Shown here: positions 1 through 64,000 of the stretch, one piece after another
How the letters are laid out: each line of letters begins with the position of its first letter
Numbering within the stretch: position 1 is the stretch's first letter
Origin: Azohydromonas caseinilytica
Lineage (GTDB): Bacteria; Pseudomonadota; Gammaproteobacteria; Burkholderiales; Burkholderiaceae_C
NCBI RefSeq assembly: GCF_012927045.1
Contig: NZ_JABBFW010000010.1
Location: 1-64,000, forward strand
Reading direction: 5' to 3'
DNA length: 64,000 nucleotides
Translations under genes and position numbers: made by a program
Notes under the pieces: model-generated
Seen by the model: the letters and a program-made list of their open reading frames with translations, nothing else
Told to the model about the DNA's origin: nothing
Database searches by the model: none

Positions 1-15
1 TTCGCGCATGCTCAT
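1..15 (-). CDS. Start of a transposase gene, probably istA (5 codons only)
   Basis: An ATG on the minus strand at position 15 opens with Met-Ser-Met-Arg-Glu and runs off the left edge. A GGAG lies about 11 bases upstream. Many IS21 IstA proteins begin with a similar Met-x-Met-Arg, and the position inside an IS21-like end fits. Five codons cannot prove identity. Confidence 0.4.
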
Positions 16-127
16 CGTGATCGTCGCTCCATCCGTCGCCATGGCCGTGCCCCCAGCAGTGCCCAGGGCTGGGACAGTGCGACATCTCTACTTGGCTGGA
101 ATGCGACATTACTAATTGGCGCCTACA
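1..127 (-). mobile_element. IS21-family insertion sequence, one end (partial)
   Basis: Two imperfect copies of a 24-bp unit (TGCGACAT followed by CTA-TTGGC, starting at 78 and 102) lie between a minus-strand ATG at position 15 and the sequence ending ACA at 127. Read on the minus strand the end begins TGTAGGCGCC. Tandem terminal repeats of this kind next to the istA start are typical of IS21-family elements. Only this end is visible; the istA/istB body would lie to the left of the window. The outer boundary at 127 is inferred from the TG...CA rule and no target duplication can be checked. Confidence 0.6.
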
Positions 128-305
128 TCGCTAAAACGCACCAATCGGGATTATGTGAAATTACGGGGTGCCAACGATTTGTCTGGAACACAGGGACCCA
201 GCCGATCAATCGTGTCTTGAACGCGTACGGCCCTGCGCCGGGCACACCGCCGATCGGCACAGCAGCCGTGACAAGCCGTCTTGTCGATCGACGCTCAGTG
301 AGCGC

Positions 306-503
306 TCAATGCGTTTCGCTGCGGCGCCACAACGCGCAGGGCTGGCCGGCCGTGTAGCGCTCGCGCAGGGCAAAGATCTCGTGCCGGGCCTGGGCCAGCG
401 TGACCTCGCCGCGGGCGGCGCGGCGTTCCAAGTCGGCCATGGCCTTTTCGTATTCCGGGTGGGGGCCACCGAAGCAGCCGGTGGAGGTCAAGGTCGTATC
501 CAT
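306..503 (-). CDS. Small hypothetical protein, 65 aa
   Basis: Short soluble protein with an amphipathic, charged helix in the middle (Tyr-Glu-Lys-Ala-Met-Ala-Asp, Glu-Ile-Phe-Ala-Leu-Arg) and no signal peptide or membrane segment. Codons end almost always in G or C, as in real genes here, which argues for coding. I chose the ATG at 503; an upstream TTG at 515 would add four residues. No good SD precedes either start. It stands alone next to the IS21 end. I do not recognise the family. Confidence 0.45.
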   Translation of the reverse strand: MDTTLTSTGCFGGPHPEYEKAMADLERRAARGEVTLAQARHEIFALRERYTAGQPCALWRRSETH

Positions 504-871
504 CACGTGAGCCAAGAGTTATGGAAAGGCCTGGGCCATGCACCAGACAACAAACACCTTCGAAACCAATTTGCGAAGGCGCCACGGCACTGAATGGAAG
601 CAAGCAGCGTTCCAAGCAGCAAAGCCTTGATGCTAGGCGCCAAGGCCTTTGCTGTCGCGGCGGTTTTTCCTGACTTGACGGCAGATAAGTGCAGAAGATG
701 TCACGGCGGGCGTCGTGGTGTTGGGTATGCAAGAAGCGGACGACGGCCAAGCGGAACGCTCACCGGTTGACCCACAGGGGCCGCCTCTAGTCCAGCCCCG
801 CGACATCGGCGCTCACCCTTGGCAGCTTCACGGAGCTGTACATTCATCCATGAGTCGTACCCCATCCAGCC
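504..871. other. Intergenic stretch, no confident gene
   Basis: About 370 bases between the 65-aa gene (minus strand) and the 203-aa gene (plus strand). Open frames here lack SD sites and recognisable protein features. I see no RNA gene, terminator or clear promoter. Confidence 0.5.
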
Positions 872-1483
872 ATGCCGGTTCTCAAGAAGCTGCCTCCCCG
901 TCTCAAGCAATGCGTGTACGAGTTGTTCCAGTTGCGGGCGACGCTGTGTCGCCTGGAGGAGCAACTGTCCCAGGCCCGCGAGCTCGTCCGCGCCTGTGAC
1001 GCCGTCCCGAAAAACGAACGGGCTCCGGTGCAGCAGCACCTGGACGACGCGCTCAGCCATTGGCGCAGCCTGGTGAATGCGCGGGGCGAAGCGGCACAAG
1101 CCCTGGCGCAGGCGCACTTCGGCAAGCTGGGCTTGGCCCGCGGCGCGGTGGTGACGCTCACCTACCCGATCTACGGCTTGCGCCTGGACGCGGCTTTCGA
1201 CGAGGAGCGCCTGCCGCGGCGGCTGGCCCAGGCCACGCTGAAGGTCGAAGGTTTCACGGTCGAGCATGTGCGCAGCAAGACACAGGTGGTGCTGGGCCTC
1301 AGCGGCCGGCTGCTCCAGGACGGCAAGGCCACCCAGACCAGCGCCGCCTTCTGCCTGCATCCCGGCTGCGAGGTCGAGATCCTCAAGCCGGCTCCCCAGC
1401 GCGAGCCCGCGGAGGCTGTGGGCAAGGAAACGGCCGCAGCGAGTGACAAGCCGAAAGTCCCGATGCCCGCCTCCACGGGCTGA
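872..1483 (+). CDS. Hypothetical protein with N-terminal coiled coil, 203 aa
   Basis: The first ~80 residues are helical and heptad-like, with leucines alternating with charged residues (Leu-Glu-Glu-Gln-Leu-Ser-Gln-Ala). A mixed alpha/beta region follows (Leu-Thr-Tyr-Pro-Ile-Tyr-Gly-Leu), then an Ala/Lys/Pro-rich tail that looks disordered. There is no signal peptide, so it is probably cytoplasmic. The SD is weak, so the start could shift by a few codons. It faces the LysR gene at its 3' end. Function unknown. Confidence 0.55.
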   Translation: MPVLKKLPPRLKQCVYELFQLRATLCRLEEQLSQARELVRACDAVPKNERAPVQQHLDDALSHWRSLVNARGEAAQALAQAHFGKLGLARGAVVTLTYPIYGLRLDAAFDEERLPRRLAQATLKVEGFTVEHVRSKTQVVLGLSGRLLQDGKATQTSAAFCLHPGCEVEILKPAPQREPAEAVGKETAAASDKPKVPMPASTG

Positions 1484-1513
1484 GTTCGCAGCGTCGCGCT
1501 GCGCCGGCGTCGC

Positions 1514-2461
1514 CTATGTGCCCGCGCCGCGCCGGGATCTCACCGCCGCCGCTGCGGGCGTTGTTGCGGGTGTCAGCACCTGGACCTGCGGCCGTTTGAG
1601 CAGGCTCTTGAGCAGCGGCGGCTCGAAATGGCGCTGCACGGTGATGCCGTAGAAGGACTCCTGGAGCTGCGGCACCACGGCGTATTCCACCAGCACGCCC
1701 GCGCGCAGCTCGTCCTGCACCACCACGCTGGGCAGCAGCGCGACGCTGTCGGAGTCGCGCGCCAGCAGGCGCAGCAGCGCCATGTCGTCCACCTCCGCGC
1801 GCAGCCGGTAGCGGATGCCCTGCTGCTCGCACAGCAGGTCGAAGCCGGCGCGGATGTCGCTGTCGCGCCCGGGCAGCAGCAGCGGCACCTCGGCCAGGTC
1901 CTGCGGATAGCGGAACGCCGCGCGCCCGCGGCGCGGCCGTCCCACCAGGCTCACCGGCTGGCGCGCGATGCGCCGGCAACGCCAGGCGTCCTCCGCCGTG
2001 GCAGACACCAGGCGGTTGGACAGGATCAGGTCCAGCTTGTGCACGCGCAGCCGCTCCAGCAACTCGGCCAGGCTGCCCGACTGCAATACGAGTTCCACGT
2101 CCTCACGCTCCAGCAGGGGCCGCAGGAAGTTTTCCTGGAAGTTGCGTGACAGCGTGGACACCGCGCCCAGCCGCAGCACCTGCCGCTCCTGCCGGCGCCC
2201 GTCGCGCAGCAGCGCCATCAGCTCGCTGCCTGACGCAAAGATGGATTCAGCGTAGGACAGCGCCAGGCGCCCTGCTTCGGTCAGCGTCAGCGTGCGCCCG
2301 CTGCGCTCGAACAGCGGCTGTCCAAGCTGCTCCTCCAGCCGCTTGATCTGCGTGGACAGGGCCGACTGCGAGACATGCAGCGCGTTGGCCGTGCGCGTGA
2401 GGTTGCCTTCCTTGGCCACGGCCCAGAAGTAATGCAGGTGATGGAAGTTCAGGCGCTGCAT
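1514..2461 (-). CDS. LysR-family transcriptional regulator next to dabBA
   Basis: A 315-residue LysR protein. The N-terminal winged helix-turn-helix covers about residues 1-60 (NLTRTANALHVSQSALST, then IKRLEEQLG), and an effector-binding domain fills the rest. The start is the ATG at 2461; a frame open to 2536 adds 25 residues that do not align with LysR N-termini. The SD is poor. It is divergent from dabB across ~115 bases, the classic layout of a LysR regulator and its target. The N-terminus resembles the NhaR-like subgroup. The inducer is unknown; a carbon- or pH-related signal would fit the target but is inference. Confidence 0.88.
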   Translation of the reverse strand: MQRLNFHHLHYFWAVAKEGNLTRTANALHVSQSALSTQIKRLEEQLGQPLFERSGRTLTLTEAGRLALSYAESIFASGSELMALLRDGRRQERQVLRLGAVSTLSRNFQENFLRPLLEREDVELVLQSGSLAELLERLRVHKLDLILSNRLVSATAEDAWRCRRIARQPVSLVGRPRRGRAAFRYPQDLAEVPLLLPGRDSDIRAGFDLLCEQQGIRYRLRAEVDDMALLRLLARDSDSVALLPSVVVQDELRAGVLVEYAVVPQLQESFYGITVQRHFEPPLLKSLLKRPQVQVLTPATTPAAAAVRSRRGAGT

Positions 2462-2480
2462 GAAGGTTGAACGTTCTCTT

Positions 2481-2499
2481 TTGGTGAACGAAATACCAA
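2481..2499. promoter_or_regulatory. Candidate LysR operator between lysR and dabB
   Basis: TTGGT and ACCAA form a perfect 5-9-5 inverted repeat in the divergent lysR/dabB spacer, 78 bases before dabB and 20 before lysR. A second palindrome, GAACGTTC, lies just to its left (2469-2476). LysR proteins bind interrupted dyads of about this size; binding itself is not shown. Confidence 0.45.
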
Positions 2500-2577
2500 G
2501 AACAATGAATTTTACGAATTGACTCCCAGGCGGCACAGTGACGGCACATCAGCAATGCCGTTTTCAGGAGGAGTTCA

Positions 2578-4164
2578 ATGCCTTGGTGGTCACCATTCGA
2601 CATCGCCCCATGGCCCGCTTGGCAGGCCCTGCTGGTGTCCCTGCCCGTGCTGGCCTTGGCGCTGGGCGCACTGGTGGCCTCGGCCTGCCGCGTCCCCGCG
2701 CGGGCCTGGCATGTGGCCCGGCTCGGCAGCGGGACGGCATTGGGGGCCGCGCTGCTGTCGCTCCTCGCGCTGGCCGTTCTGGGCGGCGGCGCGGGCTACG
2801 GCGTGCGCGCCGATGCCGGCGGTGCCCTGGTGGCCCTGCTGGTGAGCTTCATCGGCTGGGTCATCGTGCGTTACGCGCAGCCCTACCTGGCGGGCGAGCG
2901 CCGCGAGCAGGAGGCCGTGCGCGGGCTGCTGGCCACGCTGGCGTGCGCGCTGGCAGTGGTGGTGGCGGACCATCTGCTGGTGCTGGCCCTGGCCTGGGCT
3001 GGCTGCGGCATGGCGCTGCAGCGGCTGCTCACTTTCTACGACGAGCGCCCGGCGGCACTGCGCGCCGCGCGCAAGCATTTCGTCTACGCCCGCGTGGCCG
3101 ATGCCTGCATGGCATTGGCACTCGCGCTGCTGGCGCTGTCCCTGGGCACCTGGCAGATCGGCGAGCTGCTGGCGCGGGCCACGCCGGGCGCGCTGCCGGC
3201 CGCGGCGCAGGCCGCCATGGTGCTGGTGGCACTGGCCGCGGTGCTGCGCTGCGCGCAGCTGCCCTTCCACGGCTGGCTGATCCAGGTGATGGAGGCGCCC
3301 ACGCCCGTGTCGGCGCTGCTGCATGCCGGCGTGGTCAACCTGGGCGGTTTCGTGCTTATCCGCCTGGCCCCGCTGCTGGCCGAGTCGCCCGCGGCGCTGG
3401 TGCTGCTGGCGGCGGCCGGCACGCTCACCTCCGTCGTGGCCGCGCTGGTGATGAGCACGCGCATCAGCATCAAGGTGACGCTGGCCTGGTCCACCTGCGC
3501 CCAGATGGGCTTCATGCTGCTGCAGTGTGGCCTGGGGCTGTGGCAGATGGCGCTGCTGCACCTGGTGGCGCATTCGCTCTACAAGGCGCATGCTTTCCTC
3601 AGCGCCGGCGGCGTGGTGCGCGACTCGCTGCTGCGGCGCCTGGGTGCACCCGCGTCCGCCGGCGCCGGGTCGATGGCACTGGGCGCGCTGCTGGGCCTTG
3701 CCATGACGGCCGCGGCGGCCCTGACGCTGGGCCTGCAAGCCCACGCCTCGCCGGCACTGTGGATGATGGGCACGATCGTGGCCCTGGCCCTGACGCCCTT
3801 GTTGCAGCCGCAACCGCTGTCGGGTTGGCGCTGGATGGCATCCGCCGCCGCGGCCTTCGGCCTCGCCCTGGCCTACTTCACGCTGCACCACCTGCTGGGC
3901 GCCTGGGTGTCCGTGCCGGCGCCGACGGCACTGCCGCTGTGGGCGGGCGCGGCGGCGGCTTTCGTTCTGCTCTTTGCCCTGCAGGGCGCGTTGGTGGTGG
4001 CGCCTCGAAGTGCCCTGGCCCGGCGCCTGTACCCCTGGTTCTACGGCGGGCTGTTCCTGGATGAAAGCCTGGGCCGGCTGCGGTCGCTGCACCCGGCCCA
4101 CTCGGGGCGATCCGGGCGCCGGCCGGCGCTGGCCCTGCAACCCGCTGCCCTCGGAGGCCGCTGA
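2578..4164 (+). CDS. dabB: DabB, proton-channel-like subunit of the DAB inorganic-carbon transporter
   Basis: A 528-residue polytopic membrane protein of the NADH-quinone oxidoreductase subunit L/MrpA antiporter family, with about 13 hydrophobic segments. It carries the family motif PTPVSALLHAGVVN near residues 241-254 and a conserved HLVAHSLYKAHAFL helix near 332-345. A strong AGGAGG SD precedes the ATG. It overlaps dabA by one base (TGATG), so the two are translationally coupled. In studied DAB systems the B subunit uses ion flow to energise vectorial CO2 hydration by DabA. No other complex I genes are nearby, which favours DabB over a respiratory subunit. Confidence 0.9.
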   Translation: MPWWSPFDIAPWPAWQALLVSLPVLALALGALVASACRVPARAWHVARLGSGTALGAALLSLLALAVLGGGAGYGVRADAGGALVALLVSFIGWVIVRYAQPYLAGERREQEAVRGLLATLACALAVVVADHLLVLALAWAGCGMALQRLLTFYDERPAALRAARKHFVYARVADACMALALALLALSLGTWQIGELLARATPGALPAAAQAAMVLVALAAVLRCAQLPFHGWLIQVMEAPTPVSALLHAGVVNLGGFVLIRLAPLLAESPAALVLLAAAGTLTSVVAALVMSTRISIKVTLAWSTCAQMGFMLLQCGLGLWQMALLHLVAHSLYKAHAFLSAGGVVRDSLLRRLGAPASAGAGSMALGALLGLAMTAAAALTLGLQAHASPALWMMGTIVALALTPLLQPQPLSGWRWMASAAAAFGLALAYFTLHHLLGAWVSVPAPTALPLWAGAAAAFVLLFALQGALVVAPRSALARRLYPWFYGGLFLDESLGRLRSLHPAHSGRSGRRPALALQPAALGGR

Positions 4165-6629
4165 TGGATGCCGCCGCTTCGCAGCACCTGCTGCAACAGG
4201 CCGACGCCCTCGCCCGCCATGTGGCGACCGCCTGCGGCCGTATCGCGCCGAGCTGGCCGCTGGACCAGTTCATCGCCGTCAATCCGTACCAGGGCTGGAC
4301 GCGGCATCCGGTGGCCCGGGCCGCGGCCGAGCTGGGCGCGCTGTGCGGCACCCGCCTGACCATGCCGCGGGACTGGTACCGCGCGCAGTGGGACGCGGGA
4401 CGCCTGCGCCGCGAGCACCTGCGGGCCGCGGTCGAGCGCGGTGATGGCGGCCTGGACGTCGAGGAACTGCTGCAGGCGCTGCATGCGCCCTGCCTGGACA
4501 TCCGGCACCTGCCGCTGCTCACCGACCTGTGCGACGCCCTGCATCCTCAAGCGCCGCTGCCCTGGTCGGAACTGGTGACGCACCAGGTCAGCCAGCATTG
4601 CGCCGCGTTCTTCGACCGGTCGCAGGCGCGGTGGCGCCTGGCGACGGACGAGGACCTGTACGGCAGTTGGCGCCGCCAGCTGGCCGAGGATCGGGGCATC
4701 CCCTGGCGCCGCGGCAGGCGCTGGGCCGTGGCGCGGCTGGCCGCCCTGTCGGCCGATGCGTTGACCCTCATTGGCGATGCGCTGGCGGCGCTGCGCGTGC
4801 CCGACGCCGGCCAGGCCGCCTACCTCAGCGCCCTGCTGCTGAGCCTCAACGGCTGGGCCGCCTGGTGCGCGTACCTGCGCTGGCAGGCCCGCCTGCGCGG
4901 CAGCGACGACACGCACCTGCAGCAGCTGCTGGCCGTGCGCCTGGCCTGGGAATGGCTGCTGCGCGAGGACCAGCTGCAGCCGCACGACAGCGCCGAATGG
5001 GCCGCGGCTTGGGCCCGCATTGACCACCATGTCGCGCGGCTGGCTGCCGAGCAGCGCATCGACTGGCGGCTGCAGGAAGCGATGGAGATCGCCTACCAGC
5101 AGCCCTTGTGTGAAGGCCTGCTGACTGCGCCGGAGCCAGTGGGCGGCCCGGTGGCGGTGCAAGCGGTGTTCTGCATCGACGTGCGCTCCGAGGTGTTCCG
5201 GCGCGCCTTCGAGTCGCTGAGCCCGGGGCTGCAGACGCGCGGATTTGCCGGTTTCTTCGGCCTGCCCATCGCGTATGCGCCGGTGGGCAGTGAAATGGTG
5301 CGACTGCAACTGCCCGGGCTGCTGGCGCCGGTGCACACCGTCAGCGAGGACGCCGAGGCGCCGTCCCTGGCTCGGGCCTGGCGGCAGCGGCGCCAGGCCG
5401 TGCTGCGCTGGCGCCAGCGCTGGGCCGAGCTGCGCGGCGCGCCCGGCTCGGGTTTCAGCTTCGTGGAGTCCTGCGGGCTGCTGTATGGCGCCAAGCTGCT
5501 GGCCAACAGTTTGCCGGCCACCACGCCGCCGCGACGCTGGCAGGACGCCGGCCTGCCGCGCGAGGCCCAGGGTCGCCGGCCGCGCCTGGCGCTGGTGGAC
5601 AGCGATCCCGCAGCTGCGGCCCGGCTCGGCGCCAAGGTACTCAAGGCCATGGGGCTGACGCGGGACTTCGCGCCGCTGGTGCTGCTGGTCGGCCATGGCA
5701 GCCAGAGCGCCAACAACGCGCATGCGGCCGGCCTGGACTGCGGCGCCTGCGGCGGGCAAAGCGGCGAGGTCAACGCCCGGGTGCTGGCGGACCTGCTCAA
5801 TGCCGGCGCCGTGCGCGAGGCGCTGCGCGAACAGCATGGCCTGCACATTCCGGACGGCACGCATTTCCTGCCGGCGCTGCACAACACCACCACCGACGAT
5901 GTGCAGCTGTTCGACACCGATGTGCTGCCATCGCGGCGGCAAGACGAGCTGCAGGCCCTGCGCTCCTGGCTGGCGCAGGCCGGCCACCGGGCGCGGGCCG
6001 AGCGCGCCGCCGCGCTGGGCTTGCAAGCGCTGGCGCGGGAGCCCGAGGCCTTGGCCCGGGCCGTGCGCCGCCGTGCCAACGACTGGGCGCAGCTGCGGCC
6101 GGAATGGGGGCTGGCCAACAACGCCGCGTTCATCATCGCGCCGCGTGTGCGCAGCCGGCATCTGCGGCTCGATGGGCGCTGCTTCCTGCACGACTACGAC
6201 GAGCGTGAGGACGAGGACGGCAGCACGCTGGAGCTGATCATGACCGCGCCCATGGTGGTCACGAACTGGATCAACCTGCAGTACCACGCCTCCACGGTGG
6301 ACAACCTGCGCTTCGGCAGTGGCAACAAGACGCTGCACAACGTGGTGGGTGGGCACATCGGCGTGTTCGAGGGCAACGGCGGCGACCTGCGCATCGGGCT
6401 GCCGCTGCAGAGCCTGCATGACGGCCAGGACTGGCGCCACCAGCCGCTGCGTTTGAGCGTGTTCATCGAGGCGCCGTGCGAGCGCATCGACGCCATCCTG
6501 GCCCGCCATGCCCAGGTGCGCGACCTGGTCCACCACGGCTGGCTCCACCTGCTGCGCATCGATGGCGAGGCGCGCCGGGTGGAGCAACTGCGGGACGAGC
6601 AATGGCGCACCGTCCACGCGGCGCACTGA
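4164..6629 (+). CDS. dabA: DabA, zinc-dependent carbonic-anhydrase-like subunit of the DAB system
   Basis: An 821-residue DUF2309 (UPF0753/YbcC) protein, normal length for DabA. The beta-carbonic-anhydrase-like zinc site is visible: Cys337 and Asp339 in FCIDVRSE, His511 in LVGHGSQS and Cys526 in LDCGACGG. The C-x-D spacing and the 15-residue His-to-Cys spacing match those recalled for characterised DabA. A GGAGG SD lies inside the end of dabB. DabA converts CO2 to bicarbonate at the inner membrane, trapping carbon inside the cell. No carboxysome or RuBisCO gene is in the window, so the product may serve anaplerotic carboxylation; that is inference. Confidence 0.93.
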   Translation: MDAAASQHLLQQADALARHVATACGRIAPSWPLDQFIAVNPYQGWTRHPVARAAAELGALCGTRLTMPRDWYRAQWDAGRLRREHLRAAVERGDGGLDVEELLQALHAPCLDIRHLPLLTDLCDALHPQAPLPWSELVTHQVSQHCAAFFDRSQARWRLATDEDLYGSWRRQLAEDRGIPWRRGRRWAVARLAALSADALTLIGDALAALRVPDAGQAAYLSALLLSLNGWAAWCAYLRWQARLRGSDDTHLQQLLAVRLAWEWLLREDQLQPHDSAEWAAAWARIDHHVARLAAEQRIDWRLQEAMEIAYQQPLCEGLLTAPEPVGGPVAVQAVFCIDVRSEVFRRAFESLSPGLQTRGFAGFFGLPIAYAPVGSEMVRLQLPGLLAPVHTVSEDAEAPSLARAWRQRRQAVLRWRQRWAELRGAPGSGFSFVESCGLLYGAKLLANSLPATTPPRRWQDAGLPREAQGRRPRLALVDSDPAAAARLGAKVLKAMGLTRDFAPLVLLVGHGSQSANNAHAAGLDCGACGGQSGEVNARVLADLLNAGAVREALREQHGLHIPDGTHFLPALHNTTTDDVQLFDTDVLPSRRQDELQALRSWLAQAGHRARAERAAALGLQALAREPEALARAVRRRANDWAQLRPEWGLANNAAFIIAPRVRSRHLRLDGRCFLHDYDEREDEDGSTLELIMTAPMVVTNWINLQYHASTVDNLRFGSGNKTLHNVVGGHIGVFEGNGGDLRIGLPLQSLHDGQDWRHQPLRLSVFIEAPCERIDAILARHAQVRDLVHHGWLHLLRIDGEARRVEQLRDEQWRTVHAAH

Positions 6630-6860
6630 CACCCGGCCCGTCCGCCCCATCGAGGCCGACAGGCCGGTGGTGCTCTGCAGCATCGGCAAGGCCTCCACCG
6701 TCCTGCTGCATGTGTTGACGAAGGCCATTCCCCGGCGCCGCCTCGATGCAGCGCAAGAAGCGGGAAGGCTATTTCCGGGACGGCCGCGCGGCGCGGAGCT
6801 GGCGCACGCCGCCGGGTATCCTGCGCGCCTTTGAAGATCCGGACCGCAGCAGGAGCGCCG

Positions 6861-7541
6861 ATGAGCAAAGTGGGAACGTTGGGAAGATCGAAGGCGGCCA
6901 AGTTCTGGGCCGCCGTCCAGGGCCGTGCCGCGGAGCTGCTGGCCATCGCGCAGAGCCTGGACAGTGAGCAGACCCGTGAGCGCGCCACGCAGCAGCTCTA
7001 TGACATCGCGCCGCAGCTTGGCAAGGCGGCGCAGCCCTTCAACCGCTTTCTGGGCGTGGAGTTCAACCCCGTGTCGCCGCCCGAGGGCAGCCGGCTGGAG
7101 ATCATCATCACCTGCGACGGCAACGGCGCCGGCATGCAGGCGGTGCAGGACCTGGTGGCGCTGGCGCCCGCGCTGCCCAAGGGGCTGAGCGTGCGGGCCT
7201 TCCGGCCGCCGCTGCCGCAGGAGGTGATCGAGGCCTCCGAGGTGGAAATTGGCGGCAAGAAGGTGCGGCTGGCCGACCTGCGTTACGTGGCCACGCCCAG
7301 CGCGACGCAAGCCGGCCGCTTCGATCTGCAGGCCTACGTACCTTGGCAGGCCGTCACGCCGCAGGACATCAACGCGCCGGGCTCGGTGGTTGCGATGCTG
7401 GCGCTGGGGCACGGCATCGGCGAGGAGCGGCTGCTGACGCGCGTGGGCGAGCTGCGCATCGAGCTGACCTTCCAGCCGGCCACGCAGGGCCTGCGCAGCT
7501 GGGAGCTGTGCCCGGTGCTGGACCAGCGCCAGCCGGCTTGA
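6861..7541 (+). CDS. Hypothetical protein, 226 aa
   Basis: Soluble protein with a helical N-terminal half and a beta-rich C-terminal half. Notable segments are Phe-Asn-Pro-Val-Ser-Pro-Pro-Glu-Gly followed by LEIIITCDGNGAGM, then LRYVATPSATQAG. The start at 6861 is set by AGGAG eight bases upstream; the frame is open ten codons further without SD support. It begins 230 bases after dabA on the same strand and may have its own promoter. No signal peptide or membrane segment. I do not recognise a characterised family. Confidence 0.65.
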   Translation: MSKVGTLGRSKAAKFWAAVQGRAAELLAIAQSLDSEQTRERATQQLYDIAPQLGKAAQPFNRFLGVEFNPVSPPEGSRLEIIITCDGNGAGMQAVQDLVALAPALPKGLSVRAFRPPLPQEVIEASEVEIGGKKVRLADLRYVATPSATQAGRFDLQAYVPWQAVTPQDINAPGSVVAMLALGHGIGEERLLTRVGELRIELTFQPATQGLRSWELCPVLDQRQPA

Positions 7542-7559
7542 GGCGGAGGCGCCGCGCGC

Positions 7560-7859
7560 TCAGCGGCGCAGCCGGTAATTGCGCGTGAGCGGACGGCCGT
7601 CGTGGCCGCGGCAGCGCTCGTTGCGCGGCTCCCAGCCGAGCTCGCCCAGGAGCTCGAACACCCGCACGGCCTCGACCAGGCGGGTGGTTTCCACCACGTG
7701 CATCAGCGCGCCCTGCGCGTCCTCGATGCCGATGCGCATAACTTGGGCCGTGGGGTCCGACGGCGGCTGCTGCCGCTGCAGGGCGCCCAGGCGGCGGCGC
7801 AATTCGGAGCAGGCGGGTGATACGGCGCCCTCGGGCGCCAGGTCAGTCAGGGTGTGCAT
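7560..7859 (-). CDS. Hypothetical protein, 99 aa
   Basis: Small soluble protein. The N-terminal half is helical (SELRRRLGALQRQQPP). The C-terminal half is mixed and ends in a basic Tyr-Arg-Leu-Arg-Arg. A conserved-looking core reads MRIGIEDAQGALMHVVE. The frame extends far upstream but only the ATG at 7859 gives a sensible N-terminus; its SD is weak. It ends 18 bases from the end of the convergent 226-aa gene. Function unknown. Confidence 0.5.
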   Translation of the reverse strand: MHTLTDLAPEGAVSPACSELRRRLGALQRQQPPSDPTAQVMRIGIEDAQGALMHVVETTRLVEAVRVFELLGELGWEPRNERCRGHDGRPLTRNYRLRR

Positions 7860-7948
7860 GGGCACGGTGCGGTGGTGAAGCTGCGCAGCTCCAATGCAAG
7901 CCCGATGCCCGGTTGGATCGGGTTTGTAAGGGCGTTCCCGCGAACCGG

Positions 7949-8176
7949 TCAGCGCCCGGTGTCGTCCCGCTCCAAGTCCAGCGGCAGCGCCGGCCAGGAC
8001 ATCAGCTCCAGCAGCAGGCGCGTCCACGCGTTGGTGAAATCCCAGGCCAGGGTCCAGGGCAGGCCCATCGGCATCCCGTACCAGAGCGGCAGTGTTTCCA
8101 CAGTCAGCGGCGCGGGCCAGGACGGACCCTCTTCCCCAACTTCCATGAGCAGCACCAGGGCCAGCTTCTTGCGCAT
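7949..8176 (-). CDS. Small Trp/Leu/Pro-rich hypothetical protein, 75 aa
   Basis: A short protein beginning MRKKLALVLLMEV, a basic start followed by a short hydrophobic run that could be a weak anchor. The rest is rich in Trp, Pro and Leu (PLWYGMPMGLPWTLAW). An AAGGAGA SD sits at good distance before the ATG, the best evidence that the gene is real. It follows the His-rich exported protein gene by 33 bases on the same strand, so the two are probably co-transcribed. Family not recognised. Confidence 0.55.
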   Translation of the reverse strand: MRKKLALVLLMEVGEEGPSWPAPLTVETLPLWYGMPMGLPWTLAWDFTNAWTRLLLELMSWPALPLDLERDDTGR

Positions 8177-8209
8177 GACGGGTCTCCTTGGGTGAGCGGC
8201 TGGCCCGGG

Positions 8210-8752
8210 CTAGTGGCCGCCGGCGGGCATGGGGTGATGGTGCGCGTGGTCGTGATCGTGGGCGTGGCCGGCTTGGGCGTCGGGGCCATGGTCGGACAGT
8301 TGCGCCTCGAACCATTGATGCAGCGCCGCCACCAGGGCCGGGTCCGCGCTCTGGTAGCGCAGCTCGGCGCCGCCGGGCACGTCCTGGTAGGCAATGAGCA
8401 GCTGGCCCGGCGCGGCTTGGCGCAGCGTGGCCAGGCCGGGCATGTCCTGGCCGTGGATGTGCGTCGGCCCGGAGAAATCGCCGCGCAGGAAGCGGCTGCG
8501 AAGGTCCTGCAGGTGCTCGCGCACGAGGCGGACCTGGGCTTGGTCGCCGGGATCGCGCGCCGCCACGCGCTGCACGCCGCCCTGGTCGAGCTTGGTGAAG
8601 ACGTGGACCGTGGCGCGCAGGTCGAAGGGCATGACCTCCACGCCGCGCCTGGCGACATCGGCGATGCGCGCGCTGTCGGCGTTCTGCGCCGTGACAGGCA
8701 GCGTGGTAGCAGCGATGAGCCCCAGCACCAGGGCCGTCCGGATTCGAAGCAT
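8210..8752 (-). CDS. Exported protein with His-rich C-terminus, 180 aa
   Basis: A Sec signal peptide covers residues 1-22 (LVLGLIAATTLPVTAQ). The mature part has a compact globular domain (MPFDLRATVHVFTKLDQGG, then DMPGLATLRQ and GAELRYQSADPALVAALH). It ends in a metal-binding-like tail of alternating His and Asp (HAHDHDHAHHH) near residues 163-173. A GAGGAGG SD fixes the start. It is likely periplasmic, and the tail could bind Zn, Ni or Cu. It shares strand with the 75-aa gene and lies downstream of a cupin gene. The globular family is uncharacterised as far as I know. Confidence 0.7.
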   Translation of the reverse strand: MLRIRTALVLGLIAATTLPVTAQNADSARIADVARRGVEVMPFDLRATVHVFTKLDQGGVQRVAARDPGDQAQVRLVREHLQDLRSRFLRGDFSGPTHIHGQDMPGLATLRQAAPGQLLIAYQDVPGGAELRYQSADPALVAALHQWFEAQLSDHGPDAQAGHAHDHDHAHHHPMPAGGH

Positions 8753-8860
8753 GGTTTCCTCCTCAAGCGGGTGGGCCGTCTCGCGCCGCGGGGCGTGCGC
8801 GGCAGGCCGGGCCGGGAGTGTGCAACAGCCCGTCGGTGATCCGGCCGCCCGCCGGTCGGC

Positions 8861-9238
8861 TCAGCTGCGCCAGGGCAGCGCGATCTCCTGCCCGTCGGGC
8901 CATTGCGTGTCCACCGGCGTGGCGGCGAAGACAGCCAGCAGCTCCAGCGGCTCGGTGCCGGTGTTGACGAGTTGGTGCATGCGCCGGCGCGGCAGCACCA
9001 CGGTGGTGTCCGGGCCGAAGGCGTGCACCGCGCCATCGATGTGCGCCTCGCCGTGGCCGGCCAGGCAGAACACGACCTCGTCGCAGCCATGGCCGTGCGG
9101 CGGCGTGGCCGCGCCGGGCGCCAGCGACTGGCGCCATACCGAGAGCTGCTGCAGGCCCTCGTCGCGGCCGGCCCAGGTGGCGTGGGCGATGCCGGGCAGG
9201 CCGGTGGGTTGAGGTTGCGGCTGGGCGAGGACGGTCAT
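8861..9238 (-). CDS. Single-domain cupin protein, 125 aa
   Basis: A small beta-barrel cupin. Motif 1 is around PHGHGCDEVVFCLAGHGE (residues ~47-64), with His48 and His50 and the following Glu as likely metal ligands. Motif 2 is around PRRRMHQLVNTGTEPLE. An AGGAGA SD precedes the ATG. It is divergent from the LysR gene at 9386 with 147 bases between them, so LysR control is plausible. Such cupins may be sugar- or metal-binding enzymes or sensors; the substrate cannot be inferred. Confidence 0.8.
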   Translation of the reverse strand: MTVLAQPQPQPTGLPGIAHATWAGRDEGLQQLSVWRQSLAPGAATPPHGHGCDEVVFCLAGHGEAHIDGAVHAFGPDTTVVLPRRRMHQLVNTGTEPLELLAVFAATPVDTQWPDGQEIALPWRS

Positions 9239-9385
9239 GGCGGTCTCCTGAAGGTGATGCGTGGAACTCAGGTCAGGTCCGTGGCGCCTCGGACGTCAGG
9301 CAGTGTGGAACGCCGCCGATCCCTGCGGAAGACAGGGCAGCGCCGCAACAGCGAGGATGTTTTGTCCTCAATCGGGAGCGGCTCC

Positions 9386-10297
9386 ATGCACGGACTGCAG
9401 CAATACGTGGCCTTTGCCGAAACCGCGCGCCATGGCAGCTTCGCCGCGGCGGCGCGCGCGCTGGGCACGGTGCCCTCGACCCTGGCCAAGGCCGTGGCGC
9501 GGCTGGAGACCGAGTTGGGCGTGCGGCTGTTCCACCGCACCACGCGGCAGGTGACGCTCACGCCCGACGGCGAGCGGCTGTACGCGCATTGCCAGCGCCT
9601 GCTGGCCGAGGTGGAGGAACTGCAGGCGCAAGCCGCCGGTACGCGCAGCGAGCCCTCAGGCACGCTGCGCGTGGACCTGCCGATCTTCTACGGCAAGCAT
9701 GTCGTGATGCCGGTGCTGGCCCGGCTGGTGCAGCGGCATCCCGCCCTGCGCCTGGACGTGCGGCTGCATGACGCCTACGTGGACCTGGTGCAGGAAGGCA
9801 TCGACCTGGCGGTGCGCGTGGGCCGGCTCGATGACTCCTCGCTGGTGGCGCGGCGCATCGACCAGCAGCGGCTGGTGCTGTGCGCCAGTCCCGCCTACCT
9901 GGCGGCGCGGGGCGCACCGTCCGACGCGGCGGCGCTGGCCGCCCACGCCGCCATCGCCTTCCGCATGCCCAGCAGCGGGCGGCATCGGCCCTGGCAGTTC
10001 CTGGACAACGGGCAGGCGGTCGAGATGCCCCCGCCCAACGTCGTGGCGCGCATCAACGACGGCGAAGGCATGGTGGAAGCGGCGCGGCTGGGCCTGGGGC
10101 TGTGCCAGGTGCCGGACTACATGGCGGCCGCGGCGCTGGCGCGCGGCGACCTGGTGGAGCTGCTGCCCGGCTGCCGGCCCGAGCCGCTGCCCATCAGCGT
10201 GGTCGTGCCCGGCGGCAAGCTGCTGCCGGCGCGCGTGCGCGTGGCCGTGGACGCGCTCAGCGCCGCGAGGGCAGAGCCGCCAGCCCAGACAGGCTGA
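9386..10297 (+). CDS. LysR-family transcriptional regulator, 303 aa
   Basis: The N-terminal helix-turn-helix (residues ~1-60: AETARHGSFAAAARALGTVPSTLAKAV) is followed by a type 2 periplasmic-binding-like effector domain (from ~90: LRVDLPIFYGKHVVMPVLA). It looks like the CrgA-like LysR subgroup. The ATG at 9386 is chosen for GGGAG seven bases upstream and for the canonical N-terminus; the frame itself is open much further upstream. It is divergent from the cupin gene, its probable target. Confidence 0.88.
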   Translation: MHGLQQYVAFAETARHGSFAAAARALGTVPSTLAKAVARLETELGVRLFHRTTRQVTLTPDGERLYAHCQRLLAEVEELQAQAAGTRSEPSGTLRVDLPIFYGKHVVMPVLARLVQRHPALRLDVRLHDAYVDLVQEGIDLAVRVGRLDDSSLVARRIDQQRLVLCASPAYLAARGAPSDAAALAAHAAIAFRMPSSGRHRPWQFLDNGQAVEMPPPNVVARINDGEGMVEAARLGLGLCQVPDYMAAAALARGDLVELLPGCRPEPLPISVVVPGGKLLPARVRVAVDALSAARAEPPAQTG

Positions 10298-10411
10298 TGC
10301 GGTTCCCGGGCCCCCGCCAGCGGGCCCGTCTTTCGCCGCTACAACATACACGCTGCTTCATTGGCAAAGAGCTCTCCGAGTTGCCCCTTTCTTTGGCTGC
10401 GGGCGCGGCCC

Positions 10412-10517
10412 TTGTTTGAGGTTGAGGAAGGGGGGAAAGGTAGAAGGAGCCGCAGGTGTATCTGGAGGGATGTTTTGGGGGAGAACTGTATGTGTGTGAA
10501 TCGTGTATGTTGTTAAT
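10412..10517 (-). terminator. Candidate Rho-dependent terminator (rut-like C>G stretch)
   Basis: On the minus-strand transcript these 106 bases contain about 44 C and only 6 G, in a genome where G and C are otherwise balanced. The stretch starts at the stop of the minus-strand 79-aa gene and lies before the convergent LysR gene. Long unstructured C-rich, G-poor RNA just after a gene is the hallmark of a Rho loading site. No hairpin with a U-run is present. Confidence 0.55.
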
Positions 10518-10756
10518 CAGCGTTGGCTGCGTCCCTTGCGGGCATCGACCTCGGCCAGCTGCGCCTTGAGCAGCAGAAACAGCACGCGTGCCGTCTCGAT
10601 GCTCATGCTCAGCGTGGTGCCGGGCTCGCCGGCCGCGTCGTCCGCGTCACGGCTGGCGCGCAGGGGCTGGACGTCGGCCTTGACGCGGGCGTTGATCAAC
10701 CCGTGGCCGTTGCTCATCCGGGTGATCTGCTGCAGTTCGATGGAGTAGGTCTTCAT
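10517..10756 (-). CDS. Hypothetical protein, 79 aa
   Basis: Small soluble protein starting MKTYSIELQQITRMSNGHG and ending in a basic tail (ARKGRSQR). The C-terminal helix (ETARVLFLLLKAQLAEVDA) is amphipathic. The ATG at 10756 gives the natural N-terminus; the longer open frame upstream overlaps the end of the kinase gene. It follows the kinase gene by 34 bases on the same strand, so the two probably share a transcript. Function unknown. Confidence 0.6.
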   Translation of the reverse strand: MKTYSIELQQITRMSNGHGLINARVKADVQPLRASRDADDAAGEPGTTLSMSIETARVLFLLLKAQLAEVDARKGRSQR

Positions 10757-10790
10757 CCCGGCAGCGTAGCCCAGGCCGCGCGGCCCCTGA

Positions 10791-11420
<630 letters not shown>

Positions 11421-11629
11421 GAACTTGACTCCTTGGCTCCATGGCGCCGCGCGGCCTCCAGTCCGGGCCCCGCGGCGAAGCGCTCAGCGTAGCGGAGCCG
11501 CCGGCCGGCCCCGCTCATCTGCCCATTTTTGTGGCAGCCCCGACTTCAGCGTGAGGAATCAAGCACTTGCGCCACCCGCGCGCAGCCCTCCCACAGAGTT
11601 GTCCACAGCGGCGGGGGGTAACCCCGGCC

Positions 11630-13462
11630 TCAGAGCAGCGGCACGCTGCCTTCGCGCCGCGGGCAGGCCACCAGCACCTCGCCGCTGTGCGCCGACACCA
11701 GCCGCAGCTGCGTGAAGCTGTTGGTGTGGGCCCACAGGTCGAAGAAGCGCGACAGCACCTCGGCGAACAGGTGAAGCCCGCGGCCGGCGAAATGCTCCTC
11801 GCGCACGCTCAGGCGGATCTCCGTGCCGCGCACGATGTGCGGGCCCCGCGGCGTGGTGACGCAGGCTTGCGCCGCCCGGTGCTCGATCGCCGTCAGCCCC
11901 TCCAGCAGCCGCTCCGTGTCCTGGCTGCGCGGCAGGTCGTACAGGCGCAACAGCTCCTTCAGGGCCTCCAGCCCGCGGCCCGACAGCCATAGCGGGTTGG
12001 GCCGCAAGTGGGAGATCAGGGTCCACAGCCCGCCCTGGGCCAGCGCGAAGCGCCGCGAGGGCGTGGGCGGGCGCAGCAGGCGGATGTGGTTCCAGTGCCC
12101 GCCGCTGCCGCAGCCCAGGTCGCCATCGGCATGGCCAACGGGCATGCGGCTGGCGAAGTCGGCGTTGGTGACGCGCAGCCGCAGCGCCAGCGCGTCCGCC
12201 TGCAGCGGCACCGGGGCCATGGCGGCATTGACCAGGCTCAGCTCCATCTCGTGGCCGGGCCGCCCCGACGCGCGCAGCGTGTCGCGACGCGCCATCCAGT
12301 ACAGCACGCCGCTGGACGCCGCCTCGTGCCGCAGCCCCGCGAAGGGCAGCAGCGGCGGCGCGCCCGGGGCCTGCTCGCCCTGGGCCCGCCACGCCACCTC
12401 GTCGATGGCAAAGACCTCGTGCCAGGCCGCCTGGTGGGCATCGGCCAGCACGGTGCAGCGGCCGGGCCCATGCCCCGCCACGGCGGCGCTGCCCTCCTTC
12501 GTGAACAGGTTGACCACGGGCGTGCAGCCCGGCACGAAATGGCGCGCCTGCACCTGCTCCAGCAGCCGCGCCTCGTTGCTGCCGCCCTTGGGGCCGGCCA
12601 GCGCGTAGTGCAGCACCAGCGTGCGCACGCCGCCGCGCCGCGCCGCCGCGGGCAACGGCAGCTCGATGAAGTTGAACTTCTCGGGAAACACGAAGTACTC
12701 GGCCAGCAGCCGCCGCGACGCCGGCCAGCGCAGGTCCACGCCCAGCAGCGCCTCGCCGTCGTCCAGCCCGCCCTGCAGCGGCACCGCGCCGGCCTGCAAG
12801 GTCCAGGGCCCGTGCTCCCCGGCCTGGACCAGCGTGGCCAGCACCTGCGTGCTCAGCGTCTCGCGCAGCAGGTTCACCAGCGGCGCCTCGCCGTCCAGGA
12901 ACAGCCGGATGCGCTCCACCCCGAGCCGATCCCAGCCCGCCGTTTCCGACAGCAGTTCCAGCCGGATCGACAGCAGCGCCGACGCCTGCCGTGGCAGCGC
13001 CGTGCCACCCGGCGCGGCGCCGCGAAAGCTGGCCTCGGCCACGCGCAGCGGCAACAGCTGCAGCGGCGCGGTGGTGGTGAAGCTGCAGGGCACGCCGTAG
13101 TGCAGCGGGTTGGTGTGCAGTACCCGTCCTGCCGGCAGCACCTCGGCGCCGCTGGCCTGGGCGGCGCAGCCCGCGTTGTCGAAGCACGCGATGGAACAGC
13201 CCGGGTACGGCCGCAGCAGCTGCGGACACACCTGCTCCAGCCACTGGTGCGTGAAGCGCGGGTAATCGTCGTCCAGGCGCTGGTGCACGCGCGACGCCAG
13301 CAGCGCGAAGGACTGCATCAGCCGCTGCACGTGCGGGTCCTGCAGCAGGTCGCCGCTGGCCGAGAAGCGCCCGGCCACCTGCGGATGGCGCCGCGCGAAC
13401 TCCTCGGCCTGCTGCTGCAGCAAGGACAGCTCGCGCTCGTAATAAGGCAGCAATTCCTCCAT
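11630..13462 (-). CDS. tssF: Type VI secretion baseplate subunit TssF
   Basis: A 610-residue protein of the TssF/ImpG/VasA family, full length for the family. Family hallmarks are the opening ELLPYYERELSLLQQQAEEFA, then HPQVAGRF and DPHVQRLMQSFALLASRVHQ, and a later VNLFTKEG. TssF with TssG and TssK forms the wedges of the T6SS baseplate. I chose ATG 13462 because GGAGG is seven bases upstream; GTG 13465 is the alternative. Normally tssF sits between tssE and tssG, but neither flanks it here: vgrG is divergent upstream and a kinase gene is downstream. Confidence 0.93.
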   Translation of the reverse strand: MEELLPYYERELSLLQQQAEEFARRHPQVAGRFSASGDLLQDPHVQRLMQSFALLASRVHQRLDDDYPRFTHQWLEQVCPQLLRPYPGCSIACFDNAGCAAQASGAEVLPAGRVLHTNPLHYGVPCSFTTTAPLQLLPLRVAEASFRGAAPGGTALPRQASALLSIRLELLSETAGWDRLGVERIRLFLDGEAPLVNLLRETLSTQVLATLVQAGEHGPWTLQAGAVPLQGGLDDGEALLGVDLRWPASRRLLAEYFVFPEKFNFIELPLPAAARRGGVRTLVLHYALAGPKGGSNEARLLEQVQARHFVPGCTPVVNLFTKEGSAAVAGHGPGRCTVLADAHQAAWHEVFAIDEVAWRAQGEQAPGAPPLLPFAGLRHEAASSGVLYWMARRDTLRASGRPGHEMELSLVNAAMAPVPLQADALALRLRVTNADFASRMPVGHADGDLGCGSGGHWNHIRLLRPPTPSRRFALAQGGLWTLISHLRPNPLWLSGRGLEALKELLRLYDLPRSQDTERLLEGLTAIEHRAAQACVTTPRGPHIVRGTEIRLSVREEHFAGRGLHLFAEVLSRFFDLWAHTNSFTQLRLVSAHSGEVLVACPRREGSVPLL

Positions 13463-13465
13463 CAC

Positions 13466-13879
13466 CGACCCTCCACCGTGAATTCATGCTTTTCGCGCCG
13501 CCGCGGGCACCGCACGCCGATCCGGTCTGAAATGCCTTGAGCCCGACTTTTGTCCAGCACCCGAATTTCAGGAATGGCCCATTCCGCAAGCAGCAATCAT
13601 TTCCACCCAAAAGCTGCCTTCGTTACAAATGGGGCTATCACGCATAGGCCACCAACGCCAGCCCGGCGTACCGTTCCGCCCGGCATGACCGGTAATTGAG
13701 GGCCCTGTCGCAGTGCTGGCATAAGTCAAGGAAGACGGAGCGCAGCCTGCTTTTGTTACATCCTGGCGAACCCGCGGCCCACCGGGCCGGGAAGGCCTGA
13801 ATTTCAGGAAAACAGCCCACCAAGTGCGGCCGATTCCCTTGAAACGGCTGCCCGATATTTCCAGCACCGGGAGAACAGC
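13466..13879. promoter_or_regulatory. Divergent tssF/vgrG control region with two related palindromes
   Basis: About 414 non-coding bases, visibly less GC-rich than the genes around. CCTGAATTTCAGG at 13796-13808 is a perfect 6-1-6 palindrome, 71 bases before vgrG. A one-mismatch copy, CCCGAATTTCAGG, lies at 13560-13572, ~97 bases before tssF. Each divergent gene therefore has one copy, as expected for an operator of a shared regulator. No hairpin terminator or convincing sigma-54 promoter was seen. Confidence 0.5.
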
Positions 13880-16486
13880 ATGCGCGCAAGCCTTGGGAAA
13901 TACGCCGCCGGGATATTGAGAAGCGCCGTGCTGCCCGAGTGGCCGGACGACGAGCTGCGGCTGCTGCGCATCGAGGCCGAGCCTGCCCTGGCGGCGGCGC
14001 TGGTGCCGCTGCGCGCGCGGCTGCGCGAGGCCGTCAACGCGCCCTTCGAGCTGGCGCTGGAAGCGCTGGCCGGCGTCGCGCTGCCCGGGCTGCCGGAGCT
14101 CATCGGCACGCCCCTGGCATTGCGGTTGAAGCTGGCCGACGGCCGCCATGCGCCCTGGCACGGCCACGTGGCGCAGGCGCGCTGGCTGGCGCCGGCGGCG
14201 GGGCGGCGGCGCTGCCGCCTGGTGCTGCGGCCCTGGCTGAGCTGGCTCGGCCTGCGCCAGGACAGCTACCTGTTCCAGGACCAGACGGCGCTGCAGATCG
14301 TGCAGGAGGTGTTCGCCGACTACCCCGCCGCGCGCTGGCGCCTGGCCTGCGCGCCGGCCACGCTGCAGGCGCTGCGCGTGCGCGAGCACTGCATGCAGTA
14401 CCGGGAAAGCGATTTCGACTTCGTCACCCGGCTGCTGGCGCAGGAGGGGCTGCACTGGTACTTCGAGCAGGCCGAGGACGAGGCCGGCGCCGCGCAGCAC
14501 CGGCTCGTCATCGCCGATGCCCTCGACCCGGGCCGCGACCTGGGCTCGATTCCCTTCGCCGCGCAGCACCCCACCGCCTTCCGGCCCGGCCTGGAGGACC
14601 CGGTGACGGATTTCATGACGGGGCGCCAGGCCGTTTCCAACGCCGTCGCGCTGGGCAGCTGGGACCCGGCCCAGCTTGCCGGCCCGGGCGCCGCGCGGGA
14701 CAGCCGCCAGGCGTTGGGCACGCTGCCCCGGCTGGAGCGCTACGCCAGCGGTGGCGAGCGCTGCTTTGCCGATGCCGCGGCCGCCGGGCGTGCCGCCGGC
14801 CGGGCGCTGTCGGCCCTGGAACTCGATGCCCGGCGCTTCACCGGGCTCAGCGGCGTGCGGCGGCTGGGCGCGGGCATGCGCTTCACGCTGGTGGGCCACC
14901 CCGTCCACGGGCCGGACGCCCGCTGCACCGTGCTGGCGGTGGAGCACCGCGCCGCCAACAACCTGGGGGCCGCCGCGCGCGGCTTGGACCTGCCGGAAAT
15001 GGACGGCGGTGCCTACCGCAACCGCTTCGAGGCCGTGCCGGCGGACGCGCCGCTGGTGCCGCCCGCGCCCGGCCGACCCACCGCACTGGCCTCGTTGAGC
15101 GCGCACGTGGTCGGCCAGCGCGGCGCGGCGCTGGGCAGCGACCGCGACCACCGGGTGAAGGTGCAGTTCCATTTCCAGCGCGGACGCGCGCCCAACCCCG
15201 GCGGGCTGCCCCATGCCGGCGGCGCGGACACCGAGGGCCATGCCCCGGGCGACCTGGGCAACGGCACTTGGCTGCGCGTGGCCTCGCCCGCCGCCGGTGC
15301 CGGCTGGGGGACGGTCCACACCCCGCGCGTCGGCAGCGAGGTGTGCGTGCAGTTCCTGGACGGCGACATCGACCGCCCCGTCGTCGCCGGCGGCCTCTAC
15401 CACGGTGCCGAAGCGCCGCCCTTCGCGGCCGGCCACGACTCCGGCGTCAACCACCCCGGCGTGCTCTCGGGCCTGCAGCGCCGGCGCATCGACGGCGCCG
15501 GCCTGAACCAGTGGGTGCTGGACGACAGCAGCGGCCAGCTGCGCATGCGGCTGCATGCCGACTACGCCCACAGCGAGTTCGCACTGGGCCACCTGATCCG
15601 GCAGGATCTGCACGGCGCATGGCGCGGGGCCTGGCGCGGCGCGGGCATCGAGGGCTGCACCCAGGGCTGGGCCACGCTGCGCGCGGCGCAGGGCCTGCTG
15701 CTCAGCACCCACGCGCGCCCGGGCAGCGACGGCAGCGCGCAGGGCCCGCAACTGGACGCCACCGAGGCGCTGGCACAGTTGCGCGCCGCGCGCGAGCTCG
15801 GCCAGAGCCTGGGCGCCGCCGCGCGCGCCGTGCAGGCGCCGGGGCCGGTGAGCCCGCAGGACGGCCAGGCGCTGCCGAGCCTCATCGCCGCCCTGGACCC
15901 GCGGCAGCAAGGCCGCCATCCCGAGCGCGTCAACGGTCAGGCGGCGCGCCAGCCCGGGGCGGACGGGCGCCGTCCGGGCCCGGCGCCGGTACCCGCCTTC
16001 GCCGAGCCGGTGGCGCTGCTCGATGCCGCCGCCGCCGCGCTGCTGGCCAGCGAGGCCAGCGTCCACGCCTGGGCCGGCGCTGTCCTGGGTGCCACGGCGC
16101 AGGGCGACGTCCAGTTCAGCGCCGCGGGCTGCTGGGCCCAGGCCGTGGGCGGCACGGCCGGCCTGTACGCGCACCAGGGCGGATTGCAGGCCAAGGCGGC
16201 CAACGGAGCGCTGTCGCTGCGCGCCCACACCGACGCGCTGTGCGTGCTGGCCGACCAGGCACTGACAGTCACCTCCACCGGCGAGGAAATCCGCATCGCC
16301 GCGCAGCAGCGCGTGCGCTTCGTCGGCGGCGACTCGGCCGTGACGCTGGACGGCACCGACATCAAGGTCGCCACACCTGGGACGTTCAAGGTGCGGGGGG
16401 CGACGCACGATTTTTTGGGAGCGGCGAGCCGATCCGCCGAAATGCCGCTTCTGCCGCAGGCGCGTGCCGAAGGGCCGCCGCGCTGA
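13880..16486 (+). CDS. vgrG: Type VI secretion spike protein VgrG with DUF2345 extension
   Basis: An 868-residue VgrG. The gp27-like base (residues ~20-400) contains VREHCMQYRESDFDFVTRLL and GLHWYFE. The gp5-like OB segment follows (VKVQFHFQRGR, WLRVASPAAGAGWG, and PRVGSEVCVQFLDGDIDRPVVAGGLY split over ~455-520). The C-terminal part (~540-850) is a T6SS Vgr/DUF2345 domain ending in a beta-helix-like tail (VTLDGTDIKVATPGTFKVRG). A GGGAG SD precedes the ATG. VgrG caps the Hcp tube and carries effectors. No effector follows intact on this strand. Confidence 0.93.
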   Translation: MRASLGKYAAGILRSAVLPEWPDDELRLLRIEAEPALAAALVPLRARLREAVNAPFELALEALAGVALPGLPELIGTPLALRLKLADGRHAPWHGHVAQARWLAPAAGRRRCRLVLRPWLSWLGLRQDSYLFQDQTALQIVQEVFADYPAARWRLACAPATLQALRVREHCMQYRESDFDFVTRLLAQEGLHWYFEQAEDEAGAAQHRLVIADALDPGRDLGSIPFAAQHPTAFRPGLEDPVTDFMTGRQAVSNAVALGSWDPAQLAGPGAARDSRQALGTLPRLERYASGGERCFADAAAAGRAAGRALSALELDARRFTGLSGVRRLGAGMRFTLVGHPVHGPDARCTVLAVEHRAANNLGAAARGLDLPEMDGGAYRNRFEAVPADAPLVPPAPGRPTALASLSAHVVGQRGAALGSDRDHRVKVQFHFQRGRAPNPGGLPHAGGADTEGHAPGDLGNGTWLRVASPAAGAGWGTVHTPRVGSEVCVQFLDGDIDRPVVAGGLYHGAEAPPFAAGHDSGVNHPGVLSGLQRRRIDGAGLNQWVLDDSSGQLRMRLHADYAHSEFALGHLIRQDLHGAWRGAWRGAGIEGCTQGWATLRAAQGLLLSTHARPGSDGSAQGPQLDATEALAQLRAARELGQSLGAAARAVQAPGPVSPQDGQALPSLIAALDPRQQGRHPERVNGQAARQPGADGRRPGPAPVPAFAEPVALLDAAAAALLASEASVHAWAGAVLGATAQGDVQFSAAGCWAQAVGGTAGLYAHQGGLQAKAANGALSLRAHTDALCVLADQALTVTSTGEEIRIAAQQRVRFVGGDSAVTLDGTDIKVATPGTFKVRGATHDFLGAASRSAEMPLLPQARAEGPPR

Positions 16487-16650
16487 AATCCGATTTATGG
16501 AAAGCCGCCAAGGCGTCGGTGGAAGCCGGTGTCTACAAACCCAATGAATTCCTGGACCGGCCTGAGGTTTGCAAGGTGCTGGTGGCCTGGATACGTCAAC
16601 GTTCCCTGAACGCGTCCCACACCGGGAAGGCAAGCGGGTATCCATCGTGA
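16487..16650 (+). pseudogene. Orphan reading-frame remnant after vgrG
   Basis: Directly after the vgrG stop, another frame encodes about 54 residues of well-behaved protein sequence (KSDLWKAAKASVEAGVYKPN, then a segment with LVAWIRQRSLNASH) ending at a TGA-free stop region near 16650. There is no start codon or SD for it. The stretch is lower in GC than its neighbours. It looks like the C-terminal relic of a gene that once followed vgrG, the usual place of a T6SS effector or adaptor. Family not recognised. Confidence 0.35.
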
Positions 16651-16651
16651 A

Positions 16652-18049
16652 TCAAGCGGTGGGGCTTTCGGGGCTGCCCACCACTGCCACCACCGCCCAC
16701 CCCTCCTGCTCCAGCCCCAGCGCGAGCCCCGCTTTCCCTTCCTCCCCGCATGGCCCGGCCGCCGTCGCCAGCGCCAGCAGTGCCCCGGCCGTGCCGGTGT
16801 GGCCGCAGGCCGTGCCCAGCAGCACCACGTCTTCCACCGGGTCCAGATGCGGCAGCAGCGCCGCCACCAGGGCCTGCAACTCGGAGGCCGCTTCGCCATG
16901 GCGCGCGGCGTCCCCGGCGACCAAGCCCACCGCCGCCGGCTCCAGTCCCGCCCGTTGCAAGGCCTGCTTCAGCAGCGCCAGCAGGGCCGGGTCCGGTCCG
17001 CGCGCCAGCCGCCGCAACGGCGGGGTACGGGGCGCCAGCTCCACGGCCTGCAACACCAGGGCCTGTGCCGGTGCGTCGCCTTCCGCCGGCGGCCAGGACC
17101 GAGTTGCCAGCAGCAGCGCCGCGGCAGCCTCGCCCGGCATCACACCCCGGAACCGGGCCGGCATCGAGAACAGCCGCCCCGACTGCTCCAGCCGCTGCAG
17201 CGCCGCGTCGTCCAGGTCACTGTGAGCGGCCAGCAGCAACACCAGGTCGTCCCGGTCCTCGCGGCGCAGGGTCTGCAGCAGCCGCTGCGCCGCGTCCAGC
17301 AGCTCGGCGCCGCTCGCCTGCGGCGCCTGGCCTTGCCACGCCGAGGCCGGCACGGCGTCGCCGGCCGCGTTCCGCAGCCGCCGCGCCAACCAGGCCTGCG
17401 CTGCCTTGCGTTCGGCCTCATTCCAGTCCACCGGCCAGCCCGCCAGAACATGAATGCGGCGCCGCGCTTGGCCGCGTACCAGGCCGAAACGATCGCTCCA
17501 GCCCTGCAGCCGCTGTCCGGCTTGCTCCAGCACCGGCACCAGCGCCGCCAGCGCGCGCAGCACGGCGGGCGAGGCCTCTGTTCCCAAGGCCGCCTCCACC
17601 GCGCCCACGTCCAGCGTGGCGATGCGGGCGCACAGCACCGGCAGGCCGTCCAGATCCCGCAGCTCGGCATCGGGTACGGGCCGCGGCTGGCCGGTGGCCA
17701 GGGCCTCGCGCAGGGTGCCCACCTCCGCGCCCGCCGGGGTCTGCACCCAGGCACCCAGCAGCGGCCAAACCGTGGGCGCCTCGGGCCCCACCGCCGGAGC
17801 GGGGGTGGCTGCGGCGGCGGCTTCGCGGGCGTGGGCCTCCTCGCGCGCCAGCCTCGCCGCCGCACCCCGCAGCGCCCCGCGCAGGGCCAGCACGAAAGCG
17901 AACAGCAGCAGCGGCAGCGCCACCAGCTCGCGCAGCGCGTCGGCGGTGCTGGCCTCGTACCGGGTGGCCCACCAACGCCACAGCACCACCAGCCAGATCG
18001 CGCTGGCCAGCGCCAGCAACAACAGCAGGTTCTTCAGCAAGGTCGCCAT
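16652..18049 (-). CDS. Membrane-anchored DUF2875/Tla3-like T6SS-associated protein, 465 aa
   Basis: Two hydrophobic segments near residues 5-25 and 43-62 anchor the N-terminus. An Ala/Pro-rich linker (~80-95) and a large soluble part follow. The C-terminal part holds GTACGHTGTAGALLALATA, reminiscent of the thiolase/ketoacyl-synthase fold described for DUF2875-type proteins such as Tla3, which load lipase effectors onto VgrG. It starts 15 bases after the PAAR stop, so the two are one operon. No lipase/immunity pair follows; the next gene is the convergent vgrG. The family call rests on memory and context. Confidence 0.55.
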   Translation of the reverse strand: MATLLKNLLLLLALASAIWLVVLWRWWATRYEASTADALRELVALPLLLFAFVLALRGALRGAAARLAREEAHAREAAAAATPAPAVGPEAPTVWPLLGAWVQTPAGAEVGTLREALATGQPRPVPDAELRDLDGLPVLCARIATLDVGAVEAALGTEASPAVLRALAALVPVLEQAGQRLQGWSDRFGLVRGQARRRIHVLAGWPVDWNEAERKAAQAWLARRLRNAAGDAVPASAWQGQAPQASGAELLDAAQRLLQTLRREDRDDLVLLLAAHSDLDDAALQRLEQSGRLFSMPARFRGVMPGEAAAALLLATRSWPPAEGDAPAQALVLQAVELAPRTPPLRRLARGPDPALLALLKQALQRAGLEPAAVGLVAGDAARHGEAASELQALVAALLPHLDPVEDVVLLGTACGHTGTAGALLALATAAGPCGEEGKAGLALGLEQEGWAVVAVVGSPESPTA

Positions 18050-18064
18050 GCCAGGGTGCCCGGC

Positions 18065-18331
18065 TCAGTCCAGCGTCACGCCTTGGGACGACAGCAGCGT
18101 CGCGCCGCAAGCCGTCTTGTGGCCATGGCAGGCGGCGGGCTGGCCGTCGATCACCAGGCTCGGGTCGCCCTCGACGATGACCGTCACGCCGCCATGCCCC
18201 TTGCGCGGGCAGCTCACCTGGTCACCCACCCGCGCGATGGCCTGGCCATGCGTGTCGGTGCTCGGCGTGCCGGAGAGCACCGTGCCGCCATGGTCCGTCC
18301 TGTCGCCCACCACGATCAAAGGCCTGGACAT
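18065..18331 (-). CDS. PAAR-domain spike-tip protein
   Basis: An 88-residue PAAR protein (MSRPLIVVGDRTDHGGTVL, then AIARVGDQVSCPRKGHG and PAACHGHKTACGATLLSS). His and Cys residues, including C-x-H-x4-C near the end, form the zinc site expected at the cone tip. The start at 18331 follows GGGGAGGAA; the frame is open further upstream without SD. PAAR sharpens the VgrG spike and can carry effector domains, but this one is a minimal PAAR with no toxin extension. It heads a two-gene operon with the DUF2875-like gene. Confidence 0.9.
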   Translation of the reverse strand: MSRPLIVVGDRTDHGGTVLSGTPSTDTHGQAIARVGDQVSCPRKGHGGVTVIVEGDPSLVIDGQPAACHGHKTACGATLLSSQGVTLD

Positions 18332-18476
18332 CGCTGTTCCTCCCCACAGTTGCCAATGCAAGGAGGCTGCATCAAAACGTTTCAAACCTCGATCCGGGCG
18401 AAGCCCGAGAGACAGAGCGCCCGGCGCGGCACCACGCAGGCTCAGCTTGACGGCCGCCCGCAGGCGATGGCGCATG

Positions 18477-18508
18477 AAAAAATGCCCGCTGCCGGGCGGG
18501 CAGCGGGC
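18477..18508 (-). terminator. Rho-independent terminator after the porin gene
   Basis: On the minus strand a perfect 10-bp stem (GCCCGCTGCC with GGCAGCGGGC, 5-base loop) is followed by six T. It lies 27 bases after the porin stop and closes the esterase-hydrolase-porin transcript. Confidence 0.85.
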
Positions 18509-18534
18509 GTTTGGCTTGAAGCGGGTTGCAGGCG

Positions 18535-19632
18535 TCAGAAGGCGTGGCGCATGCCCACGGCCAAGCCGGTCTGGGAGCCGCCGGCGGCGGGATTGCCGCC
18601 GGGCGAGCCGCCGCTGGCCGAGAGGTTGAGCCGGCCGTCGTTGTCGATGCGCCCGGCCGTGACGTAGGCGGCCGTGCGCTTGGACAGCGCGTAGGTGCCG
18701 CGCAGCGACAGCAGCGTCGCCTGCTCGGGCTGGCCGCGGTAGTCCAGCTTGGCGATCTGCGCCTCCAGCGAAAGCGCCGGCGTGATGGCGTAGGCCGCCT
18801 CCACGTAGCCCAGGTTGCTGCGCCGGCCCACGGCGGTGGTGCTCTCGTTGTCGCGGCGAATCCAGCCCGCGCCCACCTTCCAGGCGCCGAGCTTGGCGTA
18901 GGCGGTGAGGAACAGGCGCTCGTCGCTGAGGTCGCTGGCGCCCAGGCCGGCCGCGGCGCCGGCGCCGCCGCGCTGGCGGTCCCAGGCAAAGGCGGCGCCC
19001 CAGGCGGCGGTGTCGTACTTGAGCATGGCCGAGGCGGCGCGGCAGGCCTGGGCGTCGGTGGCGCTCTCGCCGCCGCAGGCCGCGCCCGCCGGCGCGGCGG
19101 CCACGTCACGGCCCAGGCTGTAGTTGGCGCCGGCGCTGAAGGCGCCCCAGCGGCCCTGCCAGGCGATGGCGTTGTCGAAGCGCGCCTGCGGGATGTACGG
19201 GTCCAGCGAGCCCACGCCGTAGATGTTGGGGCCGAAGATGCCCGCGTCCAGCATCGACAGGTAATAGAAGCTGTACTGCCGGCCGAAGGTGAGCTGGCCC
19301 CAGCTGTTGCTGGCCAGGCCGACGTAGGCCTGGCGCCCGAACAGCCGCCCGCCCTGGTTCAGCCCGCCGGTGTCGGGGCTGAAGCCCGACTCCAGCGTGA
19401 ACACCGCGCGCAGCCCGTCGCCCAGGTCCTCGCTGCCGCGCAGGCCCCAGCGCGAGGGCAGCGTGCCGGTGATGTTGGGCATGCGCGTGAGTGAGCCGCC
19501 CGTGGGCGCCACGTGGTTGAGCCGCTCCACGGCCACGTCGATCAGGCCGTAGAGCTGCACGTTGGTGGCGGGCGCCTGCGCCTGCGCGGCACCGGCGGCA
19601 GCCAGCACGCTGGCGATAAGGGTCTTCTTCAT
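18535..19632 (-). CDS. Gram-negative outer-membrane porin
   Basis: A 365-residue trimeric-type 16-strand porin of the Burkholderiales group. The signal peptide is MKKTLIASVLAAAGAAQAQA, followed by the first strand NVQLYGLIDVAVE. Later motifs are SRWGLRGSEDLGDGL and GRQAYVGL, and the last residue is Phe (GMRHAF), the sorting signal for the BAM complex. An AGAGGAGA SD marks ATG 19632. It is the last gene of a minus-strand operon with the feruloyl esterase and the amidohydrolase, so it probably admits phenolic acids released outside. Confidence 0.92.
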   Translation of the reverse strand: MKKTLIASVLAAAGAAQAQAPATNVQLYGLIDVAVERLNHVAPTGGSLTRMPNITGTLPSRWGLRGSEDLGDGLRAVFTLESGFSPDTGGLNQGGRLFGRQAYVGLASNSWGQLTFGRQYSFYYLSMLDAGIFGPNIYGVGSLDPYIPQARFDNAIAWQGRWGAFSAGANYSLGRDVAAAPAGAACGGESATDAQACRAASAMLKYDTAAWGAAFAWDRQRGGAGAAAGLGASDLSDERLFLTAYAKLGAWKVGAGWIRRDNESTTAVGRRSNLGYVEAAYAITPALSLEAQIAKLDYRGQPEQATLLSLRGTYALSKRTAAYVTAGRIDNDGRLNLSASGGSPGGNPAAGGSQTGLAVGMRHAF

Positions 19633-19714
19633 GTCTCCTCTTTCTCTCTCGTTGTGTGTGTCGTTGCAGTGAGGCACGGGCCAGCGGTTGCCCGTGCAAC
19701 GGGGTGTGGCACGC

Positions 19715-20578
19715 TCAGCGCAGGCGCAGCAGCCGCGCGGCGTTGTCCTTGAAGATCAGCGGCTTGACCTCGGGCTTGAAGCCGGCCTCGTCAAAATCCT
19801 TCATCCAGCGCTCGGGGCTGATGAGCGGGTAGTCGCTGCCGAAGAGCATGCGGTCCTTGAGCAGCGAGTTGGCGTACTGCACCAGTTGCTGCGGGAAGTA
19901 CTTGGGGCTCCAGCCGGAGAGGTCGATCCAGATGTTGGGCTTGTGCAGCGCCAGCGACAGCGCCTCGTCCTGCCAGGGCCAGCTCGGGTGCGCGATGACG
20001 ATCTCGATGTCGGGCCAGTCGATGGCCACCTCCTCCAGCAGCATCGGGTTCGAGTTGGCCACCTTGAGGCCGCCGCCGCAGCGCATGCCGCTGCCGATGC
20101 CCGAATGCCCGCTGTGGAAGATGGCCGGCAGCTTGTACTCGGCGATGACGTCGTAGATGGGCCAGGCCATCCGGTCGTAGGGCAGGAAGTCCTGCACCGT
20201 CGGGTGGAACTTGAAACCCTTGACGCCTTCCTCCTCGATCAGGCGCCGGGCCTCGCGCGCGCCCATTTTCCCCTTGTGCGGGTCGATGCTGGCGAAGCAG
20301 ATCATCATGTCCGCGTTGTCGCGCGCGGCCTGGGCGATCTCCTCGTTGGGGATGCGGCGGCGGCCGAGCTTGGCCTCGGCATCGACCGTGAACATCACCA
20401 GGCCGATGTCGCGCTCGCGGTAGTAGGCGACGGTCTCGGCGATGGTGGGGCGCTTGCCGTTCTTGAAGTACTTGTCGGCCGCGCGGTCGTACTCCTCGCC
20501 GTAGTTGTCGAAGGGGTTCCAGCACGACACCTCGGCGTGGGTGTGGATGTCGATGGCGATGAGCTTGTCGAGGTCCAT
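19715..20578 (-). CDS. Amidohydrolase-superfamily protein, CouO-like beta-ketoacyl-CoA hydrolase candidate
   Basis: A 287-residue TIM-barrel metal hydrolase of the amidohydrolase_2 (ACMSD-like) group. The N-terminal HxH is His12/His14 (IDIHTHAE). Further metal/active-site segments are GFKFHPTVQ, FHSGHSG, IAHPSWPW and FGSDYPL with the catalytic Asp. A CAGGAG SD precedes the ATG. Related proteins next to CoA-dependent hydroxycinnamate genes (CouO) cleave 4-hydroxyphenyl-beta-ketoacyl-CoA to the benzoate-level acid. Co-transcription with a feruloyl esterase and the divergent CoA ligase, hydratase and dehydrogenase support that role. A decarboxylase or lactonase role is the main alternative. Confidence 0.8.
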   Translation of the reverse strand: MDLDKLIAIDIHTHAEVSCWNPFDNYGEEYDRAADKYFKNGKRPTIAETVAYYRERDIGLVMFTVDAEAKLGRRRIPNEEIAQAARDNADMMICFASIDPHKGKMGAREARRLIEEEGVKGFKFHPTVQDFLPYDRMAWPIYDVIAEYKLPAIFHSGHSGIGSGMRCGGGLKVANSNPMLLEEVAIDWPDIEIVIAHPSWPWQDEALSLALHKPNIWIDLSGWSPKYFPQQLVQYANSLLKDRMLFGSDYPLISPERWMKDFDEAGFKPEVKPLIFKDNAARLLRLR

Positions 20579-20632
20579 GGAAGGCTCCTGGAGGAGACAC
20601 GGCCCGCCCGCGGCGCGCCGTGTGTGGGGTGG

Positions 20633-22354
20633 TTACTGGCAGCTGAAGCTCTGGTCCGACTCCAGGCTGCCGCTGCCCTTGTAGCGTGCCACTTGCGGAT
20701 ACGGGCACAGCGGCCGGGTGCGGTTCGGGGCCCAGTCGGCCGGCACGTCGGCATTCACGCCGCCGGCATTGCCCGTGCCGCGGGCCGAGGCCACCACCGC
20801 CTGCGGCGCCTGGCCCTGCTCCACCCACTTCACCAGCGGCGCGAGCATGTCGAACTGGTCCGTGGCCGGGCCGCCCGAGCAGTGGCCCATGCCGGGCACG
20901 CGGTAGAGCTTGGCGAAGCTGGAGGCGTCGCCGCCGTTGGCGGCGCGCAGCCCGTCGTACCAGGCCTGGGTGTCGTTGACGGAGAAGATCGGGTCGCTGA
21001 CGCCGTGGTAGACCAGCATCTTGGCGCCGCGGTTCTTGAGCGTGCCCAGCTCGGTCGGGTTCGGCGGCGTCATGAAGCCCATGGCCGACTCGGTGTAGAC
21101 GCCGCTGGTGGCGTTGATGGCGGCCACCAGGGTGTCGATCGGCGTGTTGAGGGCGAAGGCCGGAGCGTCGTAGCCGACCGGGTTTTGCGGCGGCGACATG
21201 AAGATGAAGGGCACGCTGCCGGCGTCGCGGTCCACCGAGATCGAGGCGTTGAACTCCCAGGCCGCGATGCCGCTGCCGCTGATGCCCGCATCCCACGGGA
21301 AGCTGGCGTACACCGGCGCGCCGGCGCTGGTCCGGGGCCCGGCCATGATCGCGGCGATCACGCCCTTCTGCGCCGCGCTCAGGCAGCTGCCGTCGCGCCC
21401 TCCCGTGCAGGTGGGCACGTCGGTGGCGATGTTGAACGTGGCCTGGCAGGCGCCGGTGTCCTGCACCAGGCTGTCGCGGGCGCCGTCGAGCGCATCGCAC
21501 TTGGCCAGCACCGCGCGGCTCACCAGCCTGCGCTCGTCGGCGTTGAAGGCGGTTTCCAGCCCGGCCGCCGTGGTGACGTCGCCGGTGGCCACGGTCGCAT
21601 AGCGCTGCGCGCCCCAGATGTTGGCGACGGCCGCCTTGGGCAGGTTGAAGCCCGGCGCACCGGCCAGGATGCCGTCGTACTGGTCGGCATAGCGCGTGGC
21701 GGCGATGAAGGCATGCCGGCCGCCGTTGGAGCAGCCGCCGAAGTAGGAGCGGTCGGGCGCCTTGCCGTAGGCGCGGCGGATCGTTTCCTTGGCCATGGGC
21801 GTGAGCTTGCCCACCGCCTGGTAGCCGTAGTCCAGACGGGCCTGCGGGTCGAGGCCGAAATAGGGGCCGTCGGCCTGGGCATGGCCCGCGTCCGAACTGA
21901 TCACGGCGAAGCCCTGCTGCAGCGCGCCGGTCAGCGGCCCGCCGCCCAGCGCGCCCCGGGCCGGCTGCACCATGCCGTCGATGCCGCCATTGCCCTGGTG
22001 ATAGAAGCGGCCGTTCCAGGCCTTGGGCAGGCGCATCTCGAAGCCGATGGCGTAGGTGTTGCCATCCACCGCGCTGGTGCGCTCGAACATCCTGCCCTTC
22101 ACCAGGCAGTGCTCGGCCACGGGCTGGCCGCCCTGCATCAGCTTGCCGGCCGCCTCGGTCGTGACGGATTCGATGCGGGTGTCGGCCTGCCCGGCCAGCT
22201 TGGCCGCCAGGGCCTCGCACGTACCGCCGAGCGATGCCGGCGTGGCCGCGGCCAGCCGGGGCGGGGCGTCATCGCCGCCGCCGCAGGCCGCCAGCGACAG
22301 CAGGGCCAGGGCGCCCACGCCCAGGGACAGAGAAGGTGCGGATGTGAAACGCAT
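20633..22354 (-). CDS. Tannase/feruloyl esterase family lipoprotein
   Basis: A 573-residue secreted alpha/beta hydrolase. A lipoprotein signal ends at Cys24 (LLSLAAC). The catalytic serine is Ser209 in GGCSNGG with the adjacent Cys208; the partner histidine is in GMGHCSGG near the C-terminus. These form the CS-D-HC motif in which two cysteines bridge Ser and His. Segments NGRFYHQGNGG and ISSDAGH are family-typical. The ATG at 22354 has AGGAG upstream and gives the lipobox; an earlier start is unlikely. It releases hydroxycinnamates or gallate from esters at the cell surface and leads the esterase-hydrolase-porin operon. Confidence 0.9.
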   Translation of the reverse strand: MRFTSAPSLSLGVGALALLSLAACGGGDDAPPRLAAATPASLGGTCEALAAKLAGQADTRIESVTTEAAGKLMQGGQPVAEHCLVKGRMFERTSAVDGNTYAIGFEMRLPKAWNGRFYHQGNGGIDGMVQPARGALGGGPLTGALQQGFAVISSDAGHAQADGPYFGLDPQARLDYGYQAVGKLTPMAKETIRRAYGKAPDRSYFGGCSNGGRHAFIAATRYADQYDGILAGAPGFNLPKAAVANIWGAQRYATVATGDVTTAAGLETAFNADERRLVSRAVLAKCDALDGARDSLVQDTGACQATFNIATDVPTCTGGRDGSCLSAAQKGVIAAIMAGPRTSAGAPVYASFPWDAGISGSGIAAWEFNASISVDRDAGSVPFIFMSPPQNPVGYDAPAFALNTPIDTLVAAINATSGVYTESAMGFMTPPNPTELGTLKNRGAKMLVYHGVSDPIFSVNDTQAWYDGLRAANGGDASSFAKLYRVPGMGHCSGGPATDQFDMLAPLVKWVEQGQAPQAVVASARGTGNAGGVNADVPADWAPNRTRPLCPYPQVARYKGSGSLESDQSFSCQ

Positions 22355-22431
22355 GAACGGGGAACTCCTGAACTTCCGGTACGACTGCATGCCGCCCGGC
22401 GCTTCCCCGAGGGCGGTCCGGTGGCGGCATG

Positions 22432-22450
22432 TGCTTAATCTTATTAATCG
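22432..22450. promoter_or_regulatory. Operator half of a pair, esterase side
   Basis: TGCTTAA-TCTTA-TTAATCG is a degenerate copy of the perfect palindrome at 22552. It lies 78 bases before the esterase start in an AT-rich pocket. Size and symmetry suit a MarR- or GntR-type dimer. Confidence 0.5.
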
Positions 22451-22551
22451 TTTTTGATGTTCAGGATCGGGATTCCCCTGATACGGTCTAAAAACATTGT
22501 GCTTTATCTCTGCAATATTCGGGTAAACACGGTGCTTCAACTTGGTTCACG

Positions 22552-22570
22552 TGCTTAACATGATTAAGCA
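22552..22570. promoter_or_regulatory. Palindromic operator, hydratase side
   Basis: TGCTTAA-CATGA-TTAAGCA is a perfect 7-5-7 inverted repeat, 22 bases before the chosen hydratase start. It probably overlaps the transcription start, which fits repression. Together with 22432-22450 it could let one regulator control both divergent arms. No MarR or GntR gene lies in the window. Confidence 0.6.
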
Positions 22571-22592
22571 TCAACGCACCCTTCCCCGCACC

Positions 22593-23402
22593 ATGCAATC
22601 CGACTTCACTCCCGCCGCCGGCCTGCTGGCCAACCTGGACCTGCTGCGCGTCGAAACCGACGGCGCCGTGCTGCACATCCGCCTGATGCGCCCGGCCAAG
22701 CGCAACGCCATCAGCGACCCGCTGATCCAGCAGCTGCACACCGCCTTCGTGAACCAGCCCGAGGGCACGCGCGCGGTGGTGATCAGCGGCGAGGGCGAGC
22801 ATTTCTGCGCCGGGCTGGACCTGTCGGAGCTGGTGGCGCGCGACATCGGCTCGGGCGTGCAGCACTCCCGCATGTGGCATGCCGCCTTCGACGCGGTGCA
22901 GTTCGGCCGCGTGCCGGTGGTGGCCGCGCTGCATGGCGCGGTGGTGGGCGGCGGGCTGGAGCTGGCCTCGGCGTGCCACATCCGCGTCGCCGAGGACTCG
23001 GCCTACTTCGGCCTGCCCGAGGGGCAGCGCGGCATCTTCGTGGGCGGCGGCGGCTCGGTGCGCATCCCGCGCCTGATCGGCGTGTCGCGCATGACCGACC
23101 TGATGCTCACCGGCCGCGTCTACGACGCCGACGAGGGCCAGGCCGCCGGGCTGGTGCAGTACCGCGTGCGCGACGGCGAGGGCCTGAGCAAGGCCATCGA
23201 GCTGGCGCGGCGCATCGCCACCAACGCCCCGATGAGCAACTACGCCGTGATGCACGCGCTGCCGCGCATCGCCGACCAGTCGCAGTCCGAAGGGCTGTTC
23301 ACCGAATCGCTGATGGCCGCCGTGGCCGAGAGCACGCCCGACGCCCAGGAGCGGCTGCGCGCCTTCCTGGAAAAGCGCGCCGGCAAGGTCGTCAAGTCCT
23401 GA
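22593..23402 (+). CDS. Enoyl-CoA hydratase/isomerase (crotonase family)
   Basis: A 269-residue crotonase. The oxyanion-hole segments are HFCAGLDLSE and GAVVGGGLELASACHIRVA. The second catalytic region is FGLPEGQRGIFVGGGGSVRI, where a Glu sits in the usual hydratase position. The chosen ATG at 22593 has no SD; the frame also offers ATG 22560 and TTG 22542, but those overlap the palindromic operator. A very short leader or leaderless mRNA is possible. It lacks the look of the feruloyl-CoA hydratase/lyase (Ech), so it more likely hydrates the side chain for later oxidation. It is first in the catabolic operon. Confidence 0.85.
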   Translation: MQSDFTPAAGLLANLDLLRVETDGAVLHIRLMRPAKRNAISDPLIQQLHTAFVNQPEGTRAVVISGEGEHFCAGLDLSELVARDIGSGVQHSRMWHAAFDAVQFGRVPVVAALHGAVVGGGLELASACHIRVAEDSAYFGLPEGQRGIFVGGGGSVRIPRLIGVSRMTDLMLTGRVYDADEGQAAGLVQYRVRDGEGLSKAIELARRIATNAPMSNYAVMHALPRIADQSQSEGLFTESLMAAVAESTPDAQERLRAFLEKRAGKVVKS

Positions 23403-23456
23403 AGCCGCCGCCAGAAGCAGCACAGGCCGCCCCCACAGGACCCGAGGAGACAGTTC

Positions 23457-25310
23457 ATGAGCATCCTGGCCAAGTACCGCAGCGCCCGCGTGGGCGGCTG
23501 CCTGGCCGCCACGATCGAGGAGCGGCCCGGCGGCGAGCTGGTGCTGCGCTCCACCGAGGCGCTGGAGCCCTATCCCGCGCGGCTGACCGACCGGCTGGAG
23601 CGCTGGGCCCGCGTCGCGCCGGATCGCACCTTCGTCGCCAAGCGCGACCCGGCCCTGGGCGGCGACTGGCGCCGCATCACCTACGCGCAGATGCTGGACC
23701 TGGCGCAGCGCGTGGGCCAGGCCCTGGCGGTGCGCCCGCTGTCGGTGGACCGCCCCATCGCCATCCTGTCGGACAACGACCTGGAGCACTTCATCCTGTC
23801 CACCGCGGCGCAGTGGGTGGGCGTGCCCTACGTGCCCATCTCGCCCGCGTACTCGCTGGTGGCCACCGACTACGCCAAGCTGCGCCACATCTTCAGCGTC
23901 ACGACGCCGGGCCTGGTGTTCGCGTCGGACGCGCGCTACGCCAAGGCCATCGAGGCCGTGGCCGGCCCGGACGTGGAGGTGGTGCTGACCGAGGGCCAGC
24001 TGGAGAGCGGCCCGGTGACGCCCTTCGCGGCGCTGACGGCCACCGAGCCCGGCACGCGCGAGGAGGTTGCGCACGCCAAGGTCGGCCCGGACACGATCGT
24101 GAAGTTCCTGTTCACCTCGGGTTCGACCAAGGCGCCCAAGGGCGTGGTCAACACCCAGCGCATGATGTGCGCCAACCTGCAGATGGCCACCCAGGCCTAT
24201 CCGTTCCTGCAGGATGAGCCACCGGTGCTGGTGGACTGGCTGCCCTGGAACCACACCTTCGGCGGCAACCACAACGTCGGCATCACGCTCTACCACGGCG
24301 GCACGCTCTACATCGACGACGGCCGCCCCACGCCGGCGGGCATGGCCGAGACGCTGCGCAACCTGCGCGAGATCTCGCCCACGATCTACTTCAACGTGCC
24401 GCGCGGCTTCGACGAGATCGCCGCCGCCATGGACAGCGATGAGCAGCTGCGCAAGACGCTGTTCGCCCGCGTGCGCATGTTCAAGTACGCCGGCGCTGTG
24501 CTGTCGCAGGCCACCCTCGACAAGCTGCACGCCCATGCCGAGGCCACCATCGGCGAGCGCATTCTGATGATCACGGGTCTGGGCATGACGGAAACCGCCC
24601 CGTCCTGCACCTTCGCGCTCAATGCCGAGCTGCAGACCGGCCACGTCGGCCTGCCCTGCCCCGGCGTGGACGTGAAGCTCGTCCCGGTGGCCGACAAGGT
24701 GGAGATCCGCTTCCGCGGCCCCAACGTCATGCCCGGTTACTGGCGCAACCCGGAGCAGACGGCCGAGGCCTTCGACGACGAAGGTTTCTACTGCACCGGC
24801 GACGCCGTGAAGTTCGTGGACCCCACCGACCCGCAGAAGGGCCTGCTCTTCGACGGGCGCATCGCCGAGGACTTCAAGCTCAACACCGGCACCTTCGTCA
24901 GCGTCGGGCCGCTGCGCACCAAGGTGCTGCTGGCGGGCGCGCCCTGCGTGCAGGACGCCGTGGTGACGGGCCTCAACCGCGGCGAGGTCGGGCTGATGGT
25001 GTTCCCGCGGCTGGACGAATGCCGCCGGCTGGCGGGCCTGGCGCCGCGCACGCCGGCACCCGAGGTGCTGCACCACCCGGCGGTGCGCGAGTTCTTCCAG
25101 CAGCTGGCCGACAAGCTCTGGGCCGAGGGCACCGGCAGCGCCAACCGCGTGGCGCGCCTGCACGTGCTGGCCGAGCCGCCGTCGCTGGACAAGGGCGAGG
25201 TCACGGACAAGGGCTCCATCAACCAGCGCGCCGTGCTGGCCAGCCGCGCGGCGCTGGTCGAGGCCATGTACGACGGCACCGACCCCTGGCTGGTCCTGCC
25301 GCGGCGCTGA
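23457..25310 (+). CDS. Feruloyl-CoA synthase (hydroxycinnamate-CoA ligase)
   Basis: A 617-residue adenylate-forming enzyme. The P-loop FTSGSTKAPKGV lies near residue 220, the adenylate motif GLGMTETAP near 377, and the hinge/C-domain YCTGDAVKFVDP with the catalytic-lysine region DKGSINQRA near 585. The shape WLPWNHTFGGNHN is typical of the bacterial feruloyl-CoA synthase group (Fcs/FerA). GAGGAG precedes the ATG. It activates ferulate, coumarate or caffeate to CoA thioesters with ATP, committing them to the pathway encoded by the neighbours. Confidence 0.9.
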   Translation: MSILAKYRSARVGGCLAATIEERPGGELVLRSTEALEPYPARLTDRLERWARVAPDRTFVAKRDPALGGDWRRITYAQMLDLAQRVGQALAVRPLSVDRPIAILSDNDLEHFILSTAAQWVGVPYVPISPAYSLVATDYAKLRHIFSVTTPGLVFASDARYAKAIEAVAGPDVEVVLTEGQLESGPVTPFAALTATEPGTREEVAHAKVGPDTIVKFLFTSGSTKAPKGVVNTQRMMCANLQMATQAYPFLQDEPPVLVDWLPWNHTFGGNHNVGITLYHGGTLYIDDGRPTPAGMAETLRNLREISPTIYFNVPRGFDEIAAAMDSDEQLRKTLFARVRMFKYAGAVLSQATLDKLHAHAEATIGERILMITGLGMTETAPSCTFALNAELQTGHVGLPCPGVDVKLVPVADKVEIRFRGPNVMPGYWRNPEQTAEAFDDEGFYCTGDAVKFVDPTDPQKGLLFDGRIAEDFKLNTGTFVSVGPLRTKVLLAGAPCVQDAVVTGLNRGEVGLMVFPRLDECRRLAGLAPRTPAPEVLHHPAVREFFQQLADKLWAEGTGSANRVARLHVLAEPPSLDKGEVTDKGSINQRAVLASRAALVEAMYDGTDPWLVLPRR

Positions 25311-25334
25311 ACACGCAAACGAGGAGACACGGAC

Positions 25335-26102
25335 ATGAACATCCACGGACAGGTGGCGATCGTCACCGGCGGCGGCTCGGGGCTGGGCGAGGCCACGGCG
25401 CGCGAGCTGGCGCGGCTGGGCGCGCAGGTGGCGGTGCTCGACCTCAACGAGGCCGGCGCCAAGCGCGTCGCGGCCGACATCCACGGCTTGGCGCTGCACT
25501 GCGACATCACGGACGAGGCCAGCGTCACCCAGGCGCTCGCCGTGACCCATGAAAGCTTCGGGCCGGCACGCATCCTCATGAACGTGGCCGGCATCGGCGG
25601 CGCCAAGCGCGTGATCCAGCGCGACGGCTCGCCGGCGCCGCTGGCCGACTTCGAGCGCACGGTGCGCGTGAACCTCATCGGCACCTACAACATGGTGCGC
25701 CTCTTCGCCGCGCAGGCCGCGAAGCTGGAGCCGGTGACGGCGTCCGGCGAGCGTGGCGTGATCGTCAACACCGCCAGCGTCGCGGCCTTCGACGGCCAGG
25801 TCGGCCAGGAGGCCTATGCCGCCTCCAAGGGCGGCGTCACGGCCATGACGCTGCCGCTGGCGCGCGACCTGGCGCAATGGGGCATCCGCGTCATGACGAT
25901 CGCGCCGGGGCTGTTCAGCACGCCGCTGCTGCAGGAGCTGCCGGCCGAGGTGCAGCAGTCGCTGGCGGCGTCCATTCCGTTCCCGAAGCAGCTGGGCCAG
26001 CCGCAGGAGTTCGCGCAGCTGGCCGCGCACATCGTCGGCAACGGCCACCTCAACGGCGAAGTGATCCGCCTCGACGGCGCGCTGCGCATGGCGCCGCGCT
26101 GA
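25335..26102 (+). CDS. SDR dehydrogenase, probably 3-hydroxyacyl-CoA dehydrogenase type
   Basis: A 255-residue classical short-chain dehydrogenase. The Rossmann motif TGGGSGLG is at 11-18, NVAG at 83-86, Ser148 and Tyr161-x3-Lys165 (YAASK) form the catalytic set, and the cofactor-side Asp36 favours NAD(H). Overall it resembles the HSD17B10-like 3-hydroxyacyl-CoA dehydrogenases. A GAGGAGACA SD is 24 bases after the ligase stop. In context it would oxidise the 3-hydroxy-phenylpropionyl-CoA made by the hydratase to the beta-keto form cleaved by the CouO-like hydrolase. Confidence 0.88.
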   Translation: MNIHGQVAIVTGGGSGLGEATARELARLGAQVAVLDLNEAGAKRVAADIHGLALHCDITDEASVTQALAVTHESFGPARILMNVAGIGGAKRVIQRDGSPAPLADFERTVRVNLIGTYNMVRLFAAQAAKLEPVTASGERGVIVNTASVAAFDGQVGQEAYAASKGGVTAMTLPLARDLAQWGIRVMTIAPGLFSTPLLQELPAEVQQSLAASIPFPKQLGQPQEFAQLAAHIVGNGHLNGEVIRLDGALRMAPR

Positions 26103-26168
26103 CGCCCCGCCCATTCCACGCATACCTACAGGTTGCCCAAGCAACCGAAAACCTCTCAGGAGACCTCC

Positions 26169-27164
26169 ATGACGCTCGCTCGCAGACAGTTCCTGGCCGC
26201 CACCGGCGGCGCCTTCGCCTTTTCCTCGCTGGCCGGGCTGCCGCGCCTGGCCTCGGCGCAGACGCTGGTGGAGCAGACGCGCGTGCTGTGCGGCTTCCCG
26301 GCCGGCGGCACCACGGACGCCGTGTCGCGCCGCGTGGCCGAGAAGCTGCGCGGCAGCTTCGCCAAGATGGCGCTGGTGGAGAACAAGGCCGGCGTGGGCG
26401 GGCGCCTGGCGGTGGAGGAGCTCAAGCGCAGCGCGCCCGACGGCAGCACCATGCTGATGACGCCGGCGGCCATGATCACGCTGTATCCGCACATCTACCG
26501 CAACATCAACTACGGCATCGACGACGTCACGCCGGTGTGCACCGGTGCCATCGTGCAGTTCGCGCTGGCCGTGGGCCCGGCGGTGCCGGAGTCGGTCAGG
26601 ACGCTCAAGGACTTCCTGGCCTGGGCCAAGGCCAATCCGTCCAAGGCCAACTACGCCACGCCGGGGGCGGGCTCGCCGAACCACTTCGTGGCGGCGCTGC
26701 TGGCCAAGGAAAGCGGCGTGGAGCTCAACCACGTGCCCTACCGCGGCTCGGCCCCGGGCGTGACCGACCTGGTGGGCGGCCAGATCGCATCCATGAGCTC
26801 GCCCATCGGCGACCACCTGCCGCACCTCAAGAGCGGCAAGGTGCGCGTGCTCGCCACCTCGGGCCCGCAGCGCTCGCGCTTCCTGCCCGACGTGCCCACC
26901 TACGCCGAGCAGGGCTTCAAGACGCTGACGATGCAGGAGTGGTACGGCTTCTTCCTGCCGCCCAGGACGCCGGCGGACATCGTCAACCGCGCCGCCGCGG
27001 CCATCAAGGCGGCCGTGTCCACGCAGGAAACGATTGACGCCTTCGCCCAGCTCGGCCTGGAAGCCTCGGCCAACACGCCGGCCGAGCTGCAGAAGATGGT
27101 GCGCGAGGAGAACGCGGCCTGGGGGCCCATCGTCAAGCGCATCGGGTTCACGCCGGAAGGTTGA
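26169..27164 (+). CDS. Bug/TctC-type periplasmic substrate-binding protein
   Basis: A 331-residue tripartite-tricarboxylate receptor family protein. The signal peptide begins MTLARRQFLAATGG, with Arg-Arg-x-Phe-Leu suggesting Tat export, and ends near ASAQ. The mature protein starts with the family pattern VLCGFPAGGTTDAVSRRVAE and has VENKAGVGGRLA and PYRGSAPG. AGGAGA precedes the ATG. No TctAB membrane genes are close, as for most Bug proteins. It probably binds an aromatic acid of the pathway. Confidence 0.9.
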   Translation: MTLARRQFLAATGGAFAFSSLAGLPRLASAQTLVEQTRVLCGFPAGGTTDAVSRRVAEKLRGSFAKMALVENKAGVGGRLAVEELKRSAPDGSTMLMTPAAMITLYPHIYRNINYGIDDVTPVCTGAIVQFALAVGPAVPESVRTLKDFLAWAKANPSKANYATPGAGSPNHFVAALLAKESGVELNHVPYRGSAPGVTDLVGGQIASMSSPIGDHLPHLKSGKVRVLATSGPQRSRFLPDVPTYAEQGFKTLTMQEWYGFFLPPRTPADIVNRAAAAIKAAVSTQETIDAFAQLGLEASANTPAELQKMVREENAAWGPIVKRIGFTPEG

Positions 27165-27168
27165 GGCC

Positions 27169-28875
27169 ATGAGCCAGGACGCCCTGCGCGACACCCGCTT
27201 CGTCCTGCAGCAGCTGCTGCAGGCCCCCGCCGTGCTGGCCGGCCTGCCGGCCCATGCCGAGGTCGATGCCGCGCTCATCGACCAGGTGGCCGAGGCCGCG
27301 CACGAGTTCGCCGACGGGCTCCTCGCGCCGCTCAACGCCTCGGGCGACCGCGAGGGCTGCCACCTGGAAAACGGCAGCGTGCGCGCGCCCACCGGCTTCG
27401 CCTGGGCCTGGTCCGAGTTCGTCGAGGGCGGCTGGCCGCTGCTGGCCTGCCACCCGGACGACGGCGGCCAGGGCCTGCCCCAGGTGGTGGAGGCGGTGCT
27501 GCACGAGGCCATCAGCGCTGCCAATCCGGGCTGGGGCATGTACTTCGGCATCCTGCACGGCGGCTACGCCTGCCTGCGCGCGCATGGCAGCGAGGAGCTG
27601 AAGGCCCGCTACCTGGGCGACCTGGCCAGCGGCAAGTCGCTGGTCACCATGGCGCTCACGGAGCCGCAGGCCGGCAGCGACCTGGGCCTGTGCCGCACCC
27701 GCGCCACGCCGCGCGGGGACGGCAGCGTGGTGGTGGAGGGCACCAAGATCTTCATCTCCGGCGGCGACCACGACCTCACCCACCAGATCGTGCACCTGGT
27801 GCTGGCGCGGCTGCCCGACGCGCCGGCGGGCTCGCGCGGCTTGAGCCTGTTCCTGGTGCCCAAGTGGCTGCCCGACGGCACGCGCAACGCCGTGGTGGTG
27901 GAGCGGCTGGAGGAAAAGATGGGCCTGCACGCCAGCCCGACCTGCGTGCTGCGCTTCGACGGCGCCACCGGCTGGCTGGTGGGCGAGCCCGGGCGCGGCC
28001 TCAACGCCATGTTCGTGATGATGAATGCCGCGCGCATCAACGTCGGGCTGCAGGGCGTGGGCGCCGCCGGCGCCGCGCTGGCGCAGGCCGAGGACTACGC
28101 CACGCAGCGCGCGCAGGGCGGCGTCCCGATCCTGCGCCACGCCCCGGTGCAGCGGCTGCTGGCGCAGGCCCGCGCCTGGACCGAGGGCGGCCGCATGCTG
28201 GCGCTGTGGACCGCGCTGCGGCTGGACCAGGCGCATGCGCACCCGGACGCGGCCGAGCGCGAGCGCGCGCTGCGCGAGGCCTCGCTGCTCACGCCCATCG
28301 TCAAGGCGCTGCTCACCGACCAGGGTTTCAAAGCCGTCAGCGATTGCCTGCAGGTGTTCGGCGGACACGGCTACGTCAGCGAATGGGGCATCGAGCAGCG
28401 GCTGCGCGACCTGCGCGTGTCGCTGCTCTATGAAGGCACCAACGAGATCCAGGCGCTGGACCTGTGGCAGCGCCGGCTGCTGCCCGACCATGCCCAGGCC
28501 TTCGCCCAGTTGACGACGCGACTGCTGCAGGACGTGGCTTCGCCGTGGGCCGCCGCCGCGACGCAGGCCGCCGAGCGGCTGCTGACCGCCCTGCGCAACG
28601 TGATGGACGCCGATGTCCCCGCCGGCCTGGCGGCGCCCAGCGCGCTGCGCGGCTGCGGCCTGGTGCTGTTGGCCGCGCTGTGGGCCCGCGCCGACGCCGC
28701 GGCGGTTGGGGCGGCCGACGACGCCTTCCACCGCCGCAAGCGCGCCACGGCGGTGCTGTTCTTCACGCAACTGCTGCCGGAGCTGGAGACGCTGCTGGCG
28801 CAGCTCGACGCCCTGCGCGCTGATCCGCGCGCGGCGGCGGCCACGCTGGCGCTGGCGGCGGGCGTGACGGAGTAG
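27169..28875 (+). CDS. Acyl-CoA dehydrogenase (long, DmdC-like type)
   Basis: A 568-residue flavoprotein. Motifs are TMALTEPQAGSDLG (FAD/substrate), GTKIFISGGDHDL and, in the C-domain, FGGHGYVSEWGIEQ with LYEGTNEIQ carrying the usual catalytic Glu. A ~120-residue C-terminal helical extension, as in the DmdC/FadE-like group, follows. It starts four bases after the Bug stop with a modest SD, so it is co-transcribed. It could desaturate a dihydro-hydroxycinnamoyl-CoA (phenylpropionyl-CoA), letting reduced side chains enter the same route; that role is inferred. Confidence 0.9.
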   Translation: MSQDALRDTRFVLQQLLQAPAVLAGLPAHAEVDAALIDQVAEAAHEFADGLLAPLNASGDREGCHLENGSVRAPTGFAWAWSEFVEGGWPLLACHPDDGGQGLPQVVEAVLHEAISAANPGWGMYFGILHGGYACLRAHGSEELKARYLGDLASGKSLVTMALTEPQAGSDLGLCRTRATPRGDGSVVVEGTKIFISGGDHDLTHQIVHLVLARLPDAPAGSRGLSLFLVPKWLPDGTRNAVVVERLEEKMGLHASPTCVLRFDGATGWLVGEPGRGLNAMFVMMNAARINVGLQGVGAAGAALAQAEDYATQRAQGGVPILRHAPVQRLLAQARAWTEGGRMLALWTALRLDQAHAHPDAAERERALREASLLTPIVKALLTDQGFKAVSDCLQVFGGHGYVSEWGIEQRLRDLRVSLLYEGTNEIQALDLWQRRLLPDHAQAFAQLTTRLLQDVASPWAAAATQAAERLLTALRNVMDADVPAGLAAPSALRGCGLVLLAALWARADAAAVGAADDAFHRRKRATAVLFFTQLLPELETLLAQLDALRADPRAAAATLALAAGVTE

Positions 28876-28942
28876 CCTTCCCCGCTTTGAGCCCGGCGCG
28901 CGCGAGCCACCCGGCCGGGCCGATGCAGCAAGGAGATCCGCG

Positions 28943-29740
28943 ATGCAGGCCTGGACCCTGGACACTCCGCGCCCCGACCCCGCGCAGTCGGCCCTGGGCA
29001 CGGTGATCGGCGCCGTCGCCCGCCCCCACTTCGCCGCCGCCGCGCTGGCGGGGCTGCAGGAGGCGGTGGGCGCCGCCTCCTGGGCGGTGTACCGGCTGCG
29101 CCCGGACCGCGCGCCCACCCTGCACCTCTCGGCCAGCCGCGGCGTGCCCGACACCACCGGCGACTGCTTCGCCACCTACCGCGACGCCGGCCTGTACCGG
29201 CGCGACCGCAGCTTCGATGCCGTGCGCACCCAGGGCCGCGACCGTGCCGTGATGCTGCGCATGCACGCCGACGAGGCGCCCAGCGCCGACCACCGCCAGG
29301 CCATCTACCTGCGCCATGGCATGGTGGAGCGGCTGTCGGTGGCGCGGCTCGACACCGACGGCTCGCTGCTGGCCGTCAACCTCTACCGCCATGCGCCGCA
29401 GGGCGGCTTCGAGGCGGTGCAGCTGGAGCACTTCGGCCGGATGGCGCCGGCGCTGCTGGCCGCCGTGGCGCGCCATGCCGAGTGGCAGGACGAGCACGCT
29501 GCGGCACCGGCCGCAGCGGAAACACCGCGCCAGGCGCTGCGCCGGCGCTGCGCGGCGCTCACCGGGCGCGAGCTCGACGTGCTGGAGCGGCTGCTGCGCG
29601 GCATGACCTACGACGGCATCGCCGCCGACCTGGGCTTGAGCCTGGCCACGGTGAAAACCTACCGCGCCCGCGCCTTCGAGCGGCTGGAGCTGCGCTTCAA
29701 GAGCGAGCTGTTCGCGGCCTTTCTGCCCCGGAGCGCGTGA
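28943..29740 (+). CDS. LuxR-family regulator with GAF-like sensor part, 265 aa
   Basis: The C-terminal helix-turn-helix (residues ~190-260: LTGRELDVLERLLRGMTYDG, then LGLSLATVKTYRARAFERL) is a clear LuxR domain. The N-terminal ~170 residues look GAF-like or autoinducer-domain-like. There is no receiver domain. AAGGAGA precedes the ATG. It follows the acyl-CoA dehydrogenase by 67 bases, so it may be the pathway's own regulator, though the palindromes at 22432 and 22552 look more MarR-like. Confidence 0.85.
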   Translation: MQAWTLDTPRPDPAQSALGTVIGAVARPHFAAAALAGLQEAVGAASWAVYRLRPDRAPTLHLSASRGVPDTTGDCFATYRDAGLYRRDRSFDAVRTQGRDRAVMLRMHADEAPSADHRQAIYLRHGMVERLSVARLDTDGSLLAVNLYRHAPQGGFEAVQLEHFGRMAPALLAAVARHAEWQDEHAAAPAAAETPRQALRRRCAALTGRELDVLERLLRGMTYDGIAADLGLSLATVKTYRARAFERLELRFKSELFAAFLPRSA

Positions 29741-29851
29741 CTCTTTCACGAATCGGGGCATCAATGCGGCGGGCGCCCGGTCGATAACCGTAGGGAGTTC
29801 ATCGATTTCCAGGCGACCGGCGGCTGTTGGCTGCAAGTAGGCCCTTGCTCC

Positions 29852-31030
29852 ATGCTGCACCGCATCACGCGCCTCCTGCGCCTGACCCAGTTCCTCGCCC
29901 TGCTGCTCGTGATCGGCCTGGGGACCGCGGGCTATGCCGCGCTGTCGGATTTCGAGCGTGACAGCCGGGAGGTGGAGCGCACGCACGCGGTCCTGGAGCA
30001 GATCGGGCAGATCCGCCACGAGGCCCTGCGCTCGGCGGTGTGGCTGCGCAACTTCATGGTGGTGCCGGACAAGGACCTGCTGCAGCGGGTGCGCTCCCGT
30101 GCGAACGAAGCGAGGCAGGCCGCCGACCGCCTCCTGGCGCTGGCCGACCACGACCCGGCGCAGAGCCGGCGACTGCAACCGCTGCGCGCCAAGCTGCTGG
30201 AGGTGCTGGACCAGTACCGCGGCGCGGCCAACATCGGCGAGCGCCAGGGAGCCGCCGCGCTGCAGTCCTACCTGGCCGCCCGCATGGAGCACGGCCCGGT
30301 CGCCGAGCTGCGCGAGCTGCTGGACCAGGCGCAGCAGGCCGAGCGCGAACTGCTGCAGTCCCACACCCGGCACAAGGACGAGCGCTTCGGGCTGATCCGG
30401 CGCCTGCTTGCCGGCGGCGGCGTGGCGCTGGCCGCCTGCCTGCTCGGCGCCCTCGCGCTCTCCGGGCGCCTGCGCCACACGGGCCCCGACGCGGTGGCGC
30501 AGCCCGGCGCCGATGCGCTGCACGACCCGCTCACCGGGCTGCTCAACCGCCGCGGGCTGGAGCAGCAGCTGGCCGGGCTGGCGCGCGAGCCCCGGGGCCA
30601 CGGCCATTCCATCGCCGTGCTGGCCTTCGACCTGGACGATTTCAAGGCCATCAACGAGCGCTTCAGCCGCACGGCCGGCGACCAGGTGCTGCAGGAGGTG
30701 GCCTGCCGGCTGCAGCAGCGCTGCCGGGGCGGCGACGTGATCGCGCGGGTGGACGGCGACGGCTTCGTGGTGGTGCTGCGCTCCATTGCCTCGCGGCTGG
30801 ACGCCGAGACCGTGGCCAAGCGCATCCGTGCGCAGCTGATGGCGCCAATCCCGCTGGGTACCGCGGTGCTGCGCATCGGCGCCTCCATCGGCATCGCCCT
30901 GCTGCACGAGGACGGCACCGACATGGACGCCCTGCTGCGCGCGGCCGATGGCCGGATGTGCGAGGTGAAGAAGGCCGGCAAGCAGCAGGTGCGCTCCAGC
31001 ACGCAGATCCTGGAGCCGGTGGGGTTCTAA
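29852..31030 (+). CDS. Membrane protein with degenerate GGDEF domain
   Basis: A 392-residue protein with two transmembrane helices (residues ~10-32 and ~187-207) flanking a helical periplasmic sensor of CHASE3/4HB type. A GGDEF domain fills ~225-385 (DPLTGLLNRRGLEQQL). The active-site loop reads D301-G-D-G-F305 in place of GG[DE]EF, while the inhibitory RxxD site (R292-G-G-D295) is intact at the normal five-residue spacing. It is probably not an active diguanylate cyclase but could bind c-di-GMP. No good SD. It stands alone between the LuxR and DUF3237 genes. Confidence 0.85.
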   Translation: MLHRITRLLRLTQFLALLLVIGLGTAGYAALSDFERDSREVERTHAVLEQIGQIRHEALRSAVWLRNFMVVPDKDLLQRVRSRANEARQAADRLLALADHDPAQSRRLQPLRAKLLEVLDQYRGAANIGERQGAAALQSYLAARMEHGPVAELRELLDQAQQAERELLQSHTRHKDERFGLIRRLLAGGGVALAACLLGALALSGRLRHTGPDAVAQPGADALHDPLTGLLNRRGLEQQLAGLAREPRGHGHSIAVLAFDLDDFKAINERFSRTAGDQVLQEVACRLQQRCRGGDVIARVDGDGFVVVLRSIASRLDAETVAKRIRAQLMAPIPLGTAVLRIGASIGIALLHEDGTDMDALLRAADGRMCEVKKAGKQQVRSSTQILEPVGF

Positions 31031-31047
31031 GCCGGCCGGCCCGGCGC

Positions 31048-31515
31048 TCACCCCAACCGGTACACGTCCAGCACCACGCGCCGCGCCTCGCGCCGGCCCA
31101 CGGCGATGGCCATCACCTTGTTGAGGTGCGCCCAGGCCGGCGCGCCGGTGGTGAAGCGCATGAGGGTGCGAAAGAAGTATTCGTGCGGCGCCACCGCCTC
31201 CCCGCGCGCCAGGCGCGCCATCACCTCGGCCGGCCCGTGGCGCAGGCCGTTGCTCTGCACCTCCACCAGGCTGCCGTCGTCCAGGCGCAGCACGTAGTGC
31301 GCGGCGATCTCCAGCACGCCGTCGGCACGCAGCAGTTGCCAGTCCACGCCGCCGGGCACCAGCGTGCCGGTGAGCTCGCCCTCCACCGTGCCGCCGCCCA
31401 GCGGCACGTAGCGGCGCTCGCCGGCGGGCGCGGCGCCCAGCGACACCAGCGCATCGACCTCGCAGGTGATGCGGCACAGGGAAGCCAGCTCGGGCGGGGG
31501 CGGCAGTGCGGACAT
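31048..31515 (-). CDS. DUF3237 family protein, 155 aa
   Basis: A small beta-barrel-like protein with the DUF3237 pattern: GERRYVPLGGGTVEGELTG, then LLRADGVLEIAAHYVLRLDD and LVEVQSNGLRHGP, ending VLDVYRLG. There is no signal peptide. The SD is weak. It is divergent from the second Bug gene, across a spacer that contains a long inverted repeat. Function of the family is not established; the genes often sit beside aromatic or CoA-ester catabolism. Confidence 0.85.
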   Translation of the reverse strand: MSALPPPPELASLCRITCEVDALVSLGAAPAGERRYVPLGGGTVEGELTGTLVPGGVDWQLLRADGVLEIAAHYVLRLDDGSLVEVQSNGLRHGPAEVMARLARGEAVAPHEYFFRTLMRFTTGAPAWAHLNKVMAIAVGRREARRVVLDVYRLG

Positions 31516-31577
31516 GGCGGTGCTTTCAGTGAAATGACTCGGCCATCTTCAGGCGCCCGGGCGGCGCACGCGGTCCA

Positions 31578-31625
31578 CCCAGAGGACGACAGGGTGAGTC
31601 ATGAGCAACCCTGTCGCACTCTGGG
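31578..31625. repeat. 48-base inverted repeat between DUF3237 and Bug genes
   Basis: Arms 31578-31595 and 31608-31625 pair over 18 positions except a central 3-base mismatch (CCCAGAG and GACAGGGT with ACCCTGTC and CTCTGGG). The 12-base loop contains TCATGA. No T-run follows on either side, so it looks more like an operator or small mobile hairpin than a terminator. Confidence 0.7.
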
Positions 31626-31687
31626 ATGACAGACCCGGCGCCGGACGCGGCCCACACTGGACCGCATCACACAAGGAGACCCCCGCC

Positions 31688-32644
31688 ATGCGCCGCCGCC
31701 ACCTCCTGCTGGGCCTGAGCGCCCTGGCCCTGCCGCCGCTGGGCGCCCTCGCGCAGAGCCCGTTGAAACTCGTCGTCGGCTTCCCGCCCGGCACCGGCCC
31801 GGACGTGCTGGCGCGCACGCTGGGCCAGAAGCTGGGCGAGCTGATGAAGCAGAACCTGGTGATCGACAACCGCGCCGGCGCCGGTGGCCAGATCGCCACC
31901 CAGGCCGTGGCCAAGAGCGCGCCCGACGGCACGACGGTGCTGCTGGGCGAGGTGGGCTCCATCGCCATCGCGCCCGCGGCCTACAGCAAGCTGCCCTACG
32001 ACCCGGCCCGCGAGCTCATTCCCGTGGCGGAGGTGGTGCGCTCGGATTTCATCCTGGTGGTGCCGGCGAGCTCGCCCGTCAAGGACCTCAAGGGCTTCAT
32101 CGACGCCGCCAGGGCGCACCGCGACCGCCTCAACTTCGCCACCTTCGGCGCGGGCACGCCGGGGCACTTCGGTGCCGAGGTGCTGGCGGAGCAGGCCGGC
32201 TTCAGGATCGAGCCGGTGCACTACCGCGCCACGGGCGACGCCATCACTGCGCTGGTGTCGGGCGACGTGCAGGCCGCCTTCGTCTCCACCGCGCTGGCGG
32301 TGCCGCAGGTCAAGGGCGGCAAGCTGCGCGCGCTGGCGACCACCGCCGCCGCGCGCTCGTCGCTGCTGCCCGAGGTGCCCACCTTCGCCGAGGCCGGATG
32401 GCCCAAGGTGGACTTCTCGGCCTGGTTCGCGCTGTTCGTGCCCGCGGGCACGCCGGCGGCGGCCATCGAGCAGCTCGGCCGCCAGGCGGTGGCGGCGGTG
32501 CAGGCGCCGGACGTGAAGCAGAAGCTGCAGGAGGCCGGCTTCACCGTCACGGGCGTGCCGCGCGCCGAGACCGAGCGCATGGTCAAGGCCGAGGCCCAGC
32601 GCTGGGCCGGCATCGTCAAGGCCAGCGGGTTCAAGGCGGATTGA
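31688..32644 (+). CDS. Bug/TctC-type periplasmic substrate-binding protein (second)
   Basis: A 318-residue receptor. The signal peptide is MRRRHLLLGLSALALPPLGALAQ in two parts (Arg-rich, then hydrophobic). The mature start LKLVVGFPPGTGPDVLARTL and IDNRAGAGGQIATQAVAK are family signatures. An AAGGAGA SD precedes the ATG; the longer frame upstream runs through the inverted repeat and is not used. It is not close in sequence to the first Bug receptor, so it probably binds another carboxylate. Confidence 0.9.
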   Translation: MRRRHLLLGLSALALPPLGALAQSPLKLVVGFPPGTGPDVLARTLGQKLGELMKQNLVIDNRAGAGGQIATQAVAKSAPDGTTVLLGEVGSIAIAPAAYSKLPYDPARELIPVAEVVRSDFILVVPASSPVKDLKGFIDAARAHRDRLNFATFGAGTPGHFGAEVLAEQAGFRIEPVHYRATGDAITALVSGDVQAAFVSTALAVPQVKGGKLRALATTAAARSSLLPEVPTFAEAGWPKVDFSAWFALFVPAGTPAAAIEQLGRQAVAAVQAPDVKQKLQEAGFTVTGVPRAETERMVKAEAQRWAGIVKASGFKAD

Positions 32645-32730
32645 TACGGACAAGCTGGCAAGGGAGAACTGCCAGTGCTCTCGGAAAAGCGTTGTCTGAG
32701 GTGGCCCGAAGGCTGAGAAGCCGCGCCCTC

Positions 32731-32893
32731 TACTTCGTCATTCCCGCGCAGGCGGGAACCCAGGTGGTCCCCAAGTCAGCCGGAAGCTGTTCAAGCGGCG
32801 CACCAGGAACCTGGATGTCGCGATGCCTGCGCCAGCGCTCACGCCCTGCCGTGGGACCGCCTGGGTCCCTGCCTGCGCGGGGATGACGAAGTA
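32731..32893. repeat. MITE-like palindromic repeat (GTCATTCCCGCG type)
   Basis: A 163-base element with ~41-base terminal inverted repeats differing at about four positions (left arm begins TACTTCGTCATTCCCGCG, right arm is its complement ending at 32893). The core is unique. The arm belongs to the repeat class whose translation gives the well-known spurious FVIPAQAGTQ peptide. It sits in the ~415-base spacer between the second Bug gene and the second esterase; the rest of that spacer shows nothing clear except the SD before 33060. Confidence 0.85.
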
Positions 32894-33059
32894 GGGAGCG
32901 GGCCGGATCAGCTCACGGCCAACGTCCGACAACTGCCCTCTGGCCGCACTCGTTGCCGGCTCCCATCAAAACCTTTTCCACGGCCCGCGCCATCGCGCGC
33001 GGAGCGCCGAAGTCCGGTCGTGCCCTGCGCGGACCGACATAAAACCTCCGGAGACACCC

Positions 33060-34730
33060 ATGCACGGAAAAACCCTCATCGCCCTCGCCTGCACCGCCCT
33101 GCTGTCCGCCTGCGGCGGCGGTGACGGCGGCAGCACCGGCAACCCTGCCACCCCCTCCAACGGCACCCCCAATCCGCCCGCGGCCACCGAAACCCCGCTG
33201 GCGCTGGACTGCGCCCGCATCGCCCAGTTGGCGCTGCCCGGCACCACGCTCAGCACCGCCAGCGTGCCGGCAGGCACGGTGCTCAGCGGCAACACGCTGC
33301 CCGAGCACTGCGTGGTCACGGGGCAGATGAACCCGCGCACCGGCGCCGACGGCAAGCCCTACCACATCGGCTTCGAGCTGCGCCTGCCCAAGAGCTGGAA
33401 CGGCCGCTTCATGTTCCAGGGCGGCGGCGGCAACGACGGCACGGTGCGCCCCGCGCTGGGTGCGCTGGCAGGCAATGCCGGCTCGCTCCCGGGGCTGCAG
33501 ACCGGCGCGCTGGCCCAGGGCTTCGCCGTGGTCAGCACCGACGCGGGCCACCAGGGCACGGACGCCAGCTTCGGCCTGGACCCGCAGGCGCGCATCGACC
33601 ACGCCTACAACAGCTACGACCAGGTCACGCTGGCGGCCAAGGACCTGATCGCCCGCGCCTACGGCCGCGCGCCCGATCACTCCTACTTCGTCGGCTGCTC
33701 CGGCGGCGGGCGCCAGGCGCTGCTGTTCCCGCAGCGCTTCCCGAACCACTTCGACGGCGTGGCGGCCAACGCGCCGGCCATCAAGGTCGCCAAGGAGGCG
33801 ACGCTGGCCTCGGTGTGGAGCAGCATCGGCTACCGGGCCATCGCGCCCGGCGGCGTGCTGGCGCAGGCGCTGTCGGACAGTGACCTGAAGCTCGTCGCCA
33901 ACGCCGTGCTGCAGCGCTGCGACGGCCTGGACGGCGCGGTGGACGGCATCGTCGCCGCCAACCCCGGGGCCTGCAATTTCGACCCGGCCGTGCTTCAGTG
34001 CAGCGGCGCCAAGACCGACAGCTGCCTCACGGCCGGGCAGGTCGGCGCCCTGAAACGCGACTTTGGCGGCCCGCGCAACTCGGCCGGCCACCCGCTGTAC
34101 GCCAGCTGGCCCTGGGACCCGGGCATCGCCGGCGCTGACTGGCGCAACTGGCGCCTGGGCACGTCCGCCACCGCGGAGCCCAACTCGCGCAACGTCACGC
34201 TCATCGCCGCCGACGCCATGCGCAAGGAGTTCTTCACGCCCGCCGCCCCGGACTTCGACTTCTGGAGCTTCAACTTCGACACCGACCCGGCACGACTGGA
34301 TGCCTACGCGGCGATCTACAACACCGCCTCCACCGACGTGGGCGCCTTCAAGCAGCGCGGCGGCAAGATGCTGATCGTGCACGGCACGGCCGACCCGATC
34401 TTCTCGGCCAGCGACTCCATCGACTACGTCGAGCGCCTGGCCGCGGCCCACGGCGGCGCGGCGCAGGCGCAGCAGTTCGCGCGGCTGTTCCTGGTGCCGG
34501 GCATGAACCACTGTTCGAATTCCGGCGGCCCGGCCACCGACCTCTACGACGCGCTCACGCCGCTGGTGGAGTGGGTGGAAAAGGGCCAGGCACCCGAGCG
34601 CATCGTCGCCAAGGCCGCCGCCACCGCGCCCTGGCCCGGCCGCACCCGGCCGCTGTGCCCCTATCCGAAGATCGCCCAGTACAACGGCTCGGGCAGCGTG
34701 GAGGACGCGGCGAGCTTCAGCTGCGAGTGA
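33060..34730 (+). CDS. Tannase/feruloyl esterase family lipoprotein (second)
   Basis: A 556-residue homologue of the esterase at 20633. The lipobox Cys is Cys18 (LLSAC). The catalytic Ser214 is in VGCSGGGRQA next to Cys213; the histidine is in PGMNHCSNSGG, so the CS-D-HC disulfide motif is complete. FEYVERL-like lid and ADPIFSASDS acid region are present. GGAGAC precedes the ATG. It is a monocistron ending three bases from the convergent reductase gene. Substrate range probably overlaps with, but need not equal, the first esterase. Confidence 0.9.
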   Translation: MHGKTLIALACTALLSACGGGDGGSTGNPATPSNGTPNPPAATETPLALDCARIAQLALPGTTLSTASVPAGTVLSGNTLPEHCVVTGQMNPRTGADGKPYHIGFELRLPKSWNGRFMFQGGGGNDGTVRPALGALAGNAGSLPGLQTGALAQGFAVVSTDAGHQGTDASFGLDPQARIDHAYNSYDQVTLAAKDLIARAYGRAPDHSYFVGCSGGGRQALLFPQRFPNHFDGVAANAPAIKVAKEATLASVWSSIGYRAIAPGGVLAQALSDSDLKLVANAVLQRCDGLDGAVDGIVAANPGACNFDPAVLQCSGAKTDSCLTAGQVGALKRDFGGPRNSAGHPLYASWPWDPGIAGADWRNWRLGTSATAEPNSRNVTLIAADAMRKEFFTPAAPDFDFWSFNFDTDPARLDAYAAIYNTASTDVGAFKQRGGKMLIVHGTADPIFSASDSIDYVERLAAAHGGAAQAQQFARLFLVPGMNHCSNSGGPATDLYDALTPLVEWVEKGQAPERIVAKAAATAPWPGRTRPLCPYPKIAQYNGSGSVEDAASFSCE

Positions 34731-34733
34731 GGG

Positions 34734-35981
34734 TCAACGCGCCAGCAGCCCGGTCAGGTCGAAGCCCGCATCCGCCGCCTGCTCCGGCGCTGGCGACACG
34801 CCGGCGTCGAGCAGCTTGCGCGCCAGCAGGTGCATCTTGGCGTCGTTGACCGAATCGACCGCGATCAGCCGCCCGGCGCGGTAGTGGAAAACGGAGAAGG
34901 CCGCGCCGCCCAGCTCGCCGCGCAGCGCCCAGGCCTCGGCGCCGCTGGACAGGCCGGCCATCTGCAGCTTGCGCTCGTACTGGTCGGACCAGAACCAGGG
35001 CGTGGCCGTAAAGGGCCGCTCCTGGCCCAGCAGCGCCGCGGCAGCCGATTTACTTTGCTCCGTGGCGTTGTGCACCGACTCCAGCCGCAGCAGGCTGCCG
35101 TCGGCCAGGCGCCGCGCGGTGCAGTCGCCGGCAGCGACAATGCGCGGGTCCGCCGTGCGCGCGCAGGCGTCCACCACGATGCCCTGCTCGCACGCCAGCC
35201 CGGCCGCGCGCGCCAGCGCGTCGTTGGCACTCACGCCCACACCCAGCACGACCAAGCCGCAGGGCAGGCGCCGGCCATCGGTGAGCCGCACGGCCACAGC
35301 CTCACCGCCCTCGGTCTCGATGCACTCGATGCGCGCCTGCAGCTCCAGCTCGACGCCCTTGCCGCGGTGCAGCTCGGCGAACCAGTCCGACAGCATCGGT
35401 GCCAGCACGCGGCCCAGCAGCCGGGGCGCTGCTTCCAGCACCGTGACCTGTAAACCCTTCTTGCGCGCCGTGGCCGCGACTTCCAGGCCGATGAAGCCGC
35501 CGCCGATCACCACCACCGGCCACTGCGCCTCGGCACAGCGCGCCAGGGCCACAGCGATGCGGCTGGCGTCGTCGCGCGAGCGCAAGGGCAGCACGTTGGG
35601 TGCATCCGCGCCCGGCAGCGCCAGCGTGCGCGGTGCCGCGCCCGTGGCCAGCACCAGTCCGGCGTAGGGCAGCACGCTGCCGTCCTCCAGCCGCACCTGC
35701 CGCGCGGCGCGGTCGATGGCCAGCGCGCGCGTGCCGGTGCGCAATGTGATGCCCTTCTTCGCCAGCATCTCGGGCGCGCGCAGCATGAGCTGCGCCTCGC
35801 CGATCTCGCCGGCCAGCCAGGCCTTGGACAGCGGCGGGCGGTGGTAGGGCGCGTGCGGCTCCTCGCCCAGCAGCGTGATCGGGCCGGCGTGACCGCCGGC
35901 ACGCAGCGCCTCGGCCGTGAGCGTGCCGGCCTGGCCGGCGCCGATGATGACGACGGGCTCGTCGGCAGCCACCACGCTCAT
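34734..35981 (-). CDS. NAD(P)H-ferredoxin reductase, FAD-dependent (P450 system)
   Basis: A 415-residue two-dinucleotide-binding flavoprotein of the putidaredoxin-reductase type. The FAD motif VIIGAGQAGTLTAEALR is at the N-terminus, the NAD motif VVIGGGFIGLEVAA in the middle, and the second FAD motif IVAAGDCTAR later. ATG 35981 has AGGAG upstream and overlaps nothing important: the ferredoxin stop is three bases before it. It passes electrons from NAD(P)H to the adjacent ferredoxin, which feeds the P450. Confidence 0.92.
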   Translation of the reverse strand: MSVVAADEPVVIIGAGQAGTLTAEALRAGGHAGPITLLGEEPHAPYHRPPLSKAWLAGEIGEAQLMLRAPEMLAKKGITLRTGTRALAIDRAARQVRLEDGSVLPYAGLVLATGAAPRTLALPGADAPNVLPLRSRDDASRIAVALARCAEAQWPVVVIGGGFIGLEVAATARKKGLQVTVLEAAPRLLGRVLAPMLSDWFAELHRGKGVELELQARIECIETEGGEAVAVRLTDGRRLPCGLVVLGVGVSANDALARAAGLACEQGIVVDACARTADPRIVAAGDCTARRLADGSLLRLESVHNATEQSKSAAAALLGQERPFTATPWFWSDQYERKLQMAGLSSGAEAWALRGELGGAAFSVFHYRAGRLIAVDSVNDAKMHLLARKLLDAGVSPAPEQAADAGFDLTGLLAR

Positions 35982-35983
35982 GC

Positions 35984-36307
35984 TCACTCCTGGCATTCCG
36001 GCAGCGTGACGGTGCCACCGTCCAGCGCGGCGCCGGCCTTGATCTGGCAGGCCAGGCGGCTGTTGGGCCGGCGCTCGGCGGCGACGTTGTCAAGCATGGC
36101 GAGCTCGTTGTCCTGCGCCGGCGGCAGCAGCGCCATCAGCCGGTCATCGACGTAGCAGTGGCAGGTGGCGCAGGCGCAGGAGCCGCCGCACTCGCCCAGC
36201 ATGCCGTCCACGCCGTTGGCGGTAGCGGCCTGCATCAGGCTCCAGCCCTCGGGCACGTCCAGCGGGACTTGGTTGCCGGAGGGTTCGACGAAGGTGATGT
36301 GGGGCAT
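35984..36307 (-). CDS. [2Fe-2S] ferredoxin of adrenodoxin/putidaredoxin type
   Basis: A 107-residue ferredoxin. Cluster ligands are Cys39, Cys45 and Cys48 (C-x5-C-x2-C within GECGGSCACATCHC) plus a fourth Cys in RLACQ. Two extra cysteines (43 and 50) lie in the loop, which is unusual. ATG 36307 has a GAGAGA SD. It sits between the P450 and reductase genes and is tightly coupled to the latter. Confidence 0.93.
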   Translation of the reverse strand: MPHITFVEPSGNQVPLDVPEGWSLMQAATANGVDGMLGECGGSCACATCHCYVDDRLMALLPPAQDNELAMLDNVAAERRPNSRLACQIKAGAALDGGTVTLPECQE

Positions 36308-36342
36308 GGGGGTCTCTCTGTGGTGACTTGCAATGGAAAAGA

Positions 36343-36369
36343 GCCGCGGCGGTCTCAAGCCGCTGCGGC
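36343..36369 (-). other. Hairpin between P450 and ferredoxin genes
   Basis: GCCGCGGCGG and CCGCTGCGGC form a 10-bp stem with one mismatch and a 7-base loop in the 78-base P450-ferredoxin spacer. There is no T-run, so it is more likely an mRNA-stability or processing element than a terminator. Confidence 0.45.
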
Positions 36370-36385
36370 CCATGGAATCAGCGCC

Positions 36386-37561
36386 TCACTGCGCCGCCAG
36401 CTCCAGCACCAGCGGGCTGCGGAAGGTGGACGAGGGCATCCAGGGCAGTTGCTCGTGCACCCGGCGGTAGTCGGGCACCACCTTGTGGAACTCGTCGAAG
36501 GCGATCTTCACGCCCAGCCGCGCGATGGCCGTGCCCAGGCAGGCATGCACGCCGCCGCCAAAGCCCAGGTGCCCGCGCGGCTTGCGGGCGATGTCGTACA
36601 CGTCCGGGTTCGGGTACTGGCGCTCGTCGCGGTTGCCCGAGCCGTAGGCCAGGCAGACGAAATCGCCGGCGCGCAGGGTCTGGCCGTGCAGCGTCACGTC
36701 GCGCGTGAGCCGGCGCTTGAAGCGCTGCGCCGAGGTGTTGAAGCGCAAGGATTCCTCGACGGCGTCGGGCAGCAGCGCCGGGTCGGCCACCACGGCGCGG
36801 CGCGCCTCGCGGTGATCGGCCAGGTTGAGCGCGAACATCATCATGAATCCGCCCAGCGACTCCACGCCGGCCATGATCAGCGTGGTGGTGGTCAGCAGCA
36901 CCTCGGCCTCGCTGAGCCGGTCGCCGTCGATCTCGGCCAGCGCGAAGTTGGAGATCAGGTCGTTGCGCGGCTGCGCGCGGCGCTGCGCGATGACGTCGCT
37001 GGCGTAACGCTTCATCCACTCGAAGGCCGCCAGGTGCTGCGGGCCCTTGGTGCGCGTCACCGGGTCGCTCTGCACCATCAGCACCGCGTTCTCGCGCACC
37101 GTCTGCTCGTCAACCGTCGCCTCCTCGCCCATGGGTAGGCCCAGCGCCGCCATGAGCACGCGCACCGTGAACTTGGCCGAGAAGTCCTTGAAGTCGAAGC
37201 TGGCCTTGCCGCGCAGCTCCTCGGCCGCCTCGCGGGCGATGGCGCGGATCGGCTCCGCCAGGCTCTCCAGGTTGCGCTTCATGAAGGCGTGCTGGATCAG
37301 GCCGCGCAGGCGGTCGTGGCGCGGGGGATCGCTGGTGCCCAGCGTGGAGCCGGCCCGCCCGGGCAGTTCGGTCATGAGGTTGCCGCTGGCCGAGGAGTAG
37401 GTCTGCCAGTCCTGGCCGGCGGTGACGATGTCGGCGTAGCGCGAGAGCACCCACATCTGGGCCTCCTCGCTCCAGAAGCAGGGGAACTCGTCGCGCAGGC
37501 GCTTGTAGGCGGGGAACGGGTCCGCGTCGATCGCCGGCGAGTAGGGGTCGAAGCTGAACAT
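36386..37561 (-). CDS. Cytochrome P450 (class I, bacterial)
   Basis: A 391-residue soluble P450. The heme loop is FGGGVHACLG with Cys341 as axial ligand, the K-helix ExxR is in VEESLRF, and the I-helix reads AGVES (Glu234-Ser235) where AGxDT is usual. A GAGGAGACA SD marks ATG 37561. With its ferredoxin and reductase downstream it makes a complete three-component monooxygenase. Position near ferulate genes suggests O-demethylation or hydroxylation of a methoxylated aromatic acid, as CYP199A enzymes do; the substrate is inferred. Confidence 0.92.
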   Translation of the reverse strand: MFSFDPYSPAIDADPFPAYKRLRDEFPCFWSEEAQMWVLSRYADIVTAGQDWQTYSSASGNLMTELPGRAGSTLGTSDPPRHDRLRGLIQHAFMKRNLESLAEPIRAIAREAAEELRGKASFDFKDFSAKFTVRVLMAALGLPMGEEATVDEQTVRENAVLMVQSDPVTRTKGPQHLAAFEWMKRYASDVIAQRRAQPRNDLISNFALAEIDGDRLSEAEVLLTTTTLIMAGVESLGGFMMMFALNLADHREARRAVVADPALLPDAVEESLRFNTSAQRFKRRLTRDVTLHGQTLRAGDFVCLAYGSGNRDERQYPNPDVYDIARKPRGHLGFGGGVHACLGTAIARLGVKIAFDEFHKVVPDYRRVHEQLPWMPSSTFRSPLVLELAAQ

Positions 37562-37596
37562 GCCTGTCTCCTCGTTGTGAACGTGGTCTTTAACAG

Positions 37597-37608
37597 GCGC
37601 AATTGTGC
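37597..37608. promoter_or_regulatory. Small palindrome in the P450/araC divergent spacer
   Basis: GCGCAATTGTGC is symmetric about CAATTG with one mismatched pair. It lies 36 bases before the P450 and 71 before the AraC gene, in a 117-base divergent promoter region. Confidence 0.35.
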
Positions 37609-37678
37609 GAAGGGAGCGGCCCGGCCCGGGTGGACGAAGCACCGGGAAGACTTGCACTTTTGACGTACATTGCCGCGC

Positions 37679-38680
37679 ATGGTCACCGCCTCCCCCGCCC
37701 CGCGCCGGCGCACACGCGCCGCCTCCTCGGCGCTGCCCGCCTTCGCGCTGTACGGCGAGGCCGGCGCGCCCAACCCCCTGCTGCTGCACGTCGAATCGAT
37801 CCACTCGCGCAGCCGCCTGTACGACTGGGAGATCGAGGCGCATGTGCATCAGGGTTTGCACCAAGTGCTGTGGGTGCGCCGGGGCACGGTGGAGGCCCGG
37901 TTGGACGAATCACGCATCGCCGGCGAAGGTCCGGTGGCGCTGGTGATCCCGCCGGGGGTGGCGCATGCGTTCCGGTTCTCGCGCGATTGCGAGGGCTACG
38001 TGCTCACGGTCAATGCCGGGCTGCTGGCCGAGGGCGACGCCGCCGGCGTGGGCGACGCGCTGCAGACGCTGTTTGCCGCCCCGCGCGCGCTGGCGCTGGC
38101 GGCCGACGCCCCGGAGCTGCCGCGGCTGCAGGCGCTGTTCGACGCCCTGCATGCCGAGCACGCGGGCGGCGGTGAGGAAGGGCCGGTGCCGAGCTGGCTG
38201 GCGCGGGCGCTGGTGTGGCGGCTGGCGCAGCTGGGCCGGCGCGAGGACCAGCAGGCCGCGCGGCGCGGCGCCGCGGCGGGGCGGCAGCCGCTGTACACGC
38301 GCTGGGTGGTGCTGATGGAGTCGCACTACCGCGAGCACTGGCCGGTGTCGCGCTATGCCGAGCGCCTGGGGCTGTCCACCGAGCGGCTGAACCGCATGGT
38401 GCGCGCCGAGACCGGCCACAACGCGCAGGCGCTGCTGCATGCGCGGCTGGCGCGCGAGGCCTGCCGCCGCCTGGTGCACGTGGCCGCGCCGGTGTCGCGG
38501 CTGGCCTTCGAGCTGGGCTTTGAAGATCCCGCCTACTTCTGCCGTTTCTTCAAGCGGCAGACGGGGCTCGCACCCAGCGAGTTCAGGCAGAAGGCGCTGC
38601 AGGCGGGCGCCGAGGCCGCGGACGCGGGCGCAAAAAAGCCGGCCCCCCTTGCGGGTCGGACCGGCGATGTCGATGAATGA
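37679..38680 (+). CDS. AraC-family regulator (PobR-like), 333 aa
   Basis: The N-terminal half is a cupin-like sensor (HVHQGLHQVLWVRRGTVEA, then VIPPGVAHAFRFS). The C-terminal double helix-turn-helix (residues ~215-310) holds YAERLGLSTERLNRMVRAET and ELGFEDPAYFCRFFKRQTG. The layout resembles PobR/PobC regulators of 4-hydroxybenzoate use. I chose ATG 37679; TTG 37670 is the alternative. It is divergent from the P450 operon, so it probably activates it on an aromatic acid. Its last codons overlap the terminator of the opposite lysE-type gene. Confidence 0.9.
   Translation: MVTASPAPRRRTRAASSALPAFALYGEAGAPNPLLLHVESIHSRSRLYDWEIEAHVHQGLHQVLWVRRGTVEARLDESRIAGEGPVALVIPPGVAHAFRFSRDCEGYVLTVNAGLLAEGDAAGVGDALQTLFAAPRALALAADAPELPRLQALFDALHAEHAGGGEEGPVPSWLARALVWRLAQLGRREDQQAARRGAAAGRQPLYTRWVVLMESHYREHWPVSRYAERLGLSTERLNRMVRAETGHNAQALLHARLAREACRRLVHVAAPVSRLAFELGFEDPAYFCRFFKRQTGLAPSEFRQKALQAGAEAADAGAKKPAPLAGRTGDVDE
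38632..38665 (-). terminator. Rho-independent terminator of the LysE-type gene
   Basis: On the minus strand a GC-rich hairpin with GCCGG/CCGGC ends (38638-38665) is followed by six T (38632-38637), 25 bases after the LysE-type stop. It lies inside the 3' end of the convergent AraC gene. Confidence 0.75.
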
Positions 38681-38689
38681 GGTGCCCGC

Positions 38690-39325
38690 TCAGCCCGCCC
38701 GCTTGAACGTCGCCAGCAGCATCGCCACGAACACGAACAGCGCGCCGAAGGTGCGGTTGAGCGCCTGCATCTGGCGCGCCGAGCGCAGCGTGCGCAGCAG
38801 CCGCGCCGCCAGGGCGGTGTAGCCGGCCATCACCACCAGGTCGGTGAAGCCCAGCGTGGCGGCAATCACCAGGTACTGCCCGCCCAGCGGGCGCGCCAGG
38901 TCCAGGAACTGCGGCACCACGGCCAGCAGGAACACCGTGCCCTTCGGGTTGACGGCGTTGACCATCCAGCCGCGCAGCACCAGCTTGCGCCGCGGCACGG
39001 CCACCACGCCGGCCTGGGCCTCGTCGCTCACCAGCGGCGCGGCCGGCGCACGCCACTGGCGCACGCCCAGGTACAGCAGATAGGCGACGCCCGCCCACTT
39101 CACCACGGCGAAGGCCAGCGACGAGGTGGCGATGAGTGCGCCCAGCCCGACGCCCACCACCACGATCTGCGTCCATATGCCCAGCACCAGGCCCAGCGTC
39201 ATGAAGTAGCCGTGCCTGAAGCCATGCGCCAGGCCCGCGCTCATGGCCGCCACGGCGCCGGCGCCCGGCGACAGGCTGATGGCCCAGGAGGCCGCGAAAA
39301 ATGCAATCCAAACCGAGAAGTCCAT
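38690..39325 (-). CDS. LysE/RhtB-family amino-acid or metabolite exporter
   Basis: A 211-residue inner-membrane protein with about six hydrophobic segments. The N-terminus FFAASWAISLSPGAGAVAAM carries the family SPGP-like motif; NAVNPKGTVFLLAVVPQF is the second signature. ATG 39325 gives the usual family N-terminus; 39334 is possible and neither has a good SD. Substrate unknown. It is divergent from the OpgC-like gene. Confidence 0.88.
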   Translation of the reverse strand: MDFSVWIAFFAASWAISLSPGAGAVAAMSAGLAHGFRHGYFMTLGLVLGIWTQIVVVGVGLGALIATSSLAFAVVKWAGVAYLLYLGVRQWRAPAAPLVSDEAQAGVVAVPRRKLVLRGWMVNAVNPKGTVFLLAVVPQFLDLARPLGGQYLVIAATLGFTDLVVMAGYTALAARLLRTLRSARQMQALNRTFGALFVFVAMLLATFKRAG

Positions 39326-39515
39326 GGGCGCCATCGTAAGAGGTGCCCGGCACCCGGCGGCCCGAAGGCGCGGCGCGGCCCGGGCCCTTCACCCCCCGAT
39401 CCTCCCGTGCAGTGGGAACCCCGCTTGCCATCCCGGCGACACTTTCCTACCAGCGCCCGGCGAACAAGCAACACCCGTGGATCACGAGCACACGCCATCC
39501 GGACCGCACCGGGCA

Positions 39516-40742
39516 ATGAGCCGTTGGGCGCGCTGGCACTACCCCATCGCGCTGGCCCGGCGTGACCTGCGCTTCGACTTCCTGCGCGGCCTGGCCATCC
39601 TGTCGCTGGTGACGGCGCACTTCGAAGCCTTCAACTGGAGCAATTTCGTCTTCTGGGAGCGCCTGGGCGTGGTCACCGGCGCAGAGATGTTCGTCATGGC
39701 CGCAGGCCTGGTGCTGGGCCAGATCTTTCGCTACGCCGTGGACCAGCAGCAGGGCATGGAACCGGTCGCGCAGCGCCTGCTGCGGCGCGCCTTCGAGCTG
39801 TACCGCGCGCAGGTCGGGCTGGTTCTGGTCGTCATGGCCGTGGCCGCGCTGGGCTGGTTCGACATGACCGCGGTCAGCACCTTCACCGACCGCTTCGCCG
39901 GCAAGACCTACCCGCTGCTGCCCGATCCGGGCAGCCCCTGGCATGTGCAGCTGGGCCAGGTGCTGCTGCTGCAGCGCACGCCGCACCAGATCCAGATCCA
40001 GATCCTGAGCCTCTACGTGGTGCTGATGCTGGTGTCGCCCCTGTTCGTCTGGCTGCTCAAGGTGCGGCTGCTGGGGGTGTATGTCGCCCTCACGTGGGCC
40101 GTCTACTTCGCCGGATGGCTCTCGCCCGTGGACTACCGGCTGCTGAACATGCAGTTCGAGTACGCCTTCCCGCTGCCGAACTGGCAGCTGCTCTACGCCC
40201 ATGCCCTGCTGGTCGGTTACTTCCGCAAGGAAATCGGCGACTGGCTGGCCCGTGGCCGGCGCCGCGCCTTGGTGGCGACACTGTGCGTGGTCCTGGCGCT
40301 GGCTTTCTTCATGTTCGCCCAGGCCACGGCCAACCCGTCCTTCCCCGCGTGGTCACGCCTGGAGCTGATGGCGCCGGAGACCTTCCAGCATTGGTACGAC
40401 GCCTACTTCGGCAAGAACCGGCTCGGCCCGGGGCGGGTGCTCAACGCCGCCGTGCTGTTCGCGGCGCTGTACGCGCTGCTGACGTGGTTCTGGCAGCCGA
40501 TGTCACGCCTGCTGGGCTGGCTGCTGATCCCGCTGGGCGAGTCCAGCCTCTACGTGTTCCTGATGCACGTGCCCTTCCTGTTTCTCATTGACCAGCTGCC
40601 CGGCTACTTCGACGGAGTGGCCTCCTTCGAGTCGAGCTGGCCCTACCTCATCTGGATCAACACGGCGCTGTACGCCGGCATCATCCTGGGCCTGTGGGCG
40701 CTGGTGCGCGGGCGGGTGCTGTTTTCGGTCATTCCCCGCTGA
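39516..40742 (+). CDS. OpgC-like membrane acyltransferase
   Basis: A 408-residue polytopic protein with about ten transmembrane helices, of the OpgC_C family (opening RRDLRFDFLRGLAILSLVTA, then VTGAEMFVMAAGLVLGQIF, LYVFLMHVPFLFLIDQLPG near the end). Family members transfer succinyl groups to periplasmic glucans. ATG 39516 is chosen though its SD is weak; a GTG at 39477 would add 13 residues. No opgG/opgH is in the window; the glycosyltransferase operon downstream is the natural candidate source of glucan substrate. That link is inferred. Confidence 0.88.
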   Translation: MSRWARWHYPIALARRDLRFDFLRGLAILSLVTAHFEAFNWSNFVFWERLGVVTGAEMFVMAAGLVLGQIFRYAVDQQQGMEPVAQRLLRRAFELYRAQVGLVLVVMAVAALGWFDMTAVSTFTDRFAGKTYPLLPDPGSPWHVQLGQVLLLQRTPHQIQIQILSLYVVLMLVSPLFVWLLKVRLLGVYVALTWAVYFAGWLSPVDYRLLNMQFEYAFPLPNWQLLYAHALLVGYFRKEIGDWLARGRRRALVATLCVVLALAFFMFAQATANPSFPAWSRLELMAPETFQHWYDAYFGKNRLGPGRVLNAAVLFAALYALLTWFWQPMSRLLGWLLIPLGESSLYVFLMHVPFLFLIDQLPGYFDGVASFESSWPYLIWINTALYAGIILGLWALVRGRVLFSVIPR

Positions 40743-40756
40743 AGGCGGGGCCCGGC

Positions 40757-42223
<1,467 letters not shown>

Positions 42224-42367
42224 GCGCTCCTCCGTCATGCAGGAAATTCTTGATGGCCGGCGTCGATGCACCCTCAACCGGGCGGCCCTTGCCGACGTCC
42301 TGTAGCCCCCGGCACGCGCGCTGCTCCACGGGCACGGGTTTCGTCACCCTCCCCATCCGGATTCGAC

Positions 42368-44083
42368 ATGCAGCTCGCCAGGGCCGGTTCCACCACATCG
42401 TTGCTGCGCTGCCTTAGCAATTGGCTCGCCTTGGGGCTGCGCCGGCCTGCGTTGCCGGCCCTCCTGCTGGGCGGCGCGCTGTGCGCCTGTGCCGGGCCCG
42501 GGACGGCGCCCGCTCCCGGGCCCGCGCCGGAGCCCGTGAGCGGCGGCGGCTGCGCACGCGTGCAAGGCTTGCGGCTGGCACCGGAGGACATCGGGCTGCA
42601 GACCCGCGGCGCGGCCGTGACCCGGGCCGCGCCGGCGGCGGCGCAGGAGCCCGGCTTCGGCCGCTTCGAGTACTGCGCGCTGCAGGGAGAAATCTTTCCC
42701 GTCGATGCCCAGGCGCCGCCGATCCGCTTCCAGGTCAATCTGCCGCAGCGCTGGAACGGCAAGGCGGTGCACATGGGCGGCAGCGGCTTCAACGGCACGG
42801 TCATCACCGGCACCGGGCCGATCAACATGGCACTGTTCACCTCGCCGCTGGCGCGGGGCTACGCCACCTTCGGCTCGGACGCCGGGCATCCGGCCACGGC
42901 GGCCGGCGCGGATTTCGCGCTCAACGACGAGGCCCTGCTGAACTTCGCCTGGCAGCACCTGAAGAAAACGCATGACGTGGCGCTGCAGCTCATCCGGCGC
43001 CATTACGACCAGCCGCCCCGGCGCCTGTATTTCGCCGGCGCCTCCACGGGGGGGCGCGAGGCCTTCACCGCGATCCAGCGCTTTCCCGCGGACTACGACG
43101 GCATCGTGGCCACGGCGCCGGCGCTGAACTTCGCCGGCCTGCGGCTCATGGGCGTGCGGCTGGGCCAGGCGAGCTATCGCGTTCCGGGCGGGTTCCTGCC
43201 GCCGGCCAAGCAGGTGCTGGTGCGCGACACGGCGCTGCGCAGCTGCGACCCGCTCGACGGCCTGACCGACGGCGTGGTCGCCGCCATCGACGCCTGCCGC
43301 CAGCGCGCGCCGGCGCTGCTGGCGGCGCTGCGCTGCCCGGGCGGCCAGGACGCCGGCGCGCACTGCCTCTCGGACGCACAGATCGCCACCGTGCGGCTGC
43401 TGCACGAGGGCTTCAGCTTCGGGCCCTACCTGGCCCATGGTCAGACCGGCTATGACGGCTACAACGTCCTGGCAGGCACCGACTTCTCCGGATCACTGGG
43501 CCTGGGCAACTCCCCCGTGCCCGCCAAGCCGCCCAGCATCGCGGCCAACGGCTACCTGTTCGCGACCGGCGACGCGTACATGAAGTACTTCATCGCCCGC
43601 GACCCGTCCTACGACGCCCTGAACTTCGACTTTGCCAACCCGGGGCCGCTGCGCGCGCGCATCAACGCGCTCTCGGCCGTGGTGGGCGCCATCGATCCGG
43701 AACTGCGGCCCTTCGCCGCGCGCGGCGGCAAGGTGATCCTGGCGCACGGCCTGGCCGACGAGGTGGTGAGCCCGAACCAGACCATTGGCTACTACCGCTC
43801 GCAGGTGGAGCAGCGCGGCCAGGCCGCCGTGGACGCGTTCATGCGCTTCTACACGGTGCCAGGCTTCCAGCATGGCGGCGGCACCTTCATCCCGTTCTGG
43901 GACCTGCTGGGCGCGCTCGACCGCTGGGTCGAACAAGGCATGGCGCCCGAGACGCTGGTCGCCACCGACGTGTCCGCTGGCGCCAACGGCCGCCAGCGCC
44001 CGATCTGCCGCTATCCCTTCATCGCCCGCTACAAGGGCAGCGGCGACCCGCAGCGCGCGGACAGTTTCAATTGCAGCCACTGA
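42368..44083 (+). CDS. Tannase/feruloyl esterase family protein lacking the CS-D-HC disulfide
   Basis: A 571-residue homologue of the two esterases. A long N-terminal signal with a lipobox-like LCAC at Cys39-41 suggests a lipoprotein. Catalytic Ser226 is in FAGASTGGREAF and His502 in PGFQHGGG. In the other two the residues beside Ser and His are Cys; here both are gone (Ala225, Gly503). Remaining family segments (GSDAGHP, DYDGIVATAPALN, ILAHGLADEVVSP) are normal. It is divergent from the GH1 gene. It is probably an active esterase with a different substrate. Confidence 0.88.
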   Translation: MQLARAGSTTSLLRCLSNWLALGLRRPALPALLLGGALCACAGPGTAPAPGPAPEPVSGGGCARVQGLRLAPEDIGLQTRGAAVTRAAPAAAQEPGFGRFEYCALQGEIFPVDAQAPPIRFQVNLPQRWNGKAVHMGGSGFNGTVITGTGPINMALFTSPLARGYATFGSDAGHPATAAGADFALNDEALLNFAWQHLKKTHDVALQLIRRHYDQPPRRLYFAGASTGGREAFTAIQRFPADYDGIVATAPALNFAGLRLMGVRLGQASYRVPGGFLPPAKQVLVRDTALRSCDPLDGLTDGVVAAIDACRQRAPALLAALRCPGGQDAGAHCLSDAQIATVRLLHEGFSFGPYLAHGQTGYDGYNVLAGTDFSGSLGLGNSPVPAKPPSIAANGYLFATGDAYMKYFIARDPSYDALNFDFANPGPLRARINALSAVVGAIDPELRPFAARGGKVILAHGLADEVVSPNQTIGYYRSQVEQRGQAAVDAFMRFYTVPGFQHGGGTFIPFWDLLGALDRWVEQGMAPETLVATDVSAGANGRQRPICRYPFIARYKGSGDPQRADSFNCSH

Positions 44084-44105
44084 GGCGGCGCCGTCGCCGT
44101 GCGGT

Positions 44106-44135
44106 CTGAACGCCTTTCGCTCGGGAAGCGTTCAG
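44106..44135 (+). other. Hairpin after the third esterase gene
   Basis: CTGAACGC and GCGTTCAG form a perfect 8-bp stem with a 14-base loop, 22 bases after the esterase stop. No T-run follows, so it is a weak terminator or 3' stabiliser at best. Confidence 0.4.
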
Positions 44136-44299
44136 GAATTCACACTCCCGCGCCCTTTCCTGTTTCCACGCTTATCTGGCTGCAACAACGCCCGATAGGC
44201 GGCTTGAACCGCTGCGCGAGGCCGGCGTGGCGGTGAAAAGCAATACGGCGCCGCGGCGGCACCGCGCGCGGGCCGCCAGGAAGTCAGGGAAGAAGAGTC

Positions 44300-45457
44300 A
44301 TGTCGAGGGTAGTTGCAGTCATGATGGCCGCCGCGCTGGTCGTCGCCGCCTGTGGAGGCGGGTCGCCGGGCGACGAAAGCATGGAAGTTCGCGACACGGG
44401 CGCCGTCAACGAGTCCGCCGCCGTGGCGGCCACGACCCTGGAGACGCCGGCGGAAGTCGCGGCCGGCGCCGCCTCGTTCAGCGATGAGCTGCTGAGCCTG
44501 GACAGCAGCCGCTGGCAGGCGGCGCAGTGGAACAACGGCAGCTATTTCCTCAACGGCTGGCATCCCGACCAGTTGGACTTCGCCGAGGGACGCCTGCGCC
44601 TCACGCTGGAAGCCGACGTGCTGGGGCTCACGGGCCTGAGCTGCGTCTCCGGCGAGTACCGGACGCTGAGCGCCTACGGCCACGGCCTGTACCAGGCCCG
44701 TCTGAAGGCTTCCGGCACGCCCGGCACGATCACGGGCTTCTTCACCTACACCGGCCCGGCCGAGGGCACGCAGCACGACGAGATCGACATCGAGATCAAG
44801 GGTGACGACCCCTGGAAGCTCCAGGTCAATTACTGGACCGACGACGCCGAGCACCCCACGGTGATCGACCTGGGCTTCGATGCCTCCGCGGGCTACCACG
44901 ACTACGCCTTCCGCTGGACGGGCGAGCGCATCCAGTGGTTCGTGGACGGCCGGCTCGTGCACGAGGAGGACGGGCGCCGCGGCCCGCTGCCGCAGGTGGC
45001 CGGCCGCCTCATGCTCAACCTATGGGGCGCCACGGGCGCCGAGCCCTGGAGCAGCAGCTACCAGGTGTCGGGCACGCCGTCCGAGGTCCTGGTGGAGCGC
45101 GTGGCCTTCACCGCGGAGCAGGACATGGCCTCGGCCACCGTGCCGGCCGTGTCCGTGGGCGCGCTGTACGGCCGCACCTATTGGGAAACCCGCAACAGCT
45201 GGCGCGCCGTCGCCACCATCGGCGTGCGCGACGCCGGCGGTGCCGCGGTGCCGGGCGCGGTGGTCAGCGGCAGCTTCAGCGGTGGCGCGTTGCAGAACTG
45301 CACCACGGACGGCAGCGGCGCATGCAGCGTTTCCAGCGGGCTCATCGGCAAGGGCCAAACGGGCACCACCTTCACCCTCGCCGGCCTCAGCGGCAGCGGC
45401 ATGAGCTATGACGCGGCGGGCAACGTGGCGGGCTCGGTGGTGATGCGGCGACCTTGA
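44300..45457 (+). CDS. GH16 beta-glucanase lipoprotein
   Basis: A 385-residue surface lipoprotein with lipobox Cys18 (VVAAC). The GH16 domain covers about 60-285; the catalytic motif E161-I-D163-I-E165 is in [12 protein letters not shown]-terminal ~90-residue Ig-like/carboxypeptidase-regulatory domain (VGVRD-like strands, GACSVSSG) follows. GGGAAGAAG precedes the ATG. Family members cut beta-1,3- or mixed-linkage glucans, or transfer them. It ends seven bases from the convergent kinase gene, opposite the glucan-type operon, and may trim its product. Confidence 0.9.
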
Positions 45458-45464
45458 TCGCGCC

Positions 45465-49010
<3,546 letters not shown>

Positions 49011-49026
49011 CACTGCCCCCGCCGCC

Positions 49027-50604
49027 TCATCGGCCCGGCATCACGCGCCAGGTGGCGGAATAGGGATAGGTGGGATTGGCGCAGGAGCCACAGCGTCCGC
49101 AGGACGGCTGGCGCACGCCCTCGACCTCCCGGTTCTCGCGCCAGGTGCGCCCGGGGTCCTGCGTGCGCGGCACGCCGAGCCGGCGCAGACTCTGCTCCTC
49201 GCGCTTGAAGCGCGGGCGGCCCTTGTCGTTGCCCGCGAAAGGATCGGCGCCGGCCATCTCCCACTGGCCGCCCTCGGACGGGCCCCACTTCAGCAGCTTG
49301 CCCTGCACCTTGTAGAGCAGCGCCTCCAGCATGATCCCGTTGTTGTTGGCCGTCTGCGTCTTGATCGGGCCCGAGCCGTTCTCGTAGAGGCCTTCGAAGT
49401 AGCCGCGTTTCGGATCGTAGGCCGTGGCGATGGCATCGAACAGCAGGTCCGTGTAGGGCGTGGGCCACAGCACCCACATGCCCAGCGCCGCCTTCAGCGA
49501 CACGGCCGCGGCGTCCGGCATGTGCTTGCCTGTGTCGGTAATGGTGTTCCACGGAAAGCCGTCGGAGTAGACCGTGTCGTAGACGAAGTACGGCGCCCGG
49601 TCGAGCTGGTGCTCGGTGCGCGCGGTCAGGATGCCGGTGACGCGGTGGCGGGCCTCCTGCGCCAGGTAGACGCGGTGGCCGAAGTCCGCCATCCAGCACT
49701 GGGAGTGGTAGAGATCGTCGTCGCGCCGGTCCAGCGCCTGGTCCCAGTTGAGCTCCAAAGCATCGAGCACGTAGCTCTCGGCCACCACGTAGTTGTGCTG
49801 GTTGGTCGTGCGCGGGTCGCGCGTGTCGTAGGGCACGGCCTGGCCGTAGATCTCCACCGTGGCGAAGGGCTCGGGCGCCAGCGCCTGCGAGGCGTCGAAG
49901 CCCCAGAGCTCGAAGCCCTTGGCGGCGTACTCCTCGTAACCCAGGCGCCCTTCCTGCACGTACTGCACCTGCTTGTTGTTGTCGAGCATGGCGCCGAACA
50001 TCGTGCCGGTGTAGTCCAGCACGCGGCGGAAGTCCAGGCGCAGCATGAAGCGGTCGATGGCGTTGGCATGCTCGGGGCGCCGCTCCTTGATGATCTTGAG
50101 CCAGACGAGCAGGCGGCCCATGTCGATGGCCGAGAAGCCGATCTCGCCGGGCTTGTTGGCGTAGTCCACCTTGGCCGCGGTCTGCGTGTGGTAGACCTTG
50201 TTGGGCATCTCGTTGCGGAACAGCTCCATGCGCTGCAGCGTGCCCATCAGCGCCTGGAAGCGGTTGTCGAACCTGTTCCTGTCGATCAGCCCCAGCTCGT
50301 TGGCCGCCAGCAGCGCGGCGATGTAGGAAGCGGTGTCCCACATCGTCGTCGAGGGGTAGTCCTGCACCGCGTTGACCAGGCCGGTCTGGGACTGGAAGTT
50401 GTTCTCGAAATAGAGCCAGGCGCGTTTGGCCACCTCCATCTCGCGCTCGGTGAGCGGTCCGCGGCGCGGCGCGGGCATGGTCGCGGGCGCGCTGTCCCAG
50501 CGCTCGGTGCGGTCGGGCAGCACGCTGCCGCAGCCCAGCAGCGAGGCCGTGGCCACCGCGGCCAGGGCGGCTCGGTACAGCCGGGCCGTCAGGCGTCTTT
50601 CCAT
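49027..50604 (-). CDS. DUF3131 glucoamylase-like lipoprotein with C-terminal Cys cluster
   Basis: A 525-residue protein with lipobox Cys25 (ASLLGC). The DUF3131 (alpha/alpha-toroid, glucoamylase-like) domain fills ~50-450 with WLYFENNFQSQTGLVNA and STTMWDTASYIAAL. A ~75-residue tail ends in PSCGRCGSCANPTYPYS, a C-x2-C-x2-C cluster absent from the sister protein. AAGGAGA precedes the ATG. It probably acts in the periplasm on the glucan made by the operon's glycosyltransferase, by cutting or modifying chains. The same fold occurs in cyclic glucan synthases. Confidence 0.88.
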   Translation of the reverse strand: MERRLTARLYRAALAAVATASLLGCGSVLPDRTERWDSAPATMPAPRRGPLTEREMEVAKRAWLYFENNFQSQTGLVNAVQDYPSTTMWDTASYIAALLAANELGLIDRNRFDNRFQALMGTLQRMELFRNEMPNKVYHTQTAAKVDYANKPGEIGFSAIDMGRLLVWLKIIKERRPEHANAIDRFMLRLDFRRVLDYTGTMFGAMLDNNKQVQYVQEGRLGYEEYAAKGFELWGFDASQALAPEPFATVEIYGQAVPYDTRDPRTTNQHNYVVAESYVLDALELNWDQALDRRDDDLYHSQCWMADFGHRVYLAQEARHRVTGILTARTEHQLDRAPYFVYDTVYSDGFPWNTITDTGKHMPDAAAVSLKAALGMWVLWPTPYTDLLFDAIATAYDPKRGYFEGLYENGSGPIKTQTANNNGIMLEALLYKVQGKLLKWGPSEGGQWEMAGADPFAGNDKGRPRFKREEQSLRRLGVPRTQDPGRTWRENREVEGVRQPSCGRCGSCANPTYPYSATWRVMPGR

Positions 50605-50653
50605 GGTCGTTGTTCTCCTTGGGTCGCGGCGTGCGGGCCGTGTCGCGGATGCC

Positions 50654-51976
50654 TCAGCGCACGCGCACGAGCGGTCCGCCCTGGATGTAGGCCAGGCTCT
50701 CCAGCACCACGGCGTTGGTGTTGGCCGTCAGGGCCTTGTTGGGCTCGCGGGTGCGCTCGTACAGACCGGCATACCAGCCGCGCTGCGGGTCGTGCAGCGG
50801 CGCCACGGCGGTGACGAGGCGGCGGGTGTAGTCGTTGTCCACCAGCGCATGCCAGCCGAAGGACGCCTTGACGCTGAGCGTGCGCAGCGCGTCCAGGTCT
50901 TCACCCGTGTCGGAGAGCGTGAACCAGTTGCGGCCGTTGGCGTGCACGGTGTTGTAGGCAAAGTAGGGCTTCTGGTCGAGGTGGTCCTCGGTCACGGCGG
51001 TGAGCTGGCCCGTCTTCTCGAAGCGACGCTGCTGGGCCAGGAACACGCGCCAGCCCAGCTCGCCGGAGTCGCGGTCCCAGCCCATCTCCAGGCCGTCGAG
51101 CACGTAGGGCTCGCTGAGCACGTAGTTGTGCGCGCCACTCTCGCGCTCGGTGCGCCGGTCATGCCCGATGCGCACGCCCTCCACGTCGCTCCACGCCAGC
51201 TGCTGCGTGTAGCTGGCCGCGCGCGGCGCATGCCGGCCGACGAGAGCCAGGGACTTGGACGCGTATTGCTCGTAGCCCAGGCGCCCTTCCTGCACGAGCT
51301 CGGCGCGGCCCTGCCCGTCCAGCCGCGCGCCCATGAACTCGCCCTCGGCCTGCAGTGCCGACAGGTCCAGGCGCCCCAGCACCGCGCGCACCGCCTGCGT
51401 GTGCTGCGGGTACTGCCACACCAGCACCTGCAGCGGCACCATCAGCCGCGCGATGTCGATGGCCGACCAACCGATGCCGCGCTCCGTGGGCTGGTTGGTG
51501 TAGTCCGTCATCTGCAGCGTGCTGGCGTTGTAGGCCTTGTTGGGCAGCTTGCCGTCGAACAGCGGCAGCTTCTGCAGCGAGCCCAGCGCGCGCGCGATGC
51601 GCTCATCGAACTCGCGCGCCTCGATCAGCTCCAGGCGCTGCGCCGAGATCACGCCCATGAGGTAGGAGCCCGTGTCCCACATCGTGGCGGAGGGGAACTT
51701 CTCCACCGAGAAGGCCAGGCCCGTGACCGGGTCGGTGTTGTTCTGGAAGTAGGTCCAGGCGATGCGGGCCCACTGGCGTTCCTGCTCGGTCAGCGGGCGG
51801 GCGCTGGCCCGCAGCGCCGCGGCGTCGAGCTGGCGGTCGGGCAGCTCCACGGCCGCGGAGGCCTGTGCCCAGCCGCCGCGCTGCTCCATCCAGATCACGA
51901 TGCCGAAGGCCACCAGCAGGGCCAGGATCGTGATGATGTAGCTGCGCGCATGCACCAGGTTGCGCCTGAAACTCAT
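50654..51976 (-). CDS. DUF3131 glucoamylase-like membrane protein
   Basis: A 440-residue paralogue of the lipoprotein at 49027. One N-terminal transmembrane helix (residues ~12-30: YIITILALLVAFGIVIWM) replaces the lipobox. The DUF3131 domain (~60-435) shares ARIAWTYFQNNTDPVTGLAF, SATMWDTGSYLMG and EGRLGYEQYASK with the sister protein, so the pair arose by duplication. AAGGAG precedes the ATG. It is held on the inner membrane next to the synthase gene product, while the sister may sit on a lipid anchor further out. Confidence 0.88.
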   Translation of the reverse strand: MSFRRNLVHARSYIITILALLVAFGIVIWMEQRGGWAQASAAVELPDRQLDAAALRASARPLTEQERQWARIAWTYFQNNTDPVTGLAFSVEKFPSATMWDTGSYLMGVISAQRLELIEAREFDERIARALGSLQKLPLFDGKLPNKAYNASTLQMTDYTNQPTERGIGWSAIDIARLMVPLQVLVWQYPQHTQAVRAVLGRLDLSALQAEGEFMGARLDGQGRAELVQEGRLGYEQYASKSLALVGRHAPRAASYTQQLAWSDVEGVRIGHDRRTERESGAHNYVLSEPYVLDGLEMGWDRDSGELGWRVFLAQQRRFEKTGQLTAVTEDHLDQKPYFAYNTVHANGRNWFTLSDTGEDLDALRTLSVKASFGWHALVDNDYTRRLVTAVAPLHDPQRGWYAGLYERTREPNKALTANTNAVVLESLAYIQGGPLVRVR

Positions 51977-52012
51977 CGGGGGCTCCTTCGTCGAGGTGAT
52001 GCCGGCCGGCTC

Positions 52013-53905
52013 TCAGAAGCCGTGTACCGGGGCGGCGGGCTGTCCCCGGGCGTCGTCAGGCTGGGAGGGATCGTCCTCGGGCTTCCACAGCGCGGCGCGG
52101 ATCATGGGCAGCATGGCGGCGATGTTGTAGACGCTCCACACCGAGATCACGATCAGCACCGGCAGCTCCTGCGTGGCGCCGAACACGAACACGCGCAGCC
52201 CCGCGACGACGAGCCCCAGCACCGTCAGCGCCACGATGGCGATCTGCGGCCACACCATGTGCAGGAAGTTGCCCTCCTGCCGGCTCTTAGGCGTGACGGG
52301 GAACTTGATCTTCTCGCCCTTGAGCACCGTCCACAGCGCGCGCAAATTGATCGAGAAGAACGACAGGTACGAGGCCTTGCCCTCCCAGGCGGCGATGCCC
52401 CAGGTGCCGAACATGAAGGCCAGCTCGTTGAGGATGACGAAGGGCAGGAAGTGCAGGTAGAACTCCATCGAGAACGCGCGCAGCGGCGAGATGCCGGTGA
52501 AGAGCGTGACGATGGGCGCCAGCAGGAACACCAGGTTCCACAGCCCGCCGAAGTAGGACCAGAACGTGCTCAGGTACATCAGCCGCTGCCGCAGCGACAT
52601 GCGGCCCTTGAACAGCGGGTTGTCGCGCAGCGCGATGTCGAGCGTGCCGCCGGCGTACTTGAAGCGCTGCGTGGCCCAGGCCAGCAGGTCCTGCGGCGAG
52701 AGCATCTTGGACTCGACCTGCGGATGCAGCACCGACTTCCAGCGCTGGTCGGGGTCGTTGTGCAGCACGATCGAGGTGTAGATGTCCTCGGAGACGTGGA
52801 ACTTGTAGGGCGTGAACTCGGTCTCGACGGCGATCTGGCCGCGCACGGCCTCCTCGAAGTCGCGCTTGATGTCGGCCTCGCGGATGCCCTTGGACAGTTT
52901 GCCGACCTGCTGCTCGACGCTGCTGCCGTAGGCGCGCAGCGCGGCCTGCATCACGGCCTCGCGGCGGTGGATGGACGCGGCACCGCAGCAGAACGCGGCA
53001 TTGGCCGGGTTGCGGCGGCGCAGGATCACGTCGTAGAACATCTTGGGGTCGTTGGCGAAGGGATCGCGTCCGACGGGCACCGGCCCCACCAGCCGCTCCA
53101 CCGCGCGCCCGATCCAGCGCCCCGGCGTGCCCAGGTGGCGCGCCAGCCAGTCCGGCAGCGGCCGGCCTTGCGGGATGTCGTAGAACCACTGTGGCGTCTG
53201 CACCCAGGCTATGTGCGGATCGCGGAAGTAGCCCAGCGTGTGCTCCAGGTAGGTCGGGAACAGCCGCGTGTCGGCATCGCAGATGACGATGAAGTCGCCG
53301 CTGGTGTGCTCCATCGCGTTGCGCAGGTTGCCGGCCTTGAAGCCGATGTTGTTGTCGCGCGTGATGTAGTGCACGCCCTCTTCCTGCGCCACCTGGCGCA
53401 TCAGGGGCCGGCGCCCGTCGTCGAGCACGTGGATGCGCAGGTCGATGGGATGCGGGTAGCGCATGGCTTTGGCGTCGCGGATGGACAGCCGCACCAGCTC
53501 CTCTTCCTCGTTGTAGGTGGTGATGAACACGTCCACCGCCACCGGCCGGTCCTGCTCCAGCGGCTGCTCCACGCATTCGTTGATGCCGTACGGCGGCGGC
53601 TGCATCGGCGGGTCGCGCGTGCTCCAGAGGTTGACGGCGAACAGCACCAGCCCGATGTACGACAGCGTCTCGGCCAGCGCCAGCGGGATGGCCAGCCACA
53701 GCGCCTCCATGTTGAGCGAGCCGGTCCAGCGCCACCAGATGTAGCGCGCGCCGAAGGCCAGCGCCATCACGACGAAGAACTGCCACAGCGACTCGATCAG
53801 CGGCGAGTGCGGCAGCGGCGGCGGCGGCCGCCGGTCCTCGAAGGCCTCGAAATAGAAGTGCGGCTTGCTGGTCTCCGGCATGGCTTGTTGTTGTTCAGTG
53901 CTCAA
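52013..53905 (-). CDS. Processive family-2 glycosyltransferase (glucan/cellulose-synthase-like)
   Basis: A 630-residue inner-membrane enzyme with two N-terminal and about five C-terminal helices around a GT2 domain (~120-400). Seen are DVFITTYNEE, Asp162 region HVLDDG, D210-A-D212 (DADTR), S372-E-D374 in place of TED, and Q413-R-F-K-Y417 in place of QxxRW. It resembles BcsA-, OpgH- and curdlan-synthase-type enzymes but has no PilZ domain. TTG 53905 has GAGG upstream and overlaps the kinase gene by 11 bases; ATG 53881 is the alternative. It is probably the polymerase and exporter of a beta-glucan. Confidence 0.88.
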   Translation of the reverse strand: MSTEQQQAMPETSKPHFYFEAFEDRRPPPPLPHSPLIESLWQFFVVMALAFGARYIWWRWTGSLNMEALWLAIPLALAETLSYIGLVLFAVNLWSTRDPPMQPPPYGINECVEQPLEQDRPVAVDVFITTYNEEEELVRLSIRDAKAMRYPHPIDLRIHVLDDGRRPLMRQVAQEEGVHYITRDNNIGFKAGNLRNAMEHTSGDFIVICDADTRLFPTYLEHTLGYFRDPHIAWVQTPQWFYDIPQGRPLPDWLARHLGTPGRWIGRAVERLVGPVPVGRDPFANDPKMFYDVILRRRNPANAAFCCGAASIHRREAVMQAALRAYGSSVEQQVGKLSKGIREADIKRDFEEAVRGQIAVETEFTPYKFHVSEDIYTSIVLHNDPDQRWKSVLHPQVESKMLSPQDLLAWATQRFKYAGGTLDIALRDNPLFKGRMSLRQRLMYLSTFWSYFGGLWNLVFLLAPIVTLFTGISPLRAFSMEFYLHFLPFVILNELAFMFGTWGIAAWEGKASYLSFFSINLRALWTVLKGEKIKFPVTPKSRQEGNFLHMVWPQIAIVALTVLGLVVAGLRVFVFGATQELPVLIVISVWSVYNIAAMLPMIRAALWKPEDDPSQPDDARGQPAAPVHGF

Positions 53906-54413
53906 GGTCTGGCCTCGCCTGGGGTTGGAGGAGCTTGGTCAGCACCAGCAGGTTGCCCCGTGGGCCGATGCGGTAGTCCACCCGGTCGAAGGACGCGCGC
54001 AGCAGGGCAAGACCCATGCCGCCTTCGGGCAAGCTGTCCAGCGCCAGCGGGTCGAAGTCGAAGGGGTCGTGCGCGGACGGCTGCAGCGCCGCCTCGGGGA
54101 TAGGCCGGCCCCGGTCGAACAGGCGCAGGCACCAGCGGTCGGGCTGCTCAGTCCACAGCAGCTGCACGCGGGCATCCCGCGCGTGGGCCTCGTAGCCATG
54201 GCGCACGATGTTGGACAGGGCCTCGGACAGGCCCAGGTCGATCTGTGCGGCCAAGGTCTCATCGCCGCGCTGCGCGGCCAGGGCGGCCACCTCGGCACAC
54301 ACGCGCGAAACCTCCTCCAGCCGCGCCGCGATGTCGGCGCGGTAGATCACGCGGGCGTCCGCCTCGGGCGGCTCCACGCCCGCGGGGTCCTGCGGCAAGG
54401 GGTCCGTGCCCAT
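53895..54413 (-). CDS. RsbW-like anti-sigma/serine kinase (HATPase)
   Basis: A 172-residue GHKL ATPase domain protein. The N-box is LGLSEALSNIVRHGYEAH and the G-box region LPEGGMGLALLRASFDRVDY; the ATP lid is short. Such kinases phosphorylate a STAS partner and release or bind a target. It lies 17 bases after the STAS gene and overlaps the glycosyltransferase gene, so partner switch and synthase are translationally linked. No sigma factor is near; the target could be another protein. Confidence 0.87.
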   Translation of the reverse strand: MGTDPLPQDPAGVEPPEADARVIYRADIAARLEEVSRVCAEVAALAAQRGDETLAAQIDLGLSEALSNIVRHGYEAHARDARVQLLWTEQPDRWCLRLFDRGRPIPEAALQPSAHDPFDFDPLALDSLPEGGMGLALLRASFDRVDYRIGPRGNLLVLTKLLQPQARPDLEH

Positions 54414-54430
54414 CCGGCCCGCGCCCCGGC

Positions 54431-54763
54431 TCAGGCGGCCAGCGCCGCCGCCACGGAGTCGTGCAGCGGGAACACCCGATCCAGCCGCGTGAGCTTGAAC
54501 ACGCCCTGCACGGCGGCGCTGGCGCCCGCGATGGCGATGCTGCCGCGCCCGCCCATGCTCTTGAGCACCGACACCAGCACGCCCAGGCCACTGGAGTCGA
54601 TCATCTTCACCGCCTGCAGGTCCAGCACCAAGCGGGCCGTGGGACCGTCCTTGACCACGTCGAGCAGCGCGGTGCGGAAGGCGCTGGCCTGGGCCGCGTC
54701 CAGGCGCGGCGCCTGCACGGTGGCGACGATGGCCTCGTCGCGGCGATCGACATCGATGTTCAT
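54431..54763 (-). CDS. STAS-domain anti-sigma-factor antagonist
   Basis: A 110-residue SpoIIAA/RsbV-type protein. The phosphorylatable serine motif is MIDSSGLGVLV with Ser57/Ser58. GGAGGT precedes ATG 54763, which overlaps the phosphatase stop by four bases (ATGA). When dephosphorylated by the upstream PP2C protein it should bind the RsbW-like kinase encoded just downstream. Confidence 0.93.
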   Translation of the reverse strand: MNIDVDRRDEAIVATVQAPRLDAAQASAFRTALLDVVKDGPTARLVLDLQAVKMIDSSGLGVLVSVLKSMGGRGSIAIAGASAAVQGVFKLTRLDRVFPLHDSVAAALAA

Positions 54764-56034
54764 GCTCTGGTTACCTCCACAACCGTTGAGGCCGCGCCGG
54801 CGCCGACATGCTCGATCAGCAGCATCGAGATGTCGTCGCGCAGCTCGGCCGAATCGCCGCCTGCCCAGCGGCGGATTTCCGCCTCGAACTCGCGCACCGT
54901 ATCCTGGGCCGGGCAGGCGGCCGTGCGCGACAGAAAGGTCTTGAGCCGCTCCAGGCCGTAGGGCTCGCCCTGGAGGTCCTCGCATTCGGTGACGCCGTCG
55001 GTGTAGCAGCACAGCCGCGCACCGGGCGGCAGCGTGAGCTCGATGTCGTGGTAGGCCACATCGTCGAACAGGCCCACCGGCAGGTCACCGTCCTCGGCCA
55101 CCTCGTGCACCCGGCCGTCGGGCAATACCACCACTGGCAGCGTGTGGCCGGCGCGCACCAGGCGCAGGCTGCCGTTGCGCTGGTCGAGCAGCCCGAACAC
55201 GCAGGTCAGGTAGCTGGTGCCGATGCCCGCCTCCAGCAGCCGCGCGTTGAGCGACTGCACCACCGCGGCCGGCGAGGCCGCGCTCGCCGAGCGCGCGGCC
55301 TGCACGATGCCGCCCGAGAACTGCGGGCTGAGCATCTGCGTCACGATCATGGCCACCATGGCCGAGGCCACGCCGTGGCCGGCGACGTCGAAGTTGTAGA
55401 ACGCCACCCGTTGCGCGTCGAAGCCGAAGCAGTTGAGCGCGTCACCCGAGACGAAGCGCGAGGGCAGGAACAGCCACGCGAAGCGCGTGCGGCCGTCGTC
55501 GAAGGTTTCCTGCGGCAGCAGGCTCTTCTGGAAGGCGCCGGCGGCGTCCACGTCGCGCTGGATCTGCTGGTAAGCCGCCTGCAGCTCGCGGTTGCGCTCC
55601 TCCAGCCCGGCCTGCAGCTCCAGCAGGCGCTGGCCCGCGTGCAGCCGCACCGCCAACTCGTCGAAGTCCACCGGCTTGCGCAGGAAGTCGTCGGCACCGG
55701 CGGCCAGGCCTTCGATCATGTCCTCGCGCTTGTCGCGGGAGGACATGAGGATGAAGTAGACGTAGCGCGCACCGGGCCGCGCGCGCAGGGCGCGGCACAG
55801 GGCCAGCCCGTCCATGCCCTGCATGATCCAGTCGCTCACCACCAGGTCCACCGCCTCGTGCTCCATGCGCGCCAGGGCCTCCTCGCCGCTGGCGGCCTCG
55901 CAGACCTGGTGGCCCAGCCGCGTCAGCGCCCGGTGCACCACCAGGCGCTGCATCGGCTGGTCATCGACCACCATCACGCGCAGCGTGCCGGCCCGGCGCA
56001 GCGGCGGGGTGAGCGTCACAGGTTGATGTTCCAT
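54760..56034 (-). CDS. Response regulator with PP2C (SpoIIE/RsbU-type) phosphatase output
   Basis: A 424-residue two-domain protein. The receiver (residues ~15-130: VMVVDDQPMQRLVV, then VVSDWIMQGMDG, LRKPVDFDEL) carries the phospho-Asp in SDW. A coiled linker (~135-175) leads to a PP2C domain (~190-415) with FDVAGHGVASAMVAM and CCYTDGVTE metal-binding Asp residues. ATG 56034 is chosen because upstream residues lack sense; it overlaps the barrel gene by 19 bases. It probably takes phosphate from the operon's hybrid kinase HPt and dephosphorylates the STAS protein. Confidence 0.9.
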   Translation of the reverse strand: MEHQPVTLTPPLRRAGTLRVMVVDDQPMQRLVVHRALTRLGHQVCEAASGEEALARMEHEAVDLVVSDWIMQGMDGLALCRALRARPGARYVYFILMSSRDKREDMIEGLAAGADDFLRKPVDFDELAVRLHAGQRLLELQAGLEERNRELQAAYQQIQRDVDAAGAFQKSLLPQETFDDGRTRFAWLFLPSRFVSGDALNCFGFDAQRVAFYNFDVAGHGVASAMVAMIVTQMLSPQFSGGIVQAARSASAASPAAVVQSLNARLLEAGIGTSYLTCVFGLLDQRNGSLRLVRAGHTLPVVVLPDGRVHEVAEDGDLPVGLFDDVAYHDIELTLPPGARLCCYTDGVTECEDLQGEPYGLERLKTFLSRTAACPAQDTVREFEAEIRRWAGGDSAELRDDISMLLIEHVGAGAASTVVEVTRA

Positions 56035-57005
56035 GTGATCGCGACGGAGATGCTGCCGTCGCGCAAGCGACCGGTGCCCGGTGCTCGCTCGCGCCAGGGG
56101 AAGCGGTTGCCGGAATAGTTGGCGTACTGCACCACCAGCCCGCCGCTGCTCCAGTCGGCATAGCCGAAGCTGTAGGTGAAGTCCGGGTCCCAGGGCTGCT
56201 GCTGGCGGCGCACCGGATAACCCACGAGGTCGAGCGCGGCAAACCAGTATTGCCGGTACACATAGCGGCAACCCAGGCTCGCGGACTTTTTGCCGACCTG
56301 GCGGGCGCCCAGCTCCGCGTCGGCATAGCGGTGGGTGTACCGGAGCGCCGTGCCGCATCCGACGCTGTGCTGCTCGCTCAGCGGCACCCAGTCGCGCAGT
56401 GTCGGCGTGAGCGGGAACTTGTAGCCCAGGCTCCAACTGCCCTCGTCGAAGCGCGTGACGCGCTCGCCGCGGGCACGGTCCGGATGGAAGCGGTTGCCGC
56501 CGTCGTTGCTGTAGAAGAAGCTGAAGGTATAGGGCCGCCAGTCCTCAAAGCCGAAGGCGTAGGTGAAATCCGGGTTCCAGGGCCGCTGCTCGGACGGGTT
56601 GAGGTAGCGCAGCAGGTTCGTGCGCACGAACCAGCCTTCCAGCGGCATGTAGCGCAGGCCCAGCTGCAGCGTCGGCGAGCTCGGGACCTCGCCCTGGCTC
56701 TGGAAACCGAGATTGGAGAAGCCATCGGCCTTCAACGGTGCGTCCAGCGCCAGGCGCACGCTCAACAGGTGCGGCGCCGTGCCGTTGAAGAGCTGATGCA
56801 CCGGCAGGGCAAAGGAGCGCTGCCAGCCTTCGCGCCAGTTCGTTGGCTCGCCCGGCGGCGGATCGGGCGGCGGCGGCGCGCCGCGATGGGGCGCGTAGGT
56901 CTGGGGGGAGGTCTGGGCACAGAGCGTGACGGGCAGCGCCAGCGCCAGCGCCAGCCACGGCCGGCACAGGCTGTTGCGACGGATCTCGACACTTGTTCTT
57001 GTCAC
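56016..57005 (-). CDS. Outer-membrane beta-barrel protein with internal repeats
   Basis: A 329-residue exported protein. A signal peptide (SLCRPWLALALALPVTLCA) is followed by a proline-rich stretch (~42-53) and a beta-rich region of alternating aromatic residues. Two ~35-residue units, near 142-177 and 271-304, share PW[ND]PDFTY-FG--DW and a GNRF end. GTG 57005 has an AGGGGG SD. There is no C-terminal Phe; it ends in Asn-Ile-Asn-Leu. In the operon it could be the outer-membrane path or anchor for the polysaccharide. Family not recognised. Confidence 0.75.
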   Translation of the reverse strand: MTRTSVEIRRNSLCRPWLALALALPVTLCAQTSPQTYAPHRGAPPPPDPPPGEPTNWREGWQRSFALPVHQLFNGTAPHLLSVRLALDAPLKADGFSNLGFQSQGEVPSSPTLQLGLRYMPLEGWFVRTNLLRYLNPSEQRPWNPDFTYAFGFEDWRPYTFSFFYSNDGGNRFHPDRARGERVTRFDEGSWSLGYKFPLTPTLRDWVPLSEQHSVGCGTALRYTHRYADAELGARQVGKKSASLGCRYVYRQYWFAALDLVGYPVRRQQQPWDPDFTYSFGYADWSSGGLVVQYANYSGNRFPWRERAPGTGRLRDGSISVAITWNINL

Positions 57006-57060
57006 GCGTACCCCCTCGGCGCTGCCGGCCGCCCTTGTGTTTGTCGTGGCACGCCCTGCA

Positions 57061-57579
57061 TCAATTCTCGTGCCCGCCCTTCGCCGCGGGCTCGTCTTTT
57101 TCCAGGAGTTTTGTCACACGCTTGGCCAGCACGCGCAGCGACTGCAGCTGCCAGGGCTCCAGCGTGCGCGGGCGCATGTCGTTGACGCACAGCGTGCCCA
57201 CGGGCAGCCCGCTGGCCAGCACGAGGGGCGCCCCGGCATAGAAGCGGATGTGCGGCGGCCCCGCCACCAGCGGGTGGTCCGCGAAGCGCGGGTCCAGGCT
57301 CATGTCGGGCACGACCATCACCTCATCGGGCTTGTGGATGGCGAAGCTGCAAAAGCCCTCGTCGCGCCCGATCTCGCAGGCGTCCAGCCCGATGCGCGAC
57401 TTGAACCATAGCCGCCGGGCATCGACCAGGCTGATCAGTGCCATCGGCGCGTCGCACACCTGCGAGGCCAGCAGCGTCAGGCGGTCGTAGCTGTCCTCGG
57501 CGCCGGTGTCCAGGACGGCCAGCCGCGCCAGGGCGGCCAGCCGCTCCTCCTCGCGGGGATGCGCAAGCGGCTTCTCCAT
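57061..57579 (-). CDS. GAF-domain protein, 172 aa
   Basis: A single soluble GAF domain (ALARLAVLDTGAEDSYDRLT, then MALISLVDARRLWFKSRIG, PVGTLCVNDMRPR), of the type often fused to kinases or diguanylate cyclases. ATG 57579 has GGAAGG upstream. It is the first gene of the operon, 55 bases before the barrel gene, and may sense redox state or a small ligand for the switch proteins downstream. Confidence 0.88.
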   Translation of the reverse strand: MEKPLAHPREEERLAALARLAVLDTGAEDSYDRLTLLASQVCDAPMALISLVDARRLWFKSRIGLDACEIGRDEGFCSFAIHKPDEVMVVPDMSLDPRFADHPLVAGPPHIRFYAGAPLVLASGLPVGTLCVNDMRPRTLEPWQLQSLRVLAKRVTKLLEKDEPAAKGGHEN

Positions 57580-57611
57580 CAGCGTTGCCTTCCAGGCGGT
57601 TCGGGGCTTGC

Positions 57612-57649
57612 CCACGGCAGCGGGCGCCACCACGGCCGCTGCCGTGGGA
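57612..57649 (-). promoter_or_regulatory. Long leader hairpin before the polysaccharide operon
   Basis: CCCACGGCAGCGG and CCGCTGCCGTGGG form a perfect 13-bp stem with a 12-base loop, 33 bases before the first start codon of the operon. It lacks a T-run. If transcribed it would fold in the 5' leader and could control translation, termination or stability. Confidence 0.55.
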
Positions 57650-57795
57650 ATGGGCGGCCAGGCGCACGACCCGGCCGGTGGTGAAGGGCCCGGTCAGGCC
57701 TGTTGCATCGGAACCCCTTCGTGCTTGTCTGCGGCAGCCCGACCGGCGTGGTGATTGACAGCAAAAGGCGTTCCGAAGGGCGGGAGCCCTGGACC

Positions 57796-57821
57796 GGCCT
57801 GCCGTGCCTGGCGGGCAGGCC
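57796..57821 (-). other. Hairpin after the LysR gene
   Basis: GGCCTGCC and GGCAGGCC form a perfect 8-bp stem with a 10-base loop, 15 bases after the LysR stop. It may help end that transcript; no T-run is present. Confidence 0.4.
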
Positions 57822-57835
57822 CGCCGCAAACGCAT

Positions 57836-58717
57836 TCAGTCCGCCAGGAACCGATCCACCGCCTCCATAAACACGCGCGTGCGCGCCGGCACCAGGCCGC
57901 GACCGGGCAGCTGGGCGTAGACCTTGAGCGGGTGCGGCGCATGCTCCGGCAGCAGCGGCACCAGCGCACCGGCCTCGACCTCGCGCCGGCAGTAGGAGGC
58001 GGCCAGCATCGCGGCGCCATGCCCGGCCAGCGCCGCCTGCAGGCGCAGCGCGGCGTTGTTGGTGCGCAGCGGTCCCTGGGGCTGGATTTCCTGGGTGCGG
58101 CCGTCCGGGCCCTGGAAGCGCCACCAGGCCTCGCCCGGCGTGGACAGGCAGGGCCAGGCCTGCAGCTCCGCCACGGTGCGCGGCAGGCCATGCCGGTGCA
58201 CGACAGCGGGCGCGGCATAGACGCCACGCGCCACGCTGTAGACACGGCGCACCACGCGCTGCGAGTCGGGCAGCGCATCCGCGCTGGTGAAGAACACCAC
58301 GTCGAAGCCCGCGCCCATGTCGTCACCATCCGGCACGCGCACCTCCAGCTCGATGCGCAGGCCCGGGTGGCGCGTCAGCACGTCGTTGACCACCTCGCCC
58401 AGTTGCAACGCGCCGAACTCGTAGGGCGTGGCGATGCGCAGCACGCCGCGCGGCTCGTCGCGCGCATTGCCGGCCTCGCCCGCGACCGCGTCCAGCCGTT
58501 CGAACAGCGGCGCCAGCTGCGCCAGCAGCCGCTGGCCCTGCTCCGTGAGCATCAGGCGCCGCGTGCTGCGCTCGATCAGCCGCTGGCCCAGCGCCTGCTC
58601 CAGCCGTGCCACCGCATGGCTCACCGACGACTTGGGCCAGCCCAGCTGCTCCGCGGCCCGGGTGAAGCTGCCGCTGCGGGCCACGGCCGTGAACGCGTAC
58701 CAGTCGTTCCAGTTCAT
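57836..58717 (-). CDS. LysR-family regulator of the divergent MFS gene
   Basis: A 293-residue LysR protein. The helix-turn-helix is within residues 1-60 (AVARSGSFTRAAEQLGWPKS, then VSHAVARLEQALGQ) and the effector domain follows (LRIATPYEFGALQLGEVV). ATG 58717 gives the usual N-terminus; the SD is weak and the frame is open 22 codons upstream. It is divergent from the MFS exporter across ~80 bases that hold a clear dyad. Confidence 0.88.
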   Translation of the reverse strand: MNWNDWYAFTAVARSGSFTRAAEQLGWPKSSVSHAVARLEQALGQRLIERSTRRLMLTEQGQRLLAQLAPLFERLDAVAGEAGNARDEPRGVLRIATPYEFGALQLGEVVNDVLTRHPGLRIELEVRVPDGDDMGAGFDVVFFTSADALPDSQRVVRRVYSVARGVYAAPAVVHRHGLPRTVAELQAWPCLSTPGEAWWRFQGPDGRTQEIQPQGPLRTNNAALRLQAALAGHGAAMLAASYCRREVEAGALVPLLPEHAPHPLKVYAQLPGRGLVPARTRVFMEAVDRFLAD

Positions 58718-58725
58718 CAGCGCAT

Positions 58726-58743
58726 TGTCCAAAGATTCGGACA
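58726..58743. promoter_or_regulatory. LysR operator candidate, lysR/MFS spacer
   Basis: TGTCC and GGACA form a perfect 5-8-5 dyad nine bases before the LysR start and 54 before the MFS start, the expected place for LysR autoregulation and activation. Confidence 0.55.
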
Positions 58744-58797
58744 CACCATTCAAGACAGGCTCTTTATCCAACAGCAGAAACAATCCAGCATTCCGGG

Positions 58798-60291
58798 ATG
58801 TCCCTAGCCCGCCCTTCGCTCGCTTCGACCCTTCCCGCGCGCACGCCTCTGCTCAGCGCCTATCCGCATTTCAGCGCGCTGCGCGTCTATGCCTTCGGCG
58901 CGGTGCTGGGGCTGGTGGCGTCGATGGACATCATCAGCACGATCCTGATCGCCATGGCGGGCACGCAGGTGCAGTCGGGCCTGGGCGCCGTGCCCCAGGA
59001 CTTCCTGTGGGCCTTCACGGCCTACGCCGCGGCGGCGGTGGTGGCGAACCTGGTGCTGGTGCAACTCGCCGGGCGGGTGAGCTACCGGCGCTTCACGCTG
59101 GCCGGGCTGGCGCTGTTCATCGCCGGGGCGCTGGGCTGCGCCGCGGCGACGTCATTGCCCGCGCTGGTGCTGGCGCGCGCGGTGCAGGGCCTGGGCGGCG
59201 GCGGGCTGTTCGCGGCGGCGCGCATCCTGGCGCAGTACACCTCGCAGCCGCGGGAGCGGCTGTCGCTGTTCTGGGGCTTCGGACTGGCCAACTTCGCGCT
59301 GGTGGCGCTGGCGCCCTGGCTCACGGGCGTGCTGGTGGCGCACCACGGCTGGCCGCTGCTGTTCCTGCTGCAGGCCGGCCTCGCGGCGCTGCTGCTGCCG
59401 CTGGTGCTGCGGCTGTACCCGCGCGAGGAGCCGCTGCCGCCGCGCCCCGTGGGCCGGCTGGACTGGCCCGGCGTCGCCGCCTTCGCCGCGGGCGCGCTGC
59501 TGCTGCTGCACGCGCTGGAGCAGCTGCGCTACCTGAGCGCGGCGCAGCTGCCGCTGCTGGCCGGCATTGCCGCGGCGGGGCTGGGGCTGGGGCTGGTGGT
59601 GCTGCGGCGCTTCAGCCGGCACCCCGATCCCTGGCTGGACCCGCGCCGGCTCGCCAGCCGCCGCTACCTGGTCGGCCTCGCCTTCTATGGCGCCTTCTAC
59701 CTGGTGAGCGGCGCCTGGAACTACGCTGTGCCGGCCCTGCTGGCGGAAGGCCTGGGCTATGGCCTGCCCGGGGCGGGCGCGCTGCTGTCGCTGGGCGGCG
59801 CGGTGACGCTGATCGCGGTGGTGGTGTTCCACCTGTCGCTGCCGCGGGTGATGCGCAAGCGCCGCTACATCGCGCTGGGCTACCTGGGGCTGGCGCTGTC
59901 CTTCGCGCTGATGGCCTGGGCCGCGCGCGCGGGCGGCGCATCGGGCGCGGTGCTGGCAGCCGTGCTGCTGCAGGGCGCGATGCCGGTGCTGGCGCTGCTG
60001 CAGGTGGCGTTGATGACCTTCGTGGACATGCCCACCGAGGACTTCGCGCACGCCTACGCTTTCAAGAGCATCGTGCGCGAGATCGTCAACGCGCTGGGCG
60101 CGGGGCTGACCGTGCTGCAGCTGCACCACGGCACCGCCGCGGCGCAGGAAACGCTGCAGGCACCGGCGGTTGCGCACGCATCGCTGCACGCCGCCGCGCT
60201 GCGCGCCGCCGCCGGCGATCTGCTGGCCGGGCTGGCCGTCGCCTGCCTGGCGGTGGCGGCCATCGCGCTGGCGCAGCGGGCGCTGAAGTGA
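58798..60291 (+). CDS. MFS transporter, DHA2-like efflux type
   Basis: A 497-residue polytopic protein with about 14 helices. The N-terminal half has YAFGAVLGLVASMDIISTIL and GLGGGGLFAAARILAQYTSQ, the antiporter motif C-like region. A basic loop (RVMRKRRYIAL) lies between later helices. Overall it fits DHA2-type drug/proton antiporters. The SD is weak. Divergent LysR control suggests an inducible exporter of an aromatic or toxic compound. Confidence 0.85.
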   Translation: MSLARPSLASTLPARTPLLSAYPHFSALRVYAFGAVLGLVASMDIISTILIAMAGTQVQSGLGAVPQDFLWAFTAYAAAAVVANLVLVQLAGRVSYRRFTLAGLALFIAGALGCAAATSLPALVLARAVQGLGGGGLFAAARILAQYTSQPRERLSLFWGFGLANFALVALAPWLTGVLVAHHGWPLLFLLQAGLAALLLPLVLRLYPREEPLPPRPVGRLDWPGVAAFAAGALLLLHALEQLRYLSAAQLPLLAGIAAAGLGLGLVVLRRFSRHPDPWLDPRRLASRRYLVGLAFYGAFYLVSGAWNYAVPALLAEGLGYGLPGAGALLSLGGAVTLIAVVVFHLSLPRVMRKRRYIALGYLGLALSFALMAWAARAGGASGAVLAAVLLQGAMPVLALLQVALMTFVDMPTEDFAHAYAFKSIVREIVNALGAGLTVLQLHHGTAAAQETLQAPAVAHASLHAAALRAAAGDLLAGLAVACLAVAAIALAQRALK

Positions 60292-60295
60292 GGCG

Positions 60296-60430
60296 ATGGC
60301 GCCAGGGCTTGCAGCGGATCGCGTCGATCACCATCCGCATGGCGCGCGACGAGTTGCGGGCGGCGGGATGGTGGGCGTGCAGCCCGGGAAACACGCCGAT
60401 GCCGAAGCGCTCGGCTGCGATGTCAACCAT
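60296..60430 (-). pseudogene. Possible gene remnant after the AraC gene
   Basis: On the minus strand about 45 codons from ATG 60430 give plausible protein sequence (IAAERFGIGVFPGLHAHHPA, then SSRAMRMVIDAIR) before the frame enters the MFS gene. It resembles the end of a LysR-type effector domain or an enzyme but is too short to assign. There is no SD. The rest of the 172-base spacer shows nothing. Confidence 0.25.
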
Positions 60431-60463
60431 CCACGCCTCTGCCGCGGCTCGTCCTGGGGCGCA

Positions 60464-61456
60464 TCAGGCCACCGCGCCCGAGCGCCCGGCCGCGGCCGTC
60501 TGCAGGGCCGCCCTGCGCAGCTGGAGCATGTCGCGCACGGGCGGCGCGCCGAACTCGCGGCTGTACTCCCGGCTGAACTGGGAAGCGCTTTCGTAGCCGA
60601 CACGGTAGGCGGCCGTCGCGGCGTCAAGGTGCTCGGAGAACATCAGGCGCCGCGCCTCGTTGAGCTGCAGGCGCTTGCGGTACTGCAAGGGGCTCATGGC
60701 CGTGAGCTGCTTGAAATGGTGGTGGAAGGTCGAAAGGCTCATGCGCGCCTCGGTGGCCAGGTCCTCGATGCGCAGCGTCTCGGTGAAATGCGTCTTCAGC
60801 AGCTCGATGGCGCGGGCGATCTGGTGCCCGGGGCCGCCGGCGGCACCGATCTGGCGCAGCCTCGCGCCCTGGTCGCTGACGAGCAGCCAGTACAGGATCT
60901 CGCGCTGCACCAGCGGCGCCAGCACCGGGATGCTGTCCGGCACGTCCAGCAGGTCCACCAGGCGCTGGAAGGCCCGCAGCAGCGGCCAGTGCACGCTGCC
61001 GGTGGTCATGGCCCGTTCGTTGGCCTGGCCGCGCGCGGGCGGCAGCTGGCCTTCCAGCACCAGCCGGTTGATCTCGTGCGGGTCCAGCGTCATCAGCAGC
61101 GACATGAAAGGCTTTTCAGGGCTGGCGTCCAGGATGTGCGTCACCGTCGGGACGTTCAGCGCCGTGACCAGGAAGGTGCTGGGGTCGTAGACGAAGACGT
61201 CGCTGCCCAGCAGCACGCGCTTGCGGCCCTGCACGATCAGCCCCACGCTGGGCTGGTACAGCCCGCAGATCGGGCCGACCGGGTCGTGGCTGCGGTACAT
61301 CGACAGGCTGGGCAGCGCCGGCGACTGGTGCACCTGGATGCCGTCGGTCCAGCGCTCGATGCTCTGCGCCAGGCCGGCGCGCGCCTCCTCGAAGCGCCGC
61401 GCCTCCAGCGCGGTGGAGATCCCGGCCGGTACGGCGGTGTCGAGCGTGTCGTTCAT
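60464..61456 (-). CDS. AraC-family regulator with AraC_N domain, 330 aa
   Basis: The N-terminal domain (residues ~40-190: PVGPICGLYQPSVGLIVQGR, then LDPHEINRLVLEG) is of the AraC_N type; the C-terminal double helix-turn-helix (~220-310) holds LATEARMSLSTFHHHFKQLT and YRVGYESASQFSREYSREFG. AGGGG precedes ATG 61456. It is divergent from the xdhC-iorAB operon (194-base spacer) and probably controls it in response to an aldehyde or N-heterocycle. Confidence 0.9.
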   Translation of the reverse strand: MNDTLDTAVPAGISTALEARRFEEARAGLAQSIERWTDGIQVHQSPALPSLSMYRSHDPVGPICGLYQPSVGLIVQGRKRVLLGSDVFVYDPSTFLVTALNVPTVTHILDASPEKPFMSLLMTLDPHEINRLVLEGQLPPARGQANERAMTTGSVHWPLLRAFQRLVDLLDVPDSIPVLAPLVQREILYWLLVSDQGARLRQIGAAGGPGHQIARAIELLKTHFTETLRIEDLATEARMSLSTFHHHFKQLTAMSPLQYRKRLQLNEARRLMFSEHLDAATAAYRVGYESASQFSREYSREFGAPPVRDMLQLRRAALQTAAAGRSGAVA

Positions 61457-61649
61457 GGTCGCGGCCCCTGGCATTGAGCACGCGATGCTATCCAACGGCG
61501 GCCCGCCCGGCGGGGCCAACCCGGAGAATCAGGCAAGCAACTCGCAGCATCGGGCTAACGGAAGATGCGGGCGCGCGCGGACACTCGCGCCGTTGAAGAG
61601 CGCAGGATCAGGCCATCGACGGCCGCTGCGCGTTGCGAGGCGGGGTGAC

Positions 61650-62693
61650 ATGGAACACGTGGACGTGATGGTGCTGCGCACGCTCGGCGAGTGGCGCGCG
61701 CAAGGCCGGCGCGCGATGCTGGTGACGGTGGTGCGGACATGGGGATCGTCGCCGCGCCCGGTGGGCTCGGTGATGGCGCTGCGCGAGGACGGCGCGGTGG
61801 TGGGCTCGGTGTCGGGCGGCTGCATCGAGGACGACCTGGTCCACCGCCACGTGCACGCCGGCGCCTTGCCCGAAGGCAAACCGCGGCTGCTGACCTACGG
61901 CGTCAGCGCGGACGAGGCCCATCGCTTTGGCCTGCCCTGCGGCGGCACGCTGGAGCTGCTGCTCGAACCGGACCCCGACCCCGCGCAGCTGCTCGCGCTG
62001 GTACAGGCGCTGGACGCCGGCCGGCTGATGCGGCGCAGCGTGCGCCTGCGCGACGGCCAGGTCACGCAGGCGCCCACCGACACGGCCGAGGCACATGCCA
62101 CGACGGACGAGGTGGTCAACACCTTCGGCCCGGCCTACCGGCTGCTGCTCATCGGCGCCGGCGCGCTGGCCGAATGCCTGGCCACCATGGCGCTGTTCAG
62201 CGGCTTCACCGTCACCGTGTGCGACCCGCGCGCCGAGTACGCCGGCCACTGGGGCGTGGCCGGGGCGCGGCTGGTGCGCGGCATGCCCGACGACGCCGTG
62301 GCGGAGTTCCATCCCGACGCGCGCAGCGCAGTGGTGGCGCTCACGCACGATCCCAAGCTCGATGACCTGGCGCTGCTGGAGGCGCTGCGCAGTCCCGCCT
62401 TCTACGTCGGCGCCATCGGCAGCCGGCGCAACGACGCGGCGCGCCGCGCGCGCCTGGCCGAGCATTTCGGTTTGTCGCCGGCGCAACTGCAGCGGCTGCG
62501 CGGGCCGGTGGGCCTCTACATCGGCAGCCGCACGCCGCCGGAGATCGCGGTGAGCATCATGGCCGAGCTGCTGGCGGTGAAGAACGGCGTGACGCTGCCG
62601 GCGAGCCTGTCGGTGCGCGAGGCCAAGGAGCAGCAGGCGCCGCAACCCTCCTCCATTTCCACCATTCCCGAGGCGCTGGCCGCGGCGGCCTGA
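61650..62693 (+). CDS. XdhC-family molybdenum-cofactor insertion protein
   Basis: A 347-residue XdhC/CoxI protein. The N-terminal domain has RTWGSSPRPVGSVM and GSVSGGCIEDDLV with the conserved Cys; the C-terminal Rossmann domain has LLIGAGALAECLATMA and FYVGAIGSRRNDAAR. XdhC binds and sulfurates the cofactor before insertion into the large subunit encoded downstream. GAGG lies upstream of the ATG. It is first in the operon. Confidence 0.9.
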   Translation: MEHVDVMVLRTLGEWRAQGRRAMLVTVVRTWGSSPRPVGSVMALREDGAVVGSVSGGCIEDDLVHRHVHAGALPEGKPRLLTYGVSADEAHRFGLPCGGTLELLLEPDPDPAQLLALVQALDAGRLMRRSVRLRDGQVTQAPTDTAEAHATTDEVVNTFGPAYRLLLIGAGALAECLATMALFSGFTVTVCDPRAEYAGHWGVAGARLVRGMPDDAVAEFHPDARSAVVALTHDPKLDDLALLEALRSPAFYVGAIGSRRNDAARRARLAEHFGLSPAQLQRLRGPVGLYIGSRTPPEIAVSIMAELLAVKNGVTLPASLSVREAKEQQAPQPSSISTIPEALAAAA

Positions 62694-62763
62694 CGCCCTC
62701 TTTCCGGCGGCCCGCCCCACGCGGGCTGGCGGGACCTCCTCCACCTCCAACCCCTGAGCTGCG

Positions 62764-63237
62764 ATGACCACACTCCACGTCAACGGCCGCGAGCAGGCGC
62801 TCGATGTCGATCCCGGCACGCCCATCCTCTGGGCCCTGCGCGACACGCTGGGCCTGACCGGCACCAAGTTCGGCTGCGGCATGGCGCAATGCGGCGCCTG
62901 CACCGTGCACATGGACGGGCAGGCCATCCGCGCCTGCGTCACGCCCGTCTCGGCAGCGGCCGGCAAGCAGATCGCCACCATCGAGTCCGTCACCGACGGC
63001 CACGACAAGGTCGGCCAGGCCGTGCACGCCGCCTGGGTGAAGCATGACGTGGCCCAATGCGGCTACTGCCAGAGCGGCCAGATCATGTCGGCCACCGCCT
63101 TCCTGAAATCGCTGCCCAAGGGCAAGGTGCCCAGCCAGGGCGAGATCGACGCCGCGATGGCGGGCAACATCTGCCGCTGCGGCACCTATGCGCGCATCCG
63201 CGCCGCCATCACCGACGCCGCCCAGGCGCTGGCCTGA
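62764..63237 (+). CDS. [2Fe-2S] small subunit of a molybdenum hydroxylase (IorA-like)
   Basis: A 157-residue protein with two clusters: a plant-type ferredoxin N-domain ([20 protein letters not shown] with a further Cys in IRACVTP) and a C-domain with CGYCQSGQ and NICRCGTY. Length and layout match isoquinoline 1-oxidoreductase alpha-like subunits. It passes electrons from the molybdenum site of the large subunit. The SD is weak; spacing to neighbours supports one operon. Confidence 0.93.
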
Positions 63238-63256
63238 GCCCGAAGGAGCAGCGACC

Positions 63257-64000
63257 ATGCATTTCGAAACTACCCCTGAGCTCCCCAAGGCCCTGCAGGC
63301 GATGCTCGCCGCCCAGGCGCCAGCCGATGAGGCGGCATCGGGCCTGGCCCGGCGCAGCTTTCTGAAACTGGCCGCGGCGGGCGGCTTCGCGCTGGGCGCG
63401 TTCCCGTTGGCGGCCGGCGCCGCCGACGACCCGGCGCCCGCCGCCGGCCTCAAGCCGACGCAGCAGCCCTCGGCCTTCGTGAAGATCGGCAGCGACGGCA
63501 TCGTCACGGTCACCATCAACCGGCTCGATTTCGGCCAGGGCGTGCAGACCGGGCTGCCCATGATCCTGGCCGAGGAGCTGGACGCGGACTGGAGCAAGGT
63601 GCGGAGCAGGCACGGCAGCAACGACCCGGCCTATGCCGATCCGGTGTTCGGCATGCACCTCACCGGCGGCTCCACCGCGCTCAAGCACAGCTACCCGCAG
63701 TACCGCGAGCTGGGCGCGCGCGCCCGCGCCATGCTGGTGGCGGCGGCGGCCGAGCGCTGGAAAGTGAGCCCCGCGGCGCTGCGCACGCAGGCCGGCGTGG
63801 TGATCGGCCCCGGCGGCAAGCGCCTGACCTACGGCGAGCTGGCCGAGGCCGCGATGGCGCAGCCCGTGCCCGAGAAGGTGGCGCTGAAGGACCCGAAGCA
63901 GTTCCGGCTCATCGGCCGGGCCACGGGGCGGCTCGATGCCGAGGCCAAGAGCAGCGGCCGGCAGGACTACGGCATCGACGTGCGCCTGCCCGGCATGCTG
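63257..64000 (+). CDS. Molybdopterin-binding large subunit, IorB-like, partial
   Basis: The first 248 codons run off the right edge. A twin-arginine signal ([19 protein letters not shown], residues ~36-54) exports the folded enzyme. The body opens [20 protein letters not shown], then [17 protein letters not shown] and [12 protein letters not shown], as in xanthine dehydrogenase/isoquinoline oxidoreductase beta subunits. AAGGAGCAG precedes the ATG. With the small subunit it hydroxylates an N-heterocycle or oxidises an aldehyde in the periplasm, likely feeding a cytochrome c. Confidence 0.9.

Follow-up and report, generated by a model that had tools for sequence, protein, structure and literature searches.

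BcsA, the closest described protein to the synthase considered here by sequence as well as by fold, has been solved from E. coli (PDB 7lby and 9b8v) and R. sphaeroides (PDB 4hg6 and 4p00). In BcsA, the Trp of the QxxRW motif stacks on the acceptor glucose and the Asp of the ED motif is the base, and the curdlan synthase CrdS has a QxxRW motif with Trp344 (PMC6821405, from part of the text). BgsA, the mixed-linkage glucan synthase of Sinorhizobium, possesses a C-terminal tail that binds c-di-GMP (PMC5567048, from part of the text). The 'Orphan' NdvB of Pseudomonas is a GH17–GT2 fusion that keeps QRFRW together with an atypical CED (PMC10237404, from part of the text). How GT2 beta-glucan synthases choose their linkage is still being asked, and those compared here or described in the literature consulted rest on QxxRW.

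CGS is another type, a single very large polypeptide that comprises GT84 and GH94 and whose soluble domains are cytoplasmic (PMC10901819, from part of the text). The example of HsbR-HsbA shows that a partner switch can have sigma factors or a diguanylate cyclase under its control (PMC6482189, from part of the text). A Klebsiella pneumoniae locus, compared by its printed description only, matches the Enterobacterales loci treated below in its gene set, and the available portion of the literature lists its genes without a function.

The window, i.e., the whole stretch of 64,000 nucleotides analysed, comes from Azohydromonas caseinilytica (contig NZ_JABBFW010000010.1). An earlier note on this DNA had claimed a synthase with SED and QRFKY in place of TED and QxxRW and no PilZ domain. 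Both codon runs indeed lie inside 52620-52800, and in the phmmer alignment to E. coli BcsA, SED stands opposite TED and QRFKY opposite QRIRW. K416 and Y417 of the window synthase would be the counterparts of R382 and W383 in BcsA. The substitutions (R to K, W to Y, and T to S) are chemically conservative. The claim on PilZ held as well: the Pfam matches of the synthase are GT2 domains with no match to PilZ, and since only 96 residues separate FPVTPK from the C-terminus, where the AlphaFold2 model has two long helices, a PilZ domain could not fit. An in-frame ATG at 53879-53881 is closer to the N-termini of the relatives than the TTG of the open reading frame. The features are collected in Table 1.

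Table 1. Position of the synthase gene, its motifs, and the neighbouring genes in the window.
Feature	Position	Strand or orientation	Basis and remarks
GT2 synthase	52013..53905	(-)	630 aa from TTG; ORF translation, Pfam, phmmer, AlphaFold2 model
SED, residues 372-374 (S372-E373-D374, context VSEDIYTS)	52784..52792	(-)	TED position
QRFKY, residues 413-417 (Q413-Y417, context ATQRFKYAGG)	52655..52669	(-)	QxxRW position
FPVTPK (FxVTxK gating-loop motif, kept)	52286..52303	(-)	Alignment of 91 rows
Protein without Pfam family, 329 aa	56016..57005	(-)	Pfam: no match
Receiver + PP2C (SpoIIE) phosphatase	54760..56040	(-)	Pfam SpoIIE 139.4, Response_reg 92.1 bits; 5' limit provisional
STAS, anti-sigma factor antagonist type	54431..54766	(-)	Pfam STAS 63.4 bits; TIGR00377 60.3 bits, above cut-off
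HATPase_c_2, RsbW/SpoIIAB-like (anti-sigma kinase type)	53895..54413	(-)	Pfam 80.2 bits
First DUF3131	50654..51976	(-)	Pfam PF11329 465 bits
Second DUF3131	49027..50604	(-)	Pfam PF11329 422 bits
CHASE-PAS hybrid histidine kinase with receiver + Hpt	45465..49013	(-)	13 bases past second DUF3131 gene
GH16 gene beside operon	44300-45457	convergent with kinase gene	PF00722 96.2 bits

Among solved proteins, phmmer matched the synthase to BcsA of E. coli (E 3.3e-39) and of R. sphaeroides (E 3.2e-31). Structure modelling, a check proposed in the earlier note, gave an AlphaFold2 model (pLDDT 83.1, from 41 rows) whose top Foldseek match was again E. coli BcsA (E 7.5e-26, TMq 0.69). As we read this model, two long helices precede the catalytic domain, and four or more helices of membrane-spanning length would follow it. 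The DDG, DAD, QTP, ED, and FxVTxK motifs are all retained, the gating loop being conserved over 91 aligned rows (F in 91, V in 82, T in 90, and K in 91). A degenerate gene copy was ruled out, with the donor, base, and gating motifs intact. The GT2 fold, DDG, DxD, ED, FxVTxK, and membrane helices that broadly mark processive GT2 synthases were all found, and the protein is a predicted synthase of this type with putative processive polymer synthesis. It falls outside the BcsA class in four respects: NCBIfam TIGR03030 (CelA) scores 222.5 bits, below the cut-off of 699.1; TED/Q(Q/R)xRW is replaced; PilZ is absent; and no BcsB partner was found, with 0 matches to PF03170 in the host genome (98 contigs, 99.86% complete).

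Relatives were assembled as 91 loci composed of the window, 10 plasmid loci, and the best 80 of at least 407 genome relatives, a few species occurring twice. The genome scan covered one genome per species and used the patterns NxGxKAGN and VQTPQWF, so QRFKY itself did not select these 80. Searching plasmids with tblastn returned 17 relatives at 53-63% identity over 88-99% of the query, followed by BcsA at approximately 28%; 10 of the 17 were taken into the locus set. SED is present in 91/91 rows, the best 80 of at least 407 genome relatives included, and the same rows have QRFKY (87) or QRYKY (4), i.e., Q-R-[F/Y]-K-Y throughout. A local mutation or reading error as the origin of the motif was ruled out, as all 91 rows share both elements. 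Similarly, at least 15 genomes in a sample of 398 from the phylum, the host's own included, hold a clade member, a lower bound because at most three candidates per genome were scored. The 14 other members score at least 569 bits vs. at most 142 bits for the remaining GT2 matches; all 14 have SED, with QRFKY in 11, QRYKY in one, and QRLKY in two.

The frequent occurrence of QRFKY in known synthases with common products, which the earlier note had offered as counter-evidence, was not found: K-Y occurs in none of 44 cellulose-synthase-type control rows (some of them duplicates of one protein), of which 42 have TED and QxxRW and the remaining two show neither; six named GT2 synthases, the probable S. 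meliloti BgsA among them, all have QxxRW, with TED seen in four and QRFKY in none; and the string QRFKY did not appear in the literature searched. In the phylogeny that the note had proposed, built from 91 rows by a quick method with a root for drawing only and without the curdlan synthase, a branch with SH-aLRT 100 sets the 48 clade members apart from the rest. An apparent sister group of five BcsA-like rows (SH-aLRT 98) in this quick tree is not reliable. In a set of 48 relatives, identity to the window protein is 54-72%. Taken with the motif counts, a separate and widespread clade with an altered acceptor-site motif is very likely, and it is apparently undescribed. It shares with BcsA the GT-A fold, DDG/DxD/ED, QTP, the FxVTxK gating loop, and the interface and channel helices, whereas SED, QR[FYL]KY, the lack of PilZ, and a length of mostly about 600-650 aa set it apart. 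With just the two acceptor-site residues changed, this natural clade lends itself to studying by mutation how the acceptor is bound.

It could be argued that R to K and W to Y reflect conservative drift in one lineage, leaving an ordinary cellulose-type synthase of which only the neighbourhood is different. All three changes are conservative, and the donor-site and gating motifs are retained, as drift would have it; however, K and Y are invariant across a clade with members labelled from several phyla, the partner genes differ consistently, and a survey of bacterial beta-glucan synthases reports QxxRW as conserved without exception (PMC6821405, from part of the text). Drift is thus held to be unlikely. 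A Trp follows QTP[QH] in all 48 tree members, where the controls mostly have His, Phe, or Tyr, although one Bcs-type row has Trp too and VQTPQWF had selected the 80 genome loci; this residue is a possible compensating aromatic.

The nearest relative is that of Azohydromonas australica, with 88% identity. Of 149 other genomes sampled from the host's order, none holds a full-length member, and members outside this order sample were found in A. australica, Sphaerotilus, Ramlibacter, and Noviherbaspirillum. The relatives carry the labels of Alpha-, Beta-, Gamma-, and Deltaproteobacteria and a few other phyla, including Sphaerotilus, Thiothrix, Leucothrix, Crenothrix, Enterobacterales, sphingomonads, and Rhodobacterales, as well as MAGs labelled Kapaibacterium, Ignavibacteria, and Sericytochromatia (labels taken as given). 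The first four of these genera we take to be sheath-forming or filamentous in habit. A blastn search of E. coli genomes with one Enterobacter member returned no match.

Other synthases without PilZ resemble the clade in part. The S. meliloti sequence compared here is probably BgsA, as judged from its pSymB position and neighbours; like the clade, BgsA has a BcsA-like core without PilZ and FxVTxK, but the probable S. meliloti BgsA has TED, QRERW, and an adjoining gene for an RND/HlyD-type adaptor and is placed outside the clade branch. The 'Orphan' NdvB is likewise a BcsA-like GT2 without PilZ and, with its CED, atypical as the clade is, but it differs in its fused GH17 and QRFRW. One of the compared loci also contains a CGS-like frame with SHD and RHRW.

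The synthase gene belongs to an operon of eight genes on the (-) strand separated by short gaps or overlaps, in the order 329-aa protein, receiver-PP2C, STAS, HATPase, synthase, two DUF3131 proteins, and CHASE-PAS hybrid kinase. Neighbours in the 91 loci were searched at E 1e-5 with HMMs built from the window and the annotated plasmid proteins (10 of the 91 loci), several of which rest on one or two sequences; as the flanks extend no further than 10 kb and contig ends truncate some of them, absences are uncertain. DUF3131 was found in 82 loci, HATPase in 83, STAS in 82, PP2C in 82, and all three switch parts in 80, followed by histidine kinase in 62, OpgC/acyltransferase-3 in 46, GH2 in 41, GH16 in 18, and BcsS in 9, where weak histidine-kinase, PP2C, OpgC, and GH16 matches may include unrelated genes and Pfam confirmation of OpgC, GH2, GH16, and BcsS covers few proteins. 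At 200 bits or more, the counts of 91 are 36 for the OpgC type, 39 for GH2, 9 for GH16, and 57 for the kinase. Most loci have one to four DUF3131 copies nearby, and in 55/91, one lies within 300 bases downstream of the synthase on the same strand. STAS and HATPase are both missing in 8/91 loci, some of whose contigs end nearby. The nine loci in which DUF3131 is absent have BcsS in 9/9 and a GH16 match in 8/9. The GH16 HMM caught the window gene weakly (37 bits) and had no match in the A. australica locus.

The product of 56016..57005 is of the same family as an Enterobacterales hypothetical protein beside opgC (hhalign E 2.1e-68), and one of the two occurs in 41/91 loci; it is possibly an outer-membrane barrel. 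That BcsS in the loci without DUF3131 is recognisably the same protein was rejected (hhalign E 0.49).

DUF3131 is a conserved partner of the synthase, and both window proteins exceed the Pfam gathering score of 20.3. The model of the first (pLDDT 94.7, pTM 0.90) comprises an N-terminal helix at residues 3-33, probably a membrane anchor, and a helical barrel. The closest fold in VIA-align is 8wy1, the cyclization domain of CGS (Z 35.0 over 350 residues at 3.0 A), followed by three Bacteroides 'putative glucoamylases', Cgs, and beta-1,2-glucanases (Z 32.2 to 23.8), while in the rows shown, other (alpha/alpha)6 enzymes have Z 22.1 or less, including a beta-1,3-1,4-glucanase at 20.4. The three Bacteroides proteins are presumably GH144-type. 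A DUF3131 profile run against structures also finds 8wy1 first (E 3.8e-6), then Cgs (8rf9 and 8rf0, E 0.0042) and a pilin (0.022). In hhalign, 58 DUF3131 and eight CGS-like sequences align over residues 67-157 with E 7.8e-8 (one pair), and eight of 10 weak Pfam matches to DUF3131 fall in open frames of 1771-2956 aa with CGS motifs. CGS, which joins GT84, a GH189-type domain, and GH94, resembles the operon in pairing a processive GT with a GH189-like (alpha/alpha)6 domain, the best match of DUF3131 among the compared structures; the operon differs in its separate proteins (a 630-aa GT2 and the DUF3131 frames), its BcsA-type GT, and the N-terminal helix of DUF3131.

In fold, the predicted DUF3131 structure is closer to the SGL clan (GH144, GH162, GH189, and GH192-194) than to the other (alpha/alpha)6 enzymes in the rows shown; the clan is defined by conserved Glu, Phe, and Tyr, i.e., E239, F286, and Y367 of XcSGL (PMC12102758, from part of the text). 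In TiCGS (GH189), the catalytic pair is E1356 and E1442 (PMC10834661, from part of the text). Among 197 DUF3131 rows, the E230 position has E in 176 rows and D in 12, and the E330 position has E in 139 and D in 34; a guess from motif and spacing would make them counterparts of the TiCGS pair, an equivalence not confirmed, since the C-terminal half aligns in hhalign at E 0.39-0.94 and a whole-length global alignment pairs other residues with the catalytic sites. No DUF-type family name appears in the main text of the 2025 survey of the SGL clan (PMC12102758) or of the GH189 paper (PMC10834661), nor does a 2025 review name a DUF family (PMC11842490). The available parts of the literature mentioning DUF3131 state no function for it, and PF11329 did not appear in the literature searched. 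Within these three papers, DUF3131, to judge from its model, looks like an unrecognised relative of SGL-clan enzymes, although the fold alone does not fix the substrate, (alpha/alpha)6 barrels acting on many glycans. We regard the synthase as a variant among processive GT2 synthases, accompanied by a protein family for which no described function was found.

The earlier note had also suggested that product or control may differ from cellulose and curdlan. On the side of the product, where the motif change by itself is no proof, the suggestion received indirect support from the separate clade, the failure to find BcsB, and the likeness of DUF3131 to beta-1,2-glucan enzymes; the product probably differs from cellulose, and none was found reported for any clade member. 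We give an even chance to the reading in which the synthase, BcsA-like but altered at its acceptor site, makes a beta-glucan other than cellulose, DUF3131 processes the chain, and a partner switch takes over from PilZ. This reading is favoured by the invariant motif, the one-branch clade, the conserved neighbourhood, the likeness of DUF3131 to CGS in sequence and fold, and the lack of a BcsB match in the genome. The membrane-embedded GT2 polymerase would extend a beta-glucan from UDP-glucose and extrude it. Tyr would still stack on the chain end and Lys would still help to hold UDP, although contacts weaker than those of Arg and Trp would leave the acceptor end to be held otherwise, and the product would for that reason not be plain cellulose. 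DUF3131, apparently membrane-anchored, would act on the emerging chain outside the membrane by trimming, releasing, or transglycosylating it, in parallel with BcsZ in cellulose synthesis, and an enzyme of the OpgC/acyltransferase type would acylate the glucan in about half of the relatives.

The likeliest product in our view, at somewhat short of an even chance, is a beta-1,2-linked or beta-1,2-containing glucan; the nearest solved relatives of DUF3131 cut or transfer beta-1,2-glucan. Against this, the host genome already has two copies of OpgG and one CGS elsewhere, which would make a third beta-1,2-glucan route redundant; its sole GH94 match lies outside the operon, within a frame of 2921 aa. 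Caution on the linkage is also advised by the GH16 matches and the nine loci without DUF3131, as GH16 enzymes usually act on beta-1,3/1,4-glucans. A beta-1,4 or mixed (1,3;1,4)-beta-glucan, with DUF3131 as a BcsZ-like trimming hydrolase that resembles beta-1,2-glucan enzymes in fold through remote common descent alone, would agree with cellulose synthases being the nearest solved synthases, with GH16 in 18/91 loci (an E-x-D-type active-site motif in 17 of the 18, and one such gene beside the window operon), with BcsS in nine, and with BcsZ among the Foldseek matches of the DUF3131 model (TMq 0.40-0.43). This alternative is rather unlikely, however: QxxRW is kept in 42/44 cellulose-type controls and in the probable mixed-linkage synthase BgsA, the Z scores of DUF3131 reach 24-35 with beta-1,2-glucan enzymes and their relatives vs. 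at most 22.1 for the others shown, and the host genome gave no BcsB.

The suggestion on control fared better than that on product. PilZ is absent and a PP2C/STAS/HATPase switch lies near the synthase in most relatives, so control very probably differs from the PilZ type. The window encodes PP2C, STAS, and HATPase together, the gene set of a partner switch, with putative phosphorylation exchange; matches of RsbW models to the HATPase protein lie far under their cut-offs. The STAS protein carries DSSG, a phosphosite-like motif in which we take the phosphosite to correspond to that of SpoIIAA. The hybrid kinase would signal to the receiver-PP2C phosphatase, which would dephosphorylate the STAS protein in opposition to the HATPase kinase. 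Once free, the STAS protein, or else its kinase, would gate the synthase or its expression, the switch replacing PilZ and c-di-GMP in setting output. It is rather likely that the partner switch controls this glucan pathway. The switch may instead target a sigma factor or other regulator and hence transcription rather than the synthase protein, which we regard as a serious contender at a little under even: its parts resemble anti-sigma systems (Pfam, TIGR00377), and the targets of HsbR-HsbA are FlgM, RpoS, and a diguanylate cyclase (PMC6482189, from part of the text), whereas the presence of all three genes near the synthase in 80/91 loci fits a local target, though the switch may act on a sigma factor all the same. 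Given the HsbR-HsbA targets, direct action of the switch on the synthase is a guess. The available parts of the literature on partner switches with exopolysaccharide or cellulose synthase say nothing about this locus. The boldest reading, which is rather unlikely, is that the QRFKY synthases and DUF3131 make up an undescribed exopolysaccharide pathway. In it, a BcsA-type polymerase retuned at its acceptor site would be turned on directly by the switch in place of c-di-GMP, and DUF3131, as a new family of GH189-like transglycosylases or hydrolases in the periplasm, would act on a secreted glucan, beta-1,2-linked or otherwise non-cellulose, to which OpgC would add acyl groups in some lineages.

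Should DUF3131 turn out to act on beta-1,2-glucan, an activity could be assigned to a family that Pfam lists without a function, and loci such as those of Pantoea and, by its description, the Klebsiella pneumoniae locus would need a new name; at present, some Pantoea records name the synthase 'cellulose synthase catalytic subunit'.

Nine loci possess a QRFKY synthase but no DUF3131 protein, with BcsS in its place (L052, L073, L090, L092, L094, L106, L115, L120, and L130), and most of them belong to sphingomonads. A GH16 match is found in eight of the nine and a SPOR-domain protein in seven; the product or its processing may be shifted in this group. The DUF3131 match that immediately follows the synthase in Novosphingobium profundi (locus L126) has a score resembling two DUF3131 domains within one protein.

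Among the BcsA-like controls, the proteins of two loci from genomes of the host's order, L029 and L031, displayed neither TED nor QxxRW in a motif search, and the former reads AEDLHT and RKTDWGRG.

In the synthase operon of the window, the protein without a Pfam family is related at the profile level to an Enterobacterales hypothetical protein adjoining opgC (hhalign E 2.1e-68), and it is possibly an outer-membrane barrel. The GH16 glucanase-type product contains the motif HDEIDIEI and has a lipoprotein-like N-terminus, and its gene is convergent with the hybrid-kinase gene, their ends being 8 bases apart. Genes of the GH1 beta-glucosidase and tannase/feruloyl esterase types are also located close to the operon.

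Features of the window and of locus L126
Feature	Position	Strand	Remark
Protein without Pfam family	56016-57005	-	Profile-level kinship to Enterobacterales hypothetical protein
DUF3131 match, very long (about 908 aa)	L126:12155-14878	+	Novosphingobium profundi
GH16 glucanase-type gene	44300-45457	+	PF00722, 96.2 bits
GH1 beta-glucosidase-type gene	40757-42277	-	464 bits
Tannase/feruloyl esterase-type gene	42266-44083	+	404 bits
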